Below, one piece after another: positions 1-42,637 of a stretch of DNA of 42,637 nt. Position 1 is the stretch's first letter. Each line of letters starts with the position of its first letter. Made by a program: the position numbers and the translations under genes. The notes under the pieces were generated by a model. The model did not search any database. It worked only from the letters and a program-made list of their open reading frames with translations, and was not told where the DNA came from. This DNA is from Chloroflexota bacterium (GTDB lineage Bacteria > Chloroflexota > Anaerolineae > Anaerolineales > UBA11858): the NCBI GenBank assembly GCA_018648225.1, contig JABGRQ010000089.1, forward strand, positions 1 to 42,637, given 5' to 3'.

Positions 1-404
1 TTCGCTATCGCGCCGATAATGCGTTTATCGAAATCGAGAACACGCAGGAAGCATCATACAAATGGATGGATGCACGCGGTAATCATGGTGATAATTGGCG
101 GCCATCTATTTTCATGCCACGCTGGGCGTGCCGTATCATTCTCGATATTGTGTATGTGCGCGTTGAGCGTGTGCAGGAAATCAGCGAAGATGATGCCATT
201 GCTGAAGGCTGTACCGGTGAACACTTTGACCTAGCAGTGAATGATTTTATTTGGTTATGGGACAGCATCAATGCAAAGCGTGGTTTTAGTTGGGAAAGCA
301 ATCCGTGGGTGTGGGTCGTTGAATTCAAAGTTGCGCCCACGGCAACACTAACAAATATTGTAGCGGACGCAGGGGATTCACACGGCTACATGCCTAGTGA
401 GTAA
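1..404 (+). CDS. ASCH-like cassette protein, 5' truncated by window edge
   Basis: The reading frame is open from base 3 and ends with TAA at 402-404. The N-terminal half lies outside the window. The visible part matches the second half of the gene at 40727..41461: they share IRYRADNAFIE-type sequence, a WRPSIFMPRWA motif and a C-terminal NPWVWVVEFK motif. Proteins with this pattern occur in many phages and prophages and belong to the ASCH-like fold, thought to bind RNA or nucleotides; that assignment is from recall. DNA identity to the paralogue is about 95% for the first 180 bases and then falls sharply, so the two copies are mosaic. The last ~18 codons lie inside the attC site that closes this cassette. 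Confidence 0.75.
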   Translation, partial: RYRADNAFIEIENTQEASYKWMDARGNHGDNWRPSIFMPRWACRIILDIVYVRVERVQEISEDDAIAEGCTGEHFDLAVNDFIWLWDSINAKRGFSWESNPWVWVVEFKVAPTATLTNIVADAGDSHGYMPSE

Positions 405-467
405 CTGCGAGCTTATTAGCGGCAAACGTTACTCCGATCCCCTGCGCCGCTAAATACAACGTTAGGA
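346..467 (+). other. attC site (left array, cassette 1)
   Basis: The site runs from an R'' box CACTAAC (346-352) to an R' core GTTAGGA (461-467), 122 bp. Between them, TAGCGGaCGCAGGGGAT pairs with ATCCCCTGCGCCGCTA over 16 bp, leaving one unpaired A. A long imperfect palindrome with an extrahelical base next to AAC/GTT boxes is the hallmark of an integron attC site, which IntI recognises as a folded single strand. Cleavage would fall between G and TT of the R' core. Confidence 0.88.
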
Positions 468-474
468 GCCTGAA

Positions 475-819
475 ATGAACAAATCTATTTACGAAAAAGC
501 ATCAGATGAACTACACGGGCTTTGTGATGGTTCATCAAGATTTACCATGAGCGTTCCAGTTCGCAATGATGATAGCGATATTGTTATATCTATTGCTCTT
601 GAGCTTTCTAAGGTATTAGCGAAAAAAATCAAAGAACATCAAAACGCTTACGAACGCCAAGAACAAAATCGCATAATGTCGGAAGCTCGTGACTTGGCTG
701 ATGCTTATTTGTCTGCAAATTATCTGGCCGAGCAAATGCGAACACCGCTTGATTTTGACCCTGGAGATATTGTTTTAGGCGGTCATACGTGCATCAAGTA
801 TCTGCCGCACGTCTCCTAA
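475..819 (+). CDS. Cassette protein of unknown function, 114 aa
   Basis: This is the single gene of the second left-array cassette. The start ATG at 475 is preceded by GGAG that is part of the attC core GTTAGGAG at 461-468, so the recombination site itself supplies the Shine-Dalgarno sequence. The stop codon TAA (817-819) lies in the R'' box of the next attC site, a typical cassette arrangement. The protein is soluble and charged, with a helical, possibly coiled central part (residues ~45-80, rich in E, Q, K and A). I do not recognise the family. It has no signal peptide or membrane segment. Confidence 0.75.
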   Translation: MNKSIYEKASDELHGLCDGSSRFTMSVPVRNDDSDIVISIALELSKVLAKKIKEHQNAYERQEQNRIMSEARDLADAYLSANYLAEQMRTPLDFDPGDIVLGGHTCIKYLPHVS

Positions 820-939
820 CTTAAGCTGTACCCGACTTTGGCTAGACTCCGCGAAAGTCGGGGATTATAAACTATCAACGGCTCTGGTGGGCAATGTTCA
901 CAGGTCAAACCGCCAAAGCCGGTAAGAAAGCCGTTATGT
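814..939 (+). other. attC site (left array, cassette 2)
   Basis: R'' TCCTAAC (814-820) and R' GTTATGT (933-939) enclose 126 bp. The outer stem is CCGACTTTGGC near the left end against GCCAAAGCCGG near the right end, with one mismatch. Inside are two alternative local hairpins: CCGACTTT with AAAGTCGG, and GGCTCTGGTGG with CCGCCAAAGCC. A variable terminal structure of this kind is seen in long attC sites. The R' core is GTTAT rather than the GTTAG of most sites here. Confidence 0.8.
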
Positions 940-955
940 TTTATAGGAGAAGACC

Positions 956-1213
956 ATGGCAATAGACCCAACTATCTATGACATCTCATCAAAGGACGCC
1001 ACGGAAAAGGCCGAATTGCGCATAAGTGGCGAAAGCCACACCGGGTATTATTATTATGACGGGTATAACTACCAGCCAAGCCCCGGTAGATGGTTTCTGA
1101 ATTCGCTAACCTACAACGAAATCGCGGCCAATCACGCAAAATCTATCGAAATGCAGGCTGATTTTGATTGGCTGCGTGACCAGGGAGTAGGCATTAGTGA
1201 GAGCTACCCCTGA
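956..1213 (+). CDS. Cassette protein of unknown function, 85 aa
   Basis: A good Shine-Dalgarno (AGGAG) stands 8 bases upstream of ATG 956, just after the attC core at 933. The product is acidic and aromatic-rich, with a Tyr cluster (GYYYYDGYNYQ, residues ~31-41) followed by PSPGRWF and a helical C-terminal half. I cannot assign a family. About 140 bases between its stop codon and the next attC-like site hold no gene. They contain two near-direct copies of CCAGATRGCGATAGC (around 1293 and 1330). Confidence 0.7.
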   Translation: MAIDPTIYDISSKDATEKAELRISGESHTGYYYYDGYNYQPSPGRWFLNSLTYNEIAANHAKSIEMQADFDWLRDQGVGISESYP

Positions 1214-1356
1214 CATCATCCATCTCAGCGCGTGCGCCGAGGCAAAAATCCTGCCATAGATACAAATCTAGACCGAAAACTCAAACTTGTCCAGATAGCG
1301 ATAGCATTATTGGCAGCGTATTGGTTTTGCCAGATGGCGATAGCGTTTATAAAAAC

Positions 1357-1450
1357 ATAACATCAAATAAAACCGACTTGTGAACCGTACCGCCTAAACT
1401 AAAAACAATAACAGCAAGCGGTTCACAAGCGGCTTATTCAAACGCTTAGC
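1357..1450 (+). other. attC-like site with altered core (left array, cassette 3)
   Basis: An R''-like ATAAC at 1357-1361 is followed by a strong stem: CCGaCTTGTGAACCG pairs with CGGTTCACAAGCGG over 14 bp, with one extrahelical A. This is the same design as the other sites. The expected GTTAG core reads GCTTAGC (1444-1450), as if a C had been inserted after the G where IntI would cut. The site is therefore probably weak or inactive, which would fuse the cassettes on either side into one unit. Confidence 0.6.
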
Positions 1451-1482
1451 GCGCTGCGTAAGCGCAAAGGAGCAAGGCAAAA

Positions 1483-1668
1483 ATGGATTTTGAAAAATTA
1501 CTCGAAGGATTAGGTATCAAGCGTGGTGGCAATAGCTTCAACAAGCCAACTCAATCAAAGGCGCATAAAAAGCGTGGCATTGGCTACACACGCAAGAGCA
1601 AAGCGCAATCAAAGACACGCCGCAAAATGGCAAAGGCAAGTCGTCGTCGCAATCGGAGGGCGCGCTAA
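1483..1668 (+). CDS. Very basic small cassette protein, 61 aa
   Basis: ATG 1483 follows AAAGGAG with about 10 bases spacing. The product is strongly basic: after an N-terminal short helix (residues 1-12) it is mostly K, R, S and Q and ends in an Arg cluster, suggesting nucleic-acid binding. No known family is recognised. The stop codon TAA (1666-1668) is within the R'' box of the next attC site. A second frame over the same bases is also open, but it lacks a ribosome-binding site. Confidence 0.6.
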   Translation: MDFEKLLEGLGIKRGGNSFNKPTQSKAHKKRGIGYTRKSKAQSKTRRKMAKASRRRNRRAR

Positions 1669-1758
1669 CAATAGGTGTAGCCGATTTGTGGGGGCTGCGC
1701 GTTCTAGTAAGTTCTGAGCGTTTCAACCCCCACAAACGGCTAACCCAAACCGTTAGCC
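1663..1758 (+). other. attC site (left array, cassette 4)
   Basis: R'' CGCTAAC (1663-1669) and R' GTTAGCC (1752-1758) enclose 96 bp. TAGCCGaTTTGTGGGGG pairs with CCCCCACAAACGGCTA over 16 bp with a single extrahelical A. This is one of the best-formed sites in the window. Confidence 0.9.
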
Positions 1759-1784
1759 CGACACCTTGCTAACAAAGGAGTCTT

Positions 1785-2039
1785 ATGAGAGAAGTAAAAA
1801 TAACCTGTGATGGTTGCGGCAAAGATATTACTAATACCGCTCAAATGCCCGCTTTTCGTTTGCATCTTTTGGCAGAGAGTTTACCGCATACGTCAAATTC
1901 GGTTTATTCAGTTAGAGTTTATCCGCCAATCAAAAGAGATTGCTATTTTTGTGACACTGAATGTCTAAAAAGTTGGCTAACAACACTTGCAAATGACCCG
2001 GCTTCCGCTCCGCTACGCTCCGCGCACGGCTCAAGCTAA
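1785..2039 (+). CDS. Cys-rich zinc-ribbon-like cassette protein, 84 aa
   Basis: ATG 1785 is preceded by AAAGGAG at about 8 bases. The protein has two Cys pairs, CDGCGKD (residues 8-14) and CYFCDTEC (residues ~53-60), consistent with a small zinc-binding domain of the kind that shields DNA- or protein-binding modules. The last ~21 residues are encoded inside the attC site and may be non-functional. It is the last cassette before the phage late promoters. Confidence 0.72.
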   Translation: MREVKITCDGCGKDITNTAQMPAFRLHLLAESLPHTSNSVYSVRVYPPIKRDCYFCDTECLKSWLTTLANDPASAPLRSAHGSS

Positions 2040-2048
2040 TCGTTAGAC
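1975..2048 (+). other. attC site (left array, cassette 5, array end)
   Basis: R'' GGCTAAC (1975-1981) and R' GTTAGAC (2042-2048) enclose 74 bp. The internal pairing is weaker than in the other sites, with short GC-rich palindromic pieces around 2010. No further core site is seen downstream, so this is where the array ends and the phage late region begins. Confidence 0.7.
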
Positions 2049-2076
2049 AATATGTTGGACAAAACGGTAAAGACGT

Positions 2077-2138
2077 TTGACAAAAAGGAGTCAATAGCTT
2101 AAAATTATATTGACAAATTATGGCAACCCTGGTATGTG
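2077..2138 (+). promoter_or_regulatory. Tandem sigma70-like promoters for the late operon
   Basis: The first promoter is TTGACA (2077-2082), a 17-base spacer and TAAAAT (2100-2105). A second is TTGACA (2110-2115), 17 bases and the poorer TATGTG (2133-2138). Both point at the late genes and lie between the last attC core and the terminator at 2160. Confidence 0.65.
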
Positions 2139-2159
2139 ATGGGGTAGTACGGGAGTTGA

Positions 2160-2191
2160 GCGCCCCGGTGTTTTATGCACCGGGGCGTTTT
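2160..2191 (+). terminator. Strong hairpin terminator just after the late promoters
   Basis: CGCCCCGGTG (2161-2170) pairs perfectly with CACCGGGGCG (2178-2187) around a TTTTATG loop and is followed by TTTT. It lies ~50 bases downstream of the promoters and upstream of the first late gene. It could stop cassette-array transcription or act as an antitermination checkpoint. Confidence 0.7.
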
Positions 2192-2209
2192 GCGTTAAAG
2201 GAGCAAGTG

Positions 2210-2638
2210 ATGAAGGGACGTTATTTCTTTATTTTGTTATTGGTTGTGGCATCGTTTGCGTTTTCTCCGCTGCAGGACGCGCAACCGGAAGCGCCAATTG
2301 AATGGATGTCGCTTGTCAATCAGATTTTGTCGGTTGTGGTGACGTTTGTGGTGGCGACATTGCTGCCGCGCTTGTTCCGAATTGCTGATAAATATTTGCA
2401 ACGCCTGGAAGCGCAAATTGGCGAGACCAACATGAACCGGGCTTATGTGGTTATTGAAAACGCAGTGCGCGCCGCTGAGCAGCTTGGGATTACAGAACAG
2501 ATCAAAAATAAGCGCGATTTTGCATTTGACAAAATCGAGCGGGAACTGTACCAGGCCGGGATTGAAATGGACCTGAGCGATATTTACGAAAATATCGAGA
2601 GCATGGTCAATAAACTATTTCCGAAGCGCGCTGCATAG
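2210..2638 (+). CDS. Holin-like protein, LLH-type
   Basis: This 142-aa protein begins with a hydrophobic segment (residues ~4-19), has a second (residues ~36-54) and continues with a long amphipathic helical domain. The C-terminal part, with AAEQLG, a conserved Lys-rich turn and a final IE..V pattern, resembles the LLH-type phage holin family, which makes pores in the inner membrane at lysis. Start ATG 2210 has AAAGGAG about 7 bases upstream. An upstream in-frame start at 2120 would read through the terminator hairpin and is rejected. It is first in the late operon. Confidence 0.7.
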   Translation: MKGRYFFILLLVVASFAFSPLQDAQPEAPIEWMSLVNQILSVVVTFVVATLLPRLFRIADKYLQRLEAQIGETNMNRAYVVIENAVRAAEQLGITEQIKNKRDFAFDKIERELYQAGIEMDLSDIYENIESMVNKLFPKRAA

Positions 2639-2640
2639 TT

Positions 2641-2898
2641 GTGGAAAACAGGGCGCTGATTGGCGAGATACGCACGTTATTGCGGTCGGAGAAGCCGCCA
2701 GACCCGGATCATTTGATGCGGTTGGTCTTGGCAGCGATGGCGGATTTATTGGAGCAGGTAGACGTAAACCACCGGCGAATCGAGATCATGTGGCCCGTGT
2801 ATCGGGGATTGATTTTTATAGCCGGTGTTTTTGGCGCATCGGTGATTGGCCTGATTTGGGGCCTGCTGACGGGCGCGGTGGTACTGGCGTCGCCGTAG
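2641..2898 (+). CDS. Small membrane protein, possible second holin/XhlA-like
   Basis: The GTG start lies 2 bases after the preceding stop, implying translational coupling. The 85-aa product has an amphipathic N-terminal half (residues 1-50) and one or two C-terminal membrane spans (residues ~57-82, rich in G, A, V, I and L). Cytoplasmic helix plus C-terminal membrane anchor is the layout of XhlA-type lysis accessories. With no diagnostic motif, the assignment rests on position and topology. Confidence 0.6.
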   Translation: MENRALIGEIRTLLRSEKPPDPDHLMRLVLAAMADLLEQVDVNHRRIEIMWPVYRGLIFIAGVFGASVIGLIWGLLTGAVVLASP

Positions 2899-2910
2899 GA
2901 ACTTTACAAA

Positions 2911-4131
2911 ATGGATAAACCGGACGGGATTGAGCCGCTAGATACAGACGCCGAGATATTGGACGCCTGGAGCGGCGACCACCCAGCCACACGCGCGGAT
3001 GTTCGCTCTCTGGATGCGCTGCTAAAAGAGAGCAAGGCCGATCTTAAGGTATGGCGGCCTTATTGGTGGCGAGCCAATAAATGGGCGGTGGGCGCAAAGC
3101 ACCCCGAGACGGGTGAAATTCTCACGTCCCCGCTGTGGGGTGTGGAAGCTCGCTTTGACGAGCGTCACCCCGAGGCTTTTGAACCGGTCGTCCAGCCGGT
3201 GCAGGTGACACTGCCCCCGGTCAATTCGCTCCCCGCCACGGATTACAGCGGCATCCGACGGGCATTGCTGCTGGCGGATCAGCATATCGGTTATCGCAAA
3301 GGGCTGGACGACGGCGTACTGGAGCCGTTCCATGACCGCCGGGCGCTGGATGTGGCTTTGCAGATTGCGGCGCGTAATCATTTTGATTACATCATTTGGC
3401 TGGGCGATTTGCTGGACAGCGCCGAGTGGAGCGACAAATTTCAGGCCGAGCCGGAATTTTATCAAACCACGCAACCGGCAATTTGTGAGGCGGCCTGGTG
3501 GCTGGCACGGTTTCGACAGGCTAAACCGCACGCCCAACACAAGGCGCTGGAGGGCAACCATGATGTTCGGCCTGAGAATACGATTGTGCGCTCAATGCAG
3601 CAAGCTTACCGGCTGCGCCCGGCGCGGGAACTGAATGCCCCCCACGCATTGAGTATGCGGCGCTTGCTGGGGCTGGACGGGATGGGGATTGAGTGGTTTG
3701 GGGGATACCCGCAGGCGGAGTGTTATATCGAAGATGTTTTTGCGGCTACGCACGGTGACGTGGCTGCAGCGGCCCCCGGAGCTACGGCCTGGAAAATGTC
3801 GCAAAAATGGGATCTGCCGGTGGTGTTTGGGCATATCCATCGCCGTGAGACGGCCACACGCACGATTTATACGCAGTATGGTACACGGGCGATTACGGCG
3901 TTTACGCCGGGGTGCATGTGCCGCCTGGATGGGGTGATACCCGGACATAAACGGGGCCAGCACTGGCAGCAGGGGATTGGCGAAGTGGTTTTAAAAAGCG
4001 GCATGGAGCCGCAATTTGGCGCTATCCCGATTGATGATGGGCAGGCGCTGTATAACGGCAAACATTATAAGGCTCGCAGCGATGCTGAGATTTTGGCGAG
4101 TTTGGATGCGGGCACGGATTGGAAGTATTAG
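2911..4131 (+). CDS. Calcineurin-like metallophosphoesterase
   Basis: The C-terminal two thirds carry the full metal-binding motif set of the calcineurin-like superfamily: D-x-H (D123, H125), GD (165-166), GNHD (215-218), HGD (281-283) and GHIH (307-310). Such enzymes hydrolyse phosphodiesters or phosphomonoesters with two metal ions. The first ~110 residues form a separate Trp-rich domain (WRPYWWRANKWAVG) that I do not recognise. The gene stands between the lysis genes and the terminase, so a role in DNA processing during packaging, or in nucleotide metabolism, is possible. The substrate cannot be told from sequence. Confidence 0.85.
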   Translation: MDKPDGIEPLDTDAEILDAWSGDHPATRADVRSLDALLKESKADLKVWRPYWWRANKWAVGAKHPETGEILTSPLWGVEARFDERHPEAFEPVVQPVQVTLPPVNSLPATDYSGIRRALLLADQHIGYRKGLDDGVLEPFHDRRALDVALQIAARNHFDYIIWLGDLLDSAEWSDKFQAEPEFYQTTQPAICEAAWWLARFRQAKPHAQHKALEGNHDVRPENTIVRSMQQAYRLRPARELNAPHALSMRRLLGLDGMGIEWFGGYPQAECYIEDVFAATHGDVAAAAPGATAWKMSQKWDLPVVFGHIHRRETATRTIYTQYGTRAITAFTPGCMCRLDGVIPGHKRGQHWQQGIGEVVLKSGMEPQFGAIPIDDGQALYNGKHYKARSDAEILASLDAGTDWKY

Positions 4132-4137
4132 ATCAGT

Positions 4138-4785
4138 ATGAAAAAATTTAGCTGGGACGCGATGGAGCAGTTGGCGCTGGGGCTGGAAATCGATGAGGTC
4201 GATGACCAGGATAGCGCTCTTTTGCCTGCCGAGATTGCGCAACGCAGCGATCATGCCCGCCGGGTGCTGGAAAGCCGCGAGTGGGACGTGGATGGAGATG
4301 GAAGAAGCCAGGCCCCAAAGTGGCTGATGGATTATTGGCAGCTTATTGATTTGTTTGAAAACTGGCGCGTGGCCTGTTATGTGGCCTGGGAGGCCAGCCC
4401 GAAGATTGACCGTTGGCCGAAAACGCTGGATGAATTGGCGACACAGGTACTTGGATTAACCAGCGCCCGACAAATTTATGTGTGGCGCAAGAAGTACCCC
4501 CATATTCAGGATGCCATCACGATTTTGCAGGCGGCCCCGTTGTGGGAAAGCCGAGCGGAAGATTTCGAGATATTGGCTGAGGCATCTCGCAAGGCGGTTG
4601 ATGATTATAAATTTTTCCCCTATTTGAAACTCAAGCTGGAAATGCGGCGCGACTACCAGCCGCGCACTCAGCTTGATCATGCGGTGGCTGTTGATGATGC
4701 TAATTTGAGCGATGTACCGGAAGATGAATTGCGCAAATATGCACGCTATGAAGCGATAGAACCAGGAGAAAATGACGCCGAATAG
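4138..4785 (+). CDS. Putative terminase small subunit
   Basis: The 215-aa protein lies immediately upstream of, and overlaps by 14 bases, the terminase large-subunit gene, the canonical place for the small subunit. Residues ~95-125 contain a helix-turn-helix-like stretch (LDELATQVLGLTSARQIYVW), and the rest is helical with an acidic tail. Small terminase subunits recognise the packaging site on phage DNA and hand it to the motor. Sequence conservation in this family is low, so the call relies on the HTH and on synteny. Confidence 0.68.
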   Translation: MKKFSWDAMEQLALGLEIDEVDDQDSALLPAEIAQRSDHARRVLESREWDVDGDGRSQAPKWLMDYWQLIDLFENWRVACYVAWEASPKIDRWPKTLDELATQVLGLTSARQIYVWRKKYPHIQDAITILQAAPLWESRAEDFEILAEASRKAVDDYKFFPYLKLKLEMRRDYQPRTQLDHAVAVDDANLSDVPEDELRKYARYEAIEPGENDAE

Positions 4786-6334
4786 TTTGAGTCGTGAGGA
4801 ACTGTATACGCAGGAGTTCGCGCGGCGACAACTGGCTCGCCAGAATTTCGCCGACTTTGCGCGTTATATGCTGCCAGAGCACCGCAGGCTGGAGATGCAG
4901 CCCTTTCACGAGCTGGTTTGTAGGACGCTCGAACAGGTGCTGATTTATATTATGACCGGCGGCGAGCAGGGGATTGGCAGGTTGATGATATTTATGCCGC
5001 CCCGCTATTGGAAAACATTATTGGCTTCGCGCTTGTTTCCGGCGTGGGCGATGGGTAAGAACCCGGATTTGCAGGTGATTACAACGAGCTACAGCGGCAA
5101 GTTGGCGTTTAAAAACAGCCGCAATGCGCGCAACTTTGTGATGAGCCAAAAGTATTCGGCATTATTTGGCGATGTTGCTGGCAAAGCCGAGCCAGTGCAG
5201 ATGAGCCGTGATGTGCAGGCGGTTGAGGAGTGGCAATTGGCCGCCCCCTATCGTGGCAAGAGTTGGGCGGCGGGCGCTGGCGGTTCGATTACGGGCGAGG
5301 GCGCACATTATTTTGACATTGATGATCCGTTTAAGGATCGTAAAGAGGCCGAGAGCGAGGGGCGCCGGAATGATATTTGGGATTGGTATCTGGATGTTGT
5401 GGATACCCGGCTGGAACGCGGCGGTGCGGTGGTGATTCCACAAACTCGCTGGCACCCGGATGGTTTGAGCGGGCGTTTGCTGCGTGAGCAGGCGGTTAAC
5501 CCCCAGGCTGATAGGTGGCATGTGTTATCGCTGATGGGTATTTGGGAGCCGCCCAACGTGCCCGACGGGATGACGTTTGAGGAATATCAGGTAGCTGAAA
5601 TGGAAAAGGGCGTGTGGGTTGATTTGCATGACCCTATGGGGCGCAAGCCCGGCGAGGTGCTTTGGCCGAGTTTTCAATCTCGGGAGAAGCTGGAGGCCAA
5701 GCGCTCGGTGAATCCATACGGTTTTTCGAGCCTGTACCAACAGCAGCCCTATATGCGCAGCGGCGGACGGTTTCGGGAAGAGTATTTTTCGGTTACGGAC
5801 AAGGCGCCTGAGCGTGAGGATATTGCGGCAGTTGTGCGCTATTGGGACAAGGCGGGCACGGCAGGCGGTGGAAAATTCAGCGCCGGTGTTTTGATGTGCC
5901 GCACAAAGGATAACCAGTTTTATATTTTGCATGTGGCCCGCGGGCAATGGTCGCCGCATGAGCGCGAGCGCAAGATTTTGCAACACGCCGAGCGTGACCG
6001 TAAGGCATTTGGCACAAAATCGGTGACGTGGCTGGAGCAGGAACCGGGTAGCGGCGGCAAGGAAAGCGCACAGAGTACGGTGCGAAATTTGGCCGGGTTT
6101 CGTGTGCGAGTGGAAACGGTGAGTGGTAAGGGCAATAAGGAAGAGCGGGCGTATCCGCTGGCGGACCATGCCGAGGGCGCAGGGATTATGTTGCTGCAGG
6201 GCGGCTGGAACCGGCCTTATGTTGCCGAGATGGTGGCGTTTAGTAATGGCGCCAAATACACCGATCAGGGCGACGCCAGTTCTGGCGCGTTTAACAAGCT
6301 GGCGGTGCCGGTACTGGAGAGCGGATTTTACTAA
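4772..6334 (+). CDS. terL: Terminase large subunit (TerL)
   Basis: This is the packaging motor that pumps DNA into the prohead and cuts it. The ATPase part has a Walker-A-type loop MPPRYWKT (residues 75-82), the deviant PPRxxKT form usual in this group, and a Walker B FDIDDP (181-186). The nuclease part begins with RYWDKAG at about residue 350, giving a first metal-binding Asp, and has QEPGSGGKES further on, as in RNaseH-fold terminase nucleases. Length 520 aa is normal. The start overlaps the preceding gene and AGGAG stands upstream. The stop overlaps the portal start (TAATG). Confidence 0.93.
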   Translation: MTPNSLSREELYTQEFARRQLARQNFADFARYMLPEHRRLEMQPFHELVCRTLEQVLIYIMTGGEQGIGRLMIFMPPRYWKTLLASRLFPAWAMGKNPDLQVITTSYSGKLAFKNSRNARNFVMSQKYSALFGDVAGKAEPVQMSRDVQAVEEWQLAAPYRGKSWAAGAGGSITGEGAHYFDIDDPFKDRKEAESEGRRNDIWDWYLDVVDTRLERGGAVVIPQTRWHPDGLSGRLLREQAVNPQADRWHVLSLMGIWEPPNVPDGMTFEEYQVAEMEKGVWVDLHDPMGRKPGEVLWPSFQSREKLEAKRSVNPYGFSSLYQQQPYMRSGGRFREEYFSVTDKAPEREDIAAVVRYWDKAGTAGGGKFSAGVLMCRTKDNQFYILHVARGQWSPHERERKILQHAERDRKAFGTKSVTWLEQEPGSGGKESAQSTVRNLAGFRVRVETVSGKGNKEERAYPLADHAEGAGIMLLQGGWNRPYVAEMVAFSNGAKYTDQGDASSGAFNKLAVPVLESGFY

Positions 6335-8472
6335 TGGCTATCAGAATTCTGGAACGCCTGGGGCGTAGCGCACAAGGTGACGTACGTAAAAATGATATGC
6401 CTTTGCAACCCAAATGGCAGCGTCATTTTCTTTCGATATTTGACAATTTTGAGTCGGTTGTTGAGGATGCCTACAAGAAAAATACCACGGCTTCGGCTTG
6501 CATGTGGGTGCTGCAATCCACATTCCCAGAGCCGGAAATGTGGGCGTGGGAGCGGGGCGATCTGAATGACTATAAACCCATCCAGGGGCACGCGTACCGC
6601 AAATTGATGCGGCAGCCCAACCCCGATATGGGGGAGGTGGAACTCTACCAATATGTGATTACCTATGCTCCACTGGGTGGCAATGTGTATTTGTGGAAGC
6701 AGCGAGATCAGGCGGAGCGCGTCAAGGCGTTGTTTCCGTTCCACGATGGTCAAATTAGACCGATACGGGGGCGCTCTACGGCGGACGGGCTGGTGGCCTA
6801 TTATGTGCTGGATTTGGGCGATAGCGAGCAATATAACCCGTGGAAGCTAGATCGTTTTGACGACATCCCGGGCGTGGCGATTCCCAAAACGGAGGTGATT
6901 CATTGGAAGTGGATGGTAGACCCGGCAAACCCTGAGCGCGGGATGGGCGCATTTGTAGCCAGTGCCGGGGATGTGAAGATTGGTAACGAGATCCGCGATT
7001 ATATTTATTCGTTTTTGAAAAATGACGCCACCCCGCCGATTGCGGTGACATCTGTTGAAGGGGAGGAAGTGACCCCCGAAAAGGCCACCCGCTGGCGCAA
7101 GATGTGGAAGGAACGCATGGGCGGCGAGAACCGGGGGTCGCCTGCATTTTTGCAGTCTGGGCAGACGATACAACAATTGGCGTGGACGCTGAAAGATATG
7201 GAATTCAGCACGCTGCAGGATGGGCCGGATACGGCGATTTGTAACGCGTTTCATGTTCATCCGGCGGTGGTGGGCACGCTGGCCGGGCTAAAAAATAGCA
7301 CGTTTACGAATATGGAAGAAGCCAATAAGTCTTTGGCGATGCAAACGCTGGTGCCACTGTGGCGTTCGTTTGCGAGCGAAGTGCAGCAAGGCATGGCGGG
7401 CGAAATTGGTTATGCCGAGGATGTCGTGATCCGTTTTGATTTATCGCAGGTACGAGCACTGCAAGAGAGCCAAACGGAAATTGAAAACCGACTGGGGCAA
7501 ATGTTTGACCGGGGCGGGATTACACGGGCAGAGTATCGCAAGGCGTTGGGCTTTGACGCCGATGATGCAGACAATGTGTACAAGGAAAATCTGGCGAGTA
7601 TTTGGGTGCCGAGGGGACAGATACGACAGAATGACCCGGAATTGATTGCAGCGGAGGAAGAGCGGCAAAACGGTGACAAGGTTGGCAGGTTGAAAGTTGA
7701 AGGTACTAAAACTGCGGAGCGGATTGGAGTGGCGCTGCGAAGGAAACGGGCGGCGCTGACAGGAAAGATGGCAACGCAGGTGGATGGGTATTTTGATGGG
7801 CTGGCGGCGCGAGTGGTAGAGCGGGCGAGCGCATTAGAGAAAAGCGGCGGTAAACAAACTGTGAGCACGAAAGCGCTGCCGGTGGTGACAGAGCTTGTGA
7901 CGGCGGCGGATGACGCTGAATTGGAAAATTTACTCAAGCGCTGGTACGTGGAAGTTGCCCGTTTGAGCTGGGATACGTGGAATGCGGCGCTGGGTGTGGA
8001 GCTGGTTTTTGATGCTACCGATCCGCTGGTGACAGGGCTGGCGAGTATGGCGGGCGGGCGGGTAGTTGAGATTACGGCGACGACGAAAGAGGCCTTGCGG
8101 GACACGCTGGCTTATGGTGCTGAAAACGGCTGGAGTATAGATCAGTTGGTGCGCGGCACGGATGAGATGCCCGGAATACGGGATGTGATTGAGCAGACGT
8201 ATAAAGGCCGGGCCGAGAATATTGCCCGCACAGAACTGGGCACGGCACAGAACACGGCTTCGGTATTGCGGTACCAGGGTGCAGGCGTGGAGCAGGTGAT
8301 GGTGCTGGATGATGGATTTGATAACAGCAACGAAAACTGCACATGGATTAATGGACAGGTGCGACCGCTGGCCTGGACGCTGGATGATCATCCGGCGGAG
8401 GGGCCAAGCGGGATTAAGAACCCGTTGCAGCATCCCAATTGTGTGCGATGTTATGCGCCGTACTACGAGTAA
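6334..8472 (+). CDS. Portal protein with C-terminal MuF-like head-morphogenesis domain
   Basis: At 712 aa this is about 250-300 residues longer than a usual HK97-type portal. Residues ~20-420 follow the portal pattern, including an N-terminal motif around ASACMWVLQ and a region (NAFHVHPAVVG, then NSTFTNMEEA) typical of the portal crown. The last ~120 residues (ENIARTELGTAQN to NPLQHPNCVRCYAPYYE) match the Mu gpF/SPP1 gp7 head-morphogenesis domain, including the C-terminal HPNCRC-like motif. The two functions, normally adjacent genes, are fused in one frame. The portal forms the vertex through which DNA enters and to which the tail attaches. Confidence 0.9.
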   Translation: MAIRILERLGRSAQGDVRKNDMPLQPKWQRHFLSIFDNFESVVEDAYKKNTTASACMWVLQSTFPEPEMWAWERGDLNDYKPIQGHAYRKLMRQPNPDMGEVELYQYVITYAPLGGNVYLWKQRDQAERVKALFPFHDGQIRPIRGRSTADGLVAYYVLDLGDSEQYNPWKLDRFDDIPGVAIPKTEVIHWKWMVDPANPERGMGAFVASAGDVKIGNEIRDYIYSFLKNDATPPIAVTSVEGEEVTPEKATRWRKMWKERMGGENRGSPAFLQSGQTIQQLAWTLKDMEFSTLQDGPDTAICNAFHVHPAVVGTLAGLKNSTFTNMEEANKSLAMQTLVPLWRSFASEVQQGMAGEIGYAEDVVIRFDLSQVRALQESQTEIENRLGQMFDRGGITRAEYRKALGFDADDADNVYKENLASIWVPRGQIRQNDPELIAAEEERQNGDKVGRLKVEGTKTAERIGVALRRKRAALTGKMATQVDGYFDGLAARVVERASALEKSGGKQTVSTKALPVVTELVTAADDAELENLLKRWYVEVARLSWDTWNAALGVELVFDATDPLVTGLASMAGGRVVEITATTKEALRDTLAYGAENGWSIDQLVRGTDEMPGIRDVIEQTYKGRAENIARTELGTAQNTASVLRYQGAGVEQVMVLDDGFDNSNENCTWINGQVRPLAWTLDDHPAEGPSGIKNPLQHPNCVRCYAPYYE

Positions 8473-8489
8473 TACAGGAGCGAAAAATC

Positions 8490-9281
8490 GTGGAATATAA
8501 AAAACTACCCTTTTTTACGAAGTCGATCGATGAGGAAAGCCGGACTGTGACCGGGGTATTTGCGGTGCATGGCAATATGGATGATGGCCGGGATATTTCG
8601 ATAAACGGGGCATTTGGCAAGCGGTTGAATGACGGCCAGCGCAAGCGGGTGCGCTTTTTGTGGAACCATGACGGCTATTCGCCGCCGATTGCGAGCCTGA
8701 AGGCGATTCGTGAGGTGGGGCGCGAGGAACTACCGGAGAAGGTGCTGGCCTGGGCGCCGGAGGCGACCGGCGGGGCGTTGGTAACACGCCAATATTATAA
8801 AGGCGTGCCGCTGGCTGATTGGGTTTTTCAGGCGATTGTGGCAGGCGACATTACCGAGATGAGCTATGCGTATGATGTGCATGAGTATGAGCGCCAGAAG
8901 CGCGAAGGCGAAGAACGAGAAGTGCGCATTTTGAAAGACATCGAATTATATGACATCTCTGATGTGAACTGGGGCATGAACCCCGCAACGGCTGGCGTGA
9001 AGGGTTTCCCGGTGGCCGGGATGACGTTTACGCAGCATTCGGAATGGGTGGCGACCACCCTGAGCGAATATGTAAAGCGGGTGCAAGACCGCAAGGCTTT
9101 TCGAGACCAGGAAGAGCGCAAACTATCGGATGCGGTTGTAGAGCGATTGAGCCAGATGCAGGCGGAGGTCGCCGCTATTTTGAACGAATGTTCTACAAAA
9201 GCATCGGACGAAGAAGTACAAAAAGTTTTGACCCATTATTTGCGTTTTGAGGCGCAATATCAAGGAGTGAACCTAAGATGA
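8490..9281 (+). CDS. HK97-family prohead protease
   Basis: I choose GTG 8490 because CAGGAG stands about 10 bases upstream and the protein then begins MEYKKLPFF, as in family members. An upstream in-frame start at 8439 would overlap the portal gene. The S78-type prohead protease pattern is present: T-x-G-V-F-A-V-H-G early on, then FLWNHDG (catalytic His region, residues ~55-61) and EMSYAYDV (catalytic Ser region, residues ~128-135). It cleaves the scaffold part of the capsid protein during head maturation. The stop overlaps the major capsid start (ATGA). Confidence 0.9.
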   Translation: MEYKKLPFFTKSIDEESRTVTGVFAVHGNMDDGRDISINGAFGKRLNDGQRKRVRFLWNHDGYSPPIASLKAIREVGREELPEKVLAWAPEATGGALVTRQYYKGVPLADWVFQAIVAGDITEMSYAYDVHEYERQKREGEEREVRILKDIELYDISDVNWGMNPATAGVKGFPVAGMTFTQHSEWVATTLSEYVKRVQDRKAFRDQEERKLSDAVVERLSQMQAEVAAILNECSTKASDEEVQKVLTHYLRFEAQYQGVNLR

Positions 9282-10513
9282 AGAGCGTAAAAGAATTACA
9301 AGCATTGCTGGACGGCAAACGTGATGAAATGGCGCGTTTGTTTGACGACCATGTGGTGATGGATGGCGACGAGGCCAAGTACCAGATGTCGCCTGAGGAT
9401 GTTTTGAAGGCGCGTGAGCTGCAAGATGAGATGACCAGCCTGGGCAAGGAACTGGATCAGGCCAAAGAGCTTGACCTGATTTACCAGAACAACCAGCGTG
9501 AAATTAAAGAATCGCAGCGTGTGGCGATGGATCTTCCGTTGCCGGATGGAAAAAAAGGCGGCGTAGAGCCAACCCCAGCGCGGGCACAGAGCCTGGGTGA
9601 AATGTTTACTGAAAGCAAGGCGTATAAGGGCCGCCAGCGCGGGCGTGATGTTTATGCTGAATTCGAAGATTTTGCATTCAAAACGCTGATGGAAACCGGC
9701 GCCGGGTTTGCGCCTGAAAGCACGCGCACCGGGAAGATGGTGCCGTATGCGCACCGCCGCCCAACCGTGGCCGATTTGATGCCGAATACCCCCTGGGGGC
9801 AGGCGGCGGTGGTCTATATGGAAGAGACCACTTTCACCAACAGCACCGACACGGTGGCGGAAGGCGCACAGTACCCCGAAGGGGCGCTGGCCTACACCGA
9901 ACGCAGCGAGACGATCCGCAAGATTGCCCAGTTTTTGCCCGTGACCGACGAGCAACTGGACGATGTGCCGGGTATGCGCTCGCTGATTGACAACCGCCTG
10001 ACAACCATGTTGAAGCTGGTAGAGGAAGACCAGTTGATGAGCGGCTCGGGCGTGGCCCCCGATTTGACGGGCTTTTTGGTGAAATCTGGCGTACAGAGCC
10101 AGGCAAAAGGTTCTGACCCTGTGCCGGATGCGATTTATAAAGCCATGACGCTGGTGCGCCACACCGGGTTTGCAGAACCCAGCGCGGTTGTGTTCCACCC
10201 GAATGACTGGCAGGATATTCGTTTGCTGCGCACCACGGATGGCATCTATATCTGGGGTTCGCCTGCGGAAGCCGGGCCAGAGCGCATTTGGGGGTTGCCG
10301 GTTGTTGTGACCACGGCGGCCACCGAGAATACCGCGTTGTTGGGTGATTTCCCACTGTACTCGGAGTTGTTCCGCCGAGCGGGGGCAACCATTAAGGTCA
10401 GCGATTCGCACTCGGATTATTTCATCAAAGGAAAGAACGCCATCCGCATTGATGAGCGGGTTGCACTGGTGATTTACCGGGCGGCTGCATTCTGCAAAGT
10501 TACGGGCATCTAA
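9278..10513 (+). CDS. Major capsid protein, HK97 fold
   Basis: The 411-aa protein has the standard layout. An N-terminal coiled-coil delta domain (residues ~1-100, charged, probably removed by the upstream protease) is followed by the HK97-fold shell domain. Recognisable pieces are the E-loop area with VAEGAQYPEGALAYTE, the spine helix after LPVTDEQLDDVPGM, a DQLMSGSG turn and a C-terminal A-domain ending in RAAAFCKVTGI. It assembles the icosahedral head. The gene directly follows the protease. Confidence 0.95.
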   Translation: MKSVKELQALLDGKRDEMARLFDDHVVMDGDEAKYQMSPEDVLKARELQDEMTSLGKELDQAKELDLIYQNNQREIKESQRVAMDLPLPDGKKGGVEPTPARAQSLGEMFTESKAYKGRQRGRDVYAEFEDFAFKTLMETGAGFAPESTRTGKMVPYAHRRPTVADLMPNTPWGQAAVVYMEETTFTNSTDTVAEGAQYPEGALAYTERSETIRKIAQFLPVTDEQLDDVPGMRSLIDNRLTTMLKLVEEDQLMSGSGVAPDLTGFLVKSGVQSQAKGSDPVPDAIYKAMTLVRHTGFAEPSAVVFHPNDWQDIRLLRTTDGIYIWGSPAEAGPERIWGLPVVVTTAATENTALLGDFPLYSELFRRAGATIKVSDSHSDYFIKGKNAIRIDERVALVIYRAAAFCKVTGI

Positions 10514-10527
10514 ACCGCCCCCCTGTG

Positions 10528-10556
10528 GTCCCCCCGTCTCATTGAGATGGGGGGAC
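10528..10556 (+). promoter_or_regulatory. GC-rich hairpin after the capsid gene
   Basis: GTCCCCCCGTCTC (10528-10540) pairs with GAGATGGGGGGAC (10544-10556), 13 bp with one G-U pair and a three-base loop. No T-run follows, so it is more likely an mRNA-stabilising or attenuating hairpin that raises capsid message relative to downstream genes than a full terminator. Confidence 0.6.
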
Positions 10557-10570
10557 GAAGGAAGGATAAT

Positions 10571-11134
10571 ATGAGTGTGATAACTGGTGGAAAGATTATC
10601 GAGGGGGCGTATGGCATGTATTATAATGCTGGCGCACCAACCGATGGAGCCAGCGGGACGTATGCGGGCATTGCCCCTGTGGGCGCATTGCTAATTGATA
10701 CGACCAACGGCAATTTATACCGCAATACGGGCACGCAGGCCGCTCCGGCGTGGAACTTTGCGGAGCGCAAACAGGTGCTTTCTAAAGAATTCAATCTTGA
10801 TAACGGAGCTGGCACGACCGATGATGACCTGGTGCTGCATTCCATGCAGAGCGTAACCCCGGTGGCTGCGCAGGTGGTGTACACGGAGGCATCTGATTCG
10901 GGAGACGCTTCGGGCGCAAATGTTAAAGTTGGCAGTTCGCAAGGCGGCAGTGATGTTGTGGCGGCGACAAACCTGGAGAACGGCAAGGCGGTTGGGTCAG
11001 TAACGGCGCTGACGCTGGGATCGGGTGTTGACGATGTGGGCGACAACGGCAGCATTTGGGTGCGTCACACGGGCGTGGCTGCCACGCAAGTGGGCAAATA
11101 CAAGGTGCTGGTGGAGTATATCTTGAATGACTAA
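10571..11134 (+). CDS. Putative head decoration/accessory protein, 187 aa
   Basis: ATG 10571 has GAAGGA 5-10 bases upstream. The protein is rich in G, A, T and S with short beta-like segments and repeated VxAATNLENG-type turns, similar in feel to capsid-decorating or fibre proteins. Its place directly after the major capsid protein suits a decoration protein or an extra surface domain. I do not recognise a specific family. The stop overlaps the start of the next gene by 8 bases. Confidence 0.6.
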   Translation: MSVITGGKIIEGAYGMYYNAGAPTDGASGTYAGIAPVGALLIDTTNGNLYRNTGTQAAPAWNFAERKQVLSKEFNLDNGAGTTDDDLVLHSMQSVTPVAAQVVYTEASDSGDASGANVKVGSSQGGSDVVAATNLENGKAVGSVTALTLGSGVDDVGDNGSIWVRHTGVAATQVGKYKVLVEYILND

Positions 11135-11837
11135 ACCTGATCTGGGTATCAGGTTTCCTGATACCCTGGCAGGCTTTTATCAACGTCACCAGGGCGAGAC
11201 GTGTTTGGTGATTTGCAACGGGCCGAGCCTGAACGAGCTACCGATGGGCTTATTGGAGCAGTACCCAAGTATTGGGTGCAACACGATTTGCGAGTGGTAT
11301 GCGTTCGAGCCGTGGTATTACGTGGCCGTTGATGACCGGGTACGGCGTGAGTATGGCGATTTGGTGCTGGAACGCTTTGCAGAAATCCCCAAGTTCATAC
11401 CCACGCCCAACCTGGACAAGTGGCAGGGAGCGATGTTTTATCGCTGGTTTCACCGCCCAGGGCCGCTGTGGCCGTATGACAAACGGGCGATTTGGCCAGC
11501 AGAAATTATGAGCAAACCGGGCATCACCTGGGCATGTGTACCGCATGTAATGATGCAACTGGCGTTTTTTATGGGCTTCACGACCATTTTGATTGTCGGG
11601 ATGGACCATTCGGACGACTATAGTATGCACGCCTGGGGACGGGATGACGGGATGCTGCCCCGCAAGAACCCAAGCCGATTGTGGGCATTGTGGGAAGCCG
11701 GGCACAATCAATTATATGAAGGCTTCATGGCGCATGGCGTAGAGATGATTAACATTACGCCGGGAACACAGGAACGCAGCCTACCGAAAGATGATTGGAG
11801 AAAATGGTATGCCCCCACAACCGAAGCCGCCTGTTGA
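11127..11837 (+). CDS. DUF115/GT42-like putative glycosyltransferase
   Basis: The N-terminus contains CLVICNGPSLNELP (residues ~26-39). The NGPSL signature is shared by the DUF115/Maf flagellin-glycosylation proteins and by GT42 sialyltransferases, which bind a nucleotide sugar in a Rossmann-like domain. A second hydrophobic strand (TTILIVGMDHSDDYS, residues ~153-167) also fits. The 236-aa length suits a single catalytic domain. It heads a three-gene block inserted between head genes and may help glycosylate a virion protein. Substrate and activity are inferred. Confidence 0.6.
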   Translation: MTKPDLGIRFPDTLAGFYQRHQGETCLVICNGPSLNELPMGLLEQYPSIGCNTICEWYAFEPWYYVAVDDRVRREYGDLVLERFAEIPKFIPTPNLDKWQGAMFYRWFHRPGPLWPYDKRAIWPAEIMSKPGITWACVPHVMMQLAFFMGFTTILIVGMDHSDDYSMHAWGRDDGMLPRKNPSRLWALWEAGHNQLYEGFMAHGVEMINITPGTQERSLPKDDWRKWYAPTTEAAC

Positions 11838-11902
11838 TACCAAGAGCGACGATTGGATTTATGAGGACTGGGGCGATGGAACCCCGAGGCCAACGGAGAG
11901 CA

Positions 11903-12691
11903 ATGATTGAGCGACCGGACGACCCCAGGGCTGTAGCACTGCACGCAGACCGCTTTTATGGCGGTACGGCGTTGATTGTGCTGGGCGGCAACTCGGGCGA
12001 CGGCTGGGAAAAGCTGCGCGACGAGATTGAGCCGGATGTGATATTGACGGCCAACGGGATGACCCAACTGGCGGGCGCAGATTACTGGATGCTGGGCGAG
12101 AATATGAATTTCTGCCACAGCCGGGCTATGACGGGCGATGACCATTTAGCGCTTTATATGCACGTATTGGACCCAAATAACACAGCGGCATTCAAGATGG
12201 TGAACCACCGGAATTTTAATTTGTTGCCGCTATATGGGATTGATCCGTGCGATTGCATCAGCATCAGGCGGGGGGGGTACGACCTGAAAGATTTCAGCCT
12301 GCGAAAATATGGCGATGGTTTCCTGAATGGCGAGATTTCGGAGAGCGCTGGCTGGCGGAAGGGCGTGAGAGTGCGCAAAGGCACCGTGGGGCTGCAGCTT
12401 TTGCACCTGGCCGGTATTTTGGGATGTGCGGCGGTGCATACGATTGGCTGGGATTTGATGTTCAAGAACGCGCAACGGCATCACTGGTATCAGCACCCGA
12501 CGTATGAAGCCGGGCGGTTTCGTAATGAGACGATGTTTGTGACGCATAAGGGCGTTGAGACGCAGGATTGGTGGCTGGAAACGGCTCATTATTTGAGGAC
12601 GCTGGAGCCGGTTTTCAAACGGGATGAGATGAGCTGGCAAGATCACAGCGATGGGTTATTGAGCATTGAAGGCGTGTGGTGCGCGGGATGA
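11903..12691 (+). CDS. Second Rossmann-type, DUF115-like protein
   Basis: I choose ATG 11903, with GGAGAG just upstream, over an in-frame start at 11795 that would overlap the previous gene. The protein starts with ALIVLGGNSGDGW (residues ~23-35), a glycine-rich loop analogous to the NGPSL loop of its neighbour. It later has a hydrophobic strand AAVHTIGWDLMF (residues ~177-188), mirroring the IVGMDHS strand. The two proteins therefore look like divergent copies of one fold. The stop codon overlaps the next start (ATGA), so the block is translationally coupled. Confidence 0.55.
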   Translation: MIERPDDPRAVALHADRFYGGTALIVLGGNSGDGWEKLRDEIEPDVILTANGMTQLAGADYWMLGENMNFCHSRAMTGDDHLALYMHVLDPNNTAAFKMVNHRNFNLLPLYGIDPCDCISIRRGGYDLKDFSLRKYGDGFLNGEISESAGWRKGVRVRKGTVGLQLLHLAGILGCAAVHTIGWDLMFKNAQRHHWYQHPTYEAGRFRNETMFVTHKGVETQDWWLETAHYLRTLEPVFKRDEMSWQDHSDGLLSIEGVWCAG

Positions 12692-13620
12692 GATACGGCG
12701 TTTACGACCACCAGAAAAAGGCGGCAGCCTATATTGATGCGCTGGAGCAAGAGCATCGGGGCACGGTTGTGACGCAATGCCAGCATATTATCCCCGAAGT
12801 TGGGTTTGTGCTGACGGATCACGATGTTTTGGGACGGGTTGGGCACCTTGAGAAATTACGCCAGGCAGGCGCGAAAGCATTTTTTGTATACCCGCACGCC
12901 GGGCGGCCCAATGTGGTGAACGATATTTTGCCAGCCTGGGCACATATTACGGCGCATTTTGTCCCCAGTGAGGGGCAGGCTGAGGTGATGCGGGCGTATG
13001 GATACCCTAAGCCGATTCATGTGGCGGGGTGGAGTATATGCCCCCCGAGGGCGTTTCAGAAACGGGAAAGGCCGCGGCGGGTATTGTATGCGCCCATTCA
13101 CCCCCGCTGCGCGTATGTTGACCAGGCGATTAACCTGGCGGGGTTCGAGCGGCTGCACAGGTTGGCGGTGCAGGATGAGATTGATTTGACGGTGCGCTAT
13201 ATTAACGACCTGGAGAAGAGCGGGCTGCGGCATGTGGCGCATAAAAATATCCATTATGTACAGGGGAGCCAGGAGCCGGGCTATCGGCAGATTGATCAGG
13301 CGGATGTGGTGGTGGCGCACCAAACGTATTTATATATGGCGGTGGCGCGGGGCGTGCCGAGCGTTGGGCTGGGCACAGATGTGCCGGGACATTTGGTGCC
13401 GCTGGGTAAACCGGCGCAGTATGCCCGGCATTGGAATGATTATGTTGATTTGATGGCGTACCCGCTGGATATTTTGCAGGAAGACGACACGCTGGGGCTG
13501 CTGGAGCGGGCCATTAACGTGGAAACTGCGGTGGGCCTGTGGCGAAAGCGGATGATTGGGGAGCCGTTTGACGGCGAAAAGGTGCGCACGATTGTGCGCC
13601 AGTATGTTGAGGAGCTGTGA
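12688..13620 (+). CDS. GT-B-like putative glycosyltransferase
   Basis: The start ATG 12688 overlaps the previous stop. The 310-aa protein resembles a GT-B glycosyltransferase or glycerophosphotransferase. It has an N-terminal half with FVYPHAGRPN and WAHITAHFVPSEGQAEVMRA (acceptor side), then RRVLYAPIHP (start of the second Rossmann domain, residues ~130-140) and a donor-binding segment IDQADVVVAHQTYLYMAVAR with GVPSVGLGT (residues ~205-240). The order of these pieces matches CDP-glycerol transferase-type enzymes. With its two neighbours it may modify the capsid or tail surface. Confidence 0.6.
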   Translation: MRYGVYDHQKKAAAYIDALEQEHRGTVVTQCQHIIPEVGFVLTDHDVLGRVGHLEKLRQAGAKAFFVYPHAGRPNVVNDILPAWAHITAHFVPSEGQAEVMRAYGYPKPIHVAGWSICPPRAFQKRERPRRVLYAPIHPRCAYVDQAINLAGFERLHRLAVQDEIDLTVRYINDLEKSGLRHVAHKNIHYVQGSQEPGYRQIDQADVVVAHQTYLYMAVARGVPSVGLGTDVPGHLVPLGKPAQYARHWNDYVDLMAYPLDILQEDDTLGLLERAINVETAVGLWRKRMIGEPFDGEKVRTIVRQYVEEL

Positions 13621-14147
13621 TGGCTAATCTATTAAGCGCCAGCGAAGCGCGGGTTTTGATTGAAACCACGCTGACAGACACACAACTGGATGCGGTGATT
13701 GCGCGAGCGGAAGCGGAGATTACGGCGGCGATTGGCGCTGCCTATACGGACGCGACCACTACGATCAGCGAGACGGTGCGCGGGAAGGCTAAAAATATTT
13801 ATCTCAACCGCCCAATTTTGAGTGTAACCACGCTGACGGAGTACACGCAACTGAGCGACACCACCGGCAATGTGCTGACAGAGAATGACGAGTTTTTTGT
13901 GTGGCACGATCAGGGACGGATTGAGCGCGTTTATTACGAGTGGGACGAAAAAGTGACTGTGGCGTATGTGCCCCGCGATGACCGGGAGAAGCGCAAGAGC
14001 GTGATTATTGAGCTGGTGCGGATTGAGTTGGAACGCACGACGATGCGCCAGGAGAGTGTGGCCGGTGAGTATAGTTATACGGCCCCGATGAATTGGGAAG
14101 CCGAGCGCCAAAAGCTGATGCGCCGGTTGATGTTTATTGCGGTGTAG
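13620..14147 (+). CDS. Head-tail connector (gp6/gp15-like adaptor)
   Basis: The 175-aa protein starts at ATG 13620 overlapping the previous stop (TGATG). It is short, mostly helical at the N-terminus (SASEARVLIETTLTDTQLDA, the DNA-packaging/adaptor pattern with repeated acidic helices), with a beta-rich centre and a C-terminal helix that bears several Arg and Met residues. Adaptors of this kind form the ring under the portal. The call is supported by its position before the head-closure gene. Confidence 0.7.
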   Translation: MANLLSASEARVLIETTLTDTQLDAVIARAEAEITAAIGAAYTDATTTISETVRGKAKNIYLNRPILSVTTLTEYTQLSDTTGNVLTENDEFFVWHDQGRIERVYYEWDEKVTVAYVPRDDREKRKSVIIELVRIELERTTMRQESVAGEYSYTAPMNWEAERQKLMRRLMFIAV

Positions 14148-14150
14148 CTG

Positions 14151-14513
14151 ATGGGTATTGGAGCGCACTTAACGCACCGCTGCACGGTGCAACGCAAAAG
14201 CCAGAGCGGCACAGACGGGCATAATAACCCGACGTATACCTGGGCGGATCAGGATACGGATGTGCATTGCAGGCTGTTCGAAAAGAAGCTGCGCACGCTG
14301 ACAGACCAGCAGGCCGAGTTTGTGGTGGTGACGGAGTACCGGATGTTGTTTGAGCGCAGCGCAGATGTGCTGGCGGGCGACCGGATTACGGATGTGGTGC
14401 TGGATGACGGCACGGAGCCGGGCCTGACGTATGTGATTGATGAATTGCTGCCGCGCCGGGTTGGGCGGCGGGAAAGCAGCCATATTAGTAGCAGGTTGCG
14501 TCACATCTCCTGA
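14151..14513 (+). CDS. Head closure protein (SPP1 gp16-like)
   Basis: This 120-aa protein has the pattern of phage head-tail joining proteins: an N-terminal strand HLTHRCTVQR, a W-containing turn (TYTWADQDTDVHC), and a late YRMLFERSADVLAGDRI stretch followed by a short beta sheet. It closes the portal after DNA packaging and offers a surface for tail attachment. The stop codon TGA lies in the loop-proximal part of hairpin 1 of mini-repeat A. Confidence 0.75.
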   Translation: MGIGAHLTHRCTVQRKSQSGTDGHNNPTYTWADQDTDVHCRLFEKKLRTLTDQQAEFVVVTEYRMLFERSADVLAGDRITDVVLDDGTEPGLTYVIDELLPRRVGRRESSHISSRLRHIS

Positions 14514-14565
14514 TGTGACATGCGCTTGGGTCGCAGTGGATGCTCCCCAGCGCGAAGGATACGTC
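14500..14565 (+). repeat. Double-hairpin mini-repeat, copy A
   Basis: GTCACATC-TCCT-GATGTGAC (14500-14519) is a perfect hairpin. It is followed by GCGCTTGGG (14522-14530) pairing with CCCAGCGC (14546-14553), then GAAGGA and the next start. Bases 14521-14558 are 31/38 identical to copy E at 34311, about 20 kb away. The element joins the stop of one gene to the ribosome-binding site of the next. Confidence 0.75.
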
Positions 14566-15036
14566 ATGTCTCCTGAAACGATTAAGGGTAACGGTTATAA
14601 ATTGACGTGGCGCGGTGATGAGGTGGTTGATGAGGTGGCCGCGAATGTTGCCAGTGCGTTGGGCGAGTTTGGCCTGCGGGCTGAAGGCCGGGCTAAACGA
14701 AAGCTGCGACCTTCGGAGCGTGATGAGAAAGGCCACTGGGTGATTGGCGGCGGGCATGGCAAGCGCCGCGGGCATTTGCAGCGCAGCATCCATACGGCAA
14801 CGCCGGGGCATAACTGGGCCAGCGATGAAGGCAGCGCCGAGATGGGCGGCAAGTTGGTGAAGGCGGCCAGCCGCGGCCTGCAGGTTGTTTTGCAGATTGG
14901 TTCGGGGCTGGTGTACGCGTTGAAGCAGCATCAGGATCATTATGACCCGGAAGTGCATCATTATTTGACGAACGCGGTGGAAGAAACGAAAAAGGATTGG
15001 CCTGCGATTTTGAAGAAGTACAAGATTAAGAAATAG
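14566..15036 (+). CDS. HK97 gp10-like tail-completion/neck protein
   Basis: ATG 14566 follows AAGGA of mini-repeat A. The 156-aa product matches the HK97 gp10-like group: an N-terminal helix, a central basic patch with GHGKRRGHLQRSI (residues ~65-77), a GLVYALKQHQDH segment and a Lys-rich C-terminus (KKYKIKK). These proteins sit at the neck and help complete the tail. Translation upstream in the same frame is open but has no ribosome-binding site and runs through the repeat. Confidence 0.75.
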   Translation: MSPETIKGNGYKLTWRGDEVVDEVAANVASALGEFGLRAEGRAKRKLRPSERDEKGHWVIGGGHGKRRGHLQRSIHTATPGHNWASDEGSAEMGGKLVKAASRGLQVVLQIGSGLVYALKQHQDHYDPEVHHYLTNAVEETKKDWPAILKKYKIKK

Positions 15037-15040
15037 CGCG

Positions 15041-15072
15041 ACGTCAGATTTCATAATTTGACGTGCGCATGG
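15041..15072 (+). repeat. Double-hairpin mini-repeat, copy B (partial)
   Basis: ACGTCA (15041-15046) and TGACGT (15059-15064) form hairpin 1. It is followed at once by GCGCATGG, corresponding to the left arm of hairpin 2 in copies A and E. The right arm and the GAGGAG segment are missing or changed, so this is a decayed or short copy. It lies after the gp10-like gene. Confidence 0.5.
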
Positions 15073-15097
15073 CTCATAATAGGATGTTTGCCTGCTT

Positions 15098-15517
15098 ATG
15101 ATTGAACCACAAGAAGCGATGATTAAATATTTACTGGGCCAGGCCGGGGTGACGGCGCTGACGGGCACCCGGATTGCCAGCAAGCATCACTACGGTGAGG
15201 GCTGGACGCTGGGGGCCAGCGGGCTGGCGGTGCGTATGGATGGCGGCGCGCCGGATATTTATGCCCCTGAACAGCGCGTGCGGTTGGAGCTGCGCGCTTA
15301 TGCCAACAGCCCGGCAAATGCGATGACGTTGTATCTGGCGCTGGTGACGGTGAGCCGTAACACGCAGCGGGCCACGGTGAGCACGCTGGCGGGCACGGCG
15401 CTGGTGCAGAGCTTTTTACCGGCTTCGGGCGCTTCGCAGTTGTATGAGCCTACGATTGAGATGAATTATGTGATGGTGTTTTTTGATGCGGTGGTGGGTG
15501 AGGGCAACATCTCTTGA
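15098..15517 (+). CDS. Tail terminator/tail-completion protein (gp17-like)
   Basis: The 139-aa protein has an N-terminal helix (EAMIKYLLGQAGVTALTGTR), followed by beta strands and a central helix-strand pattern (NAMTLYLALV), then a long strand near the end (EPTIEMNYVMVFFDAVV). This is the layout of the DUF3168/gp17-like tail-terminator family, which caps the growing tail tube. Its place before the major tail protein agrees. The last codons AAC ATC TCT TGA are part of mini-repeat C. Confidence 0.72.
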   Translation: MIEPQEAMIKYLLGQAGVTALTGTRIASKHHYGEGWTLGASGLAVRMDGGAPDIYAPEQRVRLELRAYANSPANAMTLYLALVTVSRNTQRATVSTLAGTALVQSFLPASGASQLYEPTIEMNYVMVFFDAVVGEGNIS

Positions 15518-15538
15518 TGCTCGCCAGCGCGAGGAGAA
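15507..15538 (+). repeat. Double-hairpin mini-repeat, copy C (short)
   Basis: ACATC-TCTT-GATG (15507-15519) is followed by CTCGC-CAGC-GCGAG (15520-15533) and GGAG. The second hairpin presents the ribosome-binding site GAGGAG for the gene at 15543. Confidence 0.65.
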
Positions 15539-15542
15539 AACT

Positions 15543-15779
15543 ATGGCTAGAAAAAGAACCAGTGAGAATAAGGCCGTGATGCCGGTTGAAGACAAGCATA
15601 GCAAAATAAGCGGCACTGAAAAGCCCCAGGTTAAACAAACGGGCAAAGTGCGAGTAAAAGTCTTACCACACCGCGGTGTAGGCGGGCTGGGCGGGCCGGG
15701 AAAAGTTGGTTTTATTGACCGCAAATATGCGGAGGAACTCGTGGCCGACGGCTACGTGGAGATTATCGACATCAAATGA
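15543..15779 (+). CDS. Small basic tail-region protein, 78 aa
   Basis: ATG 15543 follows GAGGAG at 5 bases. The N-terminal half is highly charged and probably disordered (K, R, S, T, E). The C-terminal half (residues ~40-78) has KVRVKVLPHRG, a Gly-rich turn (GVGGLGGPGKVGFI) and AEELVADGYVEII, resembling small phage proteins found between tail terminator and major tail protein. Function is unknown. The frame ends at GAC ATC AAA TGA within mini-repeat D. Confidence 0.65.
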   Translation: MARKRTSENKAVMPVEDKHSKISGTEKPQVKQTGKVRVKVLPHRGVGGLGGPGKVGFIDRKYAEELVADGYVEIIDIK

Positions 15780-15819
15780 TGTCATTTGATGTGCGGGATG
15801 CTCGCTCCCGCGAGGAGAA
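15769..15819 (+). repeat. Double-hairpin mini-repeat, copy D
   Basis: ACATCAAAT (15769-15777) pairs perfectly with ATTTGATGT (15784-15792). After GCGGGATG comes CTCGC-TCCC-GCGAG (15801-15814), then GAGGAG-type sequence that acts as ribosome-binding site for the major tail gene. Confidence 0.7.
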
Positions 15820-15822
15820 AAT

Positions 15823-16419
15823 ATGTCTATTCAAAACGCGTATGAAATATTGAGTGGGGTGGGGGTGCTGTATGTGGCCACCGCCGAAACCGCGAAGCCG
15901 TCGTTTGATTCTGCCCCGGGCGTGGCCTGGACGGAAATTAGCGAAACGGATGGCGGCGTGAAGGTGATTTCGAGCCAGGAGATTGAGAAGTTGTATGCTG
16001 ACCAGCACACCGGCGCACTGAAGGCGATCCGCAAGGAGGAAAGCCTGAAGATTGAGACGAATATTATCCGCAGCACGCTGGAGATTTTGGCGAAGATACT
16101 GGGCGGTGTGACGGTGACGGACACGGCAGCCGGGGCAAGCACGATTGGCTACCGCACGCTGGGTTTTCACCGGGGAAACAGTGTGACGGAGTTTGCGATG
16201 CTGTTCCGTGGCACGGCGCAATCGGCCTATGGCGCCAGCTATTCGGCCCAGTTTTATATCCCGCGGGGCTTTTTCAACGGCGAGATGGGGCTGGAGTTCA
16301 AAAAGGACGGCAAGGTGATGGTGCCGGTGCAGTTTGAAGCCCTGATGGATTTGGACGAAGCCACCAGCGAGTATAAGTTTGGGCAGTACGATATGCAGGA
16401 TGCGGCCCCGACCGGGTAA
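15823..16419 (+). CDS. Major tail protein (tail tube)
   Basis: At 198 aa and placed between tail terminator and chaperones, this is the expected tube protein. The sequence has the start SGVGVLYVA (residues ~11-19), a strand-rich core with WTEISETDGGVKV (residues ~36-48), and a long EFAMLFRGTAQSAYGASY segment near residue 130 that fits the beta-sandwich of siphophage tube proteins. GAGGAG from mini-repeat D lies just upstream of ATG 15823. A strong promoter and leader follow the gene. Confidence 0.78.
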   Translation: MSIQNAYEILSGVGVLYVATAETAKPSFDSAPGVAWTEISETDGGVKVISSQEIEKLYADQHTGALKAIRKEESLKIETNIIRSTLEILAKILGGVTVTDTAAGASTIGYRTLGFHRGNSVTEFAMLFRGTAQSAYGASYSAQFYIPRGFFNGEMGLEFKKDGKVMVPVQFEALMDLDEATSEYKFGQYDMQDAAPTG

Positions 16420-16438
16420 GGGATGATGGCGAAGATGC

Positions 16439-16467
16439 TTGCACCCGCACGGAATTTGCGCTATACT
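16439..16467 (+). promoter_or_regulatory. Promoter of leader RNA 1
   Basis: TTGCAC (16439-16444), a 17-base spacer and TATACT (16462-16467) form a good sigma70-type promoter inside the late operon. The predicted transcript would begin at about 16474, at the first base of the x motif of the leader. Confidence 0.7.
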
Positions 16468-16473
16468 GAGGGG

Positions 16474-16654
16474 CGAGACTCCCATCTCCCCAACGATGGC
16501 AGCGGCCTTGTGTTTAAGGCTGTGGTTGCGCTGTTTGCCTATCTAAACTCATATCGTGGACAAAGGTCCGCCACAGAACCGCGACGCTGCCGAGATGGGA
16601 GTCTCCAAGCAACGCTATTCTGTGGTGGATTTTTGGTTAAAGGAGACTCCCATG
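16474..16654 (+). ncRNA. Switch-like leader RNA 1 (x-x'-x'' type)
   Basis: x GAGACTCCCATCTC (16475-16488) and x' GAGATGGGAGTCTC (16592-16605) are perfect 14-bp inverted repeats, extended by GGCAGCG (16498) with CGCTGCC (16585). x'' GGAGACTCCCAT (16642-16653) is the ribosome-binding site plus first bases of the start codon and is perfectly complementary to x' over 12 bases. Thus x' can pair with x (site free) or with x'' (site blocked). CCACAGAA (16571-16578, in the loop) can also pair with TTCTGTGG (16618-16625, between x' and x''). The layout is the same as in leader RNA 2 at 35664. The ligand or trigger is unknown. Confidence 0.65.
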
Positions 16655-16939
16655 AACACCCCAGCCCAAACGCAGGTAAAAGCTATTTTCACACGGGACC
16701 AGCCGCGAGCGGTGGAACCGGAAGACGTCCGGCTGATGTCGTTACGCATCCAGCAGGTGATGAGCGACGAGCTGCAAAAGCTGAATGCGGCGGTGGCGTT
16801 GCTCGATCTGACCACGATTTGGCACGATCTATTGGCGGCGTATGCGTATATGGTTTGGCCGCATTGTTCCGCAAGCGAAAATATGCTGGCCGAGGATACT
16901 ATGCAGCGGGCCAAGGGAAATATCGAAGCGCTGACGTAA
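16652..16939 (+). CDS. Unknown protein downstream of leader RNA 1, 95 aa
   Basis: The start ATG 16652 is embedded in the x'' element, with GGAGA 5-10 bases upstream. The product is soluble and helical: residues ~25-70 are leucine/alanine-rich (RIQQVMSDELQKLNAAVALL), with an aromatic segment AAYAYMVWPHC near residue 68. I do not recognise it. It has its own promoter and RNA switch within the tail operon, so its dosage or timing seems to matter. A chaperone, moron or regulator would be possible. Confidence 0.65.
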   Translation: MNTPAQTQVKAIFTRDQPRAVEPEDVRLMSLRIQQVMSDELQKLNAAVALLDLTTIWHDLLAAYAYMVWPHCSASENMLAEDTMQRAKGNIEALT

Positions 16940-17017
16940 TAAAAGCCGGTTACACTGGAGTAAATTGGCAGGTAGTTTTAACCTGGGGCTTCTCAGGGGC
17001 CTGTTTAGATGATTTTG

Positions 17018-17071
17018 AACCCAAAGGCACGCGGGCACAAAGAAATTTGTGTTTGGGTGCCTTTGTGGGTT
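17018..17071 (+). promoter_or_regulatory. Long hairpin upstream of the tail chaperone gene
   Basis: AACCCAAAGGCAC (17018-17030) pairs with GTGCCTTTGTGGGTT (17057-17071) over 13-14 bp with one bulge. It sits in the 156-base gap between 16939 and the chaperone gene. No T-run follows, so attenuation or message processing is more likely than termination. Confidence 0.5.
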
Positions 17072-17095
17072 AACACCGCATTGGAGATTGACATA

Positions 17096-17440
17096 ATGAC
17101 GCGTGCGCTTAATTTGGATGAACTGTTTGGGCAAGATAAAGAGATCAGTATTGATTACCGCGGCAAGAATTACCGGCTGCGGCATGTGCGCGAGTTTGGG
17201 CCAGCCGAATATATGAAGTGGCAAAAACTGATGGACCGCTATGCCGCGCTGGAAGGCAAAGAAATGTTAAGCCCGGAAGAAGGCGTTGAGTTGCAAGCGC
17301 TGGTGCATGATGCGGTAGAACAAATGAACCCGCGCCTGGCTGATGCCGAAGGCGTGGGCTTTCAGCAGCATGTGGCAATCTTGATGCACTATGCTGCCAA
17401 TATTCAGGTGGATGTTGACGAAAAAAAAGCGACGGAGTAG
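17096..17440 (+). CDS. Tail assembly chaperone, shorter product (gpG-like)
   Basis: ATG 17096 starts a 114-aa acidic helical protein that lies just before the tape measure region, where siphophages keep the tail assembly chaperones. It ends with GAA AAA AAA GCG ACG GAG TAG. The run of eight A plus G (17421-17429) is a classic -1 slippery site, and the -1 frame stays open to 17739. The chaperone binds and protects the tape measure protein during tail building and is not part of the virion. Confidence 0.8.
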   Translation: MTRALNLDELFGQDKEISIDYRGKNYRLRHVREFGPAEYMKWQKLMDRYAALEGKEMLSPEEGVELQALVHDAVEQMNPRLADAEGVGFQQHVAILMHYAANIQVDVDEKKATE

Positions 17441-17739
17441 ACACACCCCTGGACTGGGGCCAGGTCTACGCCGATTTGAGCTATCACTATGGGTTTAGTT
17501 TTGGGCAGATCAGCGAAACGCCACTGGCAGCGGTTGAAGCCTATTTGGTACGGCTGCCAAAGTATGCGGCACAGGGCAAGCTGGATTTAGCGCAGGCGGT
17601 GAGTATGCCGTATATGACAGACGATAACCGCAGGGTGATGTTGGGTGAGTGGGAGCGGATTGCTAACGATGGTATGCAGACCGCAAAGAAAGCGACAAAG
17701 GCCGATTTGATAATGCTGGGCATTGGAGTGAGCAACTAG
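17428..17739 (+). CDS. Tail assembly chaperone, frameshift extension (gpT-like)
   Basis: In the -1 frame after the A8G slip (17421-17429) translation continues as SDGVDTPLDWGQVYADLSYHY and then through a helical domain to TAG 17739. No ATG or ribosome-binding site precedes this frame. A TTG at 17476 is the only candidate start and has no Shine-Dalgarno. The G/GT frameshift arrangement before the tape measure gene is well known from lambda and most long-tailed phages, so the main product is taken to be the fusion 17096..17739. Confidence 0.78.
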   Translation, partial: SDGVDTPLDWGQVYADLSYHYGFSFGQISETPLAAVEAYLVRLPKYAAQGKLDLAQAVSMPYMTDDNRRVMLGEWERIANDGMQTAKKATKADLIMLGIGVSN

Positions 17740-17740
17740 C

Positions 17741-19360
17741 GTGAGTAGTTTAGGTGAGGCCGTTCTTGATCTGGTTGGCGATGCCACCGGACTAAATAAG
17801 GATATTGACCGGGCGAAAGCTGATATTGGCGCGGCCTTGCAAAAGGTTGGCAGCGCCATGCAGAGCGCCGGGCGCACCATGACGGCGGGATTGACCCTGC
17901 CAATTGTGGGCGCCGGGTTTGCCGCGCTGAAGGCCGCCAGCGATCTTGAAGAAAGCATGAACGCCGTCAATGTAATTTTTGGCGAGACGGCGCAAGTGAT
18001 TCATGATTATGGCGTGACTTCGGCTACGTCGGTGGGAATGAGCCAAGCGGCATTTAACCAGCTTTCGGCTGAGATGGGGGCGATGCTGAGTAATGTGGGC
18101 ATTCCGCTGGGCGAAGTGGCTGATGAAACGATCAACCTGGCCGAGCGTGCTGCGGATATGGCAAGTATCTTCAACACGGATGTGAGTCAGGCATTTAATG
18201 CCATTCAGAGCGCCATCAAGGGCGAGTTTAACCCGCTGGAAACCTTTGGCGTGAAGATGAATATGGCAATGATAGAAGCCAAAGCGCTGGAGATGGGGCT
18301 GGGTGATCTGGAAGGAGAAGTTAGCGATCAGGCCAAAGCGCAGGCGGCGCTGGCTTTGATTTATGAGCAAACCAACCAACTGGCGGGTGACTTTGCAGCT
18401 ACATCTGACGGGCTGGCGAATTCGACCAAGATACTACGCGCTGAATTAGAAAACGAAGCCGCTGCGCTAGGGCAGGAGCTTATTCCGTTGGCGTTGGAAG
18501 CGGTGGCTCTATTGCGGGAATGGATTGCCGCCTACAAGGAACTGACGCCGGAACAAAAGCAGGCGATATTGGCGGTGGCAGGGATGGTGGCGGTAATTGG
18601 CCCGCTATTGATGATGCTGGGCACGCTGGTGAGCGCGGTAGGTAGCGTGATTACTGTTGTGAGCGGTGCAGGGCCAGTGATTACGGCATTTGGTACCACG
18701 TTGATGGCGATTGGCGCCCCTGTGTTGGGTCTGGTGGGCGCGTTGGTGTTGTTGGGTGTAACTATTTATGCCCTGGGGCCGCAAGCGATGGAAACGCTGC
18801 GGATGCTTGGTTTTATATTTATGTACTATCTCAACCAGGCGGCACAGGCAGTGCGCACTTTCTTTACCAATTTGCATAATACCTGGCGGGCTAATTTTGA
18901 GATGTTGAAAACGATTGTGGGCAGCATCGATTGGCCGAGCGTAGGGCGCAATATTGTGCAGGGGATTGCCAACGGCATCAGCGCAGCGTTAGGGATTATC
19001 CGCGATGCCGCACGGCGGGCGGCGCAAACAGCATTGAGCGCGGCGAAAAAATTATTGGGTATTGATTCGCCTTCTAAAGTGTTCGAGATGGAAGTGGGCT
19101 GGCAAATGGGCGCCGGTGTTGCGCGCGGCTGGGAGAACAGTATCGCCGCTTTGCAGGGCAATATGCAGGCCAATTTGGGCGGTATGGTCCCGGCAATGGC
19201 TGGGGCTTCCCCGGCGGCTGGAGGGCAGGCATCTGGCGGTCTGGTCGGGGGTCTCACCATTAAGATTGATACGATGATCGGGGATGCGGTTTGGGTAGAC
19301 CGGCTGGCGGATAAGCTGATGCCGGTGATTGAGGCTGAAAATCAGCGGAGAAGTTTGTGA
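17741..19360 (+). CDS. Tape measure protein
   Basis: The GTG start lies right after the chaperone frame. At 539 aa it is a short tape measure, predicting a short tail if tail length scales with the gene. The N-terminal part is Ala/Gly-rich and helical (DRAKADIGAALQKVGSAMQ). There is a conserved block around FNQLSAEMGAMLSNVG to FGVKMN (residues ~104-186), strongly hydrophobic segments (residues ~275-345), and a C-terminal GIDSPSKVFEMEVG motif that is typical of tape measure proteins. It sets tail length and is ejected with the DNA. Confidence 0.9.
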   Translation: MSSLGEAVLDLVGDATGLNKDIDRAKADIGAALQKVGSAMQSAGRTMTAGLTLPIVGAGFAALKAASDLEESMNAVNVIFGETAQVIHDYGVTSATSVGMSQAAFNQLSAEMGAMLSNVGIPLGEVADETINLAERAADMASIFNTDVSQAFNAIQSAIKGEFNPLETFGVKMNMAMIEAKALEMGLGDLEGEVSDQAKAQAALALIYEQTNQLAGDFAATSDGLANSTKILRAELENEAAALGQELIPLALEAVALLREWIAAYKELTPEQKQAILAVAGMVAVIGPLLMMLGTLVSAVGSVITVVSGAGPVITAFGTTLMAIGAPVLGLVGALVLLGVTIYALGPQAMETLRMLGFIFMYYLNQAAQAVRTFFTNLHNTWRANFEMLKTIVGSIDWPSVGRNIVQGIANGISAALGIIRDAARRAAQTALSAAKKLLGIDSPSKVFEMEVGWQMGAGVARGWENSIAALQGNMQANLGGMVPAMAGASPAAGGQASGGLVGGLTIKIDTMIGDAVWVDRLADKLMPVIEAENQRRSL

Positions 19361-19387
19361 AAATGTTGTGTTCATGGAGTGGACTTT

Positions 19388-19783
19388 ATGTCTGACGTTT
19401 TTTATTATCTGGGCACAGAGGGCGCTGAGAAAAAGCTCTCGACAGTGACGGCAAATTTCAAAGGGCCGCAATATTTTGAGCTGAAGCGGGAAGACCGCAC
19501 CGATCAGGGCACGCTGAAAAAAGATGTTATTGCGCGCAAGCGGCGCTGGACGCTGACCTGGAGTCATTTGCCCAGTTTTGACAGCGATGTGGTGGATTAC
19601 GCCACGGGTAAATATAGCCTGGAGCAAATGTATTTGACGGGCGGTTCGCTGGTGCTGAGAATGCCCGCGGAGTTGGGTACGTATGAAACGGTGAATGTGC
19701 AGATTGAGAGTTTTCAGGCCGACCGCTCGCAGGTGACACCGCATTATGCGTGGCGCGTGCAAATGGTGGTGGTGGAAGAATGA
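19388..19783 (+). CDS. Small tail protein after the tape measure, 131 aa
   Basis: I choose ATG 19388, with GGAG 4-8 bases upstream. The protein is beta-rich with a charged centre (IARKRRWTLTWSHLP) and a strand-rich C-terminus. Its position after the tape measure suggests a distal tail or tail-tip component. No specific family is recognised. Confidence 0.65.
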   Translation: MSDVFYYLGTEGAEKKLSTVTANFKGPQYFELKREDRTDQGTLKKDVIARKRRWTLTWSHLPSFDSDVVDYATGKYSLEQMYLTGGSLVLRMPAELGTYETVNVQIESFQADRSQVTPHYAWRVQMVVVEE

Positions 19784-19877
19784 CATCGAAACTCCTAACT
19801 CGCTTCACGGGTGCTATGCACGTCCGTGATGCTCGTGGAGTAAAAACCTGTGTTCGCACAGCTCACAAAAGGATTTT
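19783..19877 (+). promoter_or_regulatory. Intergenic region with mini-repeat-like segment and UUCG hairpin
   Basis: Bases 19823-19840 (GTCCGTGATGCTCGTGGAG) resemble the right part of mini-repeats C and D. CTGTG-TTCG-CACAG (19848-19861) is a very stable UUCG hairpin. AAAGGA precedes ATG 19878. The mini-repeat match is weak. Confidence 0.45.
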
Positions 19878-21764
19878 ATGCAAAGCGTAACCAGTGAGTA
19901 TTTGACGGCGATAACGGCCAATGAGCGCACAATGGTCAGCCAGGTGGAGATTGCCCTGGTGGATAATGAGACGATTGGCGCGGCAATTGCGGTTACAGCA
20001 GATGAAGGCCACAACAGCGTGGTGCCGAAGGAAAGCGTGGTGGATAACGTTAAATCGGCAGGCACGCGGCGCTATGCGATTGCAGACCCGTATGCGGCGG
20101 GCAGCGGCGATGAGCGGGTTTTCCCGGGTGAAGACCTGTATCCATGCACGGGTTCGGCAGGCTGGTTTGGGAACTCGTTGAGCGACGCGAATGGCGACAT
20201 CAGCGGCGGCGAAACGCTGGAACTGGATTACGGCGGCCCGGTGGATGTGCGCACGCTGCGCTGGTGGGCCAACAGCTATTTGGGTATTCCGGTGGATTTT
20301 GTGGTTTCTTATTCTACGGATGGCGTGGGCTGGACGGTGGCCGAGAGCGTGACCGGCAACAGCGCCGAAAGTTGGGATCACGACCTGGGCGCAATTACCG
20401 AGATTTACAAGCTCAAGATTGTGATTACAAAAGTTAATCATCCTACCAGTTTTGCCAAATTGCTGGAGTTTGAAGCGGGCCTGACAGTGGACGTGAGCGA
20501 CCGCATCAAAAGTTGGGAGATTTTGAGCGAGCGCGAACATGATGGCCAGTCGCTGCCGATTGGCAATGCCAGCATCAACAAGCTGACGTTGTATCTGGAT
20601 AATGTGGATGGCGTGTTTTACCGTAACTCTGGCTCGTTGTATGCGCCGTATTTGGTGGCCAACCGCAAGATCACGGTGTGGGAAGGCGTGACGCTGGCAG
20701 ATGGAACGACAGAGATGCTGCAACAGGGCGTGTTTTACAGCCGGGTATGGGAAGCCGGGAGCCGCGATACGACCGTTAAGGTGGTGGGGTGGGACCGTGG
20801 CAAGCGCATGAGCGAGGAAGATTATGCCACATCTACGGTGCTGGAAGATAAAACCATCAGCGAGCTGGTGACGATATTGGCAACAGCGTTTGGCCTTGAC
20901 CCCAGCGACATGGTGATTGATACCACCAGCGGCGAAGTTGCTTATTCGTGGTTTGAGAGCGGATCCTATTTTAATCACCTGAAAACGTTGGCGGCAGGCG
21001 AGGGCGGCACATTTTATATCGATGAAATGAACCGTCTGACCTTCGAAAACCGGGAACATCTGGCCAGCAAAACCACCAGCGTGGTGACGCTGACCGATAT
21101 TGACGATATTTTGAGCGCCACCGAAGGCTGGGATCAGGCCCGGATGCGTAACCGAATTGTGGTGCCCGTGCGACCGCTGACGCTGGGCAGCACGCAGGAG
21201 ATTTACAGCTATCAGGAAACGGTAACGGTTCCGGCAGGCGATACAAAATCGCTGACGGTATATTATGCCGAGCGACCGGCGATGAATGTGCAGACCCCGG
21301 TGTTTAGCGGTGGGGCGCATATTACGATCCAGAGCTGGACGGCCTATGCCTGGGGCGGGACGCTGGTATTTACCAACAGCGGCGGCAGTGATGAAACCGT
21401 GACATCGATCACTATTGATGGAGACCCGCTGCAAGAGCTGGGGGGTGTGCGGGCGGTGCGCGAAAACGCGACATCGATTGGGTTAAACGGCAAGCGCACC
21501 TACACACTCTCGGATGCGGCTGCGCAATATATGCAGGATTTGAGCGTGGCTGAAACATTGGCTGAGGATTTGCGAGACAGCCTAAGCGACCCGGGCAGCG
21601 AGATTACGGTCTCTATGCCGGGGCGGCCTGAGCTGCAATTAGCAGACCGGATCACAGCGCAGCACGAACGCCTGAGCCTGGATGGTGATTACTGGATTAC
21701 CCGAATGCGCAAACTGCATGATGGCGCGTTTCGGATGGAAACGACATTACTTGAGGTAGTTTGA
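19878..21764 (+). CDS. Large tail-tip/minor tail protein, 628 aa
   Basis: The protein is long, acidic and beta-rich. Residues ~105-195 (WFGNSLSDANGD, LRWWANSYLGIPVDFVVSY, IYKLKIVI) resemble a discoidin-like (F5/8 type C) carbohydrate-binding domain. The following part (DRIKSWEILSEREHDGQSLP to VVGWDRGKR, residues ~215-315) resembles the phage tail-hub/tail-protein family that starts tip assembly, and the C-terminus has a GRPELQLADRI hub-like stretch. It probably forms the tail tip and first host contact. Residues ~380-470 could hold another beta domain that I cannot name. Confidence 0.65.
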   Translation: MQSVTSEYLTAITANERTMVSQVEIALVDNETIGAAIAVTADEGHNSVVPKESVVDNVKSAGTRRYAIADPYAAGSGDERVFPGEDLYPCTGSAGWFGNSLSDANGDISGGETLELDYGGPVDVRTLRWWANSYLGIPVDFVVSYSTDGVGWTVAESVTGNSAESWDHDLGAITEIYKLKIVITKVNHPTSFAKLLEFEAGLTVDVSDRIKSWEILSEREHDGQSLPIGNASINKLTLYLDNVDGVFYRNSGSLYAPYLVANRKITVWEGVTLADGTTEMLQQGVFYSRVWEAGSRDTTVKVVGWDRGKRMSEEDYATSTVLEDKTISELVTILATAFGLDPSDMVIDTTSGEVAYSWFESGSYFNHLKTLAAGEGGTFYIDEMNRLTFENREHLASKTTSVVTLTDIDDILSATEGWDQARMRNRIVVPVRPLTLGSTQEIYSYQETVTVPAGDTKSLTVYYAERPAMNVQTPVFSGGAHITIQSWTAYAWGGTLVFTNSGGSDETVTSITIDGDPLQELGGVRAVRENATSIGLNGKRTYTLSDAAAQYMQDLSVAETLAEDLRDSLSDPGSEITVSMPGRPELQLADRITAQHERLSLDGDYWITRMRKLHDGAFRMETTLLEVV

Positions 21765-22564
21765 TGACCGCACAATGGAATACCGGTTTGCCAGACCCGT
21801 GGACTAGCGAGCAGCCGATTACAACGGATTTGCTGACAGACATGGTGCAGAATTTGCTCTATTTGTACGCCACGCAGCGCATTACTGATGGCGCTGAGGT
21901 GACGATTGCGACCGGAGCGGTCACATTGGCGAGCAATGTGGGCCGGGCGGTGGTGGATACCGAAGCGGACGCGGCGGAAGATTACCTGGATACGTTGGGC
22001 GGTCTAGGTAATGGGCAGTTTGCGTGGCTCTCACCCGCCAGCGCCAGCCGCACGGTGATTTTGCGCTCCGGGGTGGGGAATATCGTTTTGCAGGGCTACG
22101 GCGATGAGATAGCGCTGCGAGAATTGAATCAGTTTGTGTGGGTGATGCGTTTTGGTAACACGTACCTGGCCGTGGGTACGAATGTGCCGCCGAGATATTA
22201 TTTGCAGTTTACGGTCATCCCGCATGATTCGGCGTTGGTGACGGGGGATGATCAGTTTGTTTGGCAGATACATCCTGAGCTGGATGGGTATTCAATCGTT
22301 GCGGCTCATGCGATGGTGCATGGCGTATCCAGCAGCGGCACGCCCACTTTTCAGCTTTACCATGAGCGGCACGCGCAGGATATTCTTTCGACGTTGATCA
22401 CGATTGATGTGAGCGAGAAGTCATCCACCACGGCGGCTACGCCGCCGGTACTTAATAGCAGTTATGTGGATTTGCAATCGGGCGATGAGATTCGGCATGA
22501 CTGCGATGTTGCTGGCACCGGCACGACCGGCTGGACGATGATGTATACGCTGGAGAAACTATAA
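21764..22564 (+). CDS. Tail fibre/receptor-binding protein with C-terminal beta domain
   Basis: ATG 21764 overlaps the previous stop (TGATG). Residues ~10-140 contain ALREL and FVWVMRFGNTYLAV elements usual in short tail spikes. The C-terminal ~120 residues (from YYLQFTVIPHDSA to MMYTLEKL) look homologous to the C-terminal domain of the protein at 23133: both have the order ELDGYSIVAAHAMVHG / ELNGWNIVDCYAFVHT, then T-x-Q-L, then SGDEI / TGDQL and a final strand. This shared module is probably a receptor-binding head. Confidence 0.6.
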   Translation: MTAQWNTGLPDPWTSEQPITTDLLTDMVQNLLYLYATQRITDGAEVTIATGAVTLASNVGRAVVDTEADAAEDYLDTLGGLGNGQFAWLSPASASRTVILRSGVGNIVLQGYGDEIALRELNQFVWVMRFGNTYLAVGTNVPPRYYLQFTVIPHDSALVTGDDQFVWQIHPELDGYSIVAAHAMVHGVSSSGTPTFQLYHERHAQDILSTLITIDVSEKSSTTAATPPVLNSSYVDLQSGDEIRHDCDVAGTGTTGWTMMYTLEKL

Positions 22565-23136
22565 TGCCGATATTTACACGCACCTGTACGGTCAGTGGCG
22601 ATGCCGGGTATAGCAACGATAACGGTGATTTTGGCACGAATGTGATCGATTTCGGTCAATACCCTAATATGACCGGGTATGACTGGGATGCTTTTATCCG
22701 CTTCCCGAATGTATTGGTGCCGCGTGGCGCATCGATTGTCAGCGCCTATATCGATGGGTTTGCTTACGCCGAAACCGAGACGGTGCGGGTGTATATCAAA
22801 GCTAACGATGTGGCCAACGCAAGTGCGCCCACATCGAAAGCCGATCACGCATCAAAGGTGCGCACATCGGCATCGGTAACATGGGAAATCACAGCCGCAT
22901 GGTCCAACGGGCAGGCCGTGCAGACGCCGGAGATTGCATCTGTGTTGCAAGGCATATTTGACAAACCCACCTGGGTAGCTGGCAATGCGCTGATGGTAAT
23001 GATTGACGAATATAACAGCTACGATGACATCCGTGCGCTGTATGTTTATGCCACCAACCCGGCATACGCGCCGGTGCTGACGATTGAATATCGCATTGCC
23101 AGCCCATTTATGATGATATTGCGGAGTAGGATATGA
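22564..23136 (+). CDS. Tail protein with DNRLRE-like beta domain
   Basis: The start overlaps the previous stop (TAATG). The 190-aa product has the DNRLRE-type pattern of a carbohydrate-binding or adhesive beta-sandwich: AFIRFPNVLVPRGASIVSAY (residues ~43-62), then SVTWEI.AAW and a late ALYVYATNPAYAPVLTIEY. The same domain type appears at the C-terminus of 24472..25803. It is likely displayed at the tail tip. Confidence 0.6.
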   Translation: MPIFTRTCTVSGDAGYSNDNGDFGTNVIDFGQYPNMTGYDWDAFIRFPNVLVPRGASIVSAYIDGFAYAETETVRVYIKANDVANASAPTSKADHASKVRTSASVTWEITAAWSNGQAVQTPEIASVLQGIFDKPTWVAGNALMVMIDEYNSYDDIRALYVYATNPAYAPVLTIEYRIASPFMMILRSRI

Positions 23137-24458
23137 CAGACTATATACCCACTAAAGTTAATATTACTTACCAGCGCGGGGATGGCGGGCATAGCAGCCG
23201 CACCATCCCGTTTACGCATCCCTTTGCGGCTGTGGATATTACCGAGGCACGTTTGTACATCCGCAACCGGGTGGATGGCACGCTGTATGTGCAGATCAAG
23301 CTCTCCACACACCCCACGCAATGGGATTTGGGCACCGATTATACGGGCGATGTAACCCCTGCACCGGATGATACGGGCGCGCTCTCGGAAGCCGATTATC
23401 GCTATGAAATTGAAGTCAAAACAGCCACGGCAACGGTCACGGCGCAGGAGGGCATCTGGTTTAGTCGCGGCGATATTGCCACTGATCTGGCGCTGGATGA
23501 CCCGCCAACGAATGGGTATCATGTTTCGGCGGATCAGCTTGATGCGATGGATAGCGCTAACTCGCCTACGGGGGCGAATCCGTTTGCGACGATGAATGAT
23601 GTGGCGGGGGCGGATGCGATACTGGATACGGTTGATCCTACGGTCAACGATGATGCCAACGATGGCTATTTGGTGGGGGCGCATTGGGTGAATACGGTTA
23701 GCGGGGATGCGTTTGTTTGCACCGATAATAGCGTGGGCGCGGCGGTGTGGGATCAGGTGAACGGCGCAGCGGGTGGGACGGTGGACGTTGTTTCTAATGT
23801 GGCTCAAGATCGGCTATTGGGGCGCATTTCTGCTGGATCAGGCGATTCGGAGGAACTCACTGCGACACAGGCTAGAACACTGCTCAATGTTGAGGATGGA
23901 GCTGATGTAACCGATGGTACTAACGTGGCCGCGGCTGGGGCGGCGATATCGGGCGGGGCGCATCACGATGGATTTTCCGATTTTGTTGCAGATGAGCACT
24001 CACCAAGCGCGTCGGCCGGTGAAACTACAACCGGGACGGCTGCAAACAGGCATATAACGCCAGGCGGATTAGCGGGCAGCGATTACGGCAAACGGATAAT
24101 CGAGATCATGCACACCCAATCAGATACAGCCGTTTCTATTGGCGACGGGACTATTGGCATAGGGATCACCGCGGAGTTGAACGGTTGGAATATCGTTGAT
24201 TGCTATGCGTTTGTGCATACGCAGGGCGTAACCGGAACGACAGATATACAATTACGGCGACGGCGATCTGGCTCAGATGTAGATGTAATGAGCACAAAAG
24301 TCACTATCGGCGCAGAATATTACGCCAATGACGGTGTAATCAATACGGCTAACGACGACCTTGCAACAGGCGACCAGTTATATGTTGACGTTGATGCTGT
24401 ACACAGCGGCACAGCTCCCAATGGATTAACTGTTGCAATCGTTGCGCAATTACCATAG
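23133..24458 (+). CDS. Tail fibre protein, 441 aa
   Basis: The start ATG overlaps the previous stop. The N-terminal part (residues 1-120, with FTHPFAAVDITEARLYIRNR) is a beta domain like those that attach fibres to tails. The middle is low-complexity Asp/Gly/Thr-rich. Residues ~245-330 contain DRLLGRISAGSGDSEELT and LLNVEDGADVTDGTNV, motifs frequent in phage fibres. The last ~115 residues are a receptor-binding-like domain shared with 21764..22564. It probably decides host recognition together with its neighbours. Confidence 0.72.
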   Translation: MTDYIPTKVNITYQRGDGGHSSRTIPFTHPFAAVDITEARLYIRNRVDGTLYVQIKLSTHPTQWDLGTDYTGDVTPAPDDTGALSEADYRYEIEVKTATATVTAQEGIWFSRGDIATDLALDDPPTNGYHVSADQLDAMDSANSPTGANPFATMNDVAGADAILDTVDPTVNDDANDGYLVGAHWVNTVSGDAFVCTDNSVGAAVWDQVNGAAGGTVDVVSNVAQDRLLGRISAGSGDSEELTATQARTLLNVEDGADVTDGTNVAAAGAAISGGAHHDGFSDFVADEHSPSASAGETTTGTAANRHITPGGLAGSDYGKRIIEIMHTQSDTAVSIGDGTIGIGITAELNGWNIVDCYAFVHTQGVTGTTDIQLRRRRSGSDVDVMSTKVTIGAEYYANDGVINTANDDLATGDQLYVDVDAVHSGTAPNGLTVAIVAQLP

Positions 24459-24471
24459 GATTTTATAACAC

Positions 24472-25803
24472 ATGAGTAGCTGGACGGATGACTTTTTGGC
24501 AAAAAGCGATGATTCGAGACGTCAAATTGTGCGGCGGGCGCGGCATGGTTTGCATTTCGATTTGGGTCGCGGGCGTGTGAGGGCGCATTTTACCGGCGCC
24601 CCTTGTCATTATCGCGATTCCGATGGTCTGTGGAAACCTATATCGACCAGATTGCAATTAGATAGCAGCACAGGTAAATACGGCGCTCCCGGAATTGCAA
24701 CACGTTTTGATTTGGACGGCACGATTATGGCGCTGCGGCATAGCCAGCGAAATACACGGATTGGGATATATAGGCCACGTCAAGAAAAATTTACGCCTCT
24801 GATTGTATTACCGAGTGGGGTTGTAGCGAATAATACGATGATTCGCGAAACACGGTTATTTAGCGAGCACACTTTTCTAAAAGAAGATGGCATAAAGCAA
24901 AATATTGTTGTCAATTCTGTTCCGGCGGGTTTCGGGCAGGCTATATCCGGTGATATTTTATGTGTCGAGACGTTGATTGATTATGATCTTCCTGATGGTC
25001 TTGTTTCAGAATTACCGCGCTTTGCAGAGTATGTGTTTCCGGAGCCACACAGCTATGACGATAGCGGGCGTCGTCTAAAGACATTACGTTATGCAAAAAA
25101 AGTGGGCGTATCTCAGTATATTTACACTGGTGTATTGGTTATTGATATTGAGTTGGCGAAATTCCCGCTAACCATTGACCCTGATTTTAGCGGTGATACG
25201 GCAGATGGGTATATCGAGGGCATAAGTTCTAGTTGGTCTACGGCAAGAGGCACGGCTAGTTCGCATGGTACATCCGATGCGGCGAACGGCGTAGGAGCGT
25301 ATTCGTACTCGACTACATTTCACATTCTTCGTCAATTCTGTAAATTTGATACATCATCTATTCCAGATGGAGATACAATTACCCAGGTCAACCTAAAATT
25401 GACGTGCGAAGCAGTACAAGTAACAGGTAATAATTTAGATGTGCAGATTGTGAAACAAGATTGGTCAAGTCAAGACCCAATAGCGTCTGGTAATAGAGAA
25501 GCGGCGTATGATAATTGTCTGTCTGGGACATTAGATGATGCAATTTGGCAGAACACATCTGGATTAGTAGCCGGAACGCAGTATGTAAGCGGCAATCTCA
25601 ATACGGGGTGGGTTAGCAAAACGGGGAATACCTATTACAGTTTGAGATCAAGTCTTGATTATGACAATGATCCCCCGCCCGCATCACCAAACACGTTTGA
25701 ATTTATGACGATACGATCATCGGATCATGCAACGCCGGGGGATCGCCCAATACTTACGGTTGAGTATGGCACTGGCTTTGTTCAGCAAGTGGTGATGTTT
25801 TAG
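24472..25803 (+). CDS. Tail-associated protein with DNRLRE domain, 443 aa
   Basis: The N-terminal ~230 residues form a compact domain (HYRDSDGLWKPISTRLQLD, FDLDGTIMALRHSQ) also seen in large secreted bacterial proteins. The C-terminal half (residues ~235-440) is a DNRLRE-like beta domain: FCKFDTSSIPDGDTITQVNL and the final RPILTVEYGTGF are diagnostic. Base composition is visibly more AT-rich and codon use differs from the neighbouring structural genes, suggesting recent acquisition. It is the last gene of the late operon before the terminator. Confidence 0.6.
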   Translation: MSSWTDDFLAKSDDSRRQIVRRARHGLHFDLGRGRVRAHFTGAPCHYRDSDGLWKPISTRLQLDSSTGKYGAPGIATRFDLDGTIMALRHSQRNTRIGIYRPRQEKFTPLIVLPSGVVANNTMIRETRLFSEHTFLKEDGIKQNIVVNSVPAGFGQAISGDILCVETLIDYDLPDGLVSELPRFAEYVFPEPHSYDDSGRRLKTLRYAKKVGVSQYIYTGVLVIDIELAKFPLTIDPDFSGDTADGYIEGISSSWSTARGTASSHGTSDAANGVGAYSYSTTFHILRQFCKFDTSSIPDGDTITQVNLKLTCEAVQVTGNNLDVQIVKQDWSSQDPIASGNREAAYDNCLSGTLDDAIWQNTSGLVAGTQYVSGNLNTGWVSKTGNTYYSLRSSLDYDNDPPPASPNTFEFMTIRSSDHATPGDRPILTVEYGTGFVQQVVMF

Positions 25804-25907
25804 GATAAAACCTGAAAGTGGTGTTCCGATATTATGCCCTTAGACGACTTTGACCGCCACGTAATCGCACCTGTTATGGGTTGCGTTTGCTCCTTAGAGA
25901 AAGCATG

Positions 25908-25964
25908 AAACTGTGCCTATAGACAAGGGCCCCCACGGGCGCATGGCCCATAGGCACAGTTTTT
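25908..25964 (+). terminator. Late operon terminator
   Basis: ACTGTGCCTAT (25910-25920) pairs perfectly with ATAGGCACAGT (25950-25960), with an inner GGCC/GGCC helix, and TTTTT follows. It ends the ~24-kb late transcript. On the opposite strand it would act after the degenerate repressor-like gene, whose reading frame runs into it. Confidence 0.85.
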
Positions 25965-26262
25965 ATATCAGCGTTTTTTTTTAGTTCGGGGGGCGGGTAG
26001 TAGTAGTGGATTTCGGCAAGGATTGTTTTGTCGTCCCGGTCTGCGGTGATGGTTTGGAGCAAACTAAGCAACTCGTTAATCTCTTCAAGCAGGGGGTTCA
26101 TTTCGCGCGGTGGTGGCATAATGCCTGCGGCGCGTAATATCGATTCTTCCGGGCGGCGCAAAGCATGGGCGATAGCACGTAATATGCGGGGGTCTGGAGT
26201 ATTTACCTTGCCAGCTTCATAATTGCTGATTGATTAAATCGTTGCCAATCTGTAAATACTTA

Positions 26263-26291
26263 TTGACAACGGGTTTATATTTGTGTATACT
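26263..26291 (+). promoter_or_regulatory. Near-consensus promoter for the early/control operon
   Basis: TTGACA (26263-26268), 17 bases and TATACT (26286-26291) form the best promoter in the window. The palindrome AACGATACGTT (26307-26317) just downstream could be an operator. The promoter overlaps the 5' part of the broken repressor-like gene on the other strand. Confidence 0.8.
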
Positions 26292-26341
26292 TTGTCCACG
26301 TTCATAAACGATACGTTAATGCAGGTGACGAGCCATCAAAT

Positions 26342-26623
26342 ATGAAGAATATTTCAACGATCACAACCAAGTATAGAGAAGAGCAGGAACTTACTCAGGA
26401 GCAATTCGGGGAAGTGTTGTTTGAGCACGTTCCAGGAATGAGCGCGAAATCGAGACAGAATATATCGGCATGGGAAAAAGGAAACCAGCAACCACTGTAT
26501 CAGGATGTGGTGCTGGTTTTGTTGTATCACCGAGATTGGCGTTTTGATTGGGCGCACGAAGTCTTGGCTGTGTTGAAGCCGCATATATGGGCGTTAGATG
26601 AGCCAGTTTATTTACCCGAGTAA
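26342..26623 (+). CDS. XRE/Cro-like transcriptional regulator, 93 aa
   Basis: Residues ~10-55 form an XRE helix-turn-helix: KYREEQELTQEQFGEVL (helices 1-2), then SAKSRQNISAWEKGNQQP (recognition helix and the usual I-S-x-W-E-x-G ending). The domain is followed by a short hydrophobic helix (VVLVLLYHRDW). It is the first gene after a strong promoter and lies opposite the broken CI-like gene, so it occupies the Cro position. It probably binds the operator region around 26290-26320. Confidence 0.8.
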   Translation: MKNISTITTKYREEQELTQEQFGEVLFEHVPGMSAKSRQNISAWEKGNQQPLYQDVVLVLLYHRDWRFDWAHEVLAVLKPHIWALDEPVYLPE

Positions 26624-26670
26624 GAGCAATCAGGCCGGACTTGTGAGGAGGACGGTGGTGAGCATGGTGT

Positions 26671-26796
26671 ATGGAAGTCGAATTGGTCATCGTCTACGTG
26701 CCGCTGGAAACGGCGGCTCAAATTGCAGCCTGCCGCCAGGGAAGATTGTGTTATGAAACGCCGCTTTCGTGGACGATCAATAAATATCAATGTTAA
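26671..26796 (+). CDS. Possible 41-aa protein
   Basis: A short frame from ATG 26671 to TAA 26796 (start MEVELVIVYVPLETAAQ) lies between the regulator and the next small gene and overlaps the latter. A GAGGAGGA sequence is present 20-27 bases upstream, too far for an ideal site. An alternative frame starting at 26664 is also short. Low confidence. Confidence 0.3.
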   Translation: MEVELVIVYVPLETAAQIAACRQGRLCYETPLSWTINKYQC

Positions 26797-26947
26797 ACCG
26801 CCACATAAAACCATTGTTATTAAGCCAGACGCGGCCAGTCTGTTTAATACCGCGCTGATTCTGGAGGCGCAGAGCGATAACCCGCGACCGATGCGAGAAG
26901 TCTTTGATGATTTATTTGGCGAACATTTAGTTCGGCAGAACGCATAG
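26753..26947 (+). CDS. Small unknown protein, 64 aa
   Basis: ATG 26753 starts a basic-then-acidic protein: KRRFRGRS at the N-terminus, a strand-rich centre (ININVKPPHKTIVIKP), and an acidic helical end (REVFDDLFGEHLV). It lies in the control region before the tRNA. No family recognised. Confidence 0.5.
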   Translation: MKRRFRGRSININVKPPHKTIVIKPDAASLFNTALILEAQSDNPRPMREVFDDLFGEHLVRQNA

Positions 26948-26983
26948 TTGCGCTCTCAGCGCACGTAATACTTACAACCATCA

Positions 26984-27023
26984 CAACCCCGCCGCATGGA
27001 TAGGCGTCTGCATGGCGGGGTTG
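26984..27023 (+). promoter_or_regulatory. Hairpin upstream of the tRNA
   Basis: CAACCCCGC at 26984 pairs with GCGGGGTTG ending at 27023, and CATG elements extend the stem. No T-run follows. It may separate the regulator transcript from the tRNA or protect a processed 5' end. Confidence 0.45.
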
Positions 27024-27035
27024 CGGTCAACATCA

Positions 27036-27108
27036 GCACACGTAGCTCAATTGGTAGAGCAGGCCCTTCGTAAGGGCCAGGCCGCAGGTTCGAAGCCTGC
27101 CGTGTGCT
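27036..27108 (+). tRNA. tRNA-Thr (anticodon CGT)
   Basis: A complete cloverleaf can be drawn: acceptor GCACACG/CGTGTGC, D-arm GCTC..GAGC, anticodon stem GGCCC/GGGCC with loop TTCGTAA (anticodon CGT), and T-arm GCAGG-TTCGAAG-CCTGC. The CCA end is not encoded. It reads ACG codons, which are visibly frequent in the phage structural genes, so it may support late translation. It could also be linked to the integration site of the nearby recombinase. Confidence 0.92.
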
Positions 27109-27110
27109 CT

Positions 27111-27148
27111 CTGCGGAGGAGGAGTCGGATGGGACCGACTCGCCGCAG
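27111..27148 (+). ncRNA. Nested hairpin after the tRNA
   Basis: CTGCGG (27111-27116) pairs with CCGCAG (27143-27148), enclosing the perfect hairpin GAGTCGG-ATGGGA-CCGACTC (27122-27141). It directly follows the tRNA and may be a processing or protective structure, or part of the following tRNA-like element. Confidence 0.4.
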
Positions 27149-27156
27149 TAACTAAC

Positions 27157-27270
27157 GAGCGGAAGCCGAACGGACGGCGGTTAAATAGGAGCTTGCAACA
27201 AAAAGGAGAAACCTGGGACTGCTTTACTCCTGTGCTGAAGGTCCCTGCGGGTTCGAATCCCGCCCGCTCA
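27157..27270 (+). tRNA. tRNA-like element, candidate attP core
   Basis: The 3' end reads GCGGG-TTCGAAT-CCCGC (perfect T-arm) followed by CCGCTC, which pairs with GAGCGG at 27157-27162, and a D-arm-like GCC..GGC lies after the 5' strand. The middle (~60 bases longer than normal) cannot be folded into a standard anticodon arm. GGGAC/GTCCC and GGAG/CTCC pairings are seen instead. It may be a rearranged tRNA, a tmRNA-like domain or the 3' end of a host tRNA captured as phage attachment site. The recombinase gene lies just downstream, the usual position for attP. Confidence 0.4.
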
Positions 27271-27302
27271 ATTACAAGCATAGCATAGTCAGGAGACGAC
27301 CA

Positions 27303-27452
27303 GTGAATTTGGGACAGTTTTTGAATGGATTTGTAAAAGATTCGCAGACGTTTTGGACTGCCGCAATAGGCTCGGTGGTGTTCCTGTGTATTTTTGGCTA
27401 TTTTTACAACAAATTGAGGGTGAATAATGGACTGGCAAAACGAATTCCGTAA
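27303..27452 (+). CDS. Small single-span membrane protein, 49 aa
   Basis: A GTG start with AGGAG about 8 bases upstream begins a protein with one clear membrane segment (residues ~22-38: TAAIGSVVFLCIFGYFY) flanked by short polar ends. It overlaps the recombinase start by 26 bases. Function unknown. Small membrane proteins next to integrases can be superinfection or lysogeny factors, but nothing here proves that. Confidence 0.5.
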   Translation: MNLGQFLNGFVKDSQTFWTAAIGSVVFLCIFGYFYNKLRVNNGLAKRIP

Positions 27453-28326
27453 TTATCTCGAAACTGAGGGTATGGCGCCCAACAGCATCAGCGCTTATAG
27501 CAGCGACATGAACATCTACGCCGATTGGTTCCTGACCACCAACGAGCGCCAATTCGATCCGCACTCACTGGTGGGCGCCGATGTGCGCGAATACAGGCGC
27601 TATTGTATCGAGCAGGCGCGTGTCAAGGCCAGCACCTGGAACCGTCGCCGGGCATCTATGGCCGCATTTGCAATATGGTCCCGAGCGCAGAATTACATTA
27701 TGGGGGATCCGCTGCATGGCGTCCCTGAGCAAGATCAGCGCACCCTGCCGCCCTATTGGCTCAAGCCCAAAGAGTTTCGGGCATTCCGGCGACAGATGGA
27801 AATCAACGTCAACCGTGCCCGTCTGGGCACAGCCGAGCGCAAAGCGGCAGTCCGCGATTGGGCAGCCTTCTCGTTGATGCTCTATGCCGGGTTGCGGGTG
27901 AGTGAAGTTGTGAACATGCGCCGCGAATATCTACTGCTGCGCGAACGTAGTGGTAGCGTCGAAATACGAAACAGCAAGCGCAACACCGATGCGATCTTGC
28001 CGCTGAATTTCGAAGCGCGTGCAGCCGTCAGTGCGTGGCTGTCCATAGCGCCGGATGGTGAGCTTATATTCGATGTGACCGCTCGCACCATGCAGCGGCG
28101 CATCAAGGAGTTGGCAGTCGATGCGCGTATCGAGAACTGTGACGACATCACGCCGCATTGGTTGCGTCATACGTTCGTGCGCAGGCTGGCCGTCAATGAC
28201 GATGGCACAATCAACAACCCGCCGGGGTTTGTGCAGCACTTCGCACGGCATCAGCACCAGTCCACAACAGAGCGTTATTACCAAGCCAACTATGCCGACC
28301 TCGAGCGCATGGCCGAAGGGTTGTAG
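27427..28326 (+). CDS. Tyrosine recombinase (phage integrase, XerC/D-like)
   Basis: The 299-aa protein has the SAM-like N-terminal DNA-binding domain (residues ~1-90) and a complete catalytic set: Arg157 (AGLRVSE), Lys184, His244-x-x-Arg247 (HWLRH), His275 and Tyr284/285. It catalyses site-specific recombination, presumably phage integration and excision at the tRNA-type site just upstream. It lacks the IntI-specific insertion seen in the 36329 gene, so it is a different recombinase. Its codon use (more ATC, CGC and AAC) differs slightly from the neighbours. Confidence 0.85.
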   Translation: MDWQNEFRNYLETEGMAPNSISAYSSDMNIYADWFLTTNERQFDPHSLVGADVREYRRYCIEQARVKASTWNRRRASMAAFAIWSRAQNYIMGDPLHGVPEQDQRTLPPYWLKPKEFRAFRRQMEINVNRARLGTAERKAAVRDWAAFSLMLYAGLRVSEVVNMRREYLLLRERSGSVEIRNSKRNTDAILPLNFEARAAVSAWLSIAPDGELIFDVTARTMQRRIKELAVDARIENCDDITPHWLRHTFVRRLAVNDDGTINNPPGFVQHFARHQHQSTTERYYQANYADLERMAEGL

Positions 28327-28687
28327 CCAGATGCACGCCGCCGCTGTATCAGTTAAGGCAGTAGCAGAGAGAATCGCAATGTTCACGTTTTCACGGCGCA
28401 GCGTGGCGTGGCTGGCTGTGTCCCAGAAAAGGCGGCTTGTGTGTCGAATAAGTATCCTTATGCGATATTTTGAGCGTGTGGCAGGCTGGTTTTACGCTCC
28501 CCTGGGGTGTGTAAGCGCCTGCGGGGATGTCGCATAAGGCATGGGTATACAGGGGGGTAGGGGGGGGTGTACCTTTCATCGGGGTTTTGGCCGACCCCGC
28601 GCTCAGGCCGCTGTGAATGCCGAGCATTTTTGAAGAAAACGTCTTTAGGAAAATATTGCACAAATTTTTACAGGAAAAGGTTCAGCT
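28327..28687 (+). other. 361-base gap with G-tracts; no convincing gene
   Basis: A frame from ATG 28379 to 28537 (52 aa, basic with a hydrophobic end) is open but has a poor ribosome-binding site. At 28543-28580 there are G-runs (GGG, GGGGGG, GGGGGGGG, GGGG) that could form a G-quadruplex on the + strand. AGGAAAAGG before 28688 is the ribosome-binding site of the primase gene. I see no convincing promoter. Confidence 0.45.
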
Positions 28688-31642
28688 ATGGAAAATGACT
28701 TCAACGAATTCATCGAGCGGGTAAAAGGCAAGGTTGACATCACGGATGTGGTAGAGAAATGCGGATTTTCTCTCAGGAAGGATGGCGGGGGGAATTACCG
28801 GGCCACATCGCCCAAGAGCCTGGTGATATGCCCGCAGCACAGCAACTATTTTCATTATGGCGATGAAGGTTCTAAGGGCTGGACTGGCGACCACATTACA
28901 TTTGTGCAAACCTATGGGGATAGACCCGTCTTCATGGAAGCGTTGCGTTTTGTGGCTGATCTGGCTGGCGAAGCCATGCCTGAGTTTTCTAACCGCGGCG
29001 CTTCTCCTGCTGCTGTGGCTTTCAGGGAGCGGACTGAGTTGTGGGATATTGTTGGAAATTGGCTCGGAAAGCAGTTGTGGGCCAATGCTGCTGCTGTGGC
29101 GTATGCCCGCGGGCGGGGCTGGACGGATGAGACTATCCATAAGGCGCGGTTGGGGTTCACAGGGGCCACACCGGAACTGAAAGAAGATTTGCGGGGCGAG
29201 ATGCGCATGTACGAACATGACCCGCTTGCTCCTGCTGCTGTGGCTGTTCTGGGGTTGGAAGCAATCCGTGGGGTAGATGGGATACGTGATTGGTGTAAAA
29301 AGTACGATGTCAATTTTGATGAACTGCCAGAGAGTGCAAAGAAAGGGCGCATTTGGGGGTTGCTGGATTTCCCCAGGTTGGTGTACCCACACGTAGAGCG
29401 GGGGCGGATTGTGTATTTCTCTGCCCGGAACTTAAAATGGGGAGGGGGTGCGGGGGAGGGGGTGCTGATTGCCGATAAGGACTATAAAAGCTGGAATTTA
29501 CCCAAAGTGCTGGTGGGGGAGCGCCCGCGCTATTTTAACCATCTGTACCACCCCAGCGCTGATGAAGTTGTGATTGCCGAAGGACCTGCCGATGGGATTA
29601 CCTGGGGGCAGTGGGGCGTGGCCTGTGAATGTTTGGTTAGCGCCGGGATGGGTGCAGATGTGGAAGAGCATTTGCAAAATGTCAAACGCGTGTTTGCGGG
29701 CACCGATAACGGTGAAACTGGCAGGAAGGCGATAGGGCGGATTGGGGATGGGATTGGCCCACTGGTGCGAGTGCTGACTTTTCCGGTAGATCAGGAAAAT
29801 GGCGAAGACGCGAATGATTGGCTGCAGGATATGCTCAAATCGGAGCTGGTGCCAGCGTTGGAGCCAACGAAAAAAAATAACGAGAACGCATCTGTGAAGG
29901 CCCAGCGAGAACAGGCACGCAAATTGATGGATAATTCTGAGCCTTATGTACTGTATCTCACTCAGGGGCTGGAAAGTTTGTCGTTGCTACGCCAGGAGTA
30001 TATATTGGGGAAGATTGTGAAGCTGTCGGAGCGCCTGGGGGAAGAATATGATTTTTATCGTAAGGATATTGGCGACGCGACCGGCAAGGGTGTGCAATGG
30101 CTGGATCGTCAAATAAAAAAAATACGCCAGAAAGAAGAACTAGAGCGCAAAGAGGAAGATGAAAAGGAATCGCTGGATATTGTTGAATTTATCGGGCAAA
30201 AAATACATGAGCAGCGCCCGGATGGCAGCGTAGGGACGTGGATGGTAGAGATTGTTTTTGACCGAGAGACCAATACACCGGGATTTGCGTACCGTGACCC
30301 GGATGGCGTAATTGGCGAAGCCAAAAGTCTGACGATTGGCAATGTTGAATATATACCCCCAATTGAAGCTATGGACCTTTACGCCGAAATGGAGCCAGAA
30401 GAATGTACGATTGTTGTGCCTGGTAAATTGGGCGAAGAAAAAGAAACAGTCGAATTAGTAGATGATATTTATAGCTTTTTGAAACGGTATTTCTTCTGGA
30501 CAGATATGAAATGGTGCCGGTTGTCTGCATACTATGTATTGCTGACATGGGTTTATGACGCATTTTCGATTGTGCCCTATTTACGAGCGCTGGGCGACTA
30601 CGGCAGCGGAAAGACCCAATTAATCTGGCGCATCGGGTATTTGTGCTATCGACTCATCAAAACGGGCGGAGCGACAACCGTATCCCCTATTTTTCGCATT
30701 TTGGACGAGTGGGGGGGGACGCTGTTTCTGGACGAAGTGGACACCAAAAATAAAGAGACATATAACGATTTTATGACGATTTTACTCACAGGCTTCCAGC
30801 GTGGCATTCCGGTGCTGCGCTCCAGTGAAGGGGGTGGCAAAAAGGGATATAAACAGGAAACTTTTAAAGTATATGGTCCAAAACTAATTTCGAGCCGCAA
30901 ACGTTTTTTGGATAAAGCATTGGAAAGCCGCTGCCTGACACATGAAACTGTTAGCGTAGACGAAATTGAATTATCCGAATTCGGAATACCTTCTATTTTG
31001 CCGCCCGTGTTCTACGAAGAAGCCGAGGAGATTCGCAATCGGCTGCTGACATGGCGATTAAGAACATGGAAAAAACACATTTTCACCGACAAGGATTTTG
31101 TAAAAGGCGTCACGCTGCGTTTACAACAGGTAACGGCTGGGCTGATGAAGCTGGCCGATGATCCAAAAGTTAAAGCCGATGTGGAAGAATTGCTGCAAAA
31201 CTTTATGAAATATGAAGTGGCTGAAAGAGCAATGACAACGGAAGCGCGCACGCTGGAAGCGATTATTGATATTAGCACCGACGAAAATTTGCGCAATGAA
31301 TATAAAGAGCGCCAATGGATTGATTTGAGCGAAGGCTCTCCGAGAGTGATGAAACCCAACCACGAAGCTGCCATCTACGATGAAGATGGTTCTGTGATTG
31401 GGTTATATTTCGGATCTATTGTATGGCGTGCCAATATTTTGATGAATGAACAAATTGCGCTCGATGGCGGCAAAAGCGGTAATAGTCCCAAGAAAAACGA
31501 TAATGAATTAAGCGGCAAAAAGATTGGGCATGTAGTACGCACGTTTGGTTTTGTGGTTGATGGCCGACATCGTACCTATGGCACATATATGCTGCTAAAC
31601 AAAGATCGTTTGCACGGCCTGCGCTTGCGCTATGGCCTTTAG
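28688..31642 (+). CDS. Primase-helicase fusion, 984 aa
   Basis: The N-terminus (residues 1-80) resembles a CHC2-type primase zinc domain, but most of its expected Cys residues are missing, ending in GDHITFV. A TOPRIM-like part follows: VVIAEGPADG (residue ~294) and GTDNGETG (residue ~338). After a charged linker (residues ~400-500), a helicase/ATPase domain carries Walker A GDYGSGKTQL (residue ~636) and Walker B TLFLDEVDT (residue ~678). Such fusions prime and unwind DNA for phage or plasmid replication. It is the only recognisable replication gene; there is no DNA polymerase in the window. Confidence 0.82.
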   Translation: MENDFNEFIERVKGKVDITDVVEKCGFSLRKDGGGNYRATSPKSLVICPQHSNYFHYGDEGSKGWTGDHITFVQTYGDRPVFMEALRFVADLAGEAMPEFSNRGASPAAVAFRERTELWDIVGNWLGKQLWANAAAVAYARGRGWTDETIHKARLGFTGATPELKEDLRGEMRMYEHDPLAPAAVAVLGLEAIRGVDGIRDWCKKYDVNFDELPESAKKGRIWGLLDFPRLVYPHVERGRIVYFSARNLKWGGGAGEGVLIADKDYKSWNLPKVLVGERPRYFNHLYHPSADEVVIAEGPADGITWGQWGVACECLVSAGMGADVEEHLQNVKRVFAGTDNGETGRKAIGRIGDGIGPLVRVLTFPVDQENGEDANDWLQDMLKSELVPALEPTKKNNENASVKAQREQARKLMDNSEPYVLYLTQGLESLSLLRQEYILGKIVKLSERLGEEYDFYRKDIGDATGKGVQWLDRQIKKIRQKEELERKEEDEKESLDIVEFIGQKIHEQRPDGSVGTWMVEIVFDRETNTPGFAYRDPDGVIGEAKSLTIGNVEYIPPIEAMDLYAEMEPEECTIVVPGKLGEEKETVELVDDIYSFLKRYFFWTDMKWCRLSAYYVLLTWVYDAFSIVPYLRALGDYGSGKTQLIWRIGYLCYRLIKTGGATTVSPIFRILDEWGGTLFLDEVDTKNKETYNDFMTILLTGFQRGIPVLRSSEGGGKKGYKQETFKVYGPKLISSRKRFLDKALESRCLTHETVSVDEIELSEFGIPSILPPVFYEEAEEIRNRLLTWRLRTWKKHIFTDKDFVKGVTLRLQQVTAGLMKLADDPKVKADVEELLQNFMKYEVAERAMTTEARTLEAIIDISTDENLRNEYKERQWIDLSEGSPRVMKPNHEAAIYDEDGSVIGLYFGSIVWRANILMNEQIALDGGKSGNSPKKNDNELSGKKIGHVVRTFGFVVDGRHRTYGTYMLLNKDRLHGLRLRYGL

Positions 31643-31958
31643 CGTGAAGATGCGCACATTAAACAGGGTGATGGCCCAAAATGAAAAAAAATTTTTATTT
31701 CGCTTATACCCCCAAACAAAGTGCGCATCTTCACGGGAGTGAATTGTTGATGAAATGTAACAATGTTTCACAATATACCCACAACTATTTGACAATAAAA
31801 CCGCTATCTATGCGCAAATTATACGAGAATAACAGCGCACTTCACACGTTGTGTAGTTTCTTTATGTTTTTTTCCATAAATTTTAAATAGCCTGTGAAGA
31901 TTGATTTCGTAAAGTGTGCATAATGTGCGCTCAAAGTGCGCAAAAACAAGGGAAAATA
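31643..31958 (+). other. AT-rich region with inverted and direct repeats (candidate origin)
   Basis: Directly after the primase-helicase stop, CGTGAAGATGCGCAC (31643-31657) is repeated inverted and perfectly at 31721-31735, with an A8T5 run between them. GTGAAGAT recurs at about 31893, and GTGCGC recurs twice just before 31950. The region is strongly AT-rich and has no convincing gene (a 69-aa frame at 31681 has no ribosome-binding site). Repeats plus AT-rich DNA next to a replication gene suit an origin. A regulatory hairpin is the alternative. Confidence 0.45.
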
Positions 31959-32159
31959 ATGAAAAATATCGACAAAATGAACCGAAGATTGACCAAAATG
32001 GCAAATAATTATCTTTATACCGATATTGTGAAGGCTTTTGGCTCTATTGGTATCGAATTACCAGCAGAATCTCACAAAAAAGATGAATATTTTCAGCTCA
32101 ATGATTCGCAGTTATCGCAAGTTGAGCAATATCTGGAAACCCAATGCCCAAAAAAATGA
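31959..32159 (+). CDS. Small unknown protein, 66 aa
   Basis: I choose ATG 31959, with AGGGA about 8 bases upstream. The product is helical and charged (MNRRLTKMANNYLYTDIVKA start region), without known motif. It opens a run of small genes that overlap end to end up to 36325, suggesting a single early operon. The last 16 bases overlap the next gene. Confidence 0.6.
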   Translation: MKNIDKMNRRLTKMANNYLYTDIVKAFGSIGIELPAESHKKDEYFQLNDSQLSQVEQYLETQCPKK

Positions 32160-32395
32160 GTGTTGATGAGATGGGCGATGAAATTAACCGCCTGAAATTT
32201 GTGCTGCACTATTGGCGGGAGCTGGCCCGGCGGTTGCTGGATGCGCTGCGGGTGTATGCGGCGCATGAGAATTGGCGCACGGTGTATGACGATGGGGAGC
32301 AGGTGCGGCGGATGTGGGTGGGGCCGGGCGAAGGGCCTGCCCTGGCTGAGACGGCTGTGCAGGGTGCCGACCGGGATTTGGATGGTATTGAGTGA
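32144..32395 (+). CDS. Small unknown protein, 83 aa
   Basis: Starts 16 bases inside the previous gene and ends overlapping the next start (ATGA). The first half is an amphipathic helix with a Leu/Arg heptad-like pattern (INRLKFVLHYWRELARRLLD). The rest is acidic with YDDGEQVRRMW and a Gly/Pro turn. Unknown function. Confidence 0.6.
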   Translation: MPKKMSVDEMGDEINRLKFVLHYWRELARRLLDALRVYAAHENWRTVYDDGEQVRRMWVGPGEGPALAETAVQGADRDLDGIE

Positions 32396-32688
32396 TGAGT
32401 GGTATCAAAGCTCCTGAGGTTATGCGAACGGATGTGCTGTATTCGGCGGTGGGGGTAGCGGTGGCGTATGCTGTGCTGATGCCGTTGTTGGAGGCTGGCG
32501 TGGACGTGGTGCTGAATGAGCGCCTTTCGAACGGGATGTGCAACCTGGCGGTGATGCGGCGGGATGGGCCACTGAGCGCCGATAAGATTCGGCGGGAGCT
32601 GGGGATCGATGCCCAGCAGGTGACCGGGAAACTCAAAAATGGCGGTACGTTTATACATTTGTTCTGGAAAACGAGCGAAACGGAGTGA
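32395..32688 (+). CDS. Unknown protein with winged-helix-like C-terminus, 97 aa
   Basis: ATG 32395 overlaps the previous stop. A hydrophobic segment (residues ~14-30, YSAVGVAVAYAVLMPLL) may be a buried helix. Residues ~50-90 (MRRDGPLSADKIRRELGIDA, then VTGKLKNGGTFIHLFW) read like a small DNA-binding winged helix. No family assigned. Confidence 0.55.
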   Translation: MSGIKAPEVMRTDVLYSAVGVAVAYAVLMPLLEAGVDVVLNERLSNGMCNLAVMRRDGPLSADKIRRELGIDAQQVTGKLKNGGTFIHLFWKTSETE

Positions 32689-32924
32689 TGACGATGGAGA
32701 TTGGGATGCTGTGGTTTGATAACGACCAGCAACGCCCGCTGGTGGATAAAGTGAAACGGGCGGGGGTGTATTATGCCCGGAAGTACGGGGCCACGCCGAC
32801 GGTGTGTTTTGTGCATCCCGGTATGCTGGCGGATGCTGTAAAGGCTGTGGACGGGATGGCGCTGCGCGCCAGTCAGACGTTATTGCCGAATCATTTTTGG
32901 ATTGGAGTGAGCGATGGTAGCTAA
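32688..32924 (+). CDS. Small unknown protein, 78 aa
   Basis: ATG 32688 overlaps the previous stop (TGATG), and 32694 is a possible alternative. The sequence (WFDNDQQRPLVDKVKRAGVYY, then TPTVCFVHPGML) alternates strands and helices like a compact alpha/beta protein of the type found in phage accessory operons. I cannot assign a function. Confidence 0.6.
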   Translation: MTMEIGMLWFDNDQQRPLVDKVKRAGVYYARKYGATPTVCFVHPGMLADAVKAVDGMALRASQTLLPNHFWIGVSDGS

Positions 32925-33261
32925 TCGAAATGGGAATGGTCTCTCGTTGTTTCGGGCACGGATTAAGCCGGGCGGGGTGCGCTCGGATGTGATGGCACGG
33001 CGGGCGTATAGCTGGTTTATGCGGCTGGAGCCTGAGGCGCAGGAGCTGGTGGCAAGCCATGTGTATTTGATGATCGATAAGGAGGTGCGCAATTTTAAGG
33101 AGCAGAGTGCGCTGGTGGTGATTTATTGCCTGAACCGGTATTTGGAGAAGGTGGAGATTGAGCGGCGCCTGGAGCCGGGGCGGTTGGGGGCGGAGGTGAT
33201 GCGGGCGGCGGAGGAGGGTGGCCGGTTGAAGGTTAAAGGTGAAAGGTTGGGTGGTTCGTGA
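32914..33261 (+). CDS. Basic unknown protein, 115 aa
   Basis: Starts 11 bases before the end of the previous gene. Residues ~28-95 form helices with RRAYSWFMRLEPEAQELVA and VVIYCLNRYLEKVEIERRL. The C-terminus is basic and low in complexity. It could be a DNA- or membrane-associated regulator, but there is no diagnostic motif. Stop overlaps the next start. Confidence 0.55.
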   Translation: MVANRNGNGLSLFRARIKPGGVRSDVMARRAYSWFMRLEPEAQELVASHVYLMIDKEVRNFKEQSALVVIYCLNRYLEKVEIERRLEPGRLGAEVMRAAEEGGRLKVKGERLGGS

Positions 33262-34028
33262 TGAACGGTGCTGGACGGCGTGTAAATGGGTTTATTGAGG
33301 GGCTTGCCGATGTGGCGGCGGCGCTGGGGCCGTTGCTGGCACCGCTGCCGAGCGTGTATATTGCCTGGCTGCACATGACGCAGATTATGCTGTGGGATCC
33401 GTGGATGGCGGGCGTGATTGGGGCCGGGGTTGAAATGTTGGGCTTTGCGACGGTGGAAACGGGTGTGCGCTTTTGGCGCAGGAATAAGGAGAAAGATGAT
33501 GCGCAGGAGCCGCTGGCGCTGGTGGTGGGTGTGGGCGTGTTTTACCTGGTTGTGATTACGCTATCGAATGTGATTATTGCGCCGGAGGCCGGTGCGGTGA
33601 AGGTTTATAAGGGTTTGTTGAGCCTGTTGCCGGTGGTGGGTGCGGTGACGGTGGCGGTGCGGTCGCAGAGCACGCGCATGGAACGCGAGGCGCGCGCTAC
33701 CCGAGATGATGCCGCCCGGCAGCGACGCGAGACGAATGCGATTAAGCGCCAGTATGAACATGAGCGGAAACTGGCCGAAATTGAGTTGCGGAAAGCTGAA
33801 CTGGTCGCGCAGAAAACGGCGGAAACTGACGGCAAGGACGCGGCGATTTTCGGCGAATGGCGGACATGGCACGATGTACCGGCGGAATGGAAGCGGAAAC
33901 TGGCCGGTAAGAGTACGAAAGAGATTCAGCGACTTACTGGCAAGCCGGAAAGGACGAGCTACAACTGGTCTGTGTATGCCAAGAGAGATTATTTGGTGGT
34001 GAGTGAGAATGGGAGCGGGCGGCGTTGA
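33261..34028 (+). CDS. Membrane protein with coiled coil and HTH-like C-terminus
   Basis: Residues ~20-40, 48-68, 90-112 and 118-138 are hydrophobic enough for three or four membrane spans. Then comes a long charged coiled coil (residues ~140-200, rich in R, E and A with heptads), and residues ~215-245 (WKRKLAGKSTKEIQRLTGKP, then YNWSVYA) look like a helix-turn-helix. A membrane-tethered DNA-binding protein would be unusual for a phage. It might tether phage DNA, act in partition or sense the envelope. The domains are read from sequence; the role is inference. Confidence 0.55.
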   Translation: MNGAGRRVNGFIEGLADVAAALGPLLAPLPSVYIAWLHMTQIMLWDPWMAGVIGAGVEMLGFATVETGVRFWRRNKEKDDAQEPLALVVGVGVFYLVVITLSNVIIAPEAGAVKVYKGLLSLLPVVGAVTVAVRSQSTRMEREARATRDDAARQRRETNAIKRQYEHERKLAEIELRKAELVAQKTAETDGKDAAIFGEWRTWHDVPAEWKRKLAGKSTKEIQRLTGKPERTSYNWSVYAKRDYLVVSENGSGRR

Positions 34029-34273
34029 TACGTGCGTGGAGGTGTGCACAGGGACACGCTTTGGGGGGGCTGGTGTATCACAGCGGGGTGTGGGCGTTGT
34101 ATTTGTTTCGCACGGCGCAGGTGATGAACGGGCAGCAGGGGTGGGCGGCGCAGGAGTTGCTGGATTTGCCGCTGATGGGTGGGCCGTTGGTGGGTACGTT
34201 TTATGAGATTGAGTGTTCGATATGTGGCGAGAAAAGGAGCTGGTATGAAGACGCGAAGCGGAAAAGTGGTTAG
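34025..34273 (+). CDS. Small Cys-rich protein, 82 aa
   Basis: The TTG start overlaps the previous stop (TTGA), a coupling seen throughout this operon. Residues 7-11 (CAQGH) and a late CSICGEK (residues ~67-73) provide Cys/His ligands for a possible zinc site around a hydrophobic middle (GVWALYLF). Function unknown. Confidence 0.5.
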   Translation: MIRAWRCAQGHALGGLVYHSGVWALYLFRTAQVMNGQQGWAAQELLDLPLMGGPLVGTFYEIECSICGEKRSWYEDAKRKSG

Positions 34274-34445
34274 CAGGCAGCGCGGTGACATCAACTCTCC
34301 TGAGCTGATGTGCGCCTGGGTCGCGGATGATGATCCCCAGCGCGAGAGTTTTGGGATGGCGTTTTTATCGCTGTTGCTGACGCTGGGCCTGGCGGTGGGT
34401 ACGTTTGTGTTGATGATTATTGCAGTTGCGTTTTTTGGAGGCTAA
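34245..34445 (+). CDS. Small membrane protein, 66 aa
   Basis: ATG 34245 has AAAGGAG at good spacing. The N-terminal half is encoded by mini-repeat E and its flanks (CAWVADDDPQRE), and a strong membrane span (residues ~39-62) follows. An internal ATG at 34356 would give only the 29-residue membrane segment and is equally placed after the GAGAG of the mini-repeat, so both products may exist. Confidence 0.5.
   Translation: MKTRSGKVVSRQRGDINSPELMCAWVADDDPQRESFGMAFLSLLLTLGLAVGTFVLMIIAVAFFGG
34288..34346 (+). repeat. Double-hairpin mini-repeat, copy E
   Basis: ACATCA (34288-34293) pairs with TGATGT (34306-34311), then GCGCCTGGG (34312-34320) pairs with CCCAGCGC (34336-34343). The second part is 31/38 identical to copy A. 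This copy lies 20 kb from the others, in a different operon. Confidence 0.72.
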
Positions 34446-34446
34446 G

Positions 34447-34590
34447 GTGAAGAATTTTGCGAGCACGTTGCTGATAAACCTGATTTATGATGTGTATTTG
34501 CCCGCATTGATTTTGGTTGGGCTGGCGGCGCTGCCCCTGGCGGTGGTGGCGGTGGGTGTGTTTTGGTTGTATCGGGGGAAAATGCGATGA
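34447..34590 (+). CDS. Single-span membrane protein, 47 aa
   Basis: GTG 34447 has GGAGG at 34437-34441, optimally placed. The protein is nearly all hydrophobic from residue ~14 to ~42 (LPALILVGLAALPLAVVAVG) and ends with a basic tail (YRGKMR), predicting an N-out/C-in span. Its stop overlaps the next start (ATGA). Unknown function. Confidence 0.6.
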   Translation: MKNFASTLLINLIYDVYLPALILVGLAALPLAVVAVGVFWLYRGKMR

Positions 34591-35540
34591 TTATGCCGGG
34601 GGAGATGGCGCGGGCTTTGCTGGAGCGGATTTTTGCTCGCCTGGCGGTTGTTTTTATGGTGGCGATGGCGGTGTTGCTGGTGTTGTATGGCGGCTGGATG
34701 TGGTTGACGGGGGAGGGGCAGACGCCATCATCTGGCATGGGTAGCCATGAGACGGCTACCCTGCGCGAGTTGCAGGTTTCGGTTACTCTATCCCCCACGG
34801 AGCCAGCGATTGTGGCTCCGGTATTGGTCGCCAGTGTTACCGCACAACCTACGGGCACCACTTATACCCCATATCCCACTTATACCCCATATCCCACATT
34901 TACGGCGTTGCCCACTTATACGCCGGTCCCCACCGAGCAGGGTCCGCTGCCTTCGCTTTCTCCACTGCCTTCGGCAACTCTGGATTATGTGGCCTTGATG
35001 CAAGCAAATTTGGATGAGATGCACAAGGATGCGTCGGCGGAGCGGGCACGGGCTGATGCGGATGCGGCGATGTGGCGCGAGGTGTGGCGTTGGGGGTGTT
35101 TGGCGGGGCTGGCGCCGGTGGCGGTTTTGTTGACGGGACTGGTGGCCTTGGCGTTGCGCAAGATGGCGCAGGGCGACGGCCCAATGGTGGAGGAGGAAGC
35201 GGAAGAAGCTGAGGAAGCGTCGGGGCCGGAGCGGGTGCGCCTGGAAGTGAAGACGAATGGGGGCAAGTCTTTGTTGTGGCACCGTTACCCGGTGGATAAG
35301 CGCGTGCTGAGGCAGTGGATACGAGTGGCGTTGAACGGCGGCAGCATTGCAATTGGCAATTGGACAGGCTCGAATAAGCCGTTTACGCGGGGCAGTTACG
35401 AGAAGTTTGTTGATTATTGGATGACGGCGGGCGTTTTGATGGATAAATACCCGGGCGTTGAGAATTCGGAGCGGGTGCTGACGGAGGGGGGCGCAACGGC
35501 ACTACAGGCGGTTTTGACACAGGATTTTGGGTATGTATAG
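34587..35540 (+). CDS. Bitopic membrane protein with Thr/Pro/Tyr stalk, 317 aa
   Basis: The order is: N-terminal membrane span (residues ~15-36), a short exposed region, a stalk of TPYPT-type repeats (residues ~91-116, PTGTTYTPYP then TYTPYPT), an acidic coiled segment (residues ~137-160), a second span (GLAPVAVLLTGLVALAL, residues ~164-180), an E-rich linker and a soluble C-terminal domain (residues ~220-317). Stalks of this composition are common in surface proteins of Chloroflexota. It could be a virion-independent surface protein or exclusion factor. The function is not known. Confidence 0.6.
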   Translation: MIMPGEMARALLERIFARLAVVFMVAMAVLLVLYGGWMWLTGEGQTPSSGMGSHETATLRELQVSVTLSPTEPAIVAPVLVASVTAQPTGTTYTPYPTYTPYPTFTALPTYTPVPTEQGPLPSLSPLPSATLDYVALMQANLDEMHKDASAERARADADAAMWREVWRWGCLAGLAPVAVLLTGLVALALRKMAQGDGPMVEEEAEEAEEASGPERVRLEVKTNGGKSLLWHRYPVDKRVLRQWIRVALNGGSIAIGNWTGSNKPFTRGSYEKFVDYWMTAGVLMDKYPGVENSERVLTEGGATALQAVLTQDFGYV

Positions 35541-35628
35541 GTATGTATGCGTGTGTATGTATGGACGGATGTGCATTTTGGGGCTGCACAGGCGGAGGGG
35601 GAGGTGGGTTGGGCGTGTTAAGATGCTC

Positions 35629-35657
35629 TTGACCGCGTGGTTGAGTTCTGCTATACT
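35629..35657 (+). promoter_or_regulatory. Promoter of leader RNA 2 (integrase operon)
   Basis: TTGACC (35629-35634), a 17-base spacer and TATACT (35652-35657). It has the same -10 and spacer as the promoter of leader RNA 1. The transcript would begin near 35664, at the first repeat of the leader. Confidence 0.72.
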
Positions 35658-35663
35658 GAATCT

Positions 35664-35850
35664 TGAACCGGTCAGTTCACTTTTACGGATGGGCTTTTTG
35701 TTGCCTGACGTACACTTACAATCAAATAACCATTGTACGAAGAGCGCCCGCTCTGAGTATCGCAAAAGGCCCATCGTAAGAACTGACCGGTTCCCGATAG
35801 GTGCTAGCGGTATTTGGAGCGGGCGCTCTTCGTTAAAGGAACCGGTCAAA
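35664..35850 (+). ncRNA. Switch-like leader RNA 2 (x-x'-x'' type) ahead of the intI operon
   Basis: x GAACCGGTCAGTTC (35665-35678) and x' GAACTGACCGGTTC (35780-35793) are perfect 14-bp inverted repeats, with ACGGATGGGCTTTT (35685) and AAAAGGCCCATCGT (35764) extending the stem. x'' GGAACCGGTCA (35838-35848) contains the ribosome-binding site and is complementary to x' over 11 bases. In the loop, ACGAAGAGCGCCCGCTC (35737-35753) is perfectly complementary over 17 bases to 35817-35833, between x' and x''. Pairing x:x' leaves the ribosome-binding site free, whereas x':x'' blocks it. The 17-bp pairing crosses the first and makes a pseudoknot or a competing fold. The same topology is found in leader RNA 1. 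Confidence 0.72.
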
Positions 35851-36009
35851 ATGAACAGACTGTATGAATTTATGGCGAAGATGGTGTTGCGTCGGTTTGG
35901 GCGCTTTGCGTCGGAGATTACGCTGGCGTGGTTGGCGCAGTATGATTATTTGATGGTGACGGAAGCCGATTTGAAATGGATGACGGCGGGGGCTGGCGAT
36001 GCCGCCTAA
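35851..36009 (+). CDS. Small unknown protein, 52 aa, first gene after leader RNA 2
   Basis: ATG 35851 follows the GGA of x''. The product is helical and amphipathic (MAKMVLRRFGRFASEITLAW), with an acidic end, and could be a small DNA-binding or membrane-surface protein. It overlaps the next gene by 11 bases. Not recognised. Confidence 0.6.
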   Translation: MNRLYEFMAKMVLRRFGRFASEITLAWLAQYDYLMVTEADLKWMTAGAGDAA

Positions 36010-36325
36010 AGGTTTCCCGCGCCCGTGGGCGTGCGATACGTGCCGCACGGCGTTTACACAAAACACGCCGACGCAGTTGTGGTGCGGTGCATGCGCGGAT
36101 GAGCGCAACCGCAAGAGCCGGGGACGCTATGAGCGGCGGCGATCTGGGCGGGTGCGCAGTGTGGAGGTTGGGCGCTCGGGTTGTACCAACTGCAAAGCGC
36201 GGGCGGTGTGCGATGTGGCGCTGTGGACGTTGTTGCCGTTGGTCTGTTCGCCGGGTGGCGAGCAGACGCGGGCGATGGTGCTGGAAAGCCCGGAGTTGGT
36301 GCGGGCGGCACAGGCGAGATGGTGA
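35999..36325 (+). CDS. Zinc-finger-like protein, 108 aa
   Basis: The N-terminal 40 residues carry CDTC (residues 12-15) and CGAC (residues 29-32), spaced as a zinc ribbon, followed by a basic RRR-rich helix, and two more Cys (CTNCKARAVC) appear near residue 62. This composition suits a nucleic-acid-binding protein. The gene overlaps the preceding gene and ends 3 bases before intI, so the three genes are almost certainly one transcript. Function is unknown. It could regulate the switch or the integrase. Confidence 0.6.
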   Translation: MPPKGFPRPWACDTCRTAFTQNTPTQLWCGACADERNRKSRGRYERRRSGRVRSVEVGRSGCTNCKARAVCDVALWTLLPLVCSPGGEQTRAMVLESPELVRAAQARW

Positions 36326-36328
36326 GCG

Positions 36329-37315
36329 ATGACGATTGAAGAACGCATCCGAAACGAAATCCGCACGCGGCATTACTCGCTGAAGACCGAGAAGGCTTAT
36401 GTGCGTTGGTATAAGCGCTTTGTGCGCCATCATCAACTGAGGCATCCCGAGCAGATGGGCAGGCAAGAAATTGGCGAGTTTTTGACGCATCTGGCGGTGG
36501 ATGGGCGCGTGGCGGCGAGTACGCAAAATCAGGCTCTGGCGGCGTTGTTGTTTTTGTACCGCCAGGTGCTGGGGATGGAGATTGGTTATGTGGAGGGGTT
36601 TGCCTATGCCAAACGCGGGAAGCGGCTGCCGGTGGTGCTGAATAAGGCCGATACGGTGGCGGTGCTGGAAAATGTAGCAGGTTCGCCGCAGGATTTGGTG
36701 GCGCATTTGCTGTATGGCTGCGGGATGCGCCTGAGCGAAGCGCTAAGGCTGCGAATCAAGGATGTGGATTTTGGGCGCGGGGTGGTGATTGTGCATGATG
36801 GCAAGGGTCAGAAAGACCGCTCGACGGTGCTACCGCGCGGCCTGTGCGAGTGGATGACTGATCAGATGGTGATTGCACGCAAGTTTCACGAGATTGACCG
36901 GCAGCGAAAGCGTCCCGGGGTGCAGGTTCCGTATGCGTTGGAGCGCAAGAAGCCCACGATTGGCGAGGATTGGGGCTGGTTTTGGGTGTTTCCGGCAGAG
37001 AATGAGTCTGTGGACCCGGTGAGCGGCGTTCAGCGGCGGCACCATATCCATGAGAGCACGGTGCAGAAGGCGGTACGCAGCGCATCCAGGGTGGCTGGTG
37101 TGGTGCAGCGGGTGACTCCGCATGTGTTTCGGCATTGTTTTGCGACGCATTTGCTGGAGGACGGGTATGACATCCGCACGGTGCAGGAGTTGCTGGGGCA
37201 TAAGGATGTGAAGACGACGATGGTTTACACGCATGTGATGCGCCCCGGGGGTGTGGCGGGGGTTGTGAGTCCGTTGGATAATGTCCGGGAGAAGGGTGTT
37301 ATCCGCGGGGAGTAG
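36329..37315 (+). CDS. intI: Integron integrase (IntI), tyrosine recombinase
   Basis: The 328-aa protein matches the integron-integrase subfamily almost end to end: RTRHYSLKTEKAYVRWYKRF, AASTQNQALAALLFLYRQVL and LLYGCGMRLSEALRLRIKDVDF are family hallmarks. The IntI-specific extra segment that reads folded attC DNA is present (residues ~205-227, GEDWGWFWVFP). Catalytic residues: Arg134, Lys159/162, His265-x-x-Arg268, His291 and Tyr300. It cuts attC and attI cores to insert or excise cassettes. It is on the same strand as the cassettes and only 3 bases after the preceding phage gene. Most known intI genes are divergent from their cassettes. Its composition matches the adjacent phage genes. Confidence 0.95.
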   Translation: MTIEERIRNEIRTRHYSLKTEKAYVRWYKRFVRHHQLRHPEQMGRQEIGEFLTHLAVDGRVAASTQNQALAALLFLYRQVLGMEIGYVEGFAYAKRGKRLPVVLNKADTVAVLENVAGSPQDLVAHLLYGCGMRLSEALRLRIKDVDFGRGVVIVHDGKGQKDRSTVLPRGLCEWMTDQMVIARKFHEIDRQRKRPGVQVPYALERKKPTIGEDWGWFWVFPAENESVDPVSGVQRRHHIHESTVQKAVRSASRVAGVVQRVTPHVFRHCFATHLLEDGYDIRTVQELLGHKDVKTTMVYTHVMRPGGVAGVVSPLDNVREKGVIRGE

Positions 37316-37325
37316 GAGAATCGGA

Positions 37326-37332
37326 GTTAGGT
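37326..37332 (+). other. attI-like core site after intI
   Basis: GTTAGGT at 37326-37332 lies 10 bases after the intI stop and fits the core consensus GTTRRRY. It marks the left boundary of the right array. New cassettes would enter between G and TT. Direct-repeat sites flanking it, as in some attI, are not obvious. Confidence 0.7.
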
Positions 37333-38245
37333 GCTTATTTTGAAACACATCATTAGCTTTTCAACCGGCTTATCATCTGCGCTCACGGTTGAGCGCGTTA
37401 TCAATCGCTATGGAAAATCGGCGGTTGAAATCGTATTCATGGATACAAAAATCGAAGACGGAGACAATTACCGCTTCATGGATGATTGCCGCCGCCGTTG
37501 GAATATGCCAATAACAACCCTAGCAGAAGGTCGCACGCCGTATCAGGTTTTTGCGGATCAGTCAATCATAGCAAATCAAAAAATTGCACCTTGCACGTTC
37601 CGATTGAAAATTGAACCGTTTGTTGCATACCTGGAAACAATCAGCGATCCGGTAACAATTCACATTGGCTATGATTTCTCAGAAATTCACCGCTGCGAAG
37701 CTACTACAAAAAACTACAATGCCCGCGGTTGGGATGTTGACTATCCATTACTCTGGAAGCCCATCGAATACCGTAAATATGCGGATGTTGTACGCTACGA
37801 TTGGTGCATTGAGCCACCTAGAATGTACGCGCTAGGCTACACTCACGCTAATTGTGGTGGCGTCTGCGTCAAGCAGGGGCAGGGCGATTGGTTGCGCACT
37901 CTCATAAATTATCCTGAACGATACGCAGAAATTGAAAACTGGGAAACCGCAATGAGAGATCATCCAGTGCGCAAAAATTACGCCATTGTTAGGGATCAGT
38001 CGGGCGGCAATGTATCGCCGCTGCCATTGACGGAACTGCGAGAGCGATACGAAGCCAGTCTGGGCATTGATTTATGCGAACTCGATACTGAATCTGCGTG
38101 TGTTTCGTGCGGGGTTGGTGATTTATCGCATCCGCACCTAACCAAAATTGCATTAGACCGGGCTAGTCGCCCGGATAGGCCGCGGCGCTTTGCGGCCAGT
38201 CAATTCAATATGCCGGGTATTTTTGCAAACCCGCCCGGCAAATGA
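37331..38245 (+). CDS. PAPS-reductase/PP-loop-like cassette protein, 304 aa
   Basis: The N-terminus (HIISFSTGLSSALTV, residues ~6-20) is the PP-loop (SFSTGxxS) of the PAPS-reductase/DndC-like superfamily. Later landmarks are FMDTKIEDGDNY, PCTFRLKIEP and CGGVCVKQG plus CVSCG, Cys pairs that may bind a metal cluster. Family members reduce adenylylated sulfate or activate thio-groups for DNA or tRNA modification. The substrate here is unknown. The GTG start (37331) overlaps the attI core, and TTG 37340 is an alternative. The last ~36 residues are encoded inside the attC site. Confidence 0.72.
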   Translation: MLILKHIISFSTGLSSALTVERVINRYGKSAVEIVFMDTKIEDGDNYRFMDDCRRRWNMPITTLAEGRTPYQVFADQSIIANQKIAPCTFRLKIEPFVAYLETISDPVTIHIGYDFSEIHRCEATTKNYNARGWDVDYPLLWKPIEYRKYADVVRYDWCIEPPRMYALGYTHANCGGVCVKQGQGDWLRTLINYPERYAEIENWETAMRDHPVRKNYAIVRDQSGGNVSPLPLTELRERYEASLGIDLCELDTESACVSCGVGDLSHPHLTKIALDRASRPDRPRRFAASQFNMPGIFANPPGK

Positions 38246-38259
38246 ATAAACCGTTAGGT
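38136..38259 (+). other. attC site (right array, cassette 1)
   Basis: R'' ACCTAAC (38136-38142) and R' GTTAGGT (38253-38259) are perfectly complementary and 124 bp apart. ATTAGaCCGGGC pairs with GCCCGGCAAAT, with an extrahelical A, and additional GC hairpins (CCGGGC/GCCCGG) form the variable end. Confidence 0.88.
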
Positions 38260-38396
38260 TGCTACCTGGGTGGCTGTAACCGCAAGGCCAGATGCCCGGC
38301 CCCGTTGGTAGGCGAGAAACGCAAAGCCGTGACACACTCGCTCACCCAGACAAACGAATGAGAGATTGTCTTGAAAACAGACTGGTTAATGGTTTT

Positions 38397-38425
38397 TGTA
38401 AATCTTGCGCACGAGTGGCATAATA
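38397..38425 (+). promoter_or_regulatory. Possible cassette-borne promoter
   Basis: TTGTAA, a 17-base spacer and CATAAT lie upstream of the gene at 38503, inside a 243-base stretch (38260-38502) that holds no convincing gene. It might let this cassette be expressed from any array position. The match to consensus is fair. Confidence 0.35.
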
Positions 38426-38502
38426 AAATGCACTATTTCCCGTGGTCATTTTGCGCGGTAAATGATTGTGTTTTAGCGAGAAATATAGAAGAAAGGTACG
38501 AC

Positions 38503-38739
38503 ATGAATATTTGCTTATGCGGTACTCAGGCTGGCTATCCACATGATAAGCTCTGTCCATATCCGTTGTATCGTGGCTCGGAGGAACAAGAGCAGCGATG
38601 GTTACACAAATGGAAAGATAAACGCAACCTAACCAGCGGTAGCACAGCGACCAGCCTGTCGGCTGGGGCAAACGTGGCCGCAAAAAGCAAATCAACCGGG
38701 GCAAATGATGTCTCGGAAAATAAATCGGCTGGCGCGTGA
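38503..38739 (+). CDS. Small Cys-containing cassette protein, 78 aa
   Basis: I choose ATG 38503 because GAAAGG stands about 8 bases upstream. An in-frame upstream start at 38371 would extend a poor segment. The core (MNICLCGTQAGYPHDKLCPY) has three Cys and could bind metal. The product continues through the attC site, whose bases encode a repetitive SAGA/STGA-like tail (residues ~43-78) unlikely to be functional. Family unknown. Confidence 0.6.
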   Translation: MNICLCGTQAGYPHDKLCPYPLYRGSEEQEQRWLHKWKDKRNLTSGSTATSLSAGANVAAKSKSTGANDVSENKSAGA

Positions 38740-38756
38740 ACCGCGGGCCGTTAGCA
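38627..38756 (+). other. attC site (right array, cassette 2)
   Basis: R'' ACCTAAC (38627-38633) and R' GTTAGCA (38750-38756) enclose 130 bp. CACaGCGaCCAGCC pairs with GGCTGGCGCGTG over 12 bp with two extrahelical A. The cassette's coding frame runs straight through it. Confidence 0.85.
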
Positions 38757-38776
38757 AGCCTGAAAGGAAGTCTCTA

Positions 38777-39058
38777 ATGCACGAAGATGATGAAAACGGA
38801 ACCTGCACACATTGCCATAATGAATTTCAGTTTGCGCTTATGTGGCTGGCTTTTCACGAAGGCAATGATTATTTATTGTGCAATTCGTGTTATCACGCTC
38901 TCGGAAAACCATTCAGCGCATCTGATTATGTAGCTCTCACGGCTCTGCCAACAAAAATTACACCCGACTTGGCTACGTCTCGCGAAAAAATAGGAGCTTG
39001 CCCTGGCTGCTACCTGCCTGAGCAATGCACCACCTGCTATCCCCGCCGAAGCCCCTGA
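38777..39058 (+). CDS. Multi-CxxC cassette protein, 93 aa
   Basis: ATG 38777 has GAAAGGAAG upstream. Three Cys pairs are visible: CTHC (residues 10-13), CNSC (residues ~34-37), and a C-terminal CPGC and CTTC encoded within the attC site. The first two suggest a zinc ribbon similar to HNH- or RNA-polymerase-related ribbons. The exact family is not recognised. An upstream in-frame start (38705) would lie inside the preceding attC site. Confidence 0.65.
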   Translation: MHEDDENGTCTHCHNEFQFALMWLAFHEGNDYLLCNSCYHALGKPFSASDYVALTALPTKITPDLATSREKIGACPGCYLPEQCTTCYPRRSP

Positions 39059-39072
39059 ATAAAACGTTAGAA
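38946..39072 (+). other. attC site (right array, cassette 3)
   Basis: A GCCAAC box (38947-38952) and R' GTTAGAA (39066-39072) enclose 127 bp. The inner motif CCCGACTTGGCTACG resembles that of the left-array site at 814, although pairing with CGCCGAAGCCCC is weaker than in other sites. Confidence 0.7.
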
Positions 39073-39079
39073 GGCTGAA

Positions 39080-39982
39080 ATGATGTTACCAGTAAACGAA
39101 GTAATCGCAGGAAATTGCGCCGAAGTCATGGCTGGATGGCCCGATGATTGTATTGATCTCACTGTCACCAGCCCACCGTATGACAATCTTCGAGACTACG
39201 AAGGTTATACCTTCGACTTTGAATCTATCGCTACGCAGCTATGGCGCATCACGAAACCCGGCGGGGTGGTTGTGTGGGTTGTCGGTGATGCGGTCAAGGA
39301 TGGATCAGAAACCTGTACCAGTTTTCGCCAAGCAATCCATTTTGTCGAGTTGGGTTTTTCTTTGCACGATACTATGCTTTATTTTGCGGAGAAACCATTA
39401 TCTAACGACAATCGCTATCAGCAATGCTTTGAATATATGTATGTGTTCTCAAAAGGTTCTCCGGCTGTGTTCAACCCAATAGTAGACAAGGCTAACAAAT
39501 GGGCTGGTAGCAAGAATTTCGGTAAACGTAGTCAACGCAACAAATCCGGTGAGCTTATTTATGGAAAGCAAACGGAAGTCCCAAGATTTTCCCGCCGTCT
39601 CAACCTATGGAAATATAAAACCGGAAAAGGATACACCACAAAGGATGATTTTGCATTTGAGCATCCCGCAATGTACCCCGAAGCCCTAGCCCGTGATCAT
39701 ATTCTATCGTGGTCCAACCCCGGCGACATTGTACTCGATCCCATGTGCGGCTCAGGTACTACGCTCAAGATGGCGAAGCAAACCGGGCGGCGGTTTATCG
39801 GTATTGACATCAGTGAGAACTACTGTGCAATCGCCAGGAAGCGCGTCGAAGGCGCTCAACCCCCGCTTTTTGTAGATACCGTCACGCCTTCTAACAAAAC
39901 TTCCACGACGACCGGGCTATCGCCCGAGGGTAAGCAGGCGGAATTATTTACAACGGCATCAGGCCAAGATGCGTCAGGGTGA
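39080..39982 (+). CDS. DNA methyltransferase (N4-C or N6-A type), cassette-borne
   Basis: Residues 30-35 (TSPPYD) are the catalytic motif IV, and residues ~217-227 (LDPMCGSGTT) are the S-adenosylmethionine motif I followed by GRRFIGIDIS. The order IV then I is the beta-class arrangement typical of many phage and restriction-associated methyltransferases. It would modify adenine or cytosine amino groups, protecting phage DNA from host restriction; no cognate nuclease is in the cassette. Start ATG 39080 (39083 also possible). The last ~30 residues fall in the attC site. Length 300 aa is normal. Confidence 0.88.
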   Translation: MMLPVNEVIAGNCAEVMAGWPDDCIDLTVTSPPYDNLRDYEGYTFDFESIATQLWRITKPGGVVVWVVGDAVKDGSETCTSFRQAIHFVELGFSLHDTMLYFAEKPLSNDNRYQQCFEYMYVFSKGSPAVFNPIVDKANKWAGSKNFGKRSQRNKSGELIYGKQTEVPRFSRRLNLWKYKTGKGYTTKDDFAFEHPAMYPEALARDHILSWSNPGDIVLDPMCGSGTTLKMAKQTGRRFIGIDISENYCAIARKRVEGAQPPLFVDTVTPSNKTSTTTGLSPEGKQAELFTTASGQDASG

Positions 39983-40012
39983 AACGCCCGGCGCGTGAAG
40001 AAACCGTTAGGA
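39889..40012 (+). other. attC site (right array, cassette 4)
   Basis: R'' TTCTAAC (39889-39895) and R' GTTAGGA (40006-40012) enclose 124 bp. ACGaCGaCCGGGC pairs with GCCCGGCGCGT over 11 bp with two extrahelical A. The core GTTAGGAG again provides a Shine-Dalgarno for the next gene. Confidence 0.87.
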
Positions 40013-40020
40013 GCTTAAAT

Positions 40021-40236
40021 ATGAAAACACTCAAAAGGCTGTTCGGTGATGCTGGGTTAGCAGAAATAGTTCTAGTTTTACTCCTTGTTTTACTTGTTGT
40101 CTTGTGGGGTGTCACAATCAGTAGGCCAGAGACTTTCTCGTTCTTGCAGAAGAATATTTCTGATGCAACTTTGGGTGAATTATTTGGCGTAATTGTGTTG
40201 GCTTCCACAGCGGCGGGTATTATTACCCGCTCCTAA
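40021..40236 (+). CDS. Two-span small membrane protein, cassette-borne, 71 aa
   Basis: ATG 40021 has GGAG at 40010-40013, partly attC core. Hydrophobic segments at residues ~14-34 (AEIVLVLLLVLLVVLWGVTI) and ~53-69 suggest two spans with a short polar loop. The stop TAA (40234-40236) is in the next R'' box. It could be a toxin-like or envelope-acting peptide; no family recognised. Confidence 0.65.
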   Translation: MKTLKRLFGDAGLAEIVLVLLLVLLVVLWGVTISRPETFSFLQKNISDATLGELFGVIVLASTAAGIITRS

Positions 40237-40354
40237 CTAGGCATGAAACGGATTTCGGCTAACGCCGAGAAATCCTGCGCAACAATCTATCAACGGTTTC
40301 GGTTAACAATATCGCATCACCAACCCGCCGAAACCCCTTATGCAAACGTTATAT
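40231..40354 (+). other. attC site (right array, cassette 5)
   Basis: R'' TCCTAAC (40231-40237) and R' GTTATAT (40348-40354) enclose 124 bp. The outer stem is GGATTTCGGC with GCCGAAACCC. Two local hairpins (GGATTTCGGC-TAAC-GCCGAGAAATCC and GGTTTCGG/CCGAAACC) compete, as in the site at 814. Confidence 0.82.
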
Positions 40355-40691
40355 GGCTAAAATTATCATGTCAGAAACAGAATACATTGCACCATGCTAT
40401 GATTGTGAGTTATATAAGGGCGGCCCGGATAGCTGTCTGGACTGCCCCATATTCTCGATCTGGCAAATCGAGCAAGGGAATTGGCCCGATGGGTATTATT
40501 GCGAAAAATGTGACGAAATGAGATACCCGGATCGTTATTATGGCTCTATGCTTTGCGCTGTGTGCGGTGATGCCCTACGCCACATAACTAGGGCAGCAGG
40601 CGAATTGTCTACCGAGCCGGAAAGCGCGGCTACTGAGCAAACAACAAATCTCTCTAGCGATGGTGTAGCGCAACAGCCGCCAATCGCCTGA
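40353..40691 (+). CDS. Cys-rich cassette protein with zinc-ribbon pairs, 112 aa
   Basis: The first ATG (40353) falls at the end of the attC core; ATG 40368 is an alternative. Cys pairs CYDC (residues 15-18), CLDC (28-31), CEKC (50-53) and CAVC (68-71) make two probable zinc ribbons. Residues beyond ~76 are encoded by the attC site. Function unknown. Confidence 0.68.
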   Translation: MAKIIMSETEYIAPCYDCELYKGGPDSCLDCPIFSIWQIEQGNWPDGYYCEKCDEMRYPDRYYGSMLCAVCGDALRHITRAAGELSTEPESAATEQTTNLSSDGVAQQPPIA

Positions 40692-40705
40692 GCCAAACGT
40701 TAGTA
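40582..40705 (+). other. attC site (right array, cassette 6)
   Basis: R'' ACATAAC (40582-40588) and R' GTTAGTA (40699-40705) enclose 124 bp. CAGGCGAaTTG pairs with CAATCGCCTG over 10 bp with an extrahelical A. Confidence 0.86.
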
Positions 40706-40726
40706 TGCCTGAAAGAGAGTAAATTT

Positions 40727-41461
40727 ATGGCTGAGAAACCAATCCTATTTAATACCGAAATGGTAAGAGCAATCCTTGAAGGTCGCAAAACGCAAACACG
40801 GCGCGTTATGAAACCACAACCGTTTAAGCGCGGTCACGGATGGGTATGCAGCGGAGTTTATTACGTCTCTGATAGTGATGTTCGATCGTATTTATTCCAT
40901 GAACTTTACGGAAATAGCGGATCGCCCTATGGTTCTGTGTACTCAGATGGTTCGTTTGATACGCTTTGGGTGCGCGAAACTTGGCGGGCTGAAGAACTCG
41001 GCGACGATAGTCACAATCCTGGCCTTGATGGTATTCGCTATCGCGCCGATAATGCGTTTATCGAAATCGAGAACACGCAGGAAGCATCGTACAAATGGAT
41101 GGATGCACGCGGTAATCATGGTGATAGTTGGCGTCCATCTATTTTTATGCCACGCTGGGCGAGCCGGATCACTCTCGATATTGTGGATGTGCGCGTTGAG
41201 CGTGTGCAGGAAATCAGCACAGAAAATGCGCTTGCAGAAGGGCTTATGAAAAACGATCGGTATATGCCACGCGTCGAATTTGCAGAGCTTTGGGACAACA
41301 TCAACGGACAGCGTGGCTACGGATGGGACGTTAACCCGTGGGTATGGGTTGTTGAATTCAAACTTGCGCACACGGCATCACTAACAACAGGCGCACCCGA
41401 CTGTTTGCCCGCTCGCGTTTTAGCCAGCGACGGCAATATGGGCAAACAGCGGGTGGCCTAA
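40727..41461 (+). CDS. ASCH-like cassette protein, 244 aa
   Basis: The start (KPILFNTEMVRAILEGRKTQ followed by TRRVMKPQP) is characteristic of a family very common in phages and prophages that has an ASCH-like (RNA/nucleotide-binding beta-barrel) fold. LWVRETWR, SIFMPRWASRITL and NPWVWVVEFK are further landmarks. It is the full-length paralogue of the truncated gene at the left window edge. The last ~28 residues lie in the attC site. Its presence as an integron cassette links phage accessory genes and the cassette pool. Confidence 0.82.
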   Translation: MAEKPILFNTEMVRAILEGRKTQTRRVMKPQPFKRGHGWVCSGVYYVSDSDVRSYLFHELYGNSGSPYGSVYSDGSFDTLWVRETWRAEELGDDSHNPGLDGIRYRADNAFIEIENTQEASYKWMDARGNHGDSWRPSIFMPRWASRITLDIVDVRVERVQEISTENALAEGLMKNDRYMPRVEFAELWDNINGQRGYGWDVNPWVWVVEFKLAHTASLTTGAPDCLPARVLASDGNMGKQRVA

Positions 41462-41471
41462 ACCGTTAGTT
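41379..41471 (+). other. attC site (right array, cassette 7)
   Basis: R'' CACTAAC (41379-41385) and R' GTTAGTT (41465-41471) enclose 93 bp. CTGTTTGCCC pairs perfectly with GGGCAAACAG, flanked by CCC/GGG, with unpaired bases on the left arm. Confidence 0.88.
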
Positions 41472-41491
41472 TGCCTAAACGTAGGTCTAAA

Positions 41492-41722
41492 ATGACACAA
41501 ACAAAAACATGCCAATGCCCAGCCTATAAATTTCCGCATCGTATGGGAAGCGGTGCTTGTGGTAGCGATTGCAAGCACCCGCAGGTAGAAGTCAAGTGGA
41601 AGCGATACCCAGGCACATATTATGAACCTGATGAATATGAAGGCTGGGCATGTTGTTGCCAGTGCGGCGAAGGAATGCCGTATGATGATGTTCCAGAATG
41701 GAGTGAAGATGTTAGCCGATAA
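41492..41722 (+). CDS. Cys-rich cassette protein, 76 aa
   Basis: I choose ATG 41492; a TTG at 41471 in the attC core is the alternative. The Cys spacing (CQC, CGSDC, then CCCQC) is dense, seven Cys in 76 residues, and a WKRYPGTYYEPDEYEGW segment separates them. It overlaps the next gene by 14 bases, making a two-gene cassette. Family unknown. Confidence 0.65.
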   Translation: MTQTKTCQCPAYKFPHRMGSGACGSDCKHPQVEVKWKRYPGTYYEPDEYEGWACCCQCGEGMPYDDVPEWSEDVSR

Positions 41723-41990
41723 ATTTACAGAAATGTTTCGCATTATGCAAAGTCTAGAACACAGCTTCGATGAATTTCAGGATGCGCGCTCGGAGTTGTA
41801 TCAGTTGTTGCTTCGTGCCGATGAAATTATCGCCGCCGATCCCACATCAAACGGCGAATTGGGTTGTTCATGCGGCAACCTAACCACACATACAGCGGAC
41901 TTGGCTATCTGCCCCGATTGCAATCAGCCCGATCCATATCATAAAATCAGTTGTGCCAGGTCGGTTTTCTATACGCCGCCAAGCCGCTGA
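41709..41990 (+). CDS. Second gene of a two-gene cassette, 93 aa
   Basis: ATG 41709 has a GAGTGAAG ribosome-binding region inside the previous gene. The N-terminal half is helical (FRIMQSLEHSFDEFQDARSE). The C-terminal half has CSCGN (residues ~54-58) and CPDC and CARS encoded in the attC site. The overlap suggests that the two proteins act together, as toxin-antitoxin or partner pairs often do, but nothing identifies them. Confidence 0.6.
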   Translation: MLADKFTEMFRIMQSLEHSFDEFQDARSELYQLLLRADEIIAADPTSNGELGCSCGNLTTHTADLAICPDCNQPDPYHKISCARSVFYTPPSR

Positions 41991-42004
41991 TGCAAACGTT
42001 AGAA
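41878..42004 (+). other. attC site (right array, cassette 8)
   Basis: R'' ACCTAAC (41878-41884) and R' GTTAGAA (41998-42004) enclose 127 bp. CAGCGGaCTTGGC pairs with GCCAAGCCGCTG over 12 bp with one extrahelical A. Confidence 0.9.
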
Positions 42005-42395
42005 AGCGGGACTAGCCCCGTAGAACCTTTATAACAAAATCTGGCCGTAGCATTCGGTAATGTCCCTGTATAACCGATGAGTGCGATCTGGGAAGCCAGA
42101 AAATAGAAAAGCGGCGGTACAGCGGCTAGGGCTTAGTTATGAAATTCCGGGTGAGCCACATAGAAGGCGATGATCCCTGTATTTCATCCCTACGAGTAGC
42201 AAATAATGTACTTGCGCAATTGAGAATAGGCGCATAAATTGTTGAATATGCTCCGTGTCGGTGAGAACCCGGCCCGCTTTTCTAACTTAACATGCAGTGG
42301 ATTTGTGGGGAATTATTTACTAACATCATGGGCAGCGATGGCAACGATTGAAACGCCGCCCCGTGAAGCAAGTCGTAAAAAGGAGAATACGAGAA
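42005..42395 (+). ncRNA. Gene-free, structured segment (candidate ncRNA cassette)
   Basis: No convincing frame exists in 391 bases. Pairings are dense: TCTGGC (42035) with GCCAGA (42094), enclosing CGGT/ACCG and GCA/TGC helices, and ATGAAAT (42139-42145) with ATTTCAT (42181-42187). ATAAC at ~42030 and GTTAT at ~42136, with GCCGTAGC/GCTAGGGC between, look like a weak attC, so a very short RNA-only cassette is possible. It could also be a 5' leader for the gene at 42396. Confidence 0.4.
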
Positions 42396-42637
42396 ATGGC
42401 AACACTAAGTTTGGAAATGATGCACGACCACGCAAGCAACAATATATACGTTTCTGGAATTAACAGGGATGGCGTGAGAGCTATCCAAGATGCTCTGCAC
42501 GCAGCATTGCCGAACCTATTCCCTGACAAGGTCTTCACCTGGGAAGCCAATGAGGATGCCGTAGCGCCAACAGGCGGCATTTTCGCGTGGCCCACCTTAT
42601 CCAAATGGGTGACACAGAAATTCGGTGAAAATGAAGC
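42396..42637 (+). CDS. Cassette protein, 3' truncated by window end
   Basis: ATG 42396 follows AAAAAGGAG at about 9 bases. The visible 80 residues (LEMMHDHASNNIYVSGINR, later GIFAWPTLSKWVTQKFGE) suggest a small alpha/beta domain, and the frame is open at the window end. No family recognised. Its strand and setting agree with a further cassette of the array. Confidence 0.6.
   Translation, partial: MATLSLEMMHDHASNNIYVSGINRDGVRAIQDALHAALPNLFPDKVFTWEANEDAVAPTGGIFAWPTLSKWVTQKFGENE

Follow-up and report, generated by a model that had tools for sequence, protein, structure and literature searches.

We identified two mRNA leaders of a common design in the window, the whole 42,637-nt stretch of DNA analyzed here, which makes up one entire contig (42.6 kb) from a draft genome of 4.0 Mb and carries genes for terminase, capsid, tail proteins, primase and integrase. 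In each leader a promoter is followed by a segment x at the predicted transcript start, a complementary segment x' in the loop of a long hairpin, and a segment x'' that also pairs with x' and lies on the ribosome-binding site of a small gene. The two leaders, A and B, are very probably functional RNAs, and each is probably an antisense-RNA control region of its first gene, of the type formed by c4 in phage P1 and CI in phage P4. They are an unrecognized variant of the P1/P4 antisense leaders, which this phage carries in two versions that are addressed independently, and do not constitute a new kind of RNA.

Organization of the two leaders

An initial annotation of this DNA described a promoter, x, x', a loop-to-downstream pairing and x'' recurring in the same order at 16439–16654 (leader B) and 35629–35853 (leader A). 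Both the coordinates and the order proved correct, the order in A being identical to that in B. The elements of leader B are as follows.

16432–16467, + strand: predicted promoter region with the AAGATGCT box, –35 element TTGCAC (16439–16444), N17 spacer and –10 element TATACT (16462–16467)
16475–16488, + strand: x, GAGACTCCCATCTC, at the predicted +1, 7 nt past TATACT
16561–16578, + strand: L, 5' arm of the antisense hairpin, 18 bp with L' (16618–16635)
16592–16606, + strand: x', exact complement of x and antisense to the ribosome-binding site, at the tip of the hairpin formed by L and L'
16618–16635, + strand: L', 3' arm of the antisense hairpin, pairing with L
16642–16654, + strand: x'', in which GGAGACTCCCAT recurs (16642–16653), from the last GGA of the Shine-Dalgarno sequence to the ATG
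16652–16939, + strand: 95-aa gene under leader B, corresponding in place to P4 kil and P1 icd

The corresponding elements of leader A are:

35620–35657, + strand: predicted promoter region with the AAGATGCT box, –35 element TTGACC (35629–35634), N17 spacer and –10 element TATACT (35652–35657)
35665–35678, + strand: x, at the predicted +1, 7 nt past TATACT
35737–35763, + strand: L, 27 bp with L' (35807–35833)
35780–35794, + strand: x', pairing with x and x''
35807–35833, + strand: L', 27 bp with L
35838–35848, + strand: x'', beginning at the Shine-Dalgarno GGA and followed by the ATG at 35851
35851–36009, + strand: 52-aa gene, the first gene under leader A, followed by 35999–36325 and the integrase gene (36329–37315)

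The Shine-Dalgarno sequence of leader B is AAAGGAG, from which x'' extends into the ATG at 16652. The distance from the predicted start to the ATG is 177 nt in B and 186 nt in A, in agreement with the roughly 180 bases originally given for both. Each x contains six bases flanked by a 4-nt inverted repeat (GAGA-CTCCCA-TCTC in B, GAAC-CGGTCA-GTTC in A) and is predicted to form a 4-bp stem with a 6-nt loop. The calculated duplex energies in leader B are –32.5 kcal/mol for x:x', –24.8 for x'':x' and –38.1 for L:L' with inner pairs counted; the values for leader A are –44.1, –21.9 and –53.1 kcal/mol, and its x:x' pairing can be extended to about 35698.

Leader B had been described as an unrelated-sequence copy whose x differs completely from that of leader A, and this wording is too strong. 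Seven of the 14 x positions are identical, and the short boxes AAGATGCT, GCTATACTGA, GTTAAAGGA and ATGAACA, shared by the promoter flanks and ribosome-binding sites, occur at matching places, with nearly equal spacing between AAGATGCT and GCTATACTGA. In the host assembly the promoter-box pattern is found at A and B only. The seven x positions that differ have changed jointly with their partners in x', and the pairings are kept despite the altered sequence. This covariation is limited because the copies number just two. Because x agrees in part and short boxes are common to both, A and B look like diverged paralogues, and to judge by their sequences they are best read as paralogous leaders with rewritten pairing specificity. 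Elsewhere in the window (2157–2215), a terminator-like GC hairpin with a T run is directly followed by GTTAAAGGAG, the same Shine-Dalgarno box as in A and B, and an ATG.

Occurrence by chance and searches for further copies

Triple complementarity at similar rates in shuffled sequence had been named as the finding that would refute a functional RNA class. We shuffled the whole window 1200 times, keeping its dinucleotide composition, and searched both strands of each shuffled version. Exact x-x'-x'' triples of 8 nt occurred 1669 times, those of 9 nt 119 times and those of 10 nt eight times, and none of the shuffled windows contained a triple of 11 nt or longer on either strand. The window itself has no exact triple of at least 9 nt besides A and B. 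We also applied a descriptor that requires, besides the triple, a start codon and Shine-Dalgarno sequence at x'', and that gives a score to the stem enclosing x'. Its maximum in the shuffles was 19.5, compared with 28 for leader B and 35 for leader A. Because the shuffles never reach these scores, an origin at chance rates is not seen and the claim of a functional RNA stands. Codon scores indicate that both leaders are non-coding in every frame, the score of leader B being negative in each. The 95-aa ORF scores 0.336 and the 52-aa ORF 0.58 bits per codon (reference phage genes, 0.29–0.40), which indicates that both are coding. A functional RNA architecture is supported by the excess over chance, the kept pairings, and a non-coding leader preceding a coding ORF.

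The same descriptor script that finds A and B recovers the CI-kil leader of P4 and the c4-icd leader of P1; relatives did not yield a third independent copy. In a scan of 2.8 Mb, all matches scoring at least 22 other than A, B, P4 and P1 lie inside coding sequence, and three of these (L256, L257 and L254) were rejected as further members on that ground. The host assembly, 396 genomes from its class and a set of viral contigs were searched for patterns running from promoter to Shine-Dalgarno sequence; of the loci retrieved, A and B alone satisfy the triple test. The promoter-box pattern yielded 26 loci in 257 Gb of genomes, none with the architecture. Relatives found through their tail-tube, capsid and integrase proteins have no leader like A or B in the DNA examined. 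In the viral contig L131, which encodes a related integrase, the 12-nt sequence TGAACAAGTGAA occurs within an intergenic region (238–480) twice as a direct and once as an inverted repeat; these repeats have no promoter boxes and may be an iteron-like array. Rfam models at gathering and permissive thresholds detected only tRNA and chance matches in the window. The phage carries a tRNA gene at 27036–27108.

Folding, proposed mechanism and alternatives

When progressively longer prefixes of each leader are folded, the first strong helix is x:x' (nascent RNA at –59 and –61 kcal/mol in the two leaders). Once L' is complete, the best fold switches: L and L' form the stem, x' occupies its tip and x is released as a 5'-terminal hairpin. 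The base of the stem is then separated from x'' by 4 nt in A and 6 nt in B. The x':x'' pairing (–22 kcal/mol in A, –25 in B) cannot compete within the molecule with L:L' (–53 and –38), and since by inferred geometry a linker of 4–6 nt is unable to span an 18- to 27-bp stem to x', action between molecules is favored. In the model that these folds suggest, repression through x'' is most likely intermolecular, as it is for P1 and P4.

The analysis shows the anatomy of the leaders, their excess over chance, the folding energies, the coding state of the ORFs and the match in layout to P1 and P4; that transcription starts at x, that a processed hairpin represses in trans and that it has any role in immunity are inferences. 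RNA synthesis would start at x, and the x:x' pair would be the first to form in the emerging RNA. When L' has been made, the stronger L:L' stem would replace this pair, x would refold as its own small hairpin, and x' would be displayed at the tip of the long one. The L-x'-L' hairpin, probably freed by processing, would be the antisense RNA. By pairing through x' with x'' in other molecules of its own mRNA, it would block the first gene's ribosome-binding site, in the way that C4 RNA blocks icd and CI acts at kil. The x segment at the 5' end could be a decoy or a second target. In a lysogen, the small gene and its operon would thus be kept silent.

It is possible, but unlikely, that the leaders are switches acting only in cis, in which x is an anti-antisense segment that shields the ribosome-binding site from x' until a ribosome, protein or metabolite signal moves x' to x'' and turns translation off. 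The three segments do form a classic set of three mutually exclusive pairings, and x, at the predicted 5' end, would fold first. However, L:L' outcompetes x':x'' in both leaders and so holds x' away from the x'' of its own molecule, and a cis-only switch leaves the retention of L:L' in both copies unexplained. Rfam also detected no riboswitch. A ligand-binding riboswitch has no support, and binding of an RNA in trans is the more likely of the two.

In type I toxin-antitoxin or hok/AapA-like mRNAs, metastable pairings hold back translation of a small toxin until the RNA is processed, and the leaders recall these in their small first ORFs (95 and 52 aa), 5'-terminal hairpin and staged refolding. 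We consider this highly improbable: judged by eye, neither product looks short and hydrophobic, the antisense segment is on the same transcript and not divergent, and the ORF of leader A directly precedes further genes and the integrase. Slightly less credible again are elements acting at the DNA level, such as operator half-sites or recombination inverted repeats with only incidental RNA pairing. Leader A is just upstream of a tyrosine recombinase gene, but in both copies x'' is on the Shine-Dalgarno sequence and start codon and x is at the predicted +1, neither of which DNA sites need, and there are no notable further x-like sites within the window. Least probable of all is chance, or a merely structural mRNA leader without regulation by x'. 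Phage leaders commonly hold inverted repeats, and L:L' by itself could protect the mRNA; however, the shuffled windows never come near either copy, and the same order is found twice in one genome.

Relationship to the P1, P4 and IsrK leaders

The antisense reading rests in part on the likeness to P1 and P4. In the immI region of P1 (c4-icd-ant; RF01695), as in A and B, a promoter, a first target, a hairpin RNA, a second target at the ribosome-binding site and a small ORF are on one transcript. The descriptor finds b1, C4, b2 and then icd (73 aa). The public P1 record annotates a1b1, C4 RNA and a2b2 in that order, with a1b1 and a2b2 as C4 target sites and a2b2 assigned to 'repression of icd ant translation'. 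The P1 promoter is about 240 nt from the ATG, a size similar to that of A and B. The P1 pairing is split into a' (7 nt) and b' (8 nt), whereas A and B have a single block of 11–12 nt with x'' and at least 14 nt with x. P1 icd and ant have no homologues with A or B.

The P4 leader also resembles A and B in having seqA upstream, seqB in a stable hairpin and seqC overlapping the Shine-Dalgarno sequence of a small ORF. The descriptor places seqA at 8667, near the P_LE start, its complement seqB in a stem-loop at 8463–8442, and the seqC repeat over the Shine-Dalgarno sequence of a 65-aa ORF at 8415–8377 (seqC 8384). Processing of the leader releases CI RNA, which then acts as an antisense RNA by pairing with the upstream seqA and the downstream seqC (PMC4825925). 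However, P4 works through transcription termination, its leader is about 325 nt, seqA is about 25 nt past the predicted start whereas x is at the predicted +1, and P4 also uses two pairing segments, a' and b', where x' is one block. IsrK of the Gifsy-1 prophage is a phage leader RNA that also regulates its own operon (PMC4825925). It activates by opening a ribosome-binding site (RF01394), and A and B do not match its model.

The C4 family of Rfam was described from Proteobacteria and phages (PMC2864571). In control searches P4 CI matched C4 (RF01695) at 74.9 bits, and the P4 5' leader matched isrK at 60.8 bits, above the cut-off, and c4-a1b1 at 44.1 bits, just under the cut-off of 46.7. The C4 model has no match to A or B at the gathering score or at E values up to 5, nor any in the whole assembly, and isrK (RF01394) and c4-a1b1 (RF03163) have none at the leaders at E values up to 5. 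Leaders A and B share with C4 the order of promoter, first target, antisense hairpin, second target over the ribosome-binding site and small ORF, as well as a stable closed stem around the antisense segment (18 bp in B, 27 bp in A). They do not have the two-segment a'/b' antisense, x' being contiguous in both copies, and their 95- and 52-aa products have no convincing kil, icd or ant homologues. A and B probably function like C4 and CI but cannot be filed as C4 members. Of the functional RNA class originally proposed, function is upheld by the excess over chance and the kept pairings; the class is not new, the arrangement being that of P1 c4-icd and P4 CI-kil.

The 16S fragment of the genome is 72–80% identical to E. 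coli 16S, so the host, if the binning is right, is no close relative of the known C4 hosts. It is possible, though less likely than not, that the leaders represent a sequence-independent and perhaps convergent C4/CI-type antisense immunity outside Proteobacteria, with two mutually blind versions in one phage, one of them a portable small-gene cassette inserted among the genes of the late tail operon. Such a pair of orthogonal copies would exemplify how a new RNA specificity is gained through compensated change. RNA immunity of the P1/P4 type has been catalogued with sequence models, and a descriptor based on pairing alone detects the same plan in unrelated sequence. This suggests that such control may be commoner than sequence searches reveal, and the descriptor is a direct route to further such RNAs.

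First genes and genomic neighborhood

Homologue searches gave no convincing match for the 95-aa product (one doubtful match, 28% over 69 residues) and none for the 52-aa product, and the two show no similarity to each other. Leader B is located between the tail-tube gene (15823–16419) and the next tail gene, which encodes the chaperone and probably has its true start at 17097. In a relative with 42% tail-tube identity the two genes are direct neighbors with 26 nt between them. The closest tail-tube relative (L001, 6575–6725) has another, unrelated hairpin-rich stretch of about 150 nt between them. Because relatives have the two tail genes adjacent or otherwise separated, leader B and the 95-aa gene are an insertion. 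A strong inverted repeat, AACCCAAAGGCAC ... GTGCCTTTGTGGGTT, is found at 17012–17070 in the gap between the 95-aa and chaperone genes and is possibly a terminator or a further leader element.

In P4 a longer ORF, eta, reads through the leader. Here a frame of 216 codons (16423–17073) opens 3 nt past the tail-tube stop and crosses leader B and the 95-aa gene out of frame, and an in-phase open frame at 35527–36009 crosses leader A. We rejected these as eta-like frames: one frame is open per leader, but shuffles yield such frames in 5–15% of cases.

Leader A heads an operon in which the 52-aa gene comes first, 35999–36325 follows and the gene for the tyrosine recombinase, an integrase (36329–37315), is last. 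Pfam identifies only Phage_integrase and Phage_int_SAM_4 in this protein, and its N-terminal and insert motifs presumably resemble those of integron-type integrases. Integron attC sites were considered on account of this integrase and rejected, since the outer boxes differ from the attC consensus. Downstream of the integrase gene, the region 37331–39982 encodes a DNA methylase (N6_N4_Mtase) and has a weak match of the PAPS reductase type.
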